From NCBI GenBank assembly GCA_010093605.1, contig MU004192.1, positions 881,774 through 945,773 on the forward strand: DNA of 64,000 nt. The letters are read 5' to 3'. The notes below the pieces were generated by a model, which did no database searches, had not been told where the DNA came from, and worked only from the letters and a program-made list of their open reading frames with translations. Of the stretch, positions 1 through 64,000 are shown in pieces. A program made the translations under genes and the position numbers. Origin of the DNA: Lophium mytilinum. Taxonomy: Eukaryota > Ascomycota > Dothideomycetes > Mytilinidiales > Mytilinidiaceae. Position 1 is the stretch's first letter; every line of letters begins with the position of its first letter.

Positions 1-282
1 TACCACCAAATGCCCTGAAGAGTTGCACTAGATCGAATTTGATAGTCTGTTTAGATCGATGGCGAGGCACTGTATCAGGCTTCTCGGTGTGACTATGCAT
101 TAAGGTTGTCCGCCTCGCATCCAGCTAATATATACAGAGCGACACATCCAATATAACAACCAACTCTGCCCCCAGACAACGCAAACGTCCAAAGCTATTT
201 TCCGCCGCCCAAAGAAGATTGGCCGCGAAACACTCTACAGCAGACGCTTGCTAACAATGGGTATCTGGTGCGCAAGAAACAA
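1..282. other. Downstream flank of first gene
   Basis: Non-coding sequence at the window edge, holding the 3' region of the minus-strand gene that ends at 283. I see no ORF with coding character. Confidence 0.5.
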
Positions 283-3200
283 TCAATCGCTCAAACTCTC
301 GTCCCACCCACCCTCGTCCACCAAAAACTGCTCCACCCGCGTCTTACAATCGTTCAAGCCGTGCCCCAGGGCCTCGCGCCACTGCCCTTCGACCAACCCT
401 ACCTTCTCTTTAAGGTCTACTGTCAGTCGTCGCTCCTCCTCGTTTCGCACTGCCTTCATCTCGCGGTCTACGCTGGCGAAGTCTTCGCCCGCTAAATACC
501 GCTGCGTCTCCAAGAGGCGGGAATTCGCCGTCATCACGCCCGTCTTGACCTCATGCAAGAGGCAGAGTAGGTTGATCTGCGACTCGATGAACTGGTAGGC
601 CGACTTCCCGGCATGCGCGAGCAGCGAATAGAGGTACTGCAGCGGAAAGTCGTGATACGCCGGGTTCTCCTCAAACTCCTGCGGCGGGATCAGAACCTCG
701 AACCCTGCCAGCTGGCTAGGGATCTTCTGTACGATAGCTAACAGACCGGGCGCAATGTCCCAGAAAGCCGAGAGCTGGATTTCGACGCCTCTGGTTACGT
801 TTCCTTCGATGACGGCAATGAACACTTCGAACCGCTTGAGCGTCTCCTTCTCGAACACAACCTTTCTGTCTTGTGCGTCGCGTCGGAAGAAGTTTTCCGC
901 TTCTCGAACCTTGGTATCGTTACCTACTTGCTTATACGGCGTCACTACGATGTCCTTGTAGCGATCGTTCCGCTCGTCCTCAAGCTCAAACATTTCCCGA
1001 TGCAGTTGTTCCCGCGCCTCGAAAAGCCACTTGAGCAATGTCAGCTTCTCCAGAAGCTCGGGCTGCTCGTCACCCTCTTCTTGAGTCTGATTAGGGTTCA
1101 GATCCCGCGCGTCGTTGAACAAGCCGCTGCGCAGTTGTTCAATGGACGCAGATATCTTCGTGACGCGTTCCGAGAGCATAGCATGCAAAGGGCTTGCAAC
1201 TTCCTTCTGGAACTCGTCGAAAGTGTTTTGGACCAAGTCTTGGCTTCGTTTGTTTTCTCGTGCGTCAAAGTCGGCCTCGGCGTTTGCTGCGTCTGCGAAT
1301 GACATCGAACCCGTTCGGATATTCTCTTGAATGTTATACCGAAGCTGGTTGCGTCTCTCCGATAAGCCTGTCCGTTCCTGCTCCCTATGTGCATTGTTCT
1401 TGGTCGCGAAGTTCTCTTTCATCGGGGCAATATCTTGCAAATCCGAAAGTATCCGAAGACTGGATCTGATTGAACCCAGGTCAGGGTGATTGTTGTTAAC
1501 GGCGGGATGATGGCGAGGATACGGCGGTGGAAGCGTTACTAGTCGCGAGACATCTAGCTTGTATGGATCCGGGGTTGCGGGCGCAGAATGCGAGTATAGA
1601 CTGTACGAATGGCTAGATGACGGATATGATAGCTCGTGGAGGCCGCTCTTCTCAGGAGGGTATTCGTCAGGCCCATAGACGTGCGCCTGGGTGCTCGGCC
1701 CCGGTCCGTATGACGGTGACGCTTCGGCCTCCCATTGTAGATGCTCTCGTGCTTCTCGCGGGAGACCCATATATTTGGATTCTCTCTTGCTTCGCTCGAT
1801 CCGTTTGCCGCCTCGACCATCAGAGCCATCTGCGCTGGCCTCCCACCACCGACTTGCCGACCTTCCACGTGAGTCTTCTTCATCCGCCACCGTACTGACT
1901 GTCATACTAGGGATTGGAGAAAGACATGGCTGGAAGCTATTCCAAGCTTGACTTTCTCCTCGCCCCCTCCCTTGACTTGATGCACTCGCTGGTGAACTTG
2001 GTTCTGTGTGCGGAGTATCTATGGCCATTGAGGAAGCAGGGCTGGCAGCAGTGGTCGGAGCGCTGATTCTCGCATCGGGGGACTCTTCTAGATTCGATGC
2101 CTGTGATCGTCGCCCACTTGCACTGGGAAGAGCGGATGCGTTTGGGGTAGTTGAGCGTCGCCCACTCGTCCCATATGACCTCCACATATCCCTCGTGAGA
2201 TCGAGGATGTCACTAGCCATTGCATCGAAAGCGGTCGAGTAGCGATCCCGCCGAAGCCTCGACTCTGCCACAATGAATTCCGCGAAGAGTTCCAGCCTAT
2301 CTTGATCCGTTTGGGCTGATACTTCTTGTTCGATGAATTTGCGATGACGTTCGATAGCTGACTGGGCAAACAGCTCTCGTTCGCTAGGCTTAGGAGTACT
2401 GGTGTTCAAACCAGCTGAAGCCGGGGCAGAAGGTGGACGAGCTGGAGAAAGAGGGGCGGGCATCGAGCCAGCTTCCATATTCGGCGTATGCAGGATGTGA
2501 GAAATTGGCCGAGGCGTCTGTTGCTTAGGAACAGACAAGCCGTAGTCGTCTCCCACATGCTGAGGCGGTGGTGTAGGAAGTGTCTTCGGTGGTATCGCTG
2601 GAGAACCTCTCTGGACAATACTTTGCTTGAATCTGTCGGCACCCGGTGAGAACGGTGGCGTTGGCGCAAATATCTCAGGAGATCTAATCTTATTGGCCTC
2701 CACTCTCGGCGTTGAGTTGTTAGAGCCAGGATCTTGCAGGTCATCGTATGATCTCGTGGTCCCTGACAGCGTTTGCCCATCTCTGGGTGAGTATATGTTT
2801 CGTCCACTTCTTGGAGTGCCTTTCGTCATCCCTCGCCGTCGGCTGAGCGCACCATCAGTAGTGCTGGCTAGAACCAAATCGGCCGGCTTGGAAGAGGCTG
2901 CCTCCATGTCAACGGCCCATGGGTTGTTGTTAGGTTCGACAGCACTGGGTATCTCCGCCGCCCTTTCCACAGCCCTTTCACGTGCCGCCCGGCTTTCACT
3001 CCGTCGTTCTCGTATACCTCTGGCACTCGGATCACGTTTTGCTGGTGTCCGAGCCAAACCGCCAGACGAGAGTGTAGATGACAAAGCTTGGTCGACATTT
3101 GATCCTGATCCTGATCCCGATCCCGATCCCGATCCTGGGTTGATAAAAGGAGGTTGGCCCCGTGGCATATACAGTCCCTGGCTAGTGGTGTCCAGATGTA

Positions 3201-4682
3201 AGCCATGCGCAGCCGGGGATCTCGATCGAGCTCGAGCAGCTTCATCTTGCCATCCTATTGGTGTAGGTGGTATTGGAGTGAGGCTTGTTCCGGTCTGCGC
3301 AGGTCGTCTCGTCGGAGGGCCAGGCACTGGACCATCTCCTCTTGTGAAGGAGTTCGGCGTACGGCTCATACTTTGAGACCTTGAATTACTTGGTGGAGGG
3401 CCAGGTGGCGGCGGTGGTAGCGGCATTCCCGGCTCCCAATTTTGGCCAAGCAACGGAGAATGGTCGATGGGAGTCCTGCCGCTCGAACCTGCTAGGCCTA
3501 TAGCACCTGTCGAGGCTGCCCGGCGAGCAGTCGGTGCTCTCACTGGAGAGTCTGGACTCCATCGGCGTTCCGGTGTAGGTATTGAGATATGACTATCAGA
3601 TGTCAATAAAATCCAGGAAACCCTTGAGAGCACACTCACGGCTGTGACGGTCTTGTCCCATGACCGGTATTGAGCGAATTACGGGATAGTACATCGCTCG
3701 TACTAATACGCAAAGACTCAATAGCACTAGGTGGTGTGGCATTGTCCGAGGCGCGGCCCCTGGTTAGACTGGAAAGATTGAAGAGCGAGTGCTGCTTTTC
3801 CGGTCTTGGCCGTGTCTCTGAGTTATCTCTACGACTCTTGGGGGGAGGTGGAGGAAATGAAGGCGTGCCGGGAGGGTTCAAAGCACTGGAAGGTACCGAG
3901 GATGCCGTTGACATCCTGTTATCGAATCCGGGTGGTGACCTATAGTAATCCGATCCAGACGATGTCCGATGCTGCAGTAGATATTCGCCATGGCCAGAGC
4001 TGGGAGACGGGTTGTGTGGGGGAGCAAAAGCACCGCTGGACATATGGGGGGAGGCACCTATGGGAGCTTGTCCAGGAGTATACGGCGGAGGAGGAGACGG
4101 CAAGTTTGCTAAACAAGATTTAGCCCCGTTACTCGAAATAAGTAGTATGAGAGAATGCAGAAAGCGGAGGTCTACTGTGGTCTACAATGGAACGTTATAC
4201 GGAATAAGTCTTCAAGCTAGGAGTTCGTGATAGATGAGAAAGCAATTACCCTCCAGTCCGGTCAATTCCCTCTGCCTAGGCGGTACGGTAGCTGATTGCG
4301 GGCTTGAATGCGGAACGTAGGTCCCTCCTGTAGGACCGTTCCGTCCCCATTGCTGTGGATTGTACGGAGCTGCCATGGACGCTGCGCTCCGCAGAGCCAT
4401 CGGCGAAGTACCTCTCGATTCTGCGGGCGCGGAAAAGTTGGAGGGAGCGTATGGCGAGAAGGGCGTGCTTAAGGAGGTCGCAGAGGCTGGCGTCTGCGTA
4501 TGCAGGAACCCTCCTTGCTGGAAGCCTCCTTGCTGCGGGGCCAAGGCGGTGGTGATTGTGGGTGGTTGAAGGGCAAGGCGCCTCTGGGGAGACGGCGCTC
4601 CTCCTTCGCGAGGAGCAGATGTTGGCGGCGGTGGAGGGGGCGGCGGCGGGAGAGAGGCCTGAAAGCCATACTCAGCACTCAT
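283..4682 (-). CDS. Large proline/serine-rich fungal protein, function unknown
   Basis: Three exons join in phase: 4682-4250, 4108-3640 and 3592-283, giving 1403 residues. Introns start GTAATT and GTGAGT and end TTTAG and GATAG. I do not recognise a named family. The N-terminal half is disordered: a run of nine prolines near residue 11, many Ser/Pro/Arg stretches, and a Ser-Gly repeat encoded at about 3099-3135. The last 400 residues are different: charged, helix-rich and probably coiled-coil, starting after a Tyr/Ser/Pro stretch and continuing to the C-terminus, with no membrane segment. That layout (disordered tail plus helical C-terminal domain) suggests a scaffold or cortical protein, but this is inference. 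The ATG at 4682 is the first in the open frame; a further 5' exon in 4683-5300 cannot be excluded. Confidence 0.75.
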
Positions 4683-5819
4683 GGCGGCGGTGACAGGGCG
4701 TGTCTGAGCGCCGAAGCCTCCAGCGGCTGCTGCGACTCGAGCAGCGAATCCAGGCGGGTCTCTGCTGGTGATAGAGGAGCTCTGCAGCCCGAGAGGTGTT
4801 GGTCACTCGAAGGAGAGCCACAGCAGATGGCACCACAGCGGGGGGGTCCAGGCACCCTGGCGCATGGTGGACGTTGGGCGGGAGAGAAGCTTCGGTGGGC
4901 GTGGTGTTGTGATGGACTGAGGGCTACCGGCATCGCCCATTCGTCCCCTCGCACAAGGCTCGCCGGCGACCTTTCCTGAAGGCGCGCTGGCCCCAGAATC
5001 GGGGGGCAAGCGAGCGTGCAGGGCGAATGGGAGTGGGTCGACTCGGGGTGCATAAAAAAGCACGGCTTGAGAGGCCATGCAGCATCCCTGTGCGCCATCA
5101 ACACGGCGCTTAACGGGCTCCCAGGGCTGGCCGGCAGACTCTCCCGCGGCTGACACTGCGCCCGCTGCCGGTGCCGGATTGAGGGTGCAATGTTGAATCG
5201 CCTGAAATCTCCGAGCTTGATCGCTGCTGGACGAGCTTCTGGGACGATGTAGCCCCTGAGCCTGAGGGGAACGCTGCTCCAAGTGTCTGGGAGCGATTGA
5301 GATATATAAATAGCAAGCAGCAGCTATAGCGAGCTCGTATATAAGCTAGCTCAGTCCGGAAATAGTCGACACACCGCGCGGAAGATCCGAACGCTATGTG
5401 AGCTAGCGCTGTGTGAAGTCTGATAGAGACGCGAGCGCCGGCCAATTGTGTGCACAAGGTGTCTGAGGCAGCGAGAACCAACTGCCACCAACACCACTAC
5501 GACCGTGAGGCCCTTGTATTGGTCCGCTATCTGAGTCGGCTCGACGGGTCTGCAAGTGGGCTTCAAAGCACTTCTCTAGCGAATTAGAAAGCACGCAGAA
5601 TGGTTTGGCCAAACGGTGAGAACTGCAGCCGTCCCAAACCCTGCCTAGGAGGCGTGCACAAGACGTGCCACAAGAGCAGCAAGGCTTCCGATTAAAAATG
5701 CGGTGCGTTCTGATTTCTCTATGGTACCTGGCGAGCCGCTGAGTATAAGAAACCAAGTCGGCGCCGTGATGTGAAAGACCACTCGAAAATGGAGACTGCT
5801 CGGCGAAAACTAAACCTGC
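4683..5819. other. Intergenic, promoter of the first gene
   Basis: About 1.1 kb between the start of the large protein at 4682 and the 3' end of the fructose-bisphosphatase gene at 5820. It is GC-rich at 4683-5300. Open frames here lack splice support and look like chance ORFs. A small 5' exon of the upstream gene could hide here. Confidence 0.4.
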
Positions 5820-7016
5820 TCAATACTTCTTGTGAACATCGATAACTTTTTGCACTTCGTCGTAGCTGCCCATAAAGATACCAGACCGGTCGTGGATGTG
5901 CTCTGGCACGACTTCCAGCATCCGCTTCATGTGGCTGTCTACCGCTTGACCGCCAGCTGTAACCAGTCAGTAGCGTTCTCAATGGAATCTGGGGAGCTCA
6001 TACCATTCTCAAACACCAACGCCATCGGCGCGCACTCGTACAGAATTCGCAGCTTCCCTTTCGGGCTCTTCTTGTCTGCCGGATACGCAAAGATACCGCC
6101 GTACAACAGCGTCCGATACGCATCAGCCACCATGGACCCGATGTATCTCGCGCTGTACGGCTTTCCGCCCTCCTCTGGGTACTTCAAGCTGTTGACGTAC
6201 TCCTTGATCGGATCGGTCCAGTACAAGCTGTTACCCTCGTTGACCGAGTAAATCGCCCGCGACTTCGGCACCTTCATGTCTGGATGCGTCAGGATGAACT
6301 CGCCGAGCGCGTTGTCCATGGTGAAGCCATTGACAGTTCCGCCCTTCATGGTGAGCACCAGCTGGGCCGAGGCACCGTACATGGTGAAGCCGCTGGCCAC
6401 CAGCTCAGTTCCCGGCTTGAGCAAGTCTTCCTTGGTGCCTTTCGCGTCCTCTGGGAGCTTGAAAATGCCGAAGATGGTTCCAACCGACACGCCGGCGTCC
6501 AAGTTTGACGAGCCGTCAATTGGATCGCAAACGACGCCATACCGGGCATTCGGGTACTCGTTGAAAGCGATGGCCTCATCCTCTTCCTCGGACACCAGTA
6601 TCTTGACCCGGCCACAGCTCTTCATGGCGGCGATGAAGATGTCATTGCCAATCACGTCGAGCTTCTTCTGGTCATCTCCGGTCATGTTCGAGGACCCCGC
6701 CAGCCCAGTGAGCTAGTATCGACCTCAGCATACAGTATCATGTTTTGTACAGGAGCCGCCGGGACTCACGTTGATCAGTGTGGCTCGTCGGATGTAGTAG
6801 GCAATGCTCTTGAAGGAGAATTGGAGGGCGTGGCAGAGGAGTCTGTCCGAGCAGTTAGCAGTCGTTCATGCTTCACAGCGTGCAGGTCTCCTACGTGAAG
6901 TCTCCCGTGGCCTCCTTGTGCTTCACTTGCTCTTCCGTCAGGAATCTTGTGAGGGTCACAATGTCTGTGTTGATCTTCTCCGCCCCGACTGCGCCTCCTT
7001 CGTTGCTGCCGTTCAT
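5820..7016 (-). CDS. fbp1: Fructose-1,6-bisphosphatase
   Basis: Hydrolyses fructose 1,6-bisphosphate to fructose 6-phosphate, the committed step of gluconeogenesis, in the cytosol. Four exons join in phase: 7016-6895, 6842-6770, 6712-6004 and 5956-5820, giving 346 residues, the normal length for the family. The metal-binding signature DPIDGSSNLD lies near residue 128, with an upstream VSEEEDEA acidic stretch and the substrate-site segment ARYIGSMVADAYRTLLYGGI. The C-terminus reads EHIHDRSGIFMGSYDEVQK, as in fungal homologues. Introns carry GTGAGT, GTAGGA and GTATGA donors, and the GCTAAC or CTGAC branch sites are visible. In yeasts and moulds this gene is glucose-repressed; I did not verify a control site here. 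Confidence 0.97.
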
Positions 7017-8662
7017 GGTGAATGTGGAGAGGTTGCGTGAGGGTATAGGGAGTAGCACGGATGGGTAAGGAGCAATTGACTGGGTATATCTCAGGGAGAA
7101 GGGTTGTAGCAGAGACCTGGTTTCAGGTGGCTAGTATCGGGCACGCGGATCAACCTTCGGTATCTGCTTGGTTCGACGGTTGGCTGGATACACTCGCCCT
7201 CGGCAACGCGATTGCTACGGTCACGAGCTGTAGAGAGTGTGCTGGTTGCGGCGGCGAGAGCAGACGAGCTGGAAGAGAGTGCTGCGCAGCTTGTGGGGCC
7301 ATCGGCTGCATTTCTAGGCCTTGTGGTGGCCGTCTCGTGCCTTTGTTGGACCGCGAAGATGACGATAGAGCGCGTCTCGATGCGGGGCGCTGTTCTCTCC
7401 GGAATGCCTTGCCCGACATCTTCCGTCGACAGACTCTGCCTGTGATTTGCCGCGGGAACTGTCAGAAGCTCCGAGTTCAAGATGCTGATGGCAGGCAGGC
7501 GTGTTTTCCTGCCTCCCTGCAGCAAACAATCGTCTCTTGGAGCCAATATGTAGTGTCTGCTGTCCAAAGAAGTGTTTTCGAAAACCACGGTGCGGGGTAG
7601 CTTCGTGCGCACAGAGAGCTTCAGAACCCTCAAAAACCAGCAAACAACCCAGCAGGGCTTAGTGAGACTTTGTCACATTTATCCCGCTTCGGTAGAACCC
7701 TCAACCTCCAGTTGCTCGCACGCCTATTTCCGGAATCTGCAACCGTGAGGCTTCTCGGCCGTGGAGGGCACGAGGGGTGTGAGGGGCACCCCAGATTATC
7801 CCGCTCCGGCATGCCGAACAAAGTTGCACCGAGATTCAGGGTCTAGCCGCCCGCGTTTTGCCATGTAGCTTAGTGCCGTAGGAGAGGTCTGGAACCATAG
7901 GACAACCGCTTACGATGTGGTCTGATTTACGAGGTTCAGATCTTGACATTTGTGGTGAGATTTCCTTATATGTCCACTGGTCCCACTGGTGTCTCAGAGG
8001 GTGTGCAAAAGAAACGGTGATGAGGTCTGAATTATGGTGTTGAAAGTTTTACATTCGTCGCCAGATTTCAATCATGTGTCCAGGGGCCCGATTGGTGGTT
8101 TAGAGGGCGTGTAGAAGTAAGACACCATATTCTTAAAATGAGCTCTATATCTAATGACAATAGACCGAAGCATAGAAACGAAGGTGAGATCAGATAAGGT
8201 CTAACAAACGATTTTTAGATCTTTACAATCGTTGTGAAATTTGTGAAATTATCTAGGGGCGCCACAAGTGATGAAGAGGCTGTCCAAATGTAAATCAGCA
8301 CAGCTCTAATATGAGCCCCAGCCCTGGTTATATTGGACGGAAGAGCAGAATTATAGGTGTTGCAAGATGGTATTATATAGCAGCGCAAATTAGAGTGTAA
8401 GCTCGTTAATTTTGCGCATGTCCAAGATACCATCAGGGTAGCCTCAGGTCACTACCAAACGTGGAAAACTGACCTTGTTATGAATGCAATGTGGAGGTTA
8501 ACATATAATGCAACTAGTTAGCATCACAAGTTAGAGTAGTTGAAAATGCATACTTGGAGGCGTTATATGTTAGAGTGAGAACAGTGTCTTATTGCACGTA
8601 ATCAAGTCTCGTTGAAGACCCTCAGCACGCCATCATCTCTCCCAGCCGCCCACCTCCACCCC
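7017..8662. other. Intergenic with AT-rich decayed repeats
   Basis: The 5' flank of the fructose-bisphosphatase gene (TATA-like GATATACC near 7083-7090 on the minus strand) followed from about 7850 by AT-rich DNA without credible ORFs. The degenerate repeat listed separately lies inside. Confidence 0.5.
7938..8295. repeat. Three decayed copies of a ~78-bp direct repeat
   Basis: Three related blocks lie at about 7938-8015, 8046-8123 and 8217-8295. Each begins with a variant of GATCTTTACATTCGT, continues through a GAAATTT-like stretch, then GTCCAGGGGCCC-like and AGAGGGTGTGCAAA-like segments. The sequence before each block is also related, for example a shared GATGNGGTCTGA near 7915 and 8021. 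Spacing is irregular (about 108 and 171 bp). The copies differ at many positions, so the array is old. Confidence 0.5.
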
Positions 8663-9659
8663 TCAGATCTCGATCCAGCTCGGCAGCTCATTGTCCATGG
8701 TGCGAATCTGGACCTTCATCTTGATGCCTTGGTACCGAGTCCGCAGATACCACTCCAAGGCGTTGCCGTCTGACCCCTCGCTCGTCGCCACGAAGTCCTC
8801 CTCGACCCCACGCTCCACCATCTTCTTGCCCTCGAAAGAGAGCCAATTCTGCTCCTGCACCATATGGACGTCCAGAAGGGGCAGATCCGGGAAGCACTCG
8901 ACGTGGTACTCGATGAGGTCCTTCAGCGTAGGCATGATGTCGAAGTGCAACTTCTCCTTATGGAAGTTCAAGTTCATGCACGCGGTGCACCTGTCCGAGT
9001 TCCTACAGCGCCGAAAGAGTAGGTGGATCTGGCAGTTCTTCAGGACCTTTGCCCACACCGAGGGGACCGGGCCCAGAGGACGGTAGCTACGCAACCTGAA
9101 CCCGAACTCTGCAGCGATATTGGCGGTTCCGGTGGGACATGTGGCGCGCATGTTCTTGCGGGTACTCTCCGTCTCCATGCGCACATCCAGTCCTTTGGGC
9201 AGTACTGGTATCATGTTGAGCCGAAGCGTGGCACCCCACGCGAACATCCGGTTGAAGACTTCGTCGCTGAATTGGCGGCCGACGAGGCGTAGTTCGAGAA
9301 GCCCGTCTGTCATGGGGACTGGGAGGGGGCCTTTGGGCTTGAGAAGGTACTGGTGGTCCATGTGCATACGTTCATAGGTAATGAGGTCGTAGACTTTGTT
9401 GCGAATTTCGCCCGGGAACTTCATGAAGTCAATCTGGATGACATTAGGTCGTGTACGGATCAAACGCAACAGGGGGAGTCTTGCCTCCGTGCAACCCAAG
9501 CCGCTGAGACAGTCGTCGCTAGTCATGATGTGGGAGGCATACGTGGAGCTCTGAATTGCTGTTAGCACGTGAACACTCGGTTCAGGCGGTCAATGTCACC
9601 TTTGTCTCGGCACCCTGGCTGGTATCATCCTCCGTATTGATGACGGGGATGTTGGACAT
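8663..9659 (-). CDS. F-box-like fungal protein of unknown function
   Basis: Two exons, 9659-9600 and 9550-8663, join in phase and give 315 residues. The intron runs from GTGACA to TTCAG with a GCTAAC branch site, so the true start is the ATG at 9659, not one inside the long exon. Near residue 60 the segment FMKFPGEIRNKVYDLITYE resembles the short F-box-like LPxEIRNxIY motif common in large Dothideomycete families, and a Cys pair is found in CTACMN. The rest is a globular domain with no membrane segment. Such proteins are usually annotated as hypothetical; a substrate-adaptor role for ubiquitin ligases is only a guess from the motif. Confidence 0.72.
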
Positions 9660-10278
9660 TTCGAATGATGAGGAGAGTGTTCCTGCGCAAATAGACTTCC
9701 GTTGTGCTAGTTATTGACTACCAGTGGGACCGTAACCGCTTGGCGTGATGGCGGAGGTGACCGCAACGGCAACAGCGATGACGGCAACTACGATGAAGAC
9801 ATTGGTATGCTTGGCTAGACGGTTCTGTGATGGAAGGCTCCAAGGTCTGTTGTGAGGTTACGTTTCGGTGGTGGCAGCTGTTGGACGATGAAGGGAGAAG
9901 GAAGACGTCCAGAAAGTTTCAAGTCAGCGGATGGAAAGGGAACCGGGTCCGCTATTTTCCGTGACGGTGAATAGCAGTCAACTCGCATTGAAAGCCCAAA
10001 ATTGAACTTCTTTCGGGGGAGCAGAGAGGTCTGCCTCCTGAGATCGCTCGCTTTTCTCTCTCGACACCACCGAAAGGAGTGGCCCAACTAGCCAGGAGTT
10101 GGGCAGTCAAGACGTGGTCTGATTCTCACTGTACCAATCATCATATCATTTAGGGATGCCCCAAAGCTCATAAGGGAATAGATACTTTTCTCGCTAGACA
10201 CCACTGTGATGAGCGCCCTAAATAGCAATTGGCTAGTTAGTCAAGAGCTGGATTGATTTGCACGGCATCAAGCGATGT
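9660..10278. other. Intergenic with a possible small membrane ORF
   Basis: On the minus strand at about 9850-9711 an open frame encodes a hydrophobic segment NVFIVVAVIAVAVAVTSAIT followed by a short Pro/Gly tail and a TAA stop. It has no ATG in frame and would need an upstream exon (a GTAACC...CAG intron is conceivable). It could be the tail of a tiny one-pass membrane protein or chance. Confidence 0.25.
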
Positions 10279-11354
10279 TCACACTGTTCGCCGTCTATCC
10301 AAAACAGATCTCCAAGTCTCATGGAGGCTATGCTCGGGGAATGAGAGTTGGTGACAGTACGTCGTCCTCAAAGCATCGCCGAGTTGATATTTGGGAGCGT
10401 TGAAGTAATCCAGCATTCTGCCCATGACGACAGGGTTTGGTGCAGGCGATGCTATGGCCACGGGCGTCGCAACTTCAGCTGCGCTTGAACGGCTGCTCAG
10501 AGGTGAGCTCACAGACGTGTCGCTGCTGTCTTCTTGCAGAGAAGGGAGCGACTCTGTAGGCTCTGGGTCCGTTTGTACGCCTGCGTTGACGTAGGGGAAC
10601 TTGGGCGCGGCGTCCTCAGAGCGAGGCTTGACTTCTCTTGATGACTTCATTCGGTCTAATGGTAGAGCCCCAGCCATACAAGAAATTCTCTGTGGTCTTC
10701 TCCTCGAGCTTGAAAAAGTAGGGCTAGAATAACGACTAGGGGCTTCCGTTATTGGGCCGAGGTGGTTGAGACTGGGATCTGAAGTTGGACGGACAAGTGA
10801 AAGGGTTGTCGATCTTCTTAAGAGAGGTCTTCCTGTCTTCTCAACCAGGCTATCGGCCCAAGGTATCTTCTCCCGCAGATCCGTGTCCTTGTTCTCGAGC
10901 TTGCCATCCTTATCTGAGGCAAAGAACTCATCTCCACGGCCGAAGACAATCTGAAGAGTCTGCAGATGACGACTTCCGCCGCCGGGAGGGAAAAGCCATT
11001 GGCGTAGCGATTCTGGGAGTCCGTAGCTGTCTGCGATACGGTCAGTCTGATCCAGACCAAAACGGGCGAGAGGGAATGAATCACCTTGTCGATATCGACC
11101 TACTTGGTTTCTCCAGCAGACGTAATAGCGCTCAAATGCGCCCAACGCGACGACCACGAGCTCTTTCACGCCCTCTGGATCCGCTGGATCAGAGGGCATA
11201 GACGCAAGGCGTTCGTGGAAGCGCGTGGATGTCCTCATCAAACTAGCACCCGTCAGAACCTATCAAGGGCTATACAGATATGGGACTAGAAAGAATACCT
11301 CTTCTTCAGCTTTATGGACGCAGGTGCGCTCGACGAATGCGCCTGTAAAGTCAT
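10279..11354 (-). CDS. Conserved fungal protein, function unknown
   Basis: Best model has three exons, 11354-11299, 11242-11085 and 11030-10279, giving 321 residues. The 56-nt first intron starts GTATTC, has a CTGAC branch and ends GCTAG. The second is exactly 54 nt (GTGATT, CTGAC, GCAG), contains no stop and is a multiple of three, so it reads through; removing it gives the compact CWRNQVGRYRQDSYGLPESL, which resembles a fungal hypothetical family I know only by pattern. The N-terminal domain includes QWLFPPGGGSRHLQTLQ; the C-terminal half is Ser/Pro-rich and disordered, then ends in a short conserved tail. The first exon is only 18 codons, and the start is the least certain part. Confidence 0.65.
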
Positions 11355-12169
11355 CTCCAGCGTTGTTCACTCGCGATGCCAAAGACAGGAAACCTCGCCG
11401 ACAGCCAATTCCATAAGACAGACAAGTAAGAGTTAATCTTCGACTTTCACCGGGTATTGTCAAGGACCTCCGCAAGCTCTTCTGGTCCCTAGCTCCTGCT
11501 CTGACGACTGTTCCAGCCTGATCACGTAAGCATGCTTCATCCATGGCGGAGTTGAGATCGCATTGAAGCGCTCCTACTCTGCCGCATGAGGCTGCTCAGC
11601 TGATAGATGCTGAACCGAGTTTCAGGCCTGAAGAACGTGGCAGGCGAGTTTGGTGTCAGATCTCCGGCTTCGTTTGAGATGAGATGGATGGGGTGACCAG
11701 AGGGTGGTGGACGGTGCGTGGAGATAGGCTTTTAGAAGCCGGGATGTAATATAATCGTCTGTGCGGGTCGGAATGTCAAAGACGGGAATTCTGCAACGAG
11801 CGGCATCGCTTGGAACATTAATATGGTTCATGAAAGGTGTTGATTTTGGTGCTCTTTGTACACCACGGCAAATGGCTTGCTCATAGAATGGTAGCTAACA
11901 GGATGAAGATTAATTATCCAAAACATTAGTAGTAGAAAGTGACCGGGATTCAATTGGTGCATATGAAGTATATTATTATGCTATAACATTCTGTATACAG
12001 TACTTCAAGCTTACCATTGATTGTGGAGATTGTTATGAACCCTCCCAAAGTCAAAATTTGCAACAAGAAGTGAATTTTGCTCGCGCTGCGATCCAAATTT
12101 CCAGCGGTCTGTTTCCCAAGATTATCAAGCCCCGGCGATCCAAAAAGAAGACAACATTCTGGCCGCAGC
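11355..12169. other. Intergenic
   Basis: Flanked by the start of one minus-strand gene and the 3' end of the next. AT content rises at 11830-12010. I see no supported gene. Confidence 0.4.
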
Positions 12170-13565
12170 TTAGTCTCCACCGCCAGCGTCGTCTTCCACA
12201 TAAGGGCTTCTATAGTCTCCTCGCCCTATACCACTCTGGGAAGTCAGCGGTGACTTCCTTTCCTTCTCAGGCATTCCAATTTCTGGGCTATATGCCTCCG
12301 GAATAGGAGGTAGTGGTGGTAGAGGGGATTTGAGGGAATCGTGGCCCGTTAGACTCGGTTCATCCACAGTCTCGTCACCATAGATAGAGCTAGCAGGAGT
12401 ATATCCAGACATTGATCGACTCGAGTGAAGGTCATCGCCATGAACAGACCAGTCGGAGCCACCGTGAGGATCTGTTGGAGAACCTGTAGTGCCTTCGAAT
12501 TCGTTGGTGTAGTTGGCGAGAACCTCGTTTGTCGTGCTTGCTGATTGCGGGTCCAATGCTCTTTCAGATGGTTGTGGAGATTTGACAGCAGGCTGCGGCT
12601 CGACCTGAGCCTCTGGTGCTGCCTCTGTGCCAACTGGTGAGTCTATTCGGCTCTTAGGTGATCCAGAGTCTTCTTTGCTTGTGGAGAGTCTCGACTCGAT
12701 GTGGTGGATTGTGTCCGAGCCAACACCAGGATGCTTCGAAAGGACACTCGGTCCCCCTCCAGGCTTCTCAACTGGCGTTTCTCCTTGGGCGTTCACAGCT
12801 CGCTGCACCTTTTGATCCTCGTTTCTCGCCACCTTTTCTTTCTGCCACCTCTTTTCCTTCCTCGTGAGTTCTACTTCCAGTACACGGGTGCCCATGGGAA
12901 GTTTGGAGCGAAGGCCATCATCTTCATGGTCGAAGTACAATGCCCAGATGCTTGGGTACTCCTCAACAGCACACCATCCTCTAGACGCGGTTAGTGGATG
13001 CGAAACGATAATGGGGATGCAGGACGAAAATGGATGCTACGTAACGAAAACGTGACTCACTCCCAGCCATCAAAATTCATACGTCGATCTTGTCGTGTGC
13101 AATTGAACGGGCCTGTCAGGTTTGGCTGCGCATCTGTACGCACACCGTACTTTACTTCATGGGTTTTCTTGTCCACATAGACCCAGTTCAGCATCGGCGC
13201 TACTTCTGTGATGGTTGTCACGAGCCCCTCATACTCGGAGTCTGGGTATGGAAGGTAATAGCCGGCGAGATGATGCCCGAAAGACTCCCCATTGCTTGTC
13301 CCAGTGTCGATATAAAGCTTTGAAAGGTCAGCCAACGAGATAATAGACAAGGATACGCCTTACAAACCTTTCCGTTGCGGAGTACTATGGGCCTACCGTC
13401 TATCTCACGACTTCTCAGAGATGATTTCACGCAGGTCGCAATGAGATTGCACCGACGAGCTCGATGCTCTTCCCGCTTCTCCTGCGCTTGGCTTTGGCGA
13501 ATGGATTCCTGGGTTCCGAGTAAAGCCGGGGCCAGGAGAACGGCTGTGAGTATTGAAAGAACCAT
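12170..13565 (-). CDS. Conserved fungal protein, function unknown
   Basis: Three exons, 13565-13368, 13317-13061 and 12980-12170, join in phase and give 421 residues. It begins with a hydrophobic stretch MVLSILTAVLLAPALLG, then a basic segment. The core (about residues 60-180) holds segments typical of a fungal-only family: NGKLYIDTGT, AGYYLPYPDSEYEG, NWVYVDKKTHEVKYG and WALYFDHEDDGL. The last 200 residues are Ser/Pro/Glu-rich and disordered. The family is common in Pezizomycotina genomes as hypothetical proteins; I know of no assigned activity. The second donor is GTGAGT and the acceptor is TCTAG followed by A, which keeps the phase. Confidence 0.78.
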
Positions 13566-14101
13566 TGTGCTAGACTGTGGAGAGCAAGATGTGAGATCAG
13601 GAGATATATCCTACACCAAAATCTATGCAACCTATCTAGCAAAACAATATGAAAGATGAGTAACCCACCAGAGTAGTCGCCGCAGTAACCGCTTCAGTAA
13701 CCGCCCAATTATCGCCAAGCGTACACAAGAAATGCCTCCCACTAGGGTGAATTTTGAGATGGTAGGCATCAGAGACGTGACTGAGCAATAGATCGCCGTT
13801 CTAGACACTTCATCGACCTATCCGAACCCAACACACAACACCATCCGAATGCAAAAGCATAATACGGTCGGGTTTGCCCTGTGGCAAGTTGAAGAATAGC
13901 CTGATTTTCGGGCGAGAGGGAAATAAGACGCGATTGAAGTGGAGATCAAACATATATTGGCCCCTGGAGCAGGGATTTTGAGTTTCATTGCTGACCCGCA
14001 TTACCCCACAGCCGTAAATCTGCAATGCACGGACAACACACAAGTCACTTTTGCTGCTGCCATCAACCTTGAAGAATCTTCATGCAATTCCATCTTTTGG
14101 C

Positions 14102-14151
14102 GTAGATTGGTGTGGATTGCCGTGGATCGGCGTGGATCGGTGTGGATTTGG
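14102..14151. repeat. Five copies of a 10-bp tandem repeat
   Basis: The unit GTGGATCGGY repeats about five times with single-base changes (GTAGATTGGT, GTGGATTGCC, GTGGATCGGC, GTGGATCGGT, GTGGATTTGG). The 10-bp period places each copy on the same face of the helix. Confidence 0.7.
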
Positions 14152-14395
14152 CGGGCGCTCCCGCTTGTGCCTCATTGGAAATCGGCAAAATGGTTCGATG
14201 TGTGAGGTACGAAAACGCCAGTGATGCAGGCCGGGTTTCGAAGTCGTGGGCTACCCAGCCTCATCTTCTCCGGTCGTTCGATTTTTGTGCACCTCAATCG
14301 ACGTGTGCTCCCATACTGCATGGACTGTGCGCCTCTGTGCTGTCAAGCATGCCGGCCTACCGAGGAAGAGGCGCGTGCTGGTAGACATATTCGGA

Positions 14396-14403
14396 TATAA
14401 AAG
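14396..14403 (+). promoter_or_regulatory. TATA box of the 95-residue protein gene
   Basis: A TATAAAAG sequence lies 130 bp upstream of the ATG at 14526, followed by an A/C-rich leader typical of well-expressed fungal genes. Confidence 0.5.
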
Positions 14404-14525
14404 AAGGGAGAATCGCCTGCAAAGGAAGACAGATCAGAACACTCGAGTCCACATTCCAACATCTTCCTTGATCAAATACCCCTCACTATTCCAAGCACCT
14501 CATCACCAGGTTCCCAAGAATCATC

Positions 14526-14915
14526 ATGGCCACCGTGTAAGGATCCAGTGGCAGCCAATGTCCCTCTGTACTGACATCTTCGTAGCGAAGCTACCACTCG
14601 ATCCAACAACAACGCTTATCTGTCTGATAGTGATGATGGCCAAGCATCCGGCGGCCGCCGAGGTGGAACGCTCGCAAGCTTGCCCGTCCCACCAACTTCC
14701 TCCAACTTGAATCAGCCAGCTGGTATGTTTTACTGTTGCTGGAACTAGAGGACTGCTGGCTAACGATAGTACCAGGCTCCCTCCTCAAGGGCGCTGTCGA
14801 CGACAAGGGCAACCTCAAGGATGCGGCCCTCCTCTTGGGAATTAAGCTTGATCTGGAAGCTGAGATTCATCTTACCGCACGCATCCGTGGTGATATCACC
14901 ATTGGGTTGTACTAG
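14526..14915 (+). CDS. Small conserved fungal protein (95 residues)
   Basis: Three exons, 14526-14536, 14586-14722 and 14776-14915, join in phase to 95 residues. The first exon is only 11 bp (ATG GCC ACC GT), so no long ORF shows the gene. Introns are 49 and 53 nt with GTAAGG/GTATGT donors, and a CTGAC branch in the first. The N-terminal half is Ser/Asn/Gly-rich (SDSDDGQASGGRRGG). The C-terminal half ends in KLDLEAEIHLTARIRGDI then TIGLY, the alternating hydrophobic-charged pattern shared by a family of small ascomycete proteins of unknown function. No signal peptide or membrane segment. Confidence 0.75.
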
Positions 14916-15895
14916 TGCTAGTATGAGTAAGTTCTTGCAATGAAGAAATTTTAGAACAGCTTCTAATCTTGACTAGTGTGGTGAAGTTGGGCTTAGGTCT
15001 TGGAGTGGGATAGTATCATAGGGAAGAGACGGTAAATAAATTGGGAAGACTCGGGCTACATGGTTGATTGCTTTTGGAGACTTGGAAATAGTATGCCTTA
15101 GATAGGGCCCGCGGGCCAGACTCGCTACGAATTCAAGTCCCTTTACAGATCTGAAAAATGTCTCATTTGCACTGGTGGTACCGATTAACCTTACTCTAAG
15201 TCCGTGGTTGACATGGCTTTTGTCTGGCACCTAGTTTCAAATTTAGCTCCATATCTAGAAGAAACTAGCAATCGGTTTAATGAGCAGATATCTAGGGGCC
15301 CAGGATGATACACCGGCGCCTCACATCGATTCTCGAACAACGTGTAAGTGCTACAAGCGATGGCGTGAGTGTACGCCATGTACAGAATCATGATGACGCC
15401 CTGTAGTAGAACTAGCTTACCATACTACGAATGGGCCAATGTCCGCTTCCTTTTTAATTCCGAAGACTTATACAAGAAATTGAGGTGTACTTGTGAGGTA
15501 GAGTTGGAGTTCGAGCGTCTTGAACGATGGACTGACGGAGAGAGGGGGATGAGACGTCAAAAAACACGCAGCCTGTCGGAGGGGTCCGCGCACGGTCCAG
15601 GTAGTTCTGTATTGGGCGTCTTGAGCATAGTAACAACCATGTATAGATGGATATTTACTTGAATATTGCTTCTTGTAGAAGTTGCGCGTACTTATGCATG
15701 GTACGTGGTGAAAGATGTAACGGTACCAGAGTTCTGGATATAAGTGGTGATGTCGATGTTCTCTGCCCAAAAGAAGCCAAGGCCATGTCATACTTCACAC
15801 CGCGTGTTCGAGACAGCTGCATTCAGCTTCTCTAATACCTCTCACCCCTCTCCAACTCTCAATTCTTCCATTTTCGAAGCTCAAACCCCTTCTCA
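14916..15895. other. Intergenic
   Basis: About 1 kb of mixed-composition DNA. Open frames at 15454-15791 lack coding character. I see no RNA gene or repeat. Confidence 0.4.
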
Positions 15896-18249
15896 ATGGC
15901 AGCTAGCTCCGACGAACAGCCTGTGTACTCCTCCGGCGGCCCCACGTCGACCCCGCCAGACCTACGATTCCTCCACTACAACGACGTCTACCACGTTGAC
16001 GCCTCCTCTGCTGAGCCTGTCGGGGGCCTTTCGCGCTTCCAGACGGTTGTAAACTACTACCGCAATGATGGACGATTCGAAGGACAACCGGACGTGCTCA
16101 CATTCTTCTCGGGAGACGCGTTCAATCCCAGCTTAGAGAGCTCAGTGACCAAAGGTCCGTAAACCTCTCATCTTTCAACTGCCTCAACAGAGTTCTGGAG
16201 CAGCTGCGAAAGGAAAGCGGTGGATATACAGGTCTTGAGCAGTGTTGAACACCAATTTTGACATTTTTCGAGGCAGTCATATGGTTCCCGTTCTGAACGG
16301 AATTGGGACTGATGTTGCCTGCGTTGGGGTGCGGTTGACTCTTCCTCCCTTAATTTCTACGTCCTATTTTCCCAGAAACAGCGCTGACTCGATCGACGAT
16401 CCTATAGAACCATGATCTTGATTTTGGCGTACGCCAATTCCGCCATCTTACCGGCCAATGCACCTTTCCCTGGCTTCTGGCCAACGTACTGGACCCCGCG
16501 CTGGGCCCCGACACGGCACTCGGCAATGCAAAGAGGACCATCATGATGACGAGCTCGAATGGTATCAAGATCGGAGTAATTGGGCTAGGAGAGCGCGAGT
16601 GGCTGGACACGATCAACTCCCTACCCCCGAATCTGATATACAAGTCTGCGACTGAGACGGCGCGGGAACTAGTACCTGGTCTGAGGGCACAAGGCGCAGA
16701 GATCGTGGTTGCCTTGACACATCAGCGGGAGCCAAATGACAACAAGCTCGCGGAATTGACGGGCGAGGACGGCCTGATTGATGTGATTCTTGGAGGACAT
16801 GATCATTACTATAGCCACACTTTGACGAAGGGGACTCATGTGCTTCGCTCTGGAACCGACTTCAAGCAACTGAGTTACATAGAGGCGAGAAAGAAGGCGG
16901 ACGGCAGCAACAAGTGGGACTTCGAGATCGTGAGAAGGGATATCGTGAGCAGTATCCCGAGAGATCCCAAGACACTGGAGCTGGTGGATAAATTAACAAG
17001 AGCACTGAAGAGCAAGCTGGAGAAGCCCATTGGATATACAGCAGCCCCTCTTGATGCCCGATTTACCACCGTCCGAACCAAAGAATCGAATCTTGGCAAT
17101 TTTGTCTGCGATCTGATGAGGTATTACTACCAAGCAGATTGCTGCATCATGGCGGCCGGGACGATTCGCGGCGATCAGATATACCCACCTGGAGTTTTGA
17201 GGCTGAAGGATCTCATGGATTGTTTTCCCTTCGAGGACCCCGTGGTTGTCATCAAAGTCAAAGGCAAAGCAATCGTCGAGGCGCTGGAAAACGGGGTCGG
17301 ATCCTACCCCTCTCTAGAAGGTGTGTTAATACCTGAATATCATATTGTAACTCTGCTGACCATGACTCGTAGGCCGATACCCGCAAATTTCAAATATCGA
17401 AATCGAGGTCGACTACTCTCGAAAGCCAGGCTCACGTGTCCTATCCACGAAGATCGGCGGAGAACCTGCTGATCTAGAAAAGGAATACGTGCTAGCCACT
17501 CGCGGTTACATGGGTCGTGGCAAAGGTATGCTCTCCAGCATTTCCCAAATACCTCATCACTGTCCTCACAATACCTTCTGTTGCACTACCCCTGAATCTT
17601 GAATTTCTCACTAACCCTCACCCTCACAGACGGCTACACCTCCCTCCTCATCGAAGAAGAAGGCGGCTCCGCCATCGAGCTGGTCTCGGAAGAAAACGGC
17701 GTCCTCATCTCCACCATCCTGCGCCAATACTTCATGTCGCTCAAAGTGCTCGGCCGCTGGACCATGTGGGGCCCCAGCATCTCACGCCAATGGGACGCCG
17801 TGCACCAAGGTGTGCAGAAATCCCATCCCGTCCACGACCCCATCCCCCCAGGTAGCCGCGTCGTCGACATCCTCCAGCGCAAAGCAAAGTCCGCCAGCGG
17901 CCGCACTACTCCCGGCGGCCGCCACCCCGAGGGCGCCGAAACCCCGCTGAACGAGTCCGACAGCGAGTTCGAGAAGGACGATGATGATCATACGGCGCAT
18001 TCGGAGGATCCGCACACTACGACGACCACGAGTTTGCGCACGGCGCCGACGACGCTGGTTAGTAAGCGCCAGCGGGAACAGACGCTGGCGAGGAAGGTGA
18101 TGCGGAAGTGGTGGCGGTTGGCGAAGATACCTGGGAGTCCCAGTGTGGCGGATGAGCTGGGCGAGGGGGAGTTTACGATCAATTGGACGAAGGCGATTGC
18201 GCCGAGGCTGGAGGGGCGAATTAGGGAGGTGAAGGCTGCAGCGGCGTAG
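15896..18249 (+). CDS. 5'-nucleotidase family metallophosphatase
   Basis: Five exons, 15896-16158, 16277-16328, 16408-17320, 17373-17525 and 17630-18249, give 666 residues. A calcineurin-like metallophosphatase domain carries HYNDVYH (residues 27-33), GNHDLDFG (about 105) and GGHDH (about 234), the metal-binding blocks of the 5'-nucleotidase/UDP-sugar hydrolase family. The 5'-nucleotidase C-terminal domain follows (ESNLGNFVCDLMRYYY and AAGTIRGDQIY). A fungal-specific tail with an acidic patch (DSEFEKDDDDHT) follows. There is no signal peptide, so a cytosolic phosphoesterase acting on nucleotides or related phosphates is likely; substrate is not predictable. The first intron could alternatively use GTCCGT with a GAG acceptor, changing Pro to Gly-Ser at the junction. 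Confidence 0.9.
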
Positions 18250-18769
18250 ATGGTTATAGAACGAGTTGAATGGGAGGATTGTGCCCTTGGGCTTAGATTC
18301 GAGAAGGCGCTGAAAGATATTGCATATGTGATGGCGGTGTGTACAGTGTCCCGTGAACGTGTAACGTTTACACGTGATGTGAAGAAGCTAAGGGGCGTAG
18401 ATTGGGTTAGATTTCACTAGCCTCGAGGGTCTGCTATCGAGGGAAAAGTGCGATGGGGTTTCTGTAAAGAACCAGGTAGACTTCCTAGCACTATTTCCAC
18501 TACGATCTATATGAAAGCTGAATGTTATAGTATGTTATTTTACCAACCCATGACTCCAATACTTCCTTTTCCAACCAACCTGCGTAACCACCTGACCAAC
18601 TAAGTGAATGCGCAATCATTCAACCCGTGCTCTTTCCAACCATACCAACCTCAATCTCTCAACCAGCATAAACCAATTCGTCCAACCCATTCCGTTCCCA
18701 ACCTCCCTCACTACCCAATCTCTCCAACAGCATACACAAACCCATCCAAGCTCAAGCGAACCCAACCCC
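18250..18769. other. Intergenic between convergent genes
   Basis: The 3' flanks of two convergent genes. The 18600-18770 part is C-rich on the plus strand and encodes nothing convincing. Confidence 0.4.
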
Positions 18770-21568
18770 CTACAACCCCATCATCCTCCTCTCAAACCTC
18801 CCTAACCTCGGCGGCGTCTCCTCTAGCACATCCAAACTCCCCTCTCGCTCCCTCACCCCCCTAACTCTAATCTCCTCCATCATCAGCGCCTCCTCCGCCT
18901 CCCCCGAATTCTCCTGCTCATGCTGCCACGCCGGCAGCCTCGTCCCCCGTGTACGAACCGCGTTCGCGTTCCCACTCGTTGGCTGCGCTACCCCACTCGC
19001 CCGCGGCCGCTCCCGCTCCTCATCCCCATTCGACGCCGCGTTCCTGCGGCGATGCGGGTGGTACGGCTGCGACGGGCGGGCGCCGGGCGTCGGGAGGCGG
19101 GAGCTGTGCATGCGGGTTGCAGAGTGCGTTGGGCGGGGCGGCAGGACGGGGGTGGGGAGGGAGAGGGGTGGGAAGAGGAAAGAGTCGCGGGTTGGGGCGG
19201 TGTGGGCCCCGTTCTCCGAGAAGCGGGGCGCACGCGCGCTTCTGGCGGTCGGGATAGGTTGGGTTGGGCGGGGGGAGATATAGGCCTCGTTTTCCGAGGA
19301 GTGGAGGGCTTGGGGGCTCCGGGCGGCGTGGATGGGCGGGGGTGGTGGGATAGGGGAGTCGTGGTCTGAAGAGCGGGATGCGCGAGGGCTCCTGGATGCG
19401 TGGATGGGGGGTGCTGGGGGGCCGGTGTAGGATTCGTTCTCTGAGGAGCGGGGAGCGCGGGGGCTTCTGGTGAGCATGAGAGACCCGCGTGGACCGCTGG
19501 AGACGCGAGGGGTACTGTTTTGTGCAGCTCGTAAGGGGTTTGGTACGTTCGGTGAAATTCGAGGACCAGCGGGGACTTGGCGGTTTACGAAGACTTCTGG
19601 GATGGGGAGAGGTTGCAAGTTGGGGCTGTCGGACCTTTGGTTGCGTACCGATATTCGCGGTGATGATGCAGATTCGGCGTTCTCACTGGACCGGGCCTGT
19701 GTTCTGATAAAAGCAGCCGTTCGCAGCTGCTGGTCGTTGCTGCTATCGAAAGGGGAGGCACTCTGCTGACGCCGTGGAGTTGGTATTGGGCGAGGGGCTC
19801 TAGGAGGCCGGGCAGATATTGGAGGGGGGAGCGTACTACCACTAGATCGGTTATGGGATCTGGATCTAGCAACCAGACTTGGATTGTATGTAGTTCCTGT
19901 AGTGAAAGGGAGGGGCGAAGGAATGCGAGTTCGTCGAAGTGACCCAAACGTCGAGCGTTTATTTGAGCGTTTAGAGCTTGTTCTTGCTGGCAGCGGAGCA
20001 GGAATCCTGCGTGGAGAGATAACAACAGGACGCGGAGAGCCTAGCCGACCAGATATACCGACTGGCTTCAAATTGATTCGTGGTTGCGAGCTTGCCGTGT
20101 AGTACGATATCGATGTACTAGATGATGAATTATGCATGTGAGCATGTCCGCGTGATTGGACCAAGTCGAGAGGGGAAGATAAGTCTAGTCGTGCAGCAGT
20201 AACAGGGTCGCGATAGGATATATCAAAGTCACTAGGTATGACTAGCTGATTACTGCCTGTGATGTATGGTCGGCCTTGTAAGGAAGGGGAGCTTGGTGGA
20301 GGAGAGCTTGGTGGCAGTGACGACATGCTGGCAGCTGCAAGAAGATTGGGAGTGGAGTGGCTTGATCGGCGCGCAGGTCCATCAGGGCGCTGCCGTTCAT
20401 TGTACAATGGCCGTGAGAACGCGGAGATGCCATCGTATTGGGCCCGTGCAAGTGATGAAACTCTCCTCGGGGTTCCGCGGGATTCTGGATGGGATGGAGC
20501 TCTTGCGCGGTGATCGGCTGAGGACATTTGAGGATCTGCACGATTTCGAACGGGCGACCTATGTGAAAATGCGAGGTCGCAAGCACGTCTCATATCTTCT
20601 CGTGTATATGTTGGTGGTATCTTGATGGTCTCATGAAACGTGTAGTACGTGCCGTGCGCGGTATCCTCAGCAAATCGACCACTCAAGTGCATAATTGGAT
20701 GAGGATCGGCATCTCGGGGCATACGAGATCCACCATGTAGAGAGGTTGGTTCCACTAGGTGGCTATCCGATCGTCTTGAGCGCACTCTGCCTGTTGGTGG
20801 TTGTCGTCCAGCTGGTCCATCGAACGGTGAGCTTTGACTAGCACCTTCCGGAAAACGTGACCTGGGGGATGATGCCGTAAAACGTGGTTCGAGAGCGTAA
20901 CCCTGTCCTCGAGAGTTCTTGAACGATTCTGAAATGCGGCTTTGGACGAATATACTCTGCTGTGGAGTTGCTACACCCGCAGCGACAGCCATCATGGCTG
21001 ACATTAGTTCAGGATCCGTCCTGGCTCGATGTGCCATCATGCGTCTGAATGGTTCGCGATTAGCCTGCACCAAAGCTCCGGTCGATGGGTGAGGAATTGG
21101 GGCCGGACTGGGCCGTGTAGCAACGAAACCAGAAAAGCCAAACTGGTGTTCTTCTAGCGAGGAGCGGACGTCGCGTTTAGATGTTGCTGAGCTTGAACGT
21201 GGTAACGATGCCTGGCTTGCTTCCTCAGAGACCGAAGCAAGATCAGACCCGTCGATTGCCGCAACCCTGCTTTCCTCTGGGCAAACGGACGATTCGGGAT
21301 AGCTCACAGATTCTGGAGATTCTATATCAGGCTCAGAGAGTGTAGTCACATGAGGCCGCATGTGTAACAGGTTGGTGTGCGTAAGAGCTGCGTAGGTGGA
21401 GCGTTGTGGACCGCGATGAATGCGAGGAATGCCACTCGCATATATGTTCGGTCTTGCAGACATGGCACTCCGGAGCGAGCTTGCAGAGTTCAGCGTGGAC
21501 AAACGCCGGCTCGCCTCTTCGAGGTCCGCGGTAGTCAATGTGATCTCAGAGGGCCGACAGCGGAGCAT
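18770..21568 (-). CDS. Disordered Ser/Pro/Arg-rich protein with internal repeats
   Basis: A single uninterrupted ORF of 932 residues from an ATG at 21568. It is low-complexity throughout. Between about residues 720 and 830 a ~30-residue unit occurs four times, each with a core like SPRAPRSSENE or SPRASRSSDHD followed by a proline-rich PPAPPIHA-type stretch. An N-terminal segment, PSEITLTTADLEEASRRLST, and the central segment HGTYYTFHETIKIPPTYTRE are the only ordered-looking parts. I do not recognise a domain. The many SxxR and RxxS contexts suggest phosphorylation and a regulatory or scaffold role, which is inference. Confidence 0.7.
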   Translation of the reverse strand: MLRCRPSEITLTTADLEEASRRLSTLNSASSLRSAMSARPNIYASGIPRIHRGPQRSTYAALTHTNLLHMRPHVTTLSEPDIESPESVSYPESSVCPEESRVAAIDGSDLASVSEEASQASLPRSSSATSKRDVRSSLEEHQFGFSGFVATRPSPAPIPHPSTGALVQANREPFRRMMAHRARTDPELMSAMMAVAAGVATPQQSIFVQSRISESFKNSRGQGYALEPRFTASSPRSRFPEGASQSSPFDGPAGRQPPTGRVRSRRSDSHLVEPTSLHGGSRMPRDADPHPIMHLSGRFAEDTAHGTYYTFHETIKIPPTYTREDMRRACDLAFSHRSPVRNRADPQMSSADHRARAPSHPESRGTPRRVSSLARAQYDGISAFSRPLYNERQRPDGPARRSSHSTPNLLAAASMSSLPPSSPPPSSPSLQGRPYITGSNQLVIPSDFDISYRDPVTAARLDLSSPLDLVQSRGHAHMHNSSSSTSISYYTASSQPRINLKPVGISGRLGSPRPVVISPRRIPAPLPARTSSKRSNKRSTFGSLRRTRIPSPLPFTTGTTYNPSLVARSRSHNRSSGSTLPPPISARPPRAPRPIPTPRRQQSASPFDSSNDQQLRTAAFIRTQARSSENAESASSPRISVRNQRSDSPNLQPLPIPEVFVNRQVPAGPRISPNVPNPLRAAQNSTPRVSSGPRGSLMLTRSPRAPRSSENESYTGPPAPPIHASRSPRASRSSDHDSPIPPPPPIHAARSPQALHSSENEAYISPRPTQPIPTARSARAPRFSENGAHTAPTRDSFLFPPLSLPTPVLPPRPTHSATRMHSSRLPTPGARPSQPYHPHRRRNAASNGDEERERPRASGVAQPTSGNANAVRTRGTRLPAWQHEQENSGEAEEALMMEEIRVRGVREREGSLDVLEETPPRLGRFERRMMGL

Positions 21569-22904
21569 GGTTGAAAGGAACGGCCGGAAAGGGGCGTATT
21601 GTTGAGCGAACGAAAATGCTCAGAGGCAATCCAGGGCCCGCAGATGGGGGTGAAAGCAGACGGTCGTAGAGAAGCATGAGATGAGAAGGGCTGCGAAGGC
21701 AAGGGGAAGCGATAGAAAACATTATGATGGTGGCTTCCGACTGTTTCAGTATGTGTGCAGAAAGTGCATATGTCGGTCAGGAGATTTATCGGAAGCCACC
21801 TTGATCCAACAACGCAGAGGCTTGTGATGGAAGACCGAGAAGGAATCATAGATGACAGTTGGCGCGGAAGGCTTGCGAAAGTATAAGAGGTACCTAGATA
21901 AAGTATGTATATGAAATATAGGCTACGCGTCAGTTCATCTAGAAAGCGGTCCGCTACATGTCTAGCAAACTAGAATGAACCATTTAGCTGGCCAAGGTTT
22001 GTAGAAGGAGCATCGTTAGTATTGCGGAAGGACTGATCAAGCCCAAGAACCTAAAAGTAGGCCATCGAGATGGGTGAAATGACACTGCCGCGTTTGAGGC
22101 ACGTGACCAGCTAGCGGGAGCGACCTGGCATTTAGTATAGTATGCGGCACGCTGGGCATAAAACAGGGGCAGGCGTACTGCTTGTGTACACCTTTCTGTC
22201 GCTGCTTGTGATGTTTCTCTGCATTTTAGAAATATACACGAGATAGAAACTCTTAGCTTTGGGCTATGTAGGAACACGTTGAGGCACTCCAAGCAGATGT
22301 AAACACGACCACACGAGGTTGAATGCTTGCTGAGTGTGCCACATTACTCAGGTCCAGCGTGTGCGTGTCGATGCAAGCAGATTGCTGCGGTAGAGGTTGC
22401 TTGTGTCCTATCTGAGATACGGACTGCGCATATACAGTTTCCCCCTGCCAGATGATGCAGCAGCCATTGGGGAGGATGCAGGTGGTGCTGGCGGCGCAAC
22501 GGGGCGGAGGATGAGGCTCTCGGTCTGATGTTGGCCACTTCGGGGGCTGCTGCGGCGAAGTCCTGACGGCGTATCACGATAGGTAGCTAAGAGAGGCGTG
22601 GTGTTGAGGACCAAGGACGTAAGCGCAGACGTCGGCCGCGAATCCGCAGGGCACAGGTCCTCTATTCCGCCATCAATCAACGACACGACTGCCACAGAGG
22701 CCCGCCCTCGACGGCCCCCTACATACGAAAGCCTTGCCGATCCTACGCAATTCCTGGGCCACGGGCCTGCAACATACACGGCCAAATCTCCCGCAGCCGT
22801 CGCCCCCAGTTCCAAGCTTCGCTGCCCGCACAACCCCGACCTCTCCACCGAACGACGACGACCACCACCTTGCTCGTTTCCGCACCACTCGCTCCAGCGC
22901 CGCC
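21569..22904. other. Intergenic, divergent promoter
   Basis: Region between the disordered-protein gene and the kinase gene. The last 300 bp before 22905 is an open frame without ATG and probably 5' leader of the kinase. No other feature seen. Confidence 0.4.
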
Positions 22905-25558
22905 ATGAATGGGGACCTGAGCCTCTCGCAGAGCCTCGGGGGCCTGCGGATCGCCAATCCCGACGACGACAACGACTCGCCGTCGCCGCCGCTGTCGCGC
23001 CCCCAGGACCAAGACGCCCAGCTACGCCCACCATCGCAATCATCCTCCAGCACCGTGACGGAGCAGCAGAGAGGTGCTGTTCCGCCGCAGCTGCTGTCAG
23101 AGCCCCCGCCCTCCTCTTCCCTCGGCTTCGACCCGAATACCTACTCCCACAGCGCCCACTCGGTGCCCTCGAGCACCCCTCCGATGCAGCCTGCTGTGGA
23201 GCAAGCCTATGCTACGCGCCTTAGCCATCGACAATCCATGCCGCTGGCCCACCAAGCTCAGCAGCAGGCCCAGCTGCCTCAGTATGCGGCTGCCACTACG
23301 AGCCAACCGCGGAATTACCCTGCAGCTGCGATACCGCAGGGCCGACCTCAGTCCAGCTTCTACAGCCACGGCAACCTTTCCGGCTCCGGCATAGTCAACA
23401 ACGGCACATACCGATACAACGATGATGCAATGATGGGGCCGAGTGCAGACATCAGGAGGACAAGCAGCTCGAGGGTGGCACCGCCTGTCATGCACGGCAG
23501 CATACCCTCGAGAGAGATGAGCAAAAGCAATAGAGGATACCGACAGCCTGGCCCCGGGCCGCTGCCAGGTGGAAATGGACCCGCTCCACCACGCAGGAGT
23601 TCGCGTCGGGAACCGATGCACGATCATTACGGTGTCAGTCCACCAGTGATAGGCCAGGGAATCAATTCTCCATACAATGTGGACGGGGGTCCATTACCTA
23701 GTAGCGAAGAGTGGAAAGAAAAAGGCGCTTCAGTCAGCATGCGACAGGAAGTTGATTCGAATGGGAAGCCAGTTGTAAGAGTTGTGAAGAAGGGCGTGAA
23801 AGATTTCAATTTTGGGCGGACACTAGGAGAGGGTTCATACAGCACAGTGTTGGCTGCAACCGACAGGCAAACGTTACGAGAGTACGCTATCAAAGTCTTG
23901 GACAAACGGCACATCATCAAGGAAAAGAAGGTCAAATACGTCAACATCGAAAAGGACACACTCAATCGACTCACAGAGCATCCGGGCATCGTCCGGCTCT
24001 ACTACACATTTCAAGACGAGCGTTCGTTATATTTCGTGCTGGATTTGGCTAGCGGAGGGGAGCTCTTGGGGTTTCTCAAGAAGATGACCACATTCGATGT
24101 GGAATGCACGAGGTTTTACGGTGCTCAAATCCTTGATGCTATCGACTACATGCACTCCCGAGGAGTGATACACCGAGATCTCAAACCCGAGAACGTGCTG
24201 CTGGACGACCAAATGCACGTGAAAATAACCGACTTCGGAACCGCAAAGATTCTTGATACTTCAAATTTAAACGGGATCGGATCAGTGTTAGGAGATCCGC
24301 TGAGCGGTATGCAGTCAGACAGGGCGGTCTCGTTTGTAGGGACGGCAGAATACGTCAGCCCGGAGTTACTAACAGACAAAAACGCCTGCAAAGCTAGCGA
24401 CTTATGGGCATTTGGTTGTATCATTTACCAGCTTCTGGCAGGAAGGCCACCTTTCAAAGCTGGCAATGAGTATCAGACGTTCCAGAAGATCGTCGGCCTT
24501 GAATACACATTTCCGGACGGGTTTCCAGACATTGCACGGGACTTGGTTGAGAGGCTTCTCGTACTAGATCCGGCTGCACGCTTACCAATGGAACACATCA
24601 AAAACCACCAATTTTTCGACGGAATCACCTGGGGCAAAGGCCTATGGAAACAAAAGGCTCCGCGATTAAAGAGCTATGTACCGCCAGCCCAGGAGCCGAT
24701 CAGACTCAATGGCAACGGAGGTTCTTATCCACCACCAAAGTCGTCGGGCCCACCGTTAGGTACTGCTTCAAGCGGCAACCAGTTGCGCCCCCAACCAAGG
24801 CTCATTACCGAGCTTCCGCCTCCAAGTCAGCTTGACATTGAGTGGTCCCCCGTTTTGACTCGAAACAACGAACGAATCTTAAAGCTTGGGAATCTTGTAG
24901 TCACTACAAACCCTGCACCGCACAGCCCCACTTCAAAGAGTGGGGAGGCTTCATCAGATACCCCTAAGAAGTTCTCGCGTTTCTTTGGTGGCAACACAAC
25001 GAAGAAAAGGCAGCGACTAGTAATGATAACCTCTGGGGCGCGCATTATTCTAGCTGCTGCTGGCGGCGAAGAGAAGAAAACTAAGATGGAAGTATCGCTA
25101 CTAGGCGCGGGCTGTGCCTGGAAAAGCTACAAGGACTCGAAGGGTCTCACTTGTTGGTGTGTAGATACAGTACGTTCGCTTTCCCCCCTTTTCCGGCTTT
25201 TTCTAACAACATACAGAAAGATAAGCATCTTGTTTTCGAGGATCCAAAGGCCACCACAAGCGACCCCGACGGAAGCAAATACTCAGCGCAAGAATGGATC
25301 GACAACATTGAGCGTGCCAGGGAACTAGCCATATCCCAGAGTATGACGAACTCATACTCCAGCGATTCTGCATTCAACGATCTAGCATCAACAATTTCGA
25401 GTCCTGCGAGTACATTAGGCGGGGATGCCGCATTCGATGGACCCAACATCCCTACGGCAAGGCACTTAAGGAAAGAGCACGGCGATAACGACTCCATGAA
25501 AGGCCGTAAGCGCTTTAGCAGACGACACTCGAAGAACGGGCTTGCTGCCGTATTCTAA
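22905..25558 (+). CDS. PDK1-type protein kinase (Pkh family)
   Basis: Two exons, 22905-25169 and 25217-25558, give 868 residues; the 47-nt intron has GTACGT, TCTAAC and ACAG. A 300-residue disordered N-terminus precedes the kinase domain (about 300-575): GEGSYSTV loop, EYAIKVLDK lysine, HRDLKPEN near 422, DFGTAK, and SFVGTAEYVSPELL, the activation-loop form typical of PDK1. A C-terminal PH-like domain (from about 643) starts DIEWSPVLTRNNERILKLGN and continues across the intron. The family phosphorylates AGC kinases such as Ypk/Sch9/Pkc1 at the plasma membrane and acts in sphingolipid and cell-wall signalling. The ATG at 22905 is chosen because the upstream open frame has no ATG and the context CGCCATGA is good. 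Confidence 0.95.
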
Positions 25559-27263
25559 TAACCACTTCTTTGTCGACCGTGCCGCTTCCTCCTCTCGCCG
25601 GACGCATAGAACCACACTACCTCGTCATCACATCCACCTTAATTCCGATTCTCGTTGCACTGTTACCAATGTCCTTTATCATATACCTTCTCATACATCC
25701 TATCCTTTCAGCATTATTCCCAGCATCCAGTTCAACTCCATCCCAGCGCTTGGCGTCCCGGCGTTTCTCATCACCCTTACTTTCTCTTTCGTTCCGCTGC
25801 CCTATCCTCGTTGACTACCTCGCATCTGTTCCGTGTCGAAAATCAAGAAGGAAAATCTGGAAACCTGGCATACTTTGATTCTCTAACATCTCTCCATTTC
25901 CACTTTTTCCCATACACTAATGCGCGCGCTCCGGGCCCACGTGAAGCAGGGGGTTGCGGGAGGCTTCTTCAGACCGGATACCTCGGGCTTGCATGCGCTT
26001 CTGGGTCTGGTCTGAAATTTTGTGGGGCTTTATATATCTCGTTTGTGGGGTGTTGAATATGGTTACAGGGGTCGAGCGAATTGCACGCGCAGGCGACAAC
26101 GCGGGAGTTGGCGGTGTTGCGCATACGGGCTTTTTTGTATCTAGTCTGGACTTCCGAGATAGAAGGGAGAAGACGAAGCAGGCTCTTGATGTTTAATTTG
26201 TTGACTCGACTCCTGTATGTGAGACTCCTTGTGTCTTGTGGCTAGCCCAGCATCTGAAGTTTACGTTTTTTCCGGTTGGAAGACGTAAACGACACGCCGC
26301 AATCAGTGTCGAACTGAACTACGCATCGTGATTTCTCTGCAAGAGCTAGCGCCATGGGATATAGCAGCTACTCTAGCATACTCCATATTAAGAAAGAGAG
26401 CAGTAAATTCAATATGGCGCTACATCCGAGCCGTAACATTATTCTTTTACCATCGCCTAGGCTATGGATAGAGCTTCAGGACTCTGTTCTGCTACTACCC
26501 CGCCTTCTTTTTATCCGCAGTCCATGATATGGCGTTTGCTCTTCCTTCAGTCTTAATCTCTAGCTACCCAGACCCTTATTGACAACCCTAAGGGCTGCGC
26601 TCGAGGGGCTAGCACGTGACAAGATACCTGTTTGGGCAGGTCTTGGCAGTGCGCAGAAAGTATGGCAGGCCGAGAAGGTTGCGCCCAAATTGTAGCCAGT
26701 TTAACCGGAACCTAAAATCCCCCCCCTTTAAAATAGCTACAATCTGGGCGCAACCCTCTCTGCAAGTGCCTTCTGTTACATGTATAGGGCTATGATTCAG
26801 CCTTGCAGATGGGGCAACAGACCATACCATCTCGTGCAGTCAGCTCGTCCAGCTGCATGCTTCTTATAAGATGTTAAATTTCCGCGAAAACATCCTCTTG
26901 CGGACTTATCTTTTCACTTCCAATGCAAATTGGGTCAACCAATGTCCCTTCTCTCTCTTTTGCGAGCCTTCTGGATTTCGTCATGGATCCCAAACTCTCA
27001 TTCAACCCTCAAAATGTCATCTCGAACTCGAAACGCCTCCCAATTAGCTCAATAGAGTTTCTCCGGGGATAAGATAATTAATTCTCGCGTTCTTTCCTTG
27101 ACACGTCTCTCAGAATAGACGTGTGTGCACCTTTTTTTTACTGCCTGCGGTGATTCGAACTATTCTTAAGAATTCGAATACATTCTTATCAGAGAGCTTG
27201 CTGTTACAAAGCGTAACCAATGGTATCAAACCCCCCAACCTCTCCCCTCCCGCGCTCTCCACC
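25559..27263. other. Intergenic between convergent genes
   Basis: About 1.7 kb between the 3' ends of the kinase and P450 genes. It contains the inverted repeat listed separately and no supported gene. Confidence 0.45.
26674..26758. repeat. Imperfect inverted repeat with ~37-nt spacer
   Basis: The arms 26674-26697 and 26735-26758 are 24 nt each and match as reverse complements at 21 positions (core GGTTGCGCCCA...ATTGTAGC). The three differences are all transitions. The spacer contains a run of C and a TTTAAA. It could be a hairpin, a small transposon remnant or a foldback element. Confidence 0.55.
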
Positions 27264-28882
27264 TCACGCCTTCTCCAACTCCTCAAACCTTACCCTCAAC
27301 CCCATCGGCGCCAACAGGCCACCAGGGGTAAACTTCACCGTCACCCCATCTTCCAAACTCAACCTACTCCTTCTTACGCACTCCACCACCGCAACTCTAA
27401 GCTCCACCATCGCAACCCCCTGTCCCAAGCACGCCCGCCGTCCCCCATGGAACGGCACATACTTCCCTCTCGCCGTCCATTTCCGCATGTTCGCGTGCAT
27501 CTCCTCAGTGCTTCCTCCCCATCGCTCCGGCTTGAACTCCTCCGCATCCGCGCCCCACGCCGCCGTGTCCCTGTGCGCGCCTGTAGCCGTCCAGCCTACG
27601 TACGCGTCTTTCGGGATCTGGATATTGGACGGGCCGAGAGTGGCTGCGGCGGTGGTACACCGGTTTAGCAGCTGCGGGATGGGTGGGTAGAGACGGAGTG
27701 TTTCGAGGAGGAAGGAGGTGAGTAGTGGGCTCGCTTTCATGTTCGCGATATCCGTGGTAGCGTCGGGCGATGGAGAAGAGAATTCGGCGCGGAGGGCGGA
27801 TTGGAGGTGGGGGTGGGCGGCGAGGAGGTAGAGGCAGGTGTTGAGGCCTTGTTGGACGTTTTCGTGGCCCGCTATGAAAGTGATCTTCAGATTGTCGCCT
27901 GTGTTGCGTGTTAGATCGGTGTGAAGGGGAAGGGAGGTGGGAAAGGGGCGCACGGAATTGCTGCTCTGTCCATGTTCCGTCTGCTTTAGCTCGCTTCATG
28001 AGGGAGATGAGTCGGTCGTCGTCTTCTGGGAAGTCTTTGGTTTGCTCGAGGACGGTGGTGACGAGCTCGTTTTCGAATTCGTGCACGAGGGCTCTGGCTT
28101 TTGTTCGGGATTCGATGGGGAATTTGTCGAGGAAGGGCGCGACGAGGAAGAGAGGCTTGAAGATCTGGACTTTGAGCTGGGAGTGGATGGCGTGGATGCG
28201 GGGGGTGTCTGAGTCGAGTGTCTGGTGGTGAATTAGCACCACGGTTGGGCCCTACATTGAACGCAATTGCCATCATTGATGTGGTTAGGTATATACCCAC
28301 TTTGAAATCCGTTCCCAGCACTGTCTCTCCAAGAGTCTGCATCGCAAACCTCTGAATAAATGGGTTCACCATCACACCCTTTCCCTGTGGCAGCTTTCTC
28401 TGCGCCTCCAACATCAACCCCACGAACTTCCCTGCATTTTTCTGGATCCCCTGAAAGTCGAAATCTTGCCGTTGCAACCCCGGCTGCATGACCGTACGAT
28501 AGCTCTTCCACGTCTCCCCATGTGCTGAGATAACGTTATCCCCTGTGAACGCCGCAAGTACGCTATATGGTATCTTCTTCTGGTTCCCACTCTTCGCATA
28601 GACGTCCTCATGCTTCAGTACTTCAAAGAGAAGCTCAGGGCGTTGAACGAGGATGTTCCAGCGGCCGCCGAAGAAGTAGTTGACAGCGCCGTGGGCAGTG
28701 ATGGAGGGCTTGATATACTGGGCGTATATTTCAAGTTGGTCAAGGTTGGTAAGAAAGCCGAGGAGGGACACCCAGATGGGAATGGTGGGGATGTTGCGAG
28801 GGAAGTTTGAGGGGGGAGAGAGGGCACGGTGGAGCAGGAGAGCCAGAGTGACGAGGACGCCGGCTATGACTAGGAGAGCCAT
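27264..28882 (-). CDS. Cytochrome P450, DIT2-like, of the isocyanide cluster
   Basis: Three exons, 28882-28301, 28221-27954 and 27898-27264, give 494 residues. An N-terminal membrane anchor (MALLVIAGVLVTLALLLHRA) places it on the ER. The I-helix reads FIAGHENVQ (near 292), the K-helix ETLRLYPP (349), then FKPERW, and the haem loop FHGGRRACLG with Cys440. The I-helix Glu-Asn in place of the usual Asp/Glu-Thr is the form I associate with CYP56/DIT2-type enzymes. In yeast DIT2 couples N-formyltyrosine made with DIT1. Here the enzyme sits in the same group as an MFS exporter and a DIT1-type synthase, so oxidation of a tyrosine- or valine-derived isocyanide or formyl product is the likely job. Donors are GTGGGT and GTGCGC. 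Confidence 0.93.
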
Positions 28883-29026
28883 GTTCTAGTGAAGAGGATG
28901 ACAAAATCTGATTATGAAAGAATCGACGAGAACAGAAGGGAACAAATATCAAGGGCCGAAGAGCGAGCATATGGGACTAGACACTATGAAAAAATGATAG
29001 GGACGCTTTGATATATTAACAAGGAC

Positions 29027-29611
29027 TTACGCGCGGGAAGCATCATCGGAGACCCCACCAGCCCCATGCAGCATATCCCCTGCAAGAAACATGATTACGG
29101 TGTCAGTCATGCACAGCACGACTTCCTTCAGCCCCCAGGGTTTTGCATCCCCAGCTAGCCATGGTAAATCGGAGCGTCCAGCTCCCACGTCGCCAAGTAG
29201 TAAGCGGTGAGCTCGGGCGTTTGCGCTTAGACGCCCAGCTGAGTAGGGCGGTGCCTGCATGCCAAGAGCGTCCGCGGCCTCGACGTTTCGAAGATAAGCT
29301 GGGGCTGAAAAGCTACCTCTGATGCTAGTCTGCGATGCTTTTTGCATTGAGAGCGGTCTCGCCGTGGACATTATCGAGGCAAGAGGCGAAGTGCTTGGCA
29401 GGCTTTGTGAACACTCTTCTAGATGTCTTACATAATTTCTGAATAAGTGAGATTGAAATTGAGTGAATGATGATACATTACTGTGCTTTGTTGGTAATCG
29501 CGGTATTATGAGAGTATACATATAAATGATGTCTACAACGAATCCCAGAACGCCGACTATGCAGATCGCTAAGTTCAAAGCTCTTATATAGACGCCACTG
29601 CTTGCCCTCAT
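29027..29611 (-). CDS. Possible small membrane protein overlapping the MFS stop
   Basis: An open frame of 194 residues starts at an ATG whose TG is the start of the MFS gene's TGA stop (ATGA overlap). It has one hydrophobic segment at the N-terminus (ALNLAICIVGVLGFVVDII) and a soluble Ala/Leu-rich remainder ending GAGGVSDDASRA. Codon choice looks like coding DNA, especially in the distal half. I recognise no domain. It lies between the exporter and the P450, on the same strand, 144 bp before the P450 start. It may be a separate gene, part of an unseen spliced gene, or chance; an internal GTAATG-TTCAG intron changes the frame to an early stop. Confidence 0.4.
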   Translation of the reverse strand: MRASSGVYIRALNLAICIVGVLGFVVDIIYMYTLIIPRLPTKHSNVSSFTQFQSHLFRNYVRHLEECSQSLPSTSPLASIMSTARPLSMQKASQTSIRGSFSAPAYLRNVEAADALGMQAPPYSAGRLSANARAHRLLLGDVGAGRSDLPWLAGDAKPWGLKEVVLCMTDTVIMFLAGDMLHGAGGVSDDASRA

Positions 29612-31460
29612 CTCTGAATCGTCGACGGCGCCAGACTGACCGCTGACACTCCAGCAGCTCCCTGACCTACACTCGGCGCCGCTTTTGCTTTTTCTGCGGC
29701 TATCTCGTCGTCTATCCTCTTCCTCCAGCCTGGCCCGTACCAAATGAGGACGATCACCATCAGAATACAGCTCATATCTAGAGCTGCCAGGCCGCGAAAG
29801 GTCCATCCAATCCCGATCTTTGTCACTATAGGGTCGATTACCAGCGAAGCCAACGACGCGGCTGGATTGCGGAAGAGACTAGCAATGGCCACAAGAGTGG
29901 CGGCTTGCCCTGGCTTAGCTAATGTCATGTACGTTGTGTTTGTCGCAAAGACCCAGCTCATGCTAAAGCCGACCACGGCTGTCGCCGTGAGCACAACGGC
30001 AGGGTGGAACGCAAAGTAGCAGGACCATCCGTAGAGCTCGATGCCGATCGGGAAGAGCACCACGCCAAAGAGTTGTGATTTGATGCGGTGCTCTGGAGCA
30101 ACTTTACCATCGGGGCTCGCGCGTTGGGCGCGGGTGTGGTCCCAGTCTGAATAGCGGCCGCTGAGAAGTGACCCAGCAATCATCGAGACGCCAATAGGGA
30201 TGTATGCGACGCCAATCGCGGTTTCCGAGAAGTGATATTCGTACTTTAAACGGGTGGGGAGAGTGACAGCGACGCAGTAATAAGAGCCGAAGAGGATTGC
30301 TACGTTGATGGAGACGAGTACGATTGGTGGGTATTTGAGCAGCTTGAAAACATTCATCGCGCTTGGACGCTTCATAATTATGGTTCCTGGTGCGATAGGA
30401 GCGCGAGCATGGAAGTTGGGAAATGCGATCCAGGGTCCGTCGGCGTGGAGGGCTGAGTTCCCTACTTTTGCACGGAGTGTTTCGGGGAGGCAGAAAAGCA
30501 TCCAAACCCAGATTGCGGCACCTAGGATGGCGAGAAAGCCAAATATCCATCTCCAAGAGGTACTACCTATGATAGCGCCCCCAATGACTGGTCCGAGCAC
30601 AGGTCCGAGCTGGGGACCAAGCATGAAGCTAAGTAAATTAGTCATATGCACACGTGGCCCTGTCGCGGTGAATGGTACTAACATTGAGATAGCTCCTGCT
30701 CGGATCTTCGGCTCATACATGTCCGCGATGGTGCCTGCCCCTAGACTGGCGACGCTTGATGCGCCAGTAGCTTGCAAGATACGCAAGAAGAAGAGGGCGC
30801 CATAGTTGGCAGGAATAAAGATAAGTATGGCATTAGCGAGTACGAATATTAGAAACGATATGGTGTATAGCGGCTTCCGGCCCATGAAGTCTGCACAGGC
30901 TCCCCAAAAAAGAGGCTAAGAGAAATCAGCTGTCTGAGTAATAGGGATAAAGACCAAAATAGGCTATTCCATACTGCGATAGCAAAGACTAGCATGAAAA
31001 TGGACACTGTGGCGTTGATGGCTACTCGACTGACGTGGAAATCTATGGAGAGCTGAGGCAGAGCTGGGAGGTAGATGTTCCCGGCGACAGGAGCTAGAAA
31101 AGCAGCGGCTGTGACAATCGCAAGGAGAAATTTGCGGCGGCCATCGGAGAATGCTGTATATGGTGGCTTCTGGGGCTTCGACAACGGAGCTTCAGTCTCG
31201 CTTCGAGGGAGCAGGAGAGAGGTGTCTGAGAAGTCGCGAGCTGGCGCGGGATCGTTGGTTTCAGTCTGCGAAAGTAGAGAGACGGAAGAAGAGTTGCGGC
31301 GATGTCCAATAGCATGTTCAGGCTCAGCTGCAGGGACGGAAGAGTAGCTGGAGGAATTGCCACGATAGCCCAAGGAAGGAGTTTCATGACCAATAGTGAT
31401 GGTCGGAACTTTCTGCAGAGGATAGATTGGCTGCAGCGGAACCGAGGAGGGAGCTGCCAT
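29608..31460 (-). CDS. MFS exporter (DHA1 type, DTR1/QDR-like)
   Basis: Three exons, 31460-30975, 30915-30683 and 30628-29608, give 579 residues. A 110-residue Ser/Pro-rich cytosolic N-terminus precedes 12 predicted membrane helices. The loop 2-3 motif GACADFMGRKP and the antiporter motif C, LGPQLGPVLGPVIGGA, identify a drug:H+ antiporter of the DHA1 group. Helix 1 reads FLAPVAGNIYLPALPQL, as in QDR and the yeast dityrosine exporter DTR1. The second intron (GTTAGT to TTAG) is exactly 54 nt, free of stops and in phase; removing it restores an unbroken motif C. The gene is divergent from the isocyanide synthase and probably exports the cluster product or gives self-protection. Confidence 0.92.
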
Positions 31461-32714
31461 GGTGGAGTGACAAAATTCGGAGTAGAGAGAAGAGAGACGG
31501 AAGAGGGGAAGGGCGATAAGGCGAATAGACAGCGTATAGCTTTCACGCGGAAGTCAGACTGCCCTATAGCGGCATCATTGCCTCGACCCGCAGCATCGCT
31601 CAGCCCTCAGCCCTGTGCGGGGGGGTAGGTCCTACAGCGCACGGTAACATCGACTGGGCGTCTTGGACTCATCTCAGGCGGGCTTGGGACTCGACTTTTG
31701 CGGTGAGCATGGTGAGACGGCGGCTAGCTAGCAGACGGCGAGGAAAGGGCAAGCACAGCCGTATCAAGGGCCGTGGAATGCATGTCGGTCTGGAAACTAA
31801 CATTAGAGTATGCATGCATGGCTCAGGAGAACTCGGAGCGTGGGTTGCATAGCGAAGCTAAAAAGGAGCAGATCTCAGCCCCGATACCAAGCTTCAAGCC
31901 TGCCTGCTGTCTGAGCAAACGCCGAATGTTGTTGGTGGCATAGTTGTGTCGGGGAGACGCGAGAGGGAGCGGGCGGCATGAGCTGAAGTTGCCCAGCTAT
32001 TCACTGCTTGGCAGCCCCAGCCACCTTGAGCTTAGCTCCATTCTAGCACCAATCGCACGGTGCCGTTGGATACATTGCGCCAGCCACTGGTCTGAGCGCA
32101 TGCAACCCTCGCCAGTCACTAGGGACCTGTGTGGGCTAGCTGCCAAGTAGGGCTGTAATCCTACGATTTGCTAAGACGAGCATCGGCTACGGATCATGCA
32201 ATTGGCGTAGCCGCCCTAAAACGCAACTCCACCCGTTGTAGGGCTGAGACTCCACACCGCAACCCAACCCACCTCGCGTCCCAATGCATCAAAGAACACC
32301 CGCGGCGGTGCACGCTACGGGCACTACCATAGTAAACATGGGCTTGCGGGGACCAACACGTACCGCCGACATGTCGCCGATGACAGGCTCGGCCTGCTGA
32401 ACAAACGGCGAGCTGGGCACTTGGCATTACGGCTGCAGCAAGGTGTGCGACTGGAACAGCTGGCAGGCCCTGATAGACCGCTGTGCCGGCGGGCGGTCCA
32501 GGATGCTGCGAATGCTTGTCACTGCTCTAAATCCGACCTGGGGGTGAGGCTGAAGCCATGGGGTGCTAGAATGCACCTTCGGGCATAGGTATATAGTTTC
32601 CTGAAGCAGACCAAGACTATCCTTTATCAAACTCACCATCTATCATCTTCTCTTCGCTTTTACTACTCATCAATCGCTTGATTTCTGTTCAATTCCTCCT
32701 ATACTACCGCAATA
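31461..32714. promoter_or_regulatory. Divergent promoter of exporter and isocyanide synthase
   Basis: A 1254-bp gap between divergently transcribed cluster genes. A TATATAG lies at about 32590-32596, 119 bp upstream of the synthase ATG, followed by a C/T-rich leader typical of fungal promoters. No ORF of coding character. I did not find a convincing regulator palindrome by eye. Confidence 0.45.
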
Positions 32715-34621
32715 ATGGTCGAAGTCAAGCGTGGTGATTCCCCTTATCATCAGATCCGTGCCCAATACACTCGCGACGCTGAAGGCAAATTGCTCGCCGT
32801 CTTTGGCCCAGAAGCTCTTTTAGTCGAAAAGGACTGGGAAACGTACTGGGGGAGATTTGTCCAGCCCAATGCCACTGCCAGCAAACGAGCCATCACTACA
32901 ATCAGCTCCTCTCTCACAGCCTTCGAGGTCGACAATCCTACAGGCGTCATCGCCGAACCCCTAGACTCCAGTTCTGTCACACCGTCACAAACAATTGAAA
33001 TATGGGAAACCCAGCTCGAGGACGAGACACAGATTCGTGGCCTCCTGAAGCTCCCCAACTCATACTTCAAGAAGCCAGTCACCGACGCTGTTGCTGAGTG
33101 GGCTGTTTCGCTGGTCTTGAAGACGGCGAGACTTGCACATTGCCAACCTCTACCGGAAGAAGATGAGAAAGCGATGAACCTAGCCAACACCATCACCGAT
33201 ATCTTCTCAGACACACTACGAAACATTGCCGATGGGGATCAGTGGGACTTCGGAGGCCGCGATTACTTCAGGGACAGGATACTTCTCTTCACATCTCGAA
33301 AGCAGAGGATCGATATGATTCTTCCTGCGTTCCCGTGCAAGTCTTCTTCTCTGAACAAGGTGGCAGGAACTCGCCCGGATAAAGGCGAGGAGCTGGGCCT
33401 AAGAGGCCTGTATCTTTTCGTGAAGGATATCGAGAAGATTTACCCTCCGGGCGCATGCTGCTTTATCGCATCTGATGGTCACGTCTTCAGTGACAACAGT
33501 AAGCACATTCAAACGTTTCCGGTAGCAAGATGCTAACCTCACCAGTCGGTGTCGATGACGAAGTAGTAGACACCTACAGCTCCCAGCTCATCGAAATGAA
33601 GGACGCCATGTTAGGCCCCGAATCGAACCGCATTGGCTTCTTCGGCCTACCCGCCCTCTTCGCTCTCGGCGAACTCAACGCTCCTACATCTGCGGTTGCT
33701 AAACTCGACCTCCCCAATTATGTCAATACCAAACACACCGAGGACGCCAACCTGTGCCGTAAGCTCATGGTACATGCTTTCGGCATCGACGGCTCAGCGC
33801 TCCGCAACAAAATTGAAAGCGGCGATAAGGCAGCACTAGCCCTCTACCGCGGGTTCACACGCTTCATGCTTGAGGACCTCTCCCACAACGGCTTCATGAT
33901 GTCGAAATCCAAGTCCCAGCAGAAGAAACTCGCTGCCAAAATTGCTTTTGAGATGCTCAAGCGCAACCAAGCTTACTCCAATCTTTGCGAGCTCCTCTTC
34001 CCCGCCTCCGTCCGCCTCTCCATCCACGCCCACGTCAATTCCGGTCCCAAGTTTGGCTGTAACCTTCTTTCACGTTTTAACTGCCGCACCACCGCCTCCC
34101 TGCTTGACTACTCCCCTGAGAAAACAGACGACCTCCTGCATGTGCCCACCCCCTGGCACAACACGATGGTCAAGATGGCGCCCCAAGATGGCTTCCTCCT
34201 TATCAAAGCCTGCCTTGTGCATGAAGCCATTGGCGAGGGCAAATACACCTCCGCCTGGGTCGAGTCCAACCTAACTACCGGTGAGGGCGGGTACTTCCTC
34301 CTGACATCTACCACGCCCAAGGCCCGCAAGATCAGTCTCGCACAGAAGGTCAACTCGCGCATTATCCCTTCGTTACGTCTGGCAACCAACTTCTCTCTGT
34401 CTGCAGAACGCAGGAAGGCACTCATCGACGACGAGACATTCTCGCCTGGCGGTGCTGCGGCGCAGGCAATGCTGTTCTCGGCAAATGAGCAGAAGCTGGT
34501 GCTTGAGCGAAGGGAGAGCATGGGGATCAAGAGTGCGGGCATCAAAAGCCCGACCAGCCATAGTCCGTTTGGAAGTGGAGTAGGGAGTTTGGCGAGGAGG
34601 TTTACGACGATGAGGGTCTAG
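32715..34621 (+). CDS. Isocyanide synthase / DIT1-PvcA family
   Basis: Two exons, 32715-33498 and 33546-34621 (47-nt intron with GTAAGC, GCTAAC, ACCAG), give 619 residues. The DIT1/PvcA family converts an amino acid, usually L-Tyr, Trp or Val, to an N-formyl or isocyanide product. Family blocks seen: RIDMILPAFPCKSSS (near 200), PDKGEELGLRGL, YPPGACCFIASDGHVFSDN, and RLSIHAHVNSGPKFG (near 416), then TPWHNTMV. A C-terminal ~90-residue Ser/Gly-rich extension has no domain. The N-terminal ~170 residues are also outside the core. It is one domain, unlike fused synthase-dioxygenase or synthase-NRPS-like proteins. It is divergent from an exporter and near a DIT2-like P450; substrate cannot be read from sequence. 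Confidence 0.93.
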
Positions 34622-36028
34622 GCGAGAGGTGGAAACTGTGTAACGGTAATTGGTTTCAAATTGTTTTCGTTTGGTCAAGTTGTCTACTTTCTTTTGCCAC
34701 TTCGTCTACGGATGATTGAGTGTTTCTGGTGTTCTGATACTGGTAATTTCATAGCATGGGCGTCTTATGGGCCTTTCACTTAGTAGTGTGGGGAGAAAAT
34801 TGAATCGAGTCACTTCATTGCATTCACATTCACGCTGAAGACCCTCCGCATCCTACGTTTTAAGTCCTCTGCGCCCCATATCCAAGGCCGTATGGGTCCA
34901 ACAAGTTCTCTCTCCAATAAAAAACCTGTAACTGTTAGATCCGCTTCTTCTTCTCACGAATGAGACTCAAAACGACCCCCTTTGCGTGCACGTAAAGGGT
35001 CCTCCGCGGCGCACCCGGTGGACCCTCCGCCTCCGCCACATCCGCTTCAAAAAGTCCCAGAAGTAACCGCCGCGGTTAGATCCGAGAACTTTTCTCCCAA
35101 AAGTACCAAAAGTCTAGGCATTGAGGTCTTGTCCACCACACATCGTGTCTACTCAAGAGGATGTCATCACCACAAGTCACGTGCATCTCACATGTCATGT
35201 AAATATCTCTCGGTATAAAGGAACGTCAACCACAGGGCCTGGATATTTTCTTCATGGAGGCGGCAGTGGTTTTATGGGGGGTAGTACCTCGAGAGTATGA
35301 ACAATTCGACGAGCGTGGGTTGCTGTCAAATAGATCCAGGATGTCCCCATGGTGCTGCTGGAGGTCTGGTAGTGGAGTCAAAATGACAGACGCAACTTCC
35401 CATGTGTCGTCGACTGATCAAATTCCGAGATAATCTACCTCGTGGAGGGACGGGAGACTGGCAGAGGTTGCAAAATCGCTGATGTCTAGACATCCAATGG
35501 GCTGGGTCGATACGAATATTTGAATGAAGACGATATGCATCATCCTTCGCTCTTTCCGCTCTTCATCAATTCCGCGAAGCGCTGATCTGCATGCAGTATT
35601 TCAAGTGTGTGGTTGGTTAGCTTCTTGGGATAGAGGTAGTCCCAATCACCGCGACTAATGAATGCCTCTAAACCCCAAGTGAGTGCTTTCAAAGTCACCT
35701 CCCACTTCACAAGTATCTTTTGCTCGGAAGAGTGAACACCTAGAAGTAAGTATACTCACGTGGCTCGTATTAAGTCTATTCCACTGTAGAGGCCGCTGGG
35801 AATACTTCTTAGGTGTACCATCTATCAAATAGGAGGCATAATCTACTGACTTCAACGTTTTGGAGGACTATAAAACGTGTAGATGGATAGAAAGTGTATT
35901 AAATCATTGTTCCACCAGATTTCCCGAGGTGTACGCAGCGTCAATATATCTTCCTGATGACTGTATTCTCATATAAGATTGAGATTCGTCAACTCTGAGA
36001 ACCTAACCCCGACCACAAGCAAGGCCGC
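34622..36028. other. Intergenic
   Basis: 3' flanks of the isocyanide synthase and of the permease, converging. The 35220-36000 part is AT-richer. No supported gene or repeat. Confidence 0.4.
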
Positions 36029-38010
36029 TCAAACCTCAAAGTCCCGTTTCTTATTTACCGGCTCCGCCGCACCATGAACATAGACATCCAACTCAGCCTC
36101 CGCGCTCTCAAACTTCGTTTCTTTACTCGCCTGTCCCTCAACCGGCCAGATGCTACATACACCCCAGTACGCGATCGCGCTCACGATAATCCCGACCGGT
36201 AGCGCGAAGACGTACAGCCGTTGGGCTCCGAGTGGAATGCCGCTAACCCCGACCGAATGTAAGAAGCCTGGAAAGACCGGGACAATACCCGTGAAGTACG
36301 CAGTGTACGCGCGGAAATTCATGCCGTGCCAGTACCAGTACGGTCCCTGTCGCGAAGTAGAGAAGAGCGCGTTGACATCGTAGTTCCCTTTCCGGACGAG
36401 GAAGTAGTCGGAGATTATAACGCCGATAACGCCCGAGAGGAAGATCTGGTAGCTGCCAAGGTAACTAGTGAAGGTGAAGGAGGTCTTGGTCAATTCCCAG
36501 GGGTTGATGGCGAAAGCGATAATCATGCAGATTACGGCGCTGCGGCGGTATTTGATGAATCTGGTTATACATGTGTCAGAATGGTGGGGCGAGACGGTAC
36601 TGCTTGAGAGAATGGAAGAAGGCTTACCGCGGCCACATCGCTGCGGTGTCATTCCCGGCTGCTATGAGATTGGCAAATATCATGGTCGTGACTTGGGCGA
36701 ACGTGAATCCGAGAGCAATGAAGAATACACCAGTGCGGGTCTTGGAGTCGTACTCCATTGTGAGGAAGCCGTCGAGGATGGCATTAGGGTCCCAGAGGAT
36801 CTAGGCGCGCATGAGGGGATTGCTTCTTAAAGATAGACGTAGGAGGCCATACCTTTCCAAAAATGACCTTGCTCGAAGATGTCACAAACACACCAAAGAA
36901 TGAGATAAGACCATAGCCCAGAGGCAGGCCGAAGAATTGAGTCCAAAGTGCATCATTCGGATGACGCGCATAGCGACTTATATCGGCGTTGTTCGTTGCG
37001 AAAGTTGCCATGTTCGCCGCCTGGATGAAGAAGTTGGTAAGAAACACCTGTTGATATGTTTAGTATCTGGTCTAATATCGCTATGCGAAGGAAAGTTGGG
37101 CGTGTACCCAAGCATGAGATGAGCCCTTTGGAATTGCAGAGCTTTCATGAATGATCGGGCCGATGCCATCTGCTTTTGAGAGAGACCTGTAATGAATCAG
37201 ATACTGAGAAGGAGGGCCTTTCTAAGAAATTCGCGAACGCACCACCCGAAGAAGGTTATCAAGCACACAAACATGATGCCCGCTTTGAAAATGATAAGGC
37301 GGCCAAGATTCCGTGGCCGAATAAATGCGTAGGCTGTGACAATGATCCACGCAACGCCAAAAGCGATCAACATCCCAGATGTCATTGCAACATCCGCAGG
37401 GAAGACGTTGTGGACGTGAGCAATGGAAGGAAATATGGCATGCAGCATTACATAGATGCAATTACCCCTATAATCGCCCGTTTTAGCATTTCGAGTCATC
37501 GGCATAGCATGCGCTTCCAAGACTCACGTTGTAACCATTTGTACTCCTGACCAGATGATAGTCATAGCGTTCCTGTTGAACAGCGGCCAGTAACTGCCCC
37601 AAACACCAAAGCTAGCTCGGACAATGACCGGGAAAGGGACGTGGTACTTTGCTCCAGGTCGACCCGTCATGAGAAGCGGAACTACCACAATCCAGTGACC
37701 GAGGATAACGCAGAGCCACGCTTCCCACTAAGACTAATATCCACGGTCAGTTTCGCGAAGCTGGTATGGAAATTAGAGATACTTACTAGTCCATTCTTCA
37801 CTCCTGTGGAAGCCACAGTCCAGGAGGTGACACTAGCAGACTCTGCTACCCAAAAAAGTGCGTCTACAAAGTGTTCAAAAGTGTACATAACAGCAAGCTG
37901 GGAGGATAAATATGAGAAAGCTGGACGCTGTCGTCGCTCATAGGTGTCTAACTTACAAGACCATCTTCCCCATTTCCTGTCTTCGAGGGGTACGGGAAGC
38001 AAGTCTGTAG
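36029..38010 (-). CDS. NCS1 nucleobase/allantoin-type permease, 5' end unresolved
   Basis: Eight exons join in phase: 38010-37957, 37863-37787, 37727-37528, 37467-37243, 37186-37108, 37047-36853, 36800-36628 and 36560-36029, giving about 510 residues. It matches the NCS1 family (uracil, allantoin, cytosine and thiamine transporters): TDLLPVPLEDRKWGRW, TSWTVASTGVKNGL, FPVIVRASFGVWGSYWPLFNR, ATNNADISRYARHPNDALW and the late PWELTKTSFTFTSYLGSYQ. A fragment of the usual N-terminal segment is missing. The exon at 38010 needs a preceding exon ending one base into a codon, and none of the upstream frames provides an ATG with that phase. Either the start lies further upstream or the gene has lost it. 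Substrate unknown. Confidence 0.85.
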
Positions 38011-38044
38011 CTACATGGGTCGTTAGTGGAAATGCTACAACCAC

Positions 38045-38325
38045 TCACAACGAGCGAGTCCCAAATCCGCCGGTAAACCTCCGTCCGATCAAGAAGATGT
38101 TTCCTCTCTCTGCTTAGGATGAAGACTTGGTTCTATCACGGCTTTAGGAAGTCCAACGGGAAGACCATAGCGATTGGCTGCTTCTAGATCCAACAAGACC
38201 GTAGCGTCGAAGGGAGTGCGTTCCCGACCTGTCTGGGTTCTGCGGTGGAGACCGTGATCCACGGCAATACGTATTCCAATGCCGCATAGTGTCCAATAAT
38301 TGGGAAGATCACTTCGAGAAATTAT
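38045..38325 (-). pseudogene. Relic of a fungal_trans transcription factor
   Basis: On the minus strand a frame from about 38325 to a TGA at 38089 reads SDLPNYWTLCGIGIRIAVD then HGLHRR, the core of the fungal_trans (Zn2Cys6 regulator) middle homology region. A second frame at about 38125-38045 reads RERKHLLDRTEVYRRIWDSL, resembling the next family block (ExxRRRxxWS). The two blocks are in different frames, no start or zinc cluster is nearby, and the total is only about 90 codons. I read it as a truncated, frame-broken regulator. A missed intron could join the blocks, but the flanks still lack the rest of a regulator. Confidence 0.45.
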
Positions 38326-39482
38326 GGATATGCGCTGCCGGATAGCAAGGATGTAGATGTGAAGATTGTGGCGGCTAGTAAGGGGGAGGACTACGCGAAT
38401 GTGAGGCTTGGTGCTAAGAGTGGCGCGGTTTCGAAAACTGCGGAGGTGGGAGCGTAGGCTGAAATGAGGGTTGAAAAGTGAGGGCTGAAATCATTATAAA
38501 TCGGGAAAGGGGGGTTCGGAATTCAATGTCAAAATGAAAGGAAACAAACCACTATGTCAAAAGACTCTACCTCAGGTTGGACGAGCAAGCATTAAACATC
38601 TAGCAATCGAGTGGTAGGTGGATTCTTACTAATTTTATTGGGTGAGATATCAGACAGCTCCTTCGTTCTATTCACTCGCGTTTACTTCTATTGTTCTTTA
38701 CTAGCTCATCCAACCGTCTACTCGATCTCGACCGAAGTCGATTACGGTACTGAGTGTTACGTGAGAGTGCGGAGACTTGATGGTCCCCGTCACGGTCTAA
38801 TCGAGTCGATTAAAAGGTCTAGCGTTACTGAGTAAGCGAGCCTATCTGCCACCCCCAATTTTCCAGTCGAGGTCGGTCGACCAGCTGAGCGGGTTACAGA
38901 GCAGGAGATATTTATCTTAATCCGTGAGTATTCTAAGCTTTACTATCTCCTCATTCAAATAACTAACTACCTAAACTTCGCTTGCTTTATGAGCCTTGAT
39001 CTTGGGTCTCCTAGTGCATAGCTACGGAGGGCCAGTCACTGCAGCCCGGCGGTTTGCTTCGTTAGCATGCGGACCCTCTCTTCTGCTCGATCTATAGTAG
39101 CTAGTCCCTAAAATCCACTTCCAAGCACGTGGCTGCAACATCACCAACATCATTGGTGCGAAACGCGCTCAGACAGAAAACTCGCTCATTCGGCCGCAAA
39201 AGCTTCTCATGGCTCAGTGTATATCATCTCCTGACTTCCGCGCTAGTCTGGTGAATCAGAAAACTTCCTCAATTCCCAAAGTCCCCTCTTTGGTTCTCTG
39301 GAGACTTCAAAACAATCATTCACGGCAGCATATCGCACACAACATGAGTTTCGTCCAAGTAAAGATGAATCATTATTAAAGACCTCAACATTAACAGTCC
39401 TACATCACCAGCAACCCAGCCCAGATCCCCGTTTTTCGATTTACACAGCGCACGTAACCTCTATTACATTTTTGCCCTACAC
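38326..39482. other. Intergenic, AT-rich, gene-poor
   Basis: Contains a short plus-strand open frame ending at 38457 (KIVAASKGEDYANVRLGAK...) with coding-like codons but no start or homology that I recognise. The stretch 38500-39450 is AT-rich and looks like decayed insertion DNA. Confidence 0.35.
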
Positions 39483-41587
39483 TCACAACCCAGAATCAGT
39501 CTTCTGATACACCGGATTCTGATAGTACGTCTTCCAGTCCGTACACTGCGTATCCCAGTCGGAGCCGGGGAGGGTGATCTGGCTCTTAGCCTCTAGGAAC
39601 TGCACACCGAGGCCCTCGCTGATGTGCCACGCGATATGGCAATGCATGAGCCAGGCACCGGGGTTGTCCGTTTGGAAAGCGATGGCCAGCCAGCCGGCGC
39701 CGGGCAGCAGGGCGACGTCGCGGCGGGTAGGGTTGTTCCAGGTTAGGGTCGAGGGGGAAGAGTTGATATCGAAGGTACCGGAGCCCGTGCCGAGGACGTA
39801 GAAGTCGTGGCCGTGCAGATGTATGGCTGGATTTTAGTTAGCAGCATTCAAAGAAGTGGCAGGATAGTAAAAGGAGGGAAGATTGATAGAGAGACAGAAA
39901 GAGGAGGCTTACGATGCGGAATAGGCACCTTGGTTCCCGGTGTCTCCTGGATAATCCAGTACGTCCAGATCCCCTCTGTGGGCAGCTCGATGAGGTTTAA
40001 TACCGATGGATATGACGTGTTTCCAGTCTTCACGTACTCGAGCGTCGGATTGCGCCAATCAACGTCGATAGCGGAAACATTGACGCCCCAGACGACGATG
40101 TTTTGGCCGTTCGTCGTGACCTGCTCGACAGCCAGATCGACGTTGAGATTACCGACTTGATTGATGAAGTCCGAGCTGGAGACCGTGTTTGTGACCCAGG
40201 GTACGAGAGTCTTATCCTCGACGCAGCCCCCGCTGGGAGCTGTGAAAGCAGAGGTCGTTGGGTCGCCAGAGGCAGCACCGGCATAGCTGAAAACACTGCG
40301 GCCGTAGAAGTTGTTGGAGCTGGCGCAGTCGGTAGCAACTTCTGCGCGGAACCAGTAGTTGGAGACGGTCTGGTTGGCGTAAATGATCACGTCGTACCGT
40401 TGACCGATGGCCAAGAGAACCCAGTTTGTGTAGTACGGTTTGATAGGAACCAAGTCAGCCGTAATGACCTGCAGTTGGTGGTTATCCAGCGAAACGCGGA
40501 TGTTGTTGTCAACAGACGTGTTGATCAGACGTAAGCGATACTTTTTCCCCTTCGTGAGTTGGACTTGGTCATATGCTCCTGCGCCACCCGGGCTCTTATT
40601 CTTGCCATTGATGAGAAGGGTATCCGCAGGTGGCGGGGGCTGTCCCTGCTGAAGGTTGCTGAAATGTATATTAGTATCGGCTTGAGACTACCAGGACGTA
40701 TAGAAACTCTTACTTGGAAGCGATAACGTTAAGCTGATCTGCAGTACTATAATACCAGTCGTTGACTGGATAAGGACCTAGGTCAACGTCATAGTTTGCA
40801 GATGCAGGACCGTTGATTTTGATCGCGCCAATGAGGCCGTCGCCGTATTGAGAAGAGTAATGGGAGTGATACCAGGTCGTGCCGAATTGGGTAGCTTTCC
40901 ACGTGTATACTTTGGTGTCGCCAGGTGCGATAGGACCTAATTCTCGTAAGCCAAAACTACTCAGTACAATCGCTAGGCAAAGTATTACACTCGGTGATTC
41001 CGTTGACACCATCCATAGCATTAGTGTTGAGCTGTCGGATACCGTGCCAGTGGATGACTGTGCCGTTCCCGGTCAACTTATTTACTACCGTGACCTGCAC
41101 AGTGTCTCCCCAGTCTAGTTGAATCAGTAAATGACGTTGGGCGTATCTCGTAGGAGGTCCACTCACTGGCTTCAATCGTAGGACCTGGGTACTGGCCGTT
41201 ATAAAGAAAGCATATCCGATCACCGTTCCCATCCGGATTACACGTCGTGTTCGTGACAGTCAGAGTGTATTGAACCGTGTTGCCGGTGGTTGGCCATTTT
41301 TTATCAAAATCTGTCAAGACGGAATAGCCACTTGACCAGCAATTGCGTGAAGTTGGTCCATTGGTACACGCCGCATCGGCGACCTTGGAAGTCGAGCTGG
41401 GAGCGACCGAGCTAGTCTTGGAAGTCGAGCTGGGAGCAACCGAGCTAGTTGCACGGCGCACATTGTGAAGCGTTGCCCCAGCAGAGCCGCCTGGTCCCCA
41501 TAGAACGTGATCTTGGGGGATTTGTGTAGCTGTTGTCGTGGAAGCTAATGCCAGAAGGCAGGCGGCGGCCAACTGCGTCACGCGCAT
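39483..41587 (-). CDS. Secreted laccase (ascomycete multicopper oxidase)
   Basis: Five exons, 41587-41167, 41114-40989, 40936-40714, 40658-39913 and 39826-39483, give 619 residues. A signal peptide (MRVTQLAAACLLALAS) leads, then a Ser/Thr linker with the 11-residue unit TSSVAPSSTSK, given twice in tandem. All four copper-binding blocks are intact: HWHG (162), HSHY, HPIHLHGHD (about 505) and HCHIAWHISEGL. The type-1 copper axial position follows the HCH block. Laccases oxidise phenols with reduction of O2 to water, outside the cell. The C-terminus DSGL resembles the short C-terminal plug (DSGL/I) of ascomycete laccases. It may serve pigment, phenol detoxification or oxidative coupling of a secreted metabolite. 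Confidence 0.96.
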
Positions 41588-44308
41588 ATTGCCTGAAGGA
41601 TGATTGAAAAGTACACGCAATCAATGATCTAGAGGCAGAAAGACGGAAGAATTAGAAACGAAGGAGACTCCTAAAGTATGGAAATCGTTTGAATTGGGAA
41701 TGCAGGTACTTGACCGAGAGAAGGGAGCTAATATATATGCTATAAGAATGCAGGGTCCGAAATTTTCAGCGTAAGTAGACGCGCACTGCTTCCAATACCG
41801 ATTTTAGAGCCACCAGCTAGACTCTTCTGGCCATCGAGGTGCTGCCCTGTCACCTCACCTGGAGACATGGATCGGGTACGGAGTAAATTACGCGATCCAT
41901 AATGTTGGGGCCGGAAGGACTGGCTGCATGAACGTCAGGGGGGAGTAACTGGAATAGATCAAGGGGAAATTTGACAAAGCTTGTTGCACGACGTGAGGGC
42001 CAACCGAGAGAGAAAATTCGCCACCAGCGAATGAGAAGAGATTTCATGAGAGAATGGCCACTTCGTCGCGGATTCGCAATGTGACCGGGTCTCCAAGGCG
42101 GACTGGGCTGACCGGCTGCCTGCCAAATTGTCACAGCTGGAATGGAACATTGCATGAAAGCGAAGATAAAGCGGAGACTAGTAAAACAAGGAGATAGGTC
42201 CCTGATTGAGGCTGACAGAACGGAAAAAATATGCAAGGCTTAGGGCATTGCCTGTTTTGGCGGGCTACCAGCCGGTGCTCCAACCAAGGAAACGCGATCC
42301 CGAGCTAGTGGAAGCGATCCACAAGAGGCCGCCGCAGGTAACAATGATGCGGATCCTTCTACGTATTGGCTGATACGAGAACTTGATCCGCGGAGGGATT
42401 ACTTCTCCGCTGGCATCCATCGTCTACTCCCTGATTCGTCACCACTCCTCCATAGTTGCATGCAGGCACATTATGCATTGAGCAAGGTACAAGAAATAGA
42501 TCTCAGACTCTGTCTCGTTATTTCGGTCTCGATTCGGTCCGCTGATGGATACGATCGAAATCGTTACACGGCATCACCCCCGCTTTACCAACCTGAAGGC
42601 GCAGCGTCCTTTGAAACTGGCTGGCGGATCGCCCGCGGGAGAGGAGTGGTGCCGCCACAGCAGCACAGGCACGTTGTCTCCCGACGGTAACGTGAACAAG
42701 GCGAAGCGAGGAGTCTAGAATTGACGCCACCATTTCGGGACTGAAGTGCTTCCGACGTGGATTGAATCCCGAGAGAGAGCTCCGTTCTGCATGATTGATG
42801 GCTGCAAGGAGGCTGAATAGACGAGCATACAGCGCCAAAGGGGCCGCTGGCGCTAGGATGCGTACGTGATCAGTAACTTGTAACCCACAAGCGAGTGCCT
42901 GCATACATGTGCGGTGCACGGGGCTGGGATCTTCACGCTGGTACCTGGTCCCTGGACACTTCGCGCCCGAGCATCTGGCATGCTGGGCCAGCGGGTTGGA
43001 GACTCATCCCTCAACACCAGAAAATAGGCCCCGCGATGCCCATACGCTGACAAGACTTAGCTCCGAGGGGCCTCTCGTGCAACCCACCACACATGACAGC
43101 TGACTCTGCCTCGCCCAGCGTTTTACGTGCTGCGCTCTACCTCAAAGTCAGCGCCTTTTGGTTCAGCGAAGGTTCATATTAACTCGACGACGACGGGTCG
43201 ACGGCAGAACGGTGTGGTATGTGGTACACGAGGCGCCAAAGCCTTATGAGGGCACCGGCGGAGTTGCGCGGAGTCGATGGCATGATGCGAGACGTGCAGC
43301 GGGGTTGCAGAGAGCGGGAATGAGCGGCGTGGATTTGCCCGGCGTAGGTTTACCATGCACTCGGCATCTGGTCCATGCATCGCATTCTGTTCATCACGAT
43401 GCTGTGATGGGTTGTTGTGGTGGGTGGGTTCCTATGCATTTGCAGGACGTGGGTGAGGTAAAAATAAGCGCTACGCCAATCGTGCCCATCTCCCGCGATC
43501 TTCCCGCCCGCAAGAAGACCCTTTCTCCTTCGCCACTCACGTTGCCCGCACCACGGCATGCTCTCACCGACTGCCGCTAGCTAGCCGGCCCTTGTTTGCT
43601 TCTGGCACTCCCGGGCATGTGGAGTCGCTAGGTACCGCTTCCCAGCACGGCCTGTGGCTTGAGCAGGGGATGCAGCAGAGCGCCACCAGCCATGGCTCCC
43701 CACCTCCCCTCCGATCGTTGTTTGGAGGACGCTCTTGTCAGCTCGAGCTCTCGCAACCGATCCACACCGATCCACATCTCTACCAATCGGTGAATAGAGC
43801 CTCCCGCAGCCGAGCCCGATTACTCGACTGTCGGCCTCTTAGCTCTGAGCCGAGCGTTCCGTCCCGAGTCTCCTCCAGATGCAGCTTTGCGGCGCCCGTC
43901 TGACTCCTGCGTCCGCAAGACGGCCTGCAGGAAGCAATGACAGCTGGCAGAATCTCCAGCTTTGGAAGCCTACACATCTGACCTTGTCACTGGCACCTGT
44001 CACGGCTCCGGAAGAATGAAGCAAAGTGTCTCCCTCAAGATAAGCTTCTGCCAACATACGCCAGGCGCCACTGTGCAGATGCGGCCCTGGGCTACGTTTC
44101 GGAAAGATTCAACAGCTTCAAAACGGCTCCCGAAATAGATTTTCGCACTACGGAGCCTGTCCGGGGAAAAGGGGCGATTGGAGACATAGCTCTGCACCAA
44201 CATCGAAGCCTGGATGGCGCAACATGCTGGACCCAGCGCTCTCGTCATCGCCACGACTGTCGCAGGGTACGAGGTGTCCTGCAGTAGCCCCAATGCGGCA
44301 TCACGATA
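41588..44308. other. Long intergenic region, no clear gene
   Basis: About 2.7 kb upstream of the laccase. Many open frames exist on both strands but none shows a recognisable domain or consistent splice structure. A minus-strand frame at 44293-44000 next to the MITE looks weakly coding. Confidence 0.4.
41731..41739 (-). promoter_or_regulatory. TATA element of the laccase gene
   Basis: A run ATATATAT lies about 145 bp upstream of the laccase ATG (41587), on the minus strand CATATATATTAG. Position and composition fit a TATA box. Confidence 0.4.
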
Positions 44309-44680
44309 CAGTATAACCTCGCTATAACAAATCTGGGATTCTCGGAAAAAATTCGTTACATAGAGAGTTCGTTAAGTGGTAATCTAACTAAGTTCCTAAA
44401 GGGCGTCCGAAGAGGGTCCAAGGTACCCTAAATACGGGATTTGTAAGTAGATTAGGGGTGGATACCGAAGATCCCACCCAAAATCCGCCCAAATACGGGG
44501 TTTCCAGGGTCAAAAAAAGGGGTTGCCATACATTTAATATAACGAATCCGGCTACTTTCTAATGAATTACGTAGTATTGAAAATTCGTTATTTCCCATAC
44601 AAAAAAAACTGGGATTAAGGTTTTGTTCGTTGTACCGCGAAATTCGTTACAGTAAGGTTCGTTATAGGGAGGTTATACTG
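44309..44680. mobile_element. MITE, pogo/Fot1-type, 372 bp, TA target duplication
   Basis: The left end reads CAGTATAACCTCGCTATAAC and the right end is its near-perfect inverse (reverse complement CAGTATAACCTCCCTATAAC), one mismatch over 20 bp. TA flanks both ends (44307-44308 and 44681-44682), the duplication made by Tc1/mariner and pogo elements. The interior is AT-rich with several ATTCGTTA motifs near both ends in inverted orientation and has no transposase ORF, so the element is non-autonomous. CAGT...ACTG ends are typical of fungal Fot1/pogo families. Near-identical ends suggest fairly recent mobility. Confidence 0.9.
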
Positions 44681-45274
44681 TAACCAACTCACCCCTGCCG
44701 AGCCGCAAGCCACCTTCCACTGGGGGTGATCCGACTCCAGAGAGCCCCACCAAAACTTTTATTGATTCAACGCCATCCCGCGTGTTATCTCTCACAATCC
44801 GTACGTATCGTGGATCAAGGACCTCTTCCCACACGCTGGTCTCGTGGGTCGTCCCTGGCGACTGTTGTGTAACAGTCAGACAGTGCGGCCCAGCTTCAGC
44901 CAAAGCCTTCTCTCACTTGGACTGCAGAAGGCTGTTCGTTTACACGTCTACGTCGTCGAAGTCCTCGAAGCCTAAGCCGCGGGACGGCCAACGAAAGCTT
45001 ATCCTTGCTGACACTGCATTGTCCGATGTGGCCCCCGGGCAGTGTTTGCTCCAAGGACGGGACTCGGCGAGTGTAGTGGTCGAACCTGCATGCCTGCAAA
45101 GTACTTACATAGAGCTAGCTCACCTTCATGTCAGTCCGATCTTTAAAAGTTTGATGTCGCGTCGATCACTTACGAGCTTTCACTTAGTCCTAACACCTTG
45201 ACATTCCTTTCTCCAGATAGCTCTGCTATTTACCACTTCATCTCCATAGACATCAACTGAAGCTGTTGCATAAT
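44681..45274. other. Intergenic with a possible MITE-interrupted ORF
   Basis: On the minus strand 44903-44683 is open and reads SVWEEVLDPRYVRIVRDNTR with coding-like codons but no ATG. A GTGAGT donor occurs at about 44695 just before the MITE, and a CTGCAG acceptor just beyond it, so the MITE could lie inside an intron. Support is weak. Confidence 0.25.
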
Positions 45275-47092
45275 ATGTCTTCTCTCAAAACCCTCGCTTG
45301 CCGGGTAGGCCTGTTGCTCTTGATGGCTCGCTCGGCTATGGCGGATTGCGAGTCTTTCGGCATGGATTTCCAAGATGGAGGTTCATACTTCCAGAATTCC
45401 CTATCTAGTGATCCATTCACGTTTGTGTCGCAGTTTGAAGGTGATTGACTTCGGGAGATCTCTTGACAAAGCGCTAACAACTTGTGAAGGTTGCGATAAC
45501 GACACCGCGACAAATGTCTTCGTTGATCCGAATGGAGACCAATACCTTTGCACGGACACTGCTCTCCAACCGGATGATACGGACGAGCTCTCAACTTGGT
45601 AAGTCGTAAAATAACCCAGCTCGAATGCAAAGTGTTAATTGTCATAGCCCATTGAACAAAAACCAGTTATGGTCAGGTGCTTGGTCAGTGCTAATCCTCA
45701 GCAACAACGGCAATGATGACCCAATCGCGTATGAGCGTGATTTTGAGCTATCTGTCGGGCCACAAAACACAAGCACCGTATGTTTCCCGATCTATGTCTT
45801 TGCAGACCTTTACTGACAAACAATGTAGTACACGCCCACAGGTATCTTGTCAAGCCTCCCAGGAAAAGAGCCGAAGGATGCTAACTCAACTAAGTGACCA
45901 ATACTATCACCACAACGCCAATCGTCAATAGTACCGTTACTACCACGGACACTTCAACATCAACTCTGGTCCCTGTGTATGGCATCCTGAGCGCCCTACT
46001 CTTCAAGCCTCAGTCCCGTGAGCTATGCTGAACATTTACAGGACTATAACTACCGCATCAGTAACCAAAAAGCCGACAACTACGTATGTTTTCCCGGTTG
46101 TAGTCTGCTGACCACGCTGACCTTTTGAAAGGGTGACGCCTAGCAAGGTTACCTCGACGACCACGAAGACTCTCTACACTTTCAAGCTTACAAAGTATAC
46201 GTACGTGATTGCTCCATTCCTGCTCGTCATCATTTGCTAAGCCCTCTGAAGCCTCTCAATCGCCAAAGCAACTAAAACGGTCACCGCTTCTTGTCTTGCG
46301 GCGACAAGAGCAACGACGGCTGATCCGACGTGCACAATCACACCGACCGTGGCTACAGCCGCCGCGATGTCGACCTCGGCGAAGAAGCTGTTCCGCCGTA
46401 TCGACAATAACGCAGGCGCGTTTGATATGGCTAAGTACCTCGAAGAACGCAAGGCGAGACTTGCGGCGAGAAACTTGGAGGGACGTGCTCCAGATGCACA
46501 GCCACTCGTGGTCACAGGTGCGCTTCATTGAAACCTCTCTAATTTCTCTTGAGCCCGTTGCTGACTAGTCCTAGATTCGTCCACCTCTGACTGGGTCACG
46601 GCAACGTCGACAAGGTAAGCGCAATAGAATGCATTATCACGCTCTAGAAGCTAACTATCCCAGCACTGCCCCAGCGACAACCATCACCTTGACCAGTAAG
46701 TAAACCCCATCAATTTTGAACTAACCGTGTACTGACCCTTTTTTTTTCTCAGCCGGCGTTAGCACAACATCGACCCTAACACCAAGCCCAGTGACCGTGG
46801 CAAACGGTGTCACAGGTACGTCCATGCACCCTAAACCACTATAGCGTTCGCGCAACTAACTCCTCTAGTGCTCCCTGTCGTAACCGTAACCGCCCCAACG
46901 CCCACAAAGAGCAAGACTATCTACACCATCGCTTACTCTTACACAACCGTCACTCGCACTACCACGTAAGTCAAGCCTCCACGATCCTGCAAATCCGGAA
47001 GTTAACAGTCTCCCAGCTACACCATCAAATCGACCACGACGCCTGCATCAGTCAAAACAGCCTGCCGCAAGCACGGTGGCATCTTGTATTAG
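45275..47092 (+). CDS. Secreted Thr-rich fungal protein, 13 exons
   Basis: Exons 45275-45440, 45490-45598, 45648-45777, 45829-45841, 45895-45976, 46042-46083, 46132-46200, 46252-46517, 46569-46614, 46664-46695, 46753-46815, 46869-46965 and 47017-47092 join in phase to 396 residues. A signal peptide (LKTLACRVGLLLLMARSAMA) leads into a Cys-containing domain, FGMDFQDGGSYFQNSLSS to NGNDDPIAYERDFEL, known from secreted Pezizomycotina proteins of unknown function. A Thr/Ser-rich O-glycosylation-type stalk follows, with an Arg/Lys-rich segment (RIDNNAGAFDMAKYLEERKA) and repeated KTxYTxxYSYTT blocks; it ends TACRKHGGILY. A wall-associated or extracellular role is inferred. Exon 4 is 13 bp. The 46252 and 47017 acceptors are the least certain. 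Confidence 0.8.
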
Positions 47093-48285
47093 TTCTGGTT
47101 TCCTATTTCCTTAGATGACTTAATAGACGCAGAACGAGAGGAGGATCAAAAGCACGGAAAAGCTAATATGTTTCGACAAGATGGGTGGCAAAGTGTAGGA
47201 TCCATAATAATGCTATTGCAAGTAGAGAAGGCGACGAATATTTTAATACAGAGTTGGCTACCATACCTCATCAAAACCTTCTCCATATCTCCTTTCCCAA
47301 CTACGTATAGCGCGTAGTCGCCCACCTCGGCGCAACTAACGTCGTGATCGCCCCGAGCCGTGGCACTATCGCAACTCTATCCTGACCCCCAGCCTGCCTA
47401 GCAACCTCAACCCCAGATTTTCAATATTCCCGAACCAGCGCTAATCCTGGGCGGTGGGGTACCCGAGCTTCCGATCCTGGTCGGTCCCAGAACCAGAGAC
47501 TCGCCCGGCAGCTGCGTCTGCGTCTGCGTCTGCGTCTTCACCGCCGACTCTACGGTTTGCGGGTGCGGGATCACTGCATGGGCATGCGTGCGGCTGGGCC
47601 ACTGCTGCGTTGCGACATTGGGATACGACTGCGTCGACTGTGTTACCGGATGGTAGGCGAGGTGGTGTCGTCGCGAGTTGGGATTGTGAGGTCTTGCTGG
47701 TGGTCCATCTCGTTGCAGGTTTGTCTTAGTAGCATCCGGAGATGTGTTGTTCTCCAGCAACATCTCTTTCCCTTTAAGCAGGTAGGAAGATGGCCAAAGA
47801 TGAGAAAAGCGTATGAGGTAATGTTAATGTACACTTCTAAAGCACAATCGTCCATGTTATCTGGACCGCTCACGACAGTTACTAAGAACCTGACGGCCAA
47901 GACAACCAGGAGTTGCGGAAGTGATAGCGGGAGAACGTCTCACACTGCCATTCCAAGATCTCGATTAACAAAAGAATTAAACTCGCTGCATGCATTACTA
48001 GGATATCTGATAGTCCCACGGTCATCTCTCCATGTCGTCCAAAAGAAGAGTGTTCAGCACAAAAGGCAGCGATGTCCTCTTTCAGACCTAAAACCCCACC
48101 CAACGCCAGAAATGATTGATGCTTCTAGCAAGCCCAATGCGCTGGCCGAAGAAGCAGAGAAGAGTTTTGAAAGGGAACACGACGATTGTACCGTTAATCT
48201 ATCGCAGTCCTCGCGCGCGCCGCATACCTAACACCTGACTCCACGGATTGATTCGTTGCATAGGAATCCACACGTCACGACTCGC
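47093..48285. other. Intergenic between convergent genes
   Basis: Contains a GCGTCT hexamer repeat (about five copies at 47514-47537). Long frames at 47407-47763 (-) and 47557-48231 (+) overlap each other and have no recognisable domain; I treat them as chance. Confidence 0.4.
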
Positions 48286-51107
48286 TCACGACTGCGATGG
48301 CGTCCTACCGAGCCCTTGTTTGGCCTAAAGTATTCGTTAGCATACAGTTGAGAATTCCGGGACTGCTAAAGCAGACGCGTCCCAAGCAAATGTCAACATA
48401 CCTTCATCAACTCTATCCGGGCCTTCAAATTCTGCGTAACCTCCGCTGCACGCTTCCAGCTCTCCGCTCCGTTGGCAGCACCTCCAATCGTATCTGTAGG
48501 AGTCATTCGGCCCGCCGTGCCACTGCCCAACCTGCTCGATTGCGAGCTTCTCGCAGTAGCAGATGGCGCCGTTCGCTCCCGACTGATTCTGGGACTCTGT
48601 TTCGCATCTCTCTGTGCTGTGAAGTTATCCGAATCGACATTCTCCTTGCCTTCATCGCTCGGGCTCCGTGACTTGACTGCTGCACGGTGTCGACCATACA
48701 CAGCCCCGCCGTAGCCTGAGTCTCCAAAGCGGCCTCCAGCACCGCCGTTGGCACCGGTCTCGGCATATATCGCGTCGCTGAAATCCTGTGGCGGGGGGCT
48801 CGATACCCGCACCTGGCGACTAAGCTCACGCTTCAAACGGTCCATCTCGCGCTGCTGATTCTGGACTGTTTGCTCTGCAGACTCGTAATCGCTTCTCGCG
48901 CGGACCAGCTGTGTTTCTTTCGCCTTGATCGAGAGTACGTCCCTCGTGTGGTCTTCGATGAGCTGGGCGTTCTGGTTTTGGAGTTCATGGACTTGAGAGG
49001 TTAATCTCGTTCGTTCGGACCGCCACTCTTCGTGTTGACGACGGAGGTGCTCAACCTCACCGCGTAGTTCTTCGAGCTCGGCGCGCTCAACGGCAGCGAG
49101 ACCATTATTGTGTGGAGGAGGCGCTGCGTACTCGGCTGGTGGCGGTGCGGGCTTGCCTAGTGGTCTTCCTGCGAGGCCGCGACCGGCAAGACCGAGTTTG
49201 GGTTGTGGGGGTGGTGCGGACTCTTCGGGTGGAGGCGAGACGACTGCTCGTCTTGGAGATGGAGCCCCAATACCCGAGCCCTTATTCGGTTGCCTGAGAC
49301 CACCTTTTGGAGGGGCAAGGCCAGATTTCGGTGCCATTTTGGAGACACCAGAACGGGCAGTTGGCTGTGGTGCCAGAGGCGCCGCTGGCTCTTCCACTGG
49401 CGGCGGTGGTGCTGCGGCGCGCGGTGCAGGGCGTTTGGCGGCAGCTGCAGCAGCATTCGCCTTCTTTTGTCCAAACATCTTTTTCTGAGCGGGAGCGGCA
49501 GCGGCAGCTTTTGGAGGTGGAGCAGCGGCCTTTGGCTTGTACTTCGCCTTGACCTCCGCTGTCTCATGGTACTCTTTGATCTTTGTTTTCCGGATTTCGT
49601 CCATACCTTCTAGATGTACCAGCATGAGTCTATCGCCCATGATCTTCCAAAGCGTACCAAGAACCTCTGCACCTGCAGATCGCAGTGTTTCCACTGACTC
49701 GGTAAGAAGTTTTGTCGACGCCTCTGCCATCGACTTTACTTCTGGCAGTTGTGGGGCTTCGCGTGTTGTTTTGAGACATCTGATGAGGAAGAGAGTCGAC
49801 TGGAGCTTGACCTGTGGATTCTTGTGCTTCATAAACTCCAAAATTTCCTCGAGACAATCTGATAATTTTGTCGCCATGAAAACAGCATCCAGCGCGGCCG
49901 CAATAGCGTCCGTGACCGATTGCTTCTTTTCCTTCAATCTCTCCATCATTGGGCCCATAACAGTTGACCTGTATTTACCAAAGTTCTTTTTCAAGCCCTT
50001 TGCAAATGCCTCTACGCAGTTTGCAGCAATCGTGACTACTGCAATATTTGCGTCCTTCATGCTCTTCGCAAATCCGTTCATGTACTCGTTGAAATTTGCG
50101 TCCTGGATTGCTGGATGGTTGATGGCCTTATGGAGTTCTTCTAAAGCTTCTTTGCGGTCTTTCCATTTGGATGAGGCTAGTCGGTCTCCGAAGTTAGCGG
50201 GTATTGCTGGCATGACATCAATGGGATTAAACTCCGGCTCCAGATCAATAGCCGCCTCTTCTTCATACTCTTCCTCTTCCTCTGCAGCTGCGACTGGTGC
50301 TGACTCTTTGATAGCCTGCTGGGAACGTAGAAGCCGCTCTTGCTTTGGCGGTGGTTCGTCCTTGACCTTTTCGAACAGCTTGTCCAGATCTTGTTGCTGG
50401 ATAGGTTTCAGGTCATTCCAGAAAAGGGGCTTCATAGCTTCCTTGAGCCATCTGTAAAACTCGACACACAGGTTCTGCGACTCGGCGCGCACATTCTTGT
50501 CCGCATGGCCGAAGAGCTTGGGCAAGGCCTTCAGCACTGGCTTCGGCTCGATTGTCTTGACGCCATATGCATGGTACATCGACGTTAGTGCGGACAGTGT
50601 CGCGGCGATGATCTTTGGCTGTTTGTGAGAGAGCATTGGGAGGAGCTCCTCGATAATTGGTTCGGCCTTGTCGAGCTCGATTAATAGCATAAGGGCTTCG
50701 AGGGCCTTCTGTTTCGCTGCCGGGCGGGTAGCGGCGAGTCCCTTTTCAACGATAGGAGCTATGGTGTGGCTTCGCGTCCTGTACAAATATAAGAATACAG
50801 TCGTCTAGACATCCGTCCCTTTCAATCGAGCTTACCGTGTGCAGCCTTTTTCTCCAGCGATCTGTAGAAAGGAGCAATATGCGCCTAAGCCTTCTTGTTG
50901 TGCGGCCACGTTTGAGTCGCCTACCACGCCTTTCCATATTCCAGAATCTTGAATAAACTGTTTGACCAGCGGATCGGCTTCGCTCTGGGCTATATCAAAC
51001 TCTTTGGCAGCGGCTTCATATCCTTCTTTCCGAACCTTCCAGTTCTTGTGGGTGAAGCGGTCTGGTAGCGGAAGGGCGCTGAAGTCCTCAGGCTCGGCGT
51101 CTGCCAT
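48286..51107 (-). CDS. XMAP215/Stu2-type microtubule polymerase
   Basis: Three exons, 51107-50836, 50778-48402 and 48324-48286, give 895 residues, close to budding yeast Stu2. Two TOG domains made of HEAT repeats are visible: TOG1 at about 15-240 (LPLPDRFTHKNWKVRKEGYE) and TOG2 at about 285-510 (NFGDRLASSKWKDRKEALEE), joined by an acidic linker (EEEEEYEEE). A basic, Pro/Ala-rich microtubule-binding region follows, then a coiled coil (about 625-710, from ERAELEELRGEVEHLRRQHE). The C-terminal 13 codons sit on a separate 39-bp exon. The family binds tubulin through TOG domains and speeds growth at plus ends, kinetochores and spindle poles. The gene is divergent from PAC1. Confidence 0.94.
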
Positions 51108-51938
51108 GGTGAGTCTGGGTGTAGACTTCTTCGATTCGGGGCTATTCGGTGGAGGGTGTTTGGAGTCAGGGCTTCTTGGAGACGATGAGAGGCCTAGTCG
51201 TGAAGTTAGTCGACGGAGCCAGCGCCTGCGCATGGTGATAGGAGGTAATAAGATGCAAAAGACCTGTTGGCCATATGGGTGTAGAGTGTTTGGGGAGGGA
51301 GTCAGAGAAGGCGCAATTCACATACAACTGTGGTGGTGCTATAAAGCAATGTCGACGCAAAGCAGTGGGGCCAGTGCGTCTGGCGGGCAGCGGCAGAGAT
51401 GGTGAAAAGTATGCGACAGTAGATGCAACAATACAAAGCGCAGAGGATATGGGTATCACGAGAGCGAGACTGGTGAAAGGCGATGGGTAGGTAGAAAGGT
51501 AGTGAGGTGGGATGTGGAGGAGGTGGGTCGGTGCGAGAGTCCCGCCAGCGAAGTAAACAACGTCTTTTCTGGGGCAACCTAACTGCCCGCGATATCATCG
51601 AAGCCACGGCCGCCCACACACTGCCAAAACACGCCGCCAGCAGCCGGCCTCGCGCGTCTCAGCACCCCGAATTGACCGCTGACCTTCTTCCAGAGTGCAC
51701 ACAGGCATCACGTGTGTCTCCGCCGATTGCCCCGCCTCTGCGCTGCCGACGAGACGAGGAATTGCCCCCTGCAACCTCCGCCAAGACACATAAACCAGCG
51801 GATATCCAGGCGACTTTCTGACACAGGGCGCCCACCGTCGCTGAAAGTGGAGCAGGAAGACTCTAACGCCTTCAAGAAGTCTCTCGCCCTTCAAGCGCAC
51901 CGTCTGGAAGCTCGCCGGATGAGCACACGCCCGCCGCG
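51108..51938. promoter_or_regulatory. Bidirectional promoter region, Stu2-type and PAC1 genes
   Basis: An 831-bp gap separates the two divergent start codons. It is moderately GC-rich with pyrimidine-rich leaders. No ORF with coding character beyond antisense shadows. Confidence 0.4.
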
Positions 51939-53421
51939 ATGAGCCAGATCCTGACTCCGCGGCAAGCAGAGGAGCTGTGCGGCCTCCCCCCTTTGCTGAA
52001 GTGGACACTGCTGACACTGGTACAGTCATAAAGCCTTGATAGCATACCTCTCCTCCGCCAATCTCCCATCCACAGCAGCAGCCCTCCGCGAAGAGCTCAG
52101 CATAGGGGACAGTTTTGACGACGCAACACGGAAGAAATATGAGGGCATACTCGAGAAGAAATGGACCAGCGTGGTGCGATTGCAGAAAAGGGTACGGTTC
52201 TTCCACATATGAAGCTGTCTCAATGCTCATCCACCCTAGATAATGGAGCTCGAATCCCGCAACAATAGCCTCCAAGCCGAGCTCGACTCCGCAACCCCCA
52301 CATCGCTCCTTCGAAGGAATCAAGACCCTGCCAGTTGGCTCCCTCGGTCTCCCGCTCGCCATACGCTTCAGTCGCATCGCCAGCCCATTACCTGCGTAGC
52401 ATTTCATCCTATCTTTTCCTCCCTTGCTTCCGGCTCTGAAGACACCACAATAAAGATCTGGGACTGGGAACTCGGCGAACTTGAGCGAACTGTGAAAGGC
52501 CACACGAAAGGCGTGTTAGACGTGGATTTTGGTGGACCTCGGGGTGGTACTCTCCTCGCCTCGTGTTCCAGCGACCTCACAATCAAGCTATGGGACCCCT
52601 CGGATGACTATAAAAACATCCGCACGCTTCCCGGCCACGACCACTCAGTCTCCGCTATTCGATTCATTCCGAGCGGAGCTGCTGGCGCCCCCTCCTCCGG
52701 TAACCTCCTTGTTTCTGCCTCGCGAGACAAGTCTCTTCGGATATGGGACGTCACCACAGGATACTGCGTCAAAACCATTCGTGGCCATGCCGACTGGGTC
52801 CGCGACGTGACTCCTTCCTTCGACGGCCGCTGGCTCGTCTCTGCCGGCAATGACCAGACTGCTCGCTTATGGGATGCTGCCTCGGGCGATGCTAAATGCG
52901 TTTTCATCGGCCACGAGCATGTCGTCGAGTGTGTGGCTCTCGCCCCACCGCGGTCGTACCCTCATCTCGCTGCCCTAGCCGGTCTCAAGAAGCCTCCTCC
53001 AGCCTCAAGCTCCGCCGAATTCGTAGCGACCGGCTCAAGAGACAAAACTATCAAGCTATGGGATGGCCGCGGTACGCTGATTAAGACACTCATCGGCCAC
53101 GACAATTGGATACGCGGCCTCGTGTTTCACCCCGGCGGGAAGTACCTCCTCAGTGCCAGTGACGACAAGACCATTCGTTGCTGGGACCTTACCCAAGAAG
53201 GACGGTGTGTGAAGACTGTTGAGGATGCGCACGGACACTTTGTGAGCTGCATCCGCTGGGCACCGAGTGTGGTCAAAGACGCGCCTGTAAATGGCGACAC
53301 AAATGGGAGCGTTGCCGTAAATGGATCAGCGAAGAAGGAAGACCCGACTGGTAAACTGAACATCCGGTGCGTGATTGCGACCGGGAGCGTGGATTTAAAT
53401 GTGCGTGTGTTTGCGTCGTGA
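51939..53421 (+). CDS. PAC1: LIS1/PAC1 (NudF), dynein regulator
   Basis: Three exons, 51939-51976, 52026-52191 and 52240-53421, give 461 residues, the normal fungal length. [20 protein letters not shown] begins a LisH dimerisation domain (about 8-40), followed by a coiled coil (about 60-85, [20 protein letters not shown]), then seven WD40 repeats (about 110-461). WD repeats show [38 protein letters not shown] and [13 protein letters not shown]. The protein binds dynein and, with NudE/NudC partners, drives nuclear migration and cargo transport along microtubules. The first exon of 38 bp is recognised because it supplies the conserved N-terminus; the last exon alone would start at a non-conserved position. 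Confidence 0.97.
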
Positions 53422-53990
53422 GATTGGGGACAAGTACCGGACAGATCAATATCTCGGCGAAGAGGTGCCTGGGTGCTTTTAGATGGGTGGGTTCATCACA
53501 GTCTTCGATACCCGTGCGTGGCTTTGCGTTTGTTCTCTATATGGCGAATGAATCTACTTGGAGTTCTCCTTTTCAGAGCATAGTATAGCATACCCACTCG
53601 GCGTCTGGGACAGGAGACACGACGCCATGGCTACACGACGGATCGCCAGCAGCTAGGGTGCGTACAAGGCAGATAGCCAAATAAAAGGTGCACAATTCAG
53701 TCGACCCGGGTGTGGGGCAATGTGGAGCTTGTATTAGGCACCCAAGTCAATGTGAAACTCGATGCCATGCTCCGCTGCCTGACAGCTATTAAGCAGCCAG
53801 CGGCCTCCTTCCCTGGAGCCGTCATTGGTCGTCTTTGAGTCGTTTTTATTCTTCTCAGTCAGAAAGCTGCGTCGTTAGCCGTGCAACACTTCGCTGGCAG
53901 CATATATTAATATTGGTGGTGCTCCTCCACAGTCCCCACCACACAGCGAGCTCTAGGCACTGGTAGCACAGGCGTTCAATTGCTCAGTTC
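53422..53990. other. Intergenic
   Basis: 3' flank of PAC1 and a short stretch of mixed composition. No supported gene. Confidence 0.4.
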
Positions 53991-54314
53991 TCAAAATGGG
54001 TATGCATGGTGCCAAAGATAGTAACCATGTGGGGAGGAAGAGCAGACTATGTACGCACTTACAACAACGCAACTGACTTCTAGCACCCGCTCATTGGCTA
54101 TAGGCTTCGGAGAATAGGAAACGCTCGGCCTTCGAATCGGAACATTGGGATACCATGACTCGAGGGGGACAAATTTGTCGAAAGCAATTGATTCCCGCAG
54201 CTCAACACCCCAGATACTCGACGACTTCCAGCCCATTCGCCCCAGGTTCTCGCGGCCACCAATAGCAGCTGCAATGGCCGTCCGCGCCACGAACTCACCG
54301 CTCTGTGACGACAT
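53991..54314 (-). CDS. Possible small protein, unknown
   Basis: From an ATG at 54314 an open frame encodes about 107 residues starting MSSQSGEFVARTAIAAAIGG and including FDKFVPLESWYPNVPIRRPS. Codon use over the first 80 codons looks coding. A GTAAGT donor near 54055 suggests an intron and a different C-terminus. No domain recognised; a short mitochondrial or membrane-associated protein is possible. The antisense frame 54145-54366 is an alternative reading. Confidence 0.33.
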   Translation of the reverse strand: MSSQSGEFVARTAIAAAIGGRENLGRMGWKSSSIWGVELRESIAFDKFVPLESWYPNVPIRRPSVSYSPKPIANERVLEVSCVVVSAYIVCSSSPHGYYLWHHAYPF

Positions 54315-54626
54315 GCCTGCGATGCTGGAAATGCTGGGGAAAGTCAACAAGCCCGGCGGGTCATGACTTTAGCGACGGCGACAACTCATCCCACGTACAT
54401 AAGCTCGCGATGCTAAACCAGCACTCTACCCAAACCGCCGTTCCGCGTCATGTATCATGTACGCCGTCACCGCCTGTCTAGTCTAATACATTCGCCGTCT
54501 GATTGTGTTCTCGGCTGCTCCACCACCTTCGCCGTCTGAGCCTCACCTGCACCCCATCGCCACCCCTCTGTTCGCAAACTTGTCTTCGCCAGCATGCTCT
54601 CGCCGCGCCAGTAAACCCCACTCGCA

Positions 54627-55393
54627 ATGGATGCGGCCCCAAACTGTGCCATATGCAATGCGCCTGCATACCCCGAGTGCCCGTGCGAGTCGGAGCGCCT
54701 CCAGATCGCCGTGAAGCAAGCAGAGGCACGGGCGATGGACTCGCGCTTGGCCGAGATTCGGTGGGTAACAGCTCACCGCACGCAAAGTATCACCAACCTG
54801 ACGTATGTTGTGGCAGGGACTGGGTCATCTCGCACGCTCGGAAGCACATTCTGAACGCCTTCGAGCGCCTCACCTCGACCCGAAAGCAGGCGCATGCTGC
54901 GTACCTGGCCTCGCTGCCCAACTACTCCATCTACATGCAATATTCGGGCCACCCGCCGCTCCACCCGTTCCTGCTTGGTCAACTTCAGGCGCAGATCTCT
55001 GAGGCGCACGCTGAGCTGAAGCGGGGGATTGACGCCGACTGGCGCGCCTCGGTGGTGCGGTATCCGGAGGTCCTAGACTACTTCTACAGCCTTGTCGAGG
55101 TGCGGCTCCCTAGCGATCGGGCCCAGGGCGTGTCACAGCCCCCATTTGCAGTATCGGGGTACGTGGATAAAGGCTATGAGCTGTCGACTACTACCAAAGA
55201 GAAGAAGAAGAGCAGGAGAGACCGGGACGCTTCATCCCCACCTGAGCGGGACAGACGATCGAGACGAGAGCCTACTAAGGAGGACCATTCATACACTGTG
55301 GTAGGAAGAACAAGAGTCCCACCCATGGTTCCCACGCCGCCGATTCAGCCCGGGTACGGCGGATATCCTCCTGGAGGCAGTTACAGGTACTGA
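54627..55393 (+). CDS. Conserved fungal protein with N-terminal Cys motif
   Basis: Two exons, 54627-54760 and 54817-55393, give 236 residues; the intron runs GTGGGT to GGCAG. The N-terminus holds a compact cysteine cluster, NCAICNAPAYPECPCES, that could bind a metal. The next 120 residues are helical (WVISHARKHILNAFERLTST, SIYMQYSGHPPLHPFLLGQL). The C-terminal 70 residues are charged (KEKKKSRRDRD) then Pro/Gly/Tyr-rich. I recognise it as a fungal-only hypothetical family but know no function. Confidence 0.72.
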
Positions 55394-56290
55394 CGAACCC
55401 TCAAGTAACATGCGTCGTTAAACGGCAGGGCTGTCAGTCCATTCGCAAGGCTTCGAAACCCATTCAAATAAGCCATGTTGACGAATGATGAGCAATCCGA
55501 TATCACACACACAAAGTGCCCTCGATTTCTCTCAAGAAGTATCTGCTCTCCCTCTTAGTGTCAGAACGAGGAACGGCCAGATGAAAAGAGAAGTACCATG
55601 CTTTCACGAATACGACCACGGTTACCGAATATCCTCTATCCCGAGTCTAACCTAAAACGGCGGTTTGCTTGCTTTTCGACACCCCTTCGAATAATAACTC
55701 TATGCAAGTGCTGAGATGAAGAGCACAGAGTAACGAGACGACATAACGACATTGGATATCACTCATTGGGCGGTGTTTGGATTGGGGCTCGGTTATCGGC
55801 GGCCATCTCAGGTCTTCACTCTCAATTCTGTTTACGCGCTTGATTTTTCTGGAGCAGAGCGATGGGATGGTCTACTCATTTGGCGGCTCCTGGTCTTACA
55901 CCAGGGAATCATCGCAACTCATCATAGCGGGGAGTTCCACCAGGCTGGCTGGTATAGATAATAACCTGGATCCATACTTCACTTAGTACCACCTGAAACC
56001 ACCTAATTTATCCCGAAGAGTTAGAAACCACAGCTTTAGTCCGCCTGATAGCTCTCTAGCCACCTCGGACAGAGTTAGAATGGACTTCTACTTGAGTTCG
56101 ACGAAGCGTGAAACCCCACATTTCATAGTAAAATGGAATTAGACGACATCAAAATGGGCCGTGCACAGCTGGCGCTAAGTCCGCTCCGCCCGTATCCAGC
56201 GATGGATGACGATTAGCGATTACCTATCTTTCCTAAATCCACTGTGTCCCAACCGGTTCTCCCATCCATCCTCAATTCTCCTCAATCTAC
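55394..56290. other. Intergenic
   Basis: About 0.9 kb between two plus-strand genes. Short frames at 55752-55986 have no support. Nothing else seen. Confidence 0.4.
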
Positions 56291-57979
56291 ATGCCAAAGC
56301 ACTCTGCTGTGCCATCGTACACATGCACTCGCTGCTTGCGAGCAGCTTTCCACCCCCAAAAAACCCATCTCCAGCGCCGCTACTTCGTTGATCCCGCAAC
56401 GCCACCCGCGAAAGACGAACCCTCCCGCAACGAAAATGCCCAAAGCGTGGACAATGGCGCGGCGAAAGAGGAGGAAAGCGGAGCAATGTCCCGCCGACTA
56501 GCACAAATGAGCGAAGAAAGCCTCGAAACAGGCGGAAGAAGCGCCCAAAAAGCCGTCGAGGAATCCGGCTTCGACGAATCCCTACGCCGGAAACTAGAAG
56601 AACGGATCGCCTCTGCAAACTTCAAAAACGAATACGCCAGCGCTTTTGCGGAAGCCGGACTGCCGTCGAGTGCCGGGAGGAGCACGAGAGACATCGCCGC
56701 GGCGCAGGCGTGGACCGGGACGGAGAGCGTGGAGGATGCGTCGTTGCGGATGCTGACGGACTCGTACAAGCCGATGCGGGTGAAGACGCGGATTCCGTCC
56801 CCTGCGACTCAGCCACCGAAGAGGGTGGATACGGGGCGGCCGGGGCATAGATCTACGGGGGCGCGGCTGGCGAATGCGAGGGATAAGACGTCTATATACG
56901 CTACGCTCAAGGATTCAGGATTGTCGGAGAAGGAAAAGGAGAAGATGCGGCAGGATATGAAGGATCGGTTCGCACCGCATGCTCGTGCGGTTCCGGCGAC
57001 TATTCAGGGACTGGCTTCTCTGGCGAATGAGCGTATTGAGGATGCTATTGCGAGGGGGCAGTTTAAGAATCTTCCGAATCGGGGAAAGCAGATTGAGAGG
57101 GACTATAATGCTAGTAGTCCCTTCTTGGACACGACGGAGTACTTTATGAACAAGATTATTCAAAAGCAGGAGATTGTGCCGCCCTGGATAGAGAAGCAGC
57201 AGGAGCTTGTCAGCACCGCTACCAAGTTCCGTGCCCGGCTGCGAAACGATTGGAAACGGCATGCTGCCAGGATGATCGCTAGTAGAGGAGGGACCCTTCA
57301 AGAGCAAGTCCGCAGAGCACAAGCCTACGCGGCAGCCGAACTCATCGTCAACCCTCCAAGGCGAAAAGAGGAGAAACTCAACAGTGTAGACGACGCAGGC
57401 CATTTTTCTCAGATCTCGCTATCAGGGGAGCTCAGCGTACCATCGACTTCCGCCTCCTCTGTAACTCAACCAGTGACGGAGATAGTCATCACAGAAACCA
57501 AAACCCCACAAGCGGTCGCTGCTGAATCCCCTGAATCTGTCACCTCGGATCAACCGTCTACCCAGGACCCCATACCCCCAATTGCCACCTCCCAATCACC
57601 CCCACCAATCCCCTTCCGTGATCCCACCTGGCTCGCTACCGAAAACGCTTTCCTCACCCTCTCAATTACCTCCTTGAACGCTTTGACACGCACCTACAAC
57701 CTCATGGCGCCCGACCTCGCCAAGAAACCCTACTTTTCCCTCCCCCGCGAGCTCGCTGCTTGTTACTCAGACGTCGCGCCGCAGATAGCAAACGCGATTG
57801 TCGAGCGAGCGGCAGCCCCTAAGCGGCCGACGGACGATGGGTTCGGCTTTGGGAAGGGTGCGGGGATGGTGGAGCGGTTGACTGGGGGAGGAGTGAGGGT
57901 GAAGGATGAGCGACCGGGGAGGGCGTATGGGTTCAAAGAGTTTTGGAGAGATGTGTGGGGAAAGGAGGGCAGTGGGTAG
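56291..57979 (+). CDS. Mitochondrial DUF1992 (DNAJC28-like) protein
   Basis: Single exon of 562 residues. The N-terminus is basic, hydroxylated and lacks acidic residues (CTRCLRAAFHPQKTHLQRRY), a typical mitochondrial presequence. Residues about 240-310 hold the DUF1992 domain shared with the C-terminal part of DNAJC28: LANERIEDAIARGQFKNLPN then GKQIERDY...LDTTEYFMNKIIQKQ. There is no J domain, as in fungal members. The C-terminal third is Pro/Ser/Thr-rich and then has a hydrophobic helical segment (TWLATENAFLTLSITSLNAL). Function of the family is not established. Confidence 0.88.
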   Translation: MPKHSAVPSYTCTRCLRAAFHPQKTHLQRRYFVDPATPPAKDEPSRNENAQSVDNGAAKEEESGAMSRRLAQMSEESLETGGRSAQKAVEESGFDESLRRKLEERIASANFKNEYASAFAEAGLPSSAGRSTRDIAAAQAWTGTESVEDASLRMLTDSYKPMRVKTRIPSPATQPPKRVDTGRPGHRSTGARLANARDKTSIYATLKDSGLSEKEKEKMRQDMKDRFAPHARAVPATIQGLASLANERIEDAIARGQFKNLPNRGKQIERDYNASSPFLDTTEYFMNKIIQKQEIVPPWIEKQQELVSTATKFRARLRNDWKRHAARMIASRGGTLQEQVRRAQAYAAAELIVNPPRRKEEKLNSVDDAGHFSQISLSGELSVPSTSASSVTQPVTEIVITETKTPQAVAAESPESVTSDQPSTQDPIPPIATSQSPPPIPFRDPTWLATENAFLTLSITSLNALTRTYNLMAPDLAKKPYFSLPRELAACYSDVAPQIANAIVERAAAPKRPTDDGFGFGKGAGMVERLTGGGVRVKDERPGRAYGFKEFWRDVWGKEGSG

Positions 57980-58247
57980 TGTACGGCGGTAGTGTTGATG
58001 GTAATCATGATTATGAGTAAGCGCGTACGCTAGCGGACTGTTTTTGATTTTATACAGAGGTGTATATACAATGTAAGAAGACGTAATCTACTCCGTTCAT
58101 GAGTATCGTTCCTTTTCGTAATCTTGGTCGTTAAGTATGTCGTGTCGTCGTATCCAAAGCGTCGGCCATCTGGCGTACCCAAAGCAGTATCCAGCAGTCG
58201 TATCCAACTTTCCGTCTATCAATGAAACCACTCACCTCTCTCTGTTC

Positions 58248-60926
58248 TCATTCAATCCCCCTCCTACCAACTCCACCCTCCTCATCCCTCGGCTGACAAA
58301 AACAAACTCTCAACGCCCACCCAACACTCTCCCCCACCCTCCCCTCACAACAGAACCCCGTCGTCCCCCTGGTCGTCCCCCTAATCCCATCATCCTCATC
58401 AACCGTCCCATCCACAGCCACAAACCCAACCCCCTGCATAACCCTCCCCACACCCCTTCCCCTACAACTCCTCTGACTTATCCCCGCCATCCCCTTCGTA
58501 TTTTTCACCCCACTCCTCGGCTGCAAACTCGCCGCCCGAACCTCCCCCCCACATCCATGCACATCGCGGTGCTTAACAAGCCTCCCCTTCGGCAATCCCA
58601 CGCTCCTATGACTCGGAATCGCAGGACCATGCGGCTCGACCGACGGCGTTATAGGCGTCCGTGGCGGGTGAACGTGCGTGCGGATCGGGATGCTAACGCG
58701 CGGGACGCTCTCGCTGCTCAGCGGGCGATACGCCACACCTCCTCCGCTACCGCTGCGGCGCTCGGGCGGTTTGCGCAGCCAGCTGGGGAGCGGGTACGTG
58801 GAGGCGGGGGACGGGGTGGCGGGGAGGGTGACGAGGCGGGCGAGGGGCTCGATGGGGTTTTGGAGGGAGGCAATCGCGGACGGGCTGGCGATGCGGGAGT
58901 GGCGTTTTGAGGGGCGGGGTGCTGAGGCGTCGGAGTCGGAGGATGAAGTGACGCGGATGAGGTTGCCGGAGGGGGAGTGGAAGGAGGTTATGCAGGTGCT
59001 GGCGCTCGGGGAGGCGCCGTGGGGTTGTTTGTAGGTGGTCGAGGTGGTGACGATGCCGTTGGCAGCGGCGAAGGGGAGGAGGATGGGGAGGGCGGCGGAG
59101 GTGAGGGTGTGGGATTTAGTGTGGGTGGGTGGCGGGTGAGGGTTGAGGAGGGGGGATTTGGAGGCGAACCAGGTGGATGGTTTGGGGGGGTGGAAGATGC
59201 TTGGGTTGGCGCTCAGACTGTACTCGGTGGTTGTGGTTGTTACGTGAGTGTTGTCGCTGCTGTCTCGGGAGGGGAAAGGGGTGCTGTGGTTTGAGCTGGG
59301 GTTTGTGGTCGCGTAGGTAGGGAGGCGGCTGTGGTCGTGGTAAGGGACTAAGGTAGCCTTTGCCTTTCGTCTTTTGCTAGCTCCTGAGTCGTGCTCCTCG
59401 TCTGTTCCGAGGATGGAACTTGATACTGACAAGGAGCTGCCACTGGTAGTGCGGCTACGGTCGTATTTGTGGAGTGAAGGAGCGTTCGGACGGTAGAGAA
59501 GGACTCCATCAAACGAGTATCGCAGTCCGTCGCCATCTCTACCTCGAATCGAGAGGGGAAGAGGAGTGGTGGGCTGAACGATCGTAGGTGCGTTGTTCGG
59601 GATTGAGAAGCGTTTCGATGAGATTATGGGCGCGGTCGGTGGTGTGTAGAACTGCGAGGGCGAGGGGGTGGGCGAAGCTGAGATTTCGCCAGGTCTCAGC
59701 AACACCGGAGTTGTGCAACACGGCGTGATTGCTTGGTCTTCCTGAAAATGGTGTCCTCTCACAAATATTGCTGGTGATTCGTTGCGGGGCGCTTTCTCTG
59801 GCTGGTGAGAGGTCGCCTTGGAATCGTTCCCTGGCTTCTCCTTCTGGGCAGGAGTCGCAGATCGCCCCGACAACAAGTTGTAACCAAGATGAACAGACCC
59901 AGTAACGTTGGGTTCGTGTACTGCGCGTTTCCTCCTGTGTGCGTGGCCGCTCGAGTCACCTTTTGTTGACGGCTCTGAGAGCCCTTTGTATCGCGCTGAT
60001 CGGAAGATCGGCGTGTCTTGAACCACCGTGTCTTCATTTGGGCGACTTCTCAAGGCAGAGAGAGAAAGCGTGTGTCGAGGCGTTTTACGGACCGTGTCGA
60101 AAAGGGTCCGAAGAACTTGCCTCACGGGTCTGGCCTCCCGTTCGGGGTCCGGTCGCTGAGGTTGAGTGACAGGAGAGAGCTGAGGTTTGCTAGAGTCTTC
60201 AGGAGCTGCTTCGAGTCGAGAAACAACTGGGATGTCTTTGGGCGTATCGACTTGCGGTTGTTCAAGATTGTATTTCGGTGTGCTCTGAGTCTTGACGCTC
60301 GTAGCCTCCTGTAATCTCTGTTTGGCAGCCTCGAAGACCTTGTGCAAAGCCACCTCATCCAAACTCCTCGACACCTCTCGCCGGCTGGCACCTTCGTGAC
60401 ACTTCGTATTAGGTGATAGCGTGCTTGACGAATGGCTGGCGCTCAACTGGCCGGACGTATAACGACGAGGGGTGCTGATAAGAGACGGGAGCGAGCTCAG
60501 CGTCGAGTAAGATCTCTGCTCGATTATGGTCGTGAGCTGTGTGCCATTTGGCCGATTGGTAAATCGAAGTGCCAGATTGCACGGCACGGGACGTGGTTTG
60601 GGATCCTTGCAGGACTCCTTTTTGTTTTGGGCGTAAGCATCGTCCCCGACGTCCTGGTCAATGACGCACTTTGGCTCATCAGGCTGGATCAGTAAACCAG
60701 TTCTGTTGACGGACGTGGCAGTCAACAAGCCAGAGAGGGGATCTGGACCAGTAGGAGAGTTTGCAGAGTGGAGGTCGGGCAAGGTTGACGAAGTCCCTGA
60801 AGCGCCGTCAATGGAGTCGCTGGGGGCCCGCTCGGCAGATGGCACCAGGGAGAAAGCCAATGGCAGCACATAAAGACTATCTCCCTGGCCAAGAGCAGCT
60901 TTTGTGTTTGTTTTAGGAGCAGCCAT
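58248..60926 (-). CDS. Disordered Ser/Pro/Thr-rich protein, unknown
   Basis: One uninterrupted ORF of 892 residues from an ATG at 60926. It is low-complexity with many Ser/Pro/Thr/Arg stretches and no membrane segment. More ordered-looking parts are EVALHKVFEAAKQRLQEATS (about 193), RQVLRTLFDTVRKTPRHTLS and DGDGLRYSFDGVLLYRPN (about 470). The last 80 residues switch to a Gly/Val/Cys-rich composition, so the true C-terminus may be spliced or shorter. No family recognised. It converges on the DUF1992 gene with a 268-bp gap. Confidence 0.65.
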   Translation of the reverse strand: MAAPKTNTKAALGQGDSLYVLPLAFSLVPSAERAPSDSIDGASGTSSTLPDLHSANSPTGPDPLSGLLTATSVNRTGLLIQPDEPKCVIDQDVGDDAYAQNKKESCKDPKPRPVPCNLALRFTNRPNGTQLTTIIEQRSYSTLSSLPSLISTPRRYTSGQLSASHSSSTLSPNTKCHEGASRREVSRSLDEVALHKVFEAAKQRLQEATSVKTQSTPKYNLEQPQVDTPKDIPVVSRLEAAPEDSSKPQLSPVTQPQRPDPEREARPVRQVLRTLFDTVRKTPRHTLSLSALRSRPNEDTVVQDTPIFRSARYKGLSEPSTKGDSSGHAHRRKRAVHEPNVTGSVHLGYNLLSGRSATPAQKEKPGNDSKATSHQPEKAPRNESPAIFVRGHHFQEDQAITPCCTTPVLLRPGEISASPTPSPSQFYTPPTAPIISSKRFSIPNNAPTIVQPTTPLPLSIRGRDGDGLRYSFDGVLLYRPNAPSLHKYDRSRTTSGSSLSVSSSILGTDEEHDSGASKRRKAKATLVPYHDHSRLPTYATTNPSSNHSTPFPSRDSSDNTHVTTTTTEYSLSANPSIFHPPKPSTWFASKSPLLNPHPPPTHTKSHTLTSAALPILLPFAAANGIVTTSTTYKQPHGASPSASTCITSFHSPSGNLIRVTSSSDSDASAPRPSKRHSRIASPSAIASLQNPIEPLARLVTLPATPSPASTYPLPSWLRKPPERRSGSGGGVAYRPLSSESVPRVSIPIRTHVHPPRTPITPSVEPHGPAIPSHRSVGLPKGRLVKHRDVHGCGGEVRAASLQPRSGVKNTKGMAGISQRSCRGRGVGRVMQGVGFVAVDGTVDEDDGIRGTTRGTTGFCCEGRVGESVGWALRVCFCQPRDEEGGVGRRGIE

Positions 60927-63149
60927 TGTTGCTTGCCGATCGAAGACGAGTGATGAGAATCGAGCGTCGGTATGTCCGATCTTTTAGATCAGAGCACGCG
61001 ACATTGGTGGAGAATTGAAAGTAACAAGCACCACGCATTTACCCAATGGTCGGGCTGCCCTCCGCATTCGTCGCCGCTGCCCTGCTACAGCGACGGGGAG
61101 AAAAGCACGTTGCTTCACCGACGCCAAGGCGTGGAGAGCGCAGGAGCAGAGCAACGGCGTCTGGCCCAGGAGGCGCCCTCTAGAACCCCAGCCAGGTGGT
61201 ACTGACATCAGCATGGCATTCCAAATCACACCACCGCCCATTGCGGGAGAAGAGGTGCGGCAGGATAGCAGCAGTAGCTGACGATGGTGGTACAGCATTC
61301 TGCGGCGGAGGTGTCTGTGCTCGTGCGCAGTGAGGCTTCACAGTGGACGCCTCCAAACGCACCGCCCAAGTCTCAAGCAAAAAGAAAGCCCCACCCCCGA
61401 GTCGAGGATGCTCCGATCTTTGTCTTTAGGTTTCGCTTTTTATTGCCGCGTCGAGCGATTCCTGCAGCCACGGTCGGGCAAGGAGAACGGGAGCAGGAGA
61501 AGGCGTTGGGCCACACGAGCGACGTCCAGGGCGACGACGTACAAAGCGATTTCTGGACAGCGTCTGTCGCACCATACGCTCCCACGCGAACGCCAACGGT
61601 ACACTCCTGCACCGGTGGCCTGGCGAGCAGAGACGACTGCTCATACCGCTGTGCCGCCCTAGCTGGACCCTGGGGGCCACGTGGGAGTGCGCCTCAGCCG
61701 CTCTGGAATGCAATCCGGTGGATCTTGTCTGATCTGACAGCTCGGAACGATCTCGATGTGTCCATGGAGACTCGATGCCCCGTTTGGGCGTAGCTTGGCA
61801 GCGCAAATGATACGACTCCGCGGGCCCCTGGCGGCCAGACGTGCGGTCAGACGTAGGAAGGCAAGCCTGCCGCCAGAACAAGGAAGCAAGTCCATGACTG
61901 TGCAAATGCATCATAAGGCCCGATGTGCTCAGTGACGAGCGGCGGTGGACGCCGGAGTGCAGTCGGTCCATCCAGGACGGGCTGCGGCGCATGGCGCACG
62001 CAGGCTGGGCCGCAACCCGGGTTTTTGCTCTTCGGGATGCTAGCCGACATTCTCGCGACGCCCCAAAACCTGTGGCGGCTGTCGGCCAAAGAAGCGAAGG
62101 CTAACAGACGCTGCGAGCCTGGCATTGGGGCGCGCTCCGCCTCCGGTTCGTGGTGGTGGCCAACGACAGGCGACGGCCCTGCCCTGAGATCCCCCCGGAC
62201 GTGGATCTCCAGCCGTCCAGATCGCCGGAGCTCGATTCGCCAGGATGGGCCCGCGGCGGCCAAGGGCCCTGGCAGCAAGGGATCGGGCAGATAGCCGGCA
62301 CGCGGCTGCAGCGTCGAGGTGCGTCGACCGTCGCCGAGAGGGGGGCGTCAGTTCAGCGTCAGTTGAGCGTCAGCGTCGCGACGAACTGGCACAAGCGACC
62401 ATCGGGTAGCCGTTCACCGTTGGGTGCTTGGGCGCGCGGTACGGGAACATGGCAGGTCCCGGGCTGGGGCGTGCCGCTCACTGAGCACAAGCCGGTTTGA
62501 GAGCCGCCGATCACAGCGGCGTGCCCAGAGCGCAGGAGGCCCGTCTGTGGCGCTGCCAGGCCCTTCGATGCGCCTTCTAGAAGCTCTCCCTGCCCGAGGA
62601 CGCTCCGTGCACTGGCAGAATGGCTCTGCCACAGCGCCGGCACGCGGTCTGAGCGTGGCGCTGGACGGCGCGGTCGTGAAGGGTGGTTGATGTTGTCGCA
62701 GGACGCCAGAAGTTCACCATCGTGGCGCCTAGTCCGTCTGCGTCAGGGCCGCCGCTTGCATGCAAATCGTGCTACATCGAATCATTACCATCGTCGATCC
62801 CCTCCGCTCTCAATTGGCTCTCTCAACAGCTGGCCACGGCGAGCCCAATCGTGGCCCATGTACCGCCTAAAACGGCTCCCTCGAGCCCTAATTCCTCCCG
62901 CCAGTCGTCTAGGCGAGGGACAAGAATGCAGACTGCCCCACATGTCTCCCTACGCCCGCCATGTGGTGTAGTTGCCTTCCCCCAGCCATTCAGCGTGAAG
63001 TGATGGCACCCATATCGTTTTGAGCCCGGACCATCTTCGACCCCTGACTTGAGCACACCAAGACAAAAGGGCGCCTTAGACAATTACAAATGCAAGAATG
63101 GCCTGAGGGAGTTTTGCTGCTGCCTTGGAGCAGGTGCCGCACGTCTTGT
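60927..63149. other. GC-rich region without supported genes
   Basis: The base composition is high in G+C, so long open frames are expected by chance on all strands (for example 61284-61793 +, 61426-61992 - and 61847-62278 -). They overlap one another, have Arg/Ser/Pro-rich translations and no domain. I call none of them. Confidence 0.45.
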
Positions 63150-63584
63150 TCATTTGGGATGCGGTCCAGCGCCGTCGTGTTCCTGTTCGCTCGTCGTGTC
63201 CACTGTTGGCGCCAGACAGCGCGCCGATCCACCAACGCCCTCAAGAAATCCGGAGAGATCGCTGGCCCGGAATGACTCCCGCCAGTAGATTGCTCGGATG
63301 CTAGTGCCCAATTCGAATACCATCGCCTGGACGAGATAAGCCTTGTCGTCCATTGCCAGGAGCTGAACGAGCCCTTGCTCGCTGTTCCACTCCTCGACAG
63401 CTAGGAAACCTCCGCCATTGGACTGCCGAACGCCTTCTTGACGAATAAGATAGTCCGCAAGCGCTCCCGCCATTGCATATAGATGCACCGGTATGCAGCC
63501 AGTGCAAACTGTCATCAGACCACCCGACGGATCGGCGAAAACCGAAAAGAGTGCCAGTTCTTGATGGGGACTGGCTGCGTTCAT
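63150..63584 (-). CDS. Possible small protein, unknown
   Basis: A 144-residue ORF from a true ATG at 63584. Unlike its neighbours its composition is balanced, with a hydrophobic segment near the N-terminus (VCTGCIPVHLYAMAGALADY) and acidic stretches (FLAVEEWNSEQG). No domain recognised, and the distal end loses coding character. It may be the first exon of a gene or chance in GC-rich DNA. Confidence 0.25.
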   Translation of the reverse strand: MNAASPHQELALFSVFADPSGGLMTVCTGCIPVHLYAMAGALADYLIRQEGVRQSNGGGFLAVEEWNSEQGLVQLLAMDDKAYLVQAMVFELGTSIRAIYWRESFRASDLSGFLEGVGGSARCLAPTVDTTSEQEHDGAGPHPK

Positions 63585-63957
63585 CCCCTCCTAGCTCTTC
63601 CGGGATTGGGAACTGTCGGCAGAGCTCCTGCATGGGGCGAAGGCTGTGCTGGCAGGCTCACTGTCCCCAGTCGGCAGGCCATCTCGCAGCATGACTGGCC
63701 ACTCATCATGCCCGACGTGCGATTGAGGGGTCCCAGAGTTCCGGTAAGGTGGGAGGACTGCAACCCTAGTCAAGTGGCTAGCGGCCTATCTGCTGTGCCG
63801 TTCACTGCGGACAGGCCTTGACCGGACTATAAGAATCGACCGACGGGTTTAGCTGCTGGAGGGCTCCGTTAAGACAAGGGATCCGCTGCTGATTTCGTCT
63901 GCTCCCTCACTCCACAGGCATCTTCCTGACTCGTGAACAGCTCCACATTGGCCAGCA

Positions 63958-64000
63958 ATGTCTCCCGTCCAAAAACCCCACCCGCCCAGGAGCGCGAGGA
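63958..64000 (+). CDS. Possible start of a gene running off the window
   Basis: An ATG at 63958 (context CAGCAATGT) follows a pyrimidine- and A-rich leader and a TATAAGA at about 63828-63834. Only 14 codons are visible (MSPVQKPHPPRSAR), so nothing more can be said. Confidence 0.22.
   Translation, partial: MSPVQKPHPPRSAR

Follow-up and report, generated by a model that had tools for sequence, protein, structure and literature searches.

What do a DIT1/PvcA-type synthase, a P450, and an MFS exporter make when they are packed into 7.4 kb of a 43.2 Mb fungal genome? The locus that raises this question lies in a 64,000-nucleotide stretch of the Lophium mytilinum genome (hereafter the window), for which an earlier note had proposed a single pathway, leading either to a spore-wall dityrosine-like polymer or to an isocyanide. 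The locus is bounded by two stop codons, that of the P450 at 27264 and that of the synthase at 34621. With splice sites predicted from the sequence, all three gene models are predicted to be intact and each has a family match, so that the co-location of the three genes is real. The gene order is P450, exporter, synthase, with the exporter in the middle. As the note had described, the synthase and a DHA1 exporter are divergent, with an AGHEN-type P450 behind, an arrangement confirmed by the gene models and motifs. The P450 (28882-27264, minus strand) and the synthase (32715-34621, plus strand) are transcribed away from each other, and because the P450 is situated behind the exporter, the synthase promoter is not itself shared with the P450. 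The features, with their evidence, are as follows.

27264..27898, minus strand: P450 exon 3, with the AGHEN I helix, ExxR, PERW, heme-binding Cys, and stop (PF00067, 125.5 bits; motifs)
27954..28221, minus strand: P450 exon 2 (model)
28301..28882, minus strand: P450 exon 1, with a hydrophobic N-terminal anchor at aa 3-21 (PF00067, 32.8 bits; model)
28883..29607, no strand: 725-bp region between the exporter stop and the P450 start, holding a doubtful open frame (29027-29611, minus strand)
29608..30628, minus strand: exporter exon 3, with motif C (GPVLGPVIGG) and stop at 29608 (MFS_1, solved relative, motifs, model)
30683..30915, minus strand: exporter exon 2, with motif A (MFS_1, 107.8 bits over frame 29611-30915)
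30975..31460, minus strand: exporter exon 1 (gene model)
31461..32714, no strand: 1254-bp divergent intergenic region common to exporter and synthase (gene models)
32715..33498, plus strand: synthase exon 1, with the N-terminal extension and the start of the PF05141 domain (98.5 bits; spliced model)
33499..33545, plus strand: predicted synthase intron (47 nt) containing CTAAC, which resembles a branch site (spliced model)
33546..34621, plus strand: synthase exon 2, with the remainder of PF05141 (ending near aa 484), the C-terminal extension, and stop (153.8 bits; spliced model; PDB relatives)

Both synthase exons matched the PF05141 profile (98.5 and 153.8 bits against a cut-off of 26.4 bits), and joining them at the canonical-looking 47-nt intron gives an uninterrupted protein of 619 aa. 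The synthase is single-domain, as had been claimed: PF05141 stands alone in the two exon frames, where the Pfam search turned up neither TauD (PF02668) nor NRPS-type domains, so that this is not a crm-type ICS-NRPS fusion. The account in PMC5974471 likewise gives no second domain for yeast Dit1 or A. fumigatus IcsA. The sole NCBIfam match of the synthase is the L-tyrosine isonitrile synthase model, at 126.6 bits, far under the 600-bit cut-off. Approximately 190 aa precede and 135 aa trail the Pfam domain, while the solved relatives (PDB 9dhm, 9dh4, and 3e59) have chains of only 315-330 aa; the extensions that had been called unusual are real when set against bacterial enzymes. Yeast Dit1, at about 536 aa, would likewise have a long N-terminus. 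Of 55 columns with conservation of 95% or more across 80 bacterial relatives (a set with many near-copies, picked by likeness to the window synthase), the window synthase retains 46 and the other synthase of the genome 39.

The P450 gene comprises three predicted exons encoding 494 aa. PF00067 scores 32.8 bits in its first frame and 125.5 bits in its last (cut-off 22.8 bits), and the protein has the motifs ExxR, PERW, FHGGRRACLG around the heme-binding Cys, and AGHEN in the I helix. While all 6 readable paralogous loci (7 fetched) carry a Thr in the I helix, the window P450 carries AGHEN, which would fit a coupling P450 over an ordinary hydroxylating one. A genome count of I-helix-like DNA words (442 matches, against 341 for the reversed control) was uninformative. 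No close paralogue was found among the 53 other P450 matches listed, the strongest of which reached 74 bits, with identities of 23-43% over partial stretches. The best solved relative is LUTEIN DEFICIENT 5, with CYP3A4 lower in the list.

The exporter (31460-29608, minus strand) has an MFS_1 match of 107.8 bits and carries motifs A and C, which we take to be DHA1-type. It probably has a second, in-frame intron of 54 nt (30629-30682), giving a predicted protein of 579 aa; the model with this intron scores higher against three of four paralogous loci and lower against the fourth. From family-level matches and position, the P450 and the exporter are candidates for DIT2 and DTR1, respectively. A fourth gene was considered at 29027-29611 on the minus strand (194 aa), but this frame is probably no gene, since it has no Pfam match and its third-position GC is 0.48, as opposed to 0.57-0.71 in the three genes. 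In the 1254-bp divergent region, none of 12 motifs tested was enriched. Sporulation-type motifs were not enriched in the promoters, whose longest common word of 12 bases (p = 0.09) leaves a shared element unsupported. The trio is flanked by a protein kinase gene, and by an NCS1-type permease with a multicopper oxidase after it; the laccase-like oxidase gene, at 39483-41620, lies about 5 kb from the cluster.

The genome also contains a second synthase. On contig C20, PF05141 and TauD (PF02668) frames are found side by side, together with weak MFS-type frames. This appears to be a separate ICS-dioxygenase-like gene, which fits a xan-type role better than does the window locus on contig C12. The two synthases are 28% identical over 284 aligned positions, ruling out a recent duplication. 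For placement, 80 of 103 confirmed bacterial loci were kept by similarity to the window synthase, and the set is biased by that choice. On whether the window synthase belongs in the dit clade, closer to bacterial than to other fungal synthases, the scores do not discriminate: against the window synthase, all 80 outscore the genome's other synthase, and against the other synthase all 80 likewise outscore the window one. In a tree reduced from 82 sequences to 31 by dropping near-copies more than 80% identical, both fungal synthases are on very long, unplaced branches; holding them together gave a p-AU of 0.39, in a tree that is unresolved and drawn from a biased bacterial set. A first tree (82 sequences reduced to 38) was discarded, with wrong frames apparent for some bacterial loci; in it, the pair of fungal synthases had come out close together, weakly supported (81/64).

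Taken as a whole, the locus is likely a dit-superfamily cluster that makes a dityrosine-type building block for the wall. In the pathway we propose, the DIT1-like synthase would add a one-carbon unit onto the amine of L-tyrosine, giving an isocyanide and then an N-formyl group, and the membrane-anchored P450 would couple the phenol rings of two such modified tyrosines. The product would thereby match that of the dit pathway, N,N'-bisformyl dityrosine. The DHA1 exporter would then carry the dimer from the spore cytosol to the outside, for polymerisation in the outer wall of conidia, ascospores, or both, with the genes presumably expressed at the spore stage. A variant that we regard as quite improbable is a dit cluster whose rearrangement gave the exporter the divergent promoter of the synthase, so that synthesis would be co-regulated with export, not with coupling. 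The laccase-like oxidase would then polymerise the exported product, possibly still an isocyanide, extracellularly, yielding a wall polymer unlike yeast dityrosine.

The main competitor to the dityrosine-type reading is a copper-responsive isocyanide cluster, where a stable tyrosine isocyanide is dimerized by the P450 into a xanthocillin-like product that the exporter secretes. The gene content is compatible with this, as MFS (~60%) and P450 (34.6%) genes are reported to accompany fungal isocyanide synthases in their clusters more often than any others (PMC10153163), XanG is termed a homologue of Dit2 (PMC5974471), and a tyrosine-derived isonitrile is described from a Phycomyces strain that has a gene for a Dit1-like protein (PMC13005658). 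However, the synthase exon frames are without TauD, and the isocyanide hydratase family PF01965, with five matches in the genome, has none on the contig of the window. Mac1- and AceA-like words, short motifs that we take as copper-response elements, were not enriched in the promoters, where a single Mac1-like site (p = 0.16) was found in a test of low power. Finally, the C20 locus suits the xan-type role better. These observations weaken the copper-regulated half of the earlier proposal and render it unlikely.

A different possibility is that the synthase and P450 form a dit pair with an unrelated drug exporter caught between them by chance. DHA1-type genes are numerous in this genome (76 exon-level matches to the exporter, 2 of them its own), the best solved relative of the exporter (E = 4.9e-35) bears the name quinidine resistance protein 2, and Nickles et al. 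(PMC10153163) bring up the possibility that flanking genes hitchhike. Yet the same account has an MFS gene repeatedly next to dit1/dit2, both in Clan 3 and in Onygenales, DTR1 is within the Coccidioides cluster (PMC12077801), and in the window it is the exporter that has the synthase's divergent promoter, such that we find this explanation improbable. That all three genes are neighbours by chance is hardly credible, even with P450 and MFS genes abundant in the genome: the crude chance that a synthase has a P450 no more than 6 kb away and an MFS gene no more than 3 kb away is 1.5e-4 from the match counts seen, or 1.7e-3 with larger assumed gene numbers, and the same trio is present in published clusters (PMC10153163; PMC12077801).

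The evidence supports the claim of a single DIT1/DIT2/DTR1-like pathway, but the surprise is small, because both the cluster family and its spore-wall phenotype in a filamentous fungus are published. The idea of a dit-type cluster in moulds is already in print, and the trio appears to be a further example of a known family, with nothing new in kind. What it adds is a compact, intact-looking case of the synthase-P450-exporter trio and a within-genome contrast between a dit-type locus and a separate ICS-dioxygenase-like locus. With both in one species, it becomes testable which of the two disputed products, N-formyl-tyrosine or a stable isocyanide, Dit1-type enzymes of moulds release.

Among published systems, dit1/dit2, joined or split, is reported in ~30% of Ascomycetes, with a divergent P450/synthase orientation stated for all clans and an MFS gene as part of the Clan 3 (Dothideomycetes) and Onygenales clusters (Nickles et al., 2023, preprint, PMC10153163); a clustered ditA/CYP56B1 pair is described in A. 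nidulans (PMC5863032). The window has the superfamily features (PF05141, a single-domain synthase, and a co-located P450 transcribed away from it) along with the Clan 3 feature of an MFS gene in the cluster, and so resembles the described Clan 3 and Onygenales clusters in all three genes. If the Clan 3 order is that of the Coccidioides locus tags (DTR1, DIT2, DIT1), the window differs in its central exporter. The Coccidioides cluster likewise brings DIT1, DIT2, and DTR1 types together in a filamentous fungus, but is described as having six genes, one with a cutinase domain (PMC12077801), while no cutinase match was found in the 24 of 30 window frames of at least 220 aa that were scanned, plus shorter frames. 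There, deletion of DIT1, DIT2, and DTR1 is reported to thin the arthroconidial walls (PMC12077801). The pathway thus contributes to spore-wall construction in yeast and probably in Coccidioides. The A. fumigatus xan cluster (ICS-dioxygenase XanB and P450 XanG; PMC5974471) shares the synthase family, a P450, and a transporter with the window, and differs in the TauD and PF01965 matches that the window synthase and its contig, respectively, lack. The same three activities as those of S. cerevisiae DIT1, DIT2, and DTR1 are predicted for the window, with synthase and P450 divergent in both, and S. cerevisiae DTR1 is not known to be linked to DIT1/DIT2. In the yeasts surveyed, DIT1 and DIT2 are described under one common promoter (PMC6723986), while in the window the exporter lies between them, and this is the one departure from yeasts: the exporter, instead of the P450, has the divergent promoter of the synthase.

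The genes for a DIT1/PvcA-type synthase, a DHA1-type exporter of the MFS family and a DIT2/CYP56 candidate P450 lie together at 27264-34621, a stretch of 7.4 kb bounded by the stop codon of the P450 and that of the synthase, and they form a real, intact-looking dit-type cluster. The window that holds them corresponds to positions 881774-945773 of contig C12, in a genome of 43.18 Mb and 24 contigs; the shortness of the predicted introns and the families of the genes suggest a filamentous ascomycete. The earlier note had already placed these three genes side by side here, and the gene models uphold this, as all three have open frames once the predicted introns are spliced out and each matches its family above the cut-off:

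32715-33498 and 33546-34621, plus strand: synthase, predicted splicing, 619 aa
31460 (start) to 29608 (end), minus strand: exporter, first model with two exons, 597 aa
28882-28301, 28221-27954 and 27898-27264, minus strand: P450, predicted splicing, 494 aa

Within the exporter, a second intron is suggested at 30629-30682, a 54-nt in-frame stretch with a GTTAGT donor, a GACTAAT branch-like site and a TTAG acceptor; its removal leaves 579 aa and raises the score against three of four paralogous loci, while slightly lowering it against the fourth.

The description of the synthase as a single-domain enzyme with extensions at both ends was borne out. Both exon frames match PF05141 (Pfam DIT1_PvcA) above the cut-off, and no further Pfam domain was found on them. 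The PF05141 region spans approximately residues 192-484 (computed), and the flanks of ~190 aa (N-terminal) and ~135 aa (C-terminal) have no match in Pfam or in PDB sequences, while the core is alignable to two isonitrile synthases of known structure, 9dhm and 9dh4, and to PvcA 3e59 (E 2.3e-32 to 2.9e-21, PDB sequences). Across 80 bacterial relatives, 55 columns show conservation of 95% or more, and the synthase retains 46 of them, a count biased upward because these loci were picked for their likeness to this synthase and many are near-copies. The conserved stretches LPAFPxKS, SDGxVF, RLSIH and TPWH are kept, and nine columns deviate, as in IHAH versus the bacterial IHPQ; the other synthase of this genome keeps 39/55 of the same columns.

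The exporter (Pfam MFS_1, above cut-off) carries a DHA1-type motif A, GACADFMGRK, and a motif C, GPVLGPVIGG, the latter motif being typical of exporters. A simple scan of the 597-aa model gives 13 hydrophobic segments, some overlapping, the top match to the exporter among solved structures bears the name quinidine resistance protein 2, and the genome holds many DHA1-type relatives, the best-scoring being 33% identical. The P450 matches Pfam p450 on its first and last frames, above cut-off; its N-terminus carries a hydrophobic segment, and ExxR, PERW and heme motifs are present as expected. The I-helix sequence is AGHEN, as the earlier note had it, with Thr replacing the Asn in all six paralogous loci alignable there (seven fetched). 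No close paralogue was found among the 53 other matches listed in the genome, which are 23-43% identical to it over partial stretches (top score 74 bits). Cochliobolus miyabeanus is reported to have a CYP56 member (PMC4890743).

Between exporter and P450 lies a 194-aa open frame (29027-29611, minus) that includes a strongly hydrophobic segment, matches no family and is low in third-position GC. The P450-side flank of the cluster holds a protein kinase gene (22623-25328, plus; Pkinase 219 bits), presumably PDK1-like. An NCS1-type cytosine/purine permease gene (36029 to ~37059 or beyond, minus; PF02133 in two frames) adjoins the synthase and sits between it and a multicopper oxidase gene ~5 kb away (39483-41620, minus; Cu-oxidase, Cu-oxidase_2 and Cu-oxidase_3 matches), the N-terminus of which appears signal-peptide-like by eye. 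This oxidase could polymerise wall phenols; PF00394 has 13 exon-level matches in the genome. Twelve short motifs (sporulation, WOPR, conidiation, copper and others) were tested in the two promoter regions, with no convincing enrichment in these low-power tests. The lowest value, p 0.05, belongs to a PacC-like word in the upstream region of the P450 and is unremarkable among 24 tests, and the longest word common to both promoters is 12 bases (p 0.09, low power).

In the yeast cytosol, Dit1 is thought to turn tyrosine into N-formyl-tyrosine, which is coupled by Dit2 in the ER, and bisformyl dityrosine is then moved to the spore wall (PMC7345447), Dtr1 and Dtr2 being the named transporters (PMC6162784). 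Judged by family, the trio would match this scheme step for step, where the synthase would formylate tyrosine, the P450 couple it and the exporter move the product wallward. The earlier note had left the choice between a dityrosine-like spore-wall polymer and an isocyanide. The evidence leans towards a dityrosine-like wall pathway and against a copper-isocyanide pathway, mainly because of domain make-up and because a separate gene resembling an isocyanide synthase-dioxygenase exists in the same genome. PF05141 has four exon-level matches there, two per gene, and their sole other location is contig C20, where PF05141 frames and an adjacent PF02668 (TauD) frame on one strand (~68071-70455) probably constitute one fused gene. 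In the vicinity, two frames look MFS-type but score 25.8 and 30.2 bits, under the 33.4 cut-off, and a further frame carries an SGL domain; none of the listed matches to the window P450 falls within 200 kb of this locus. The two synthases are 28% identical, and the score between them is lower than that of either one with any of the 80 bacterial loci. This agrees with the deep divergence reported between dit and other fungal synthases (PMC10153163), though it is not proof of clade membership, because the tree with the bacterial relatives lacks resolution and grouping both synthases is not rejected (p-AU 0.39). Isocyanide is disputed as intermediate or product of the Dit1-type pathway; PvcA reportedly does not rescue dit1 loss (PMC7345447), and a tyrosine-derived isonitrile was obtained from a Phycomyces strain with a gene for a Dit1-like protein (PMC13005658).

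Given the published dit clusters and the wall phenotype in Coccidioides, both the trio and its role in the spore wall were already known. Nickles et al. (PMC10153163) report dit1/dit2 co-located in 17.1% of Ascomycete species, with fragmented versions in a further 11.2%, and ditA and CYP56B1 are clustered in A. nidulans, with consecutive locus numbers (PMC5863032). In Coccidioides, DIT1, DIT2 and DTR1 lie inside a six-gene spore-expressed cluster, and arthroconidial walls are thinned by deletion of all six genes or of these three alone (PMC12077801). The gene order differs from two published arrangements. DIT1 and DIT2 are adjoining, antiparallel neighbours with a common promoter in the yeasts surveyed (PMC6723986), and the Coccidioides locus tags run DTR1, DIT2, DIT1 (PMC12077801), whereas the window has P450, exporter, synthase. 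The divergent layout first described, with the P450 behind, is confirmed, and the 1254-bp divergent promoter region, flanked by exporter (minus) and synthase (plus), is therefore common to these two genes.
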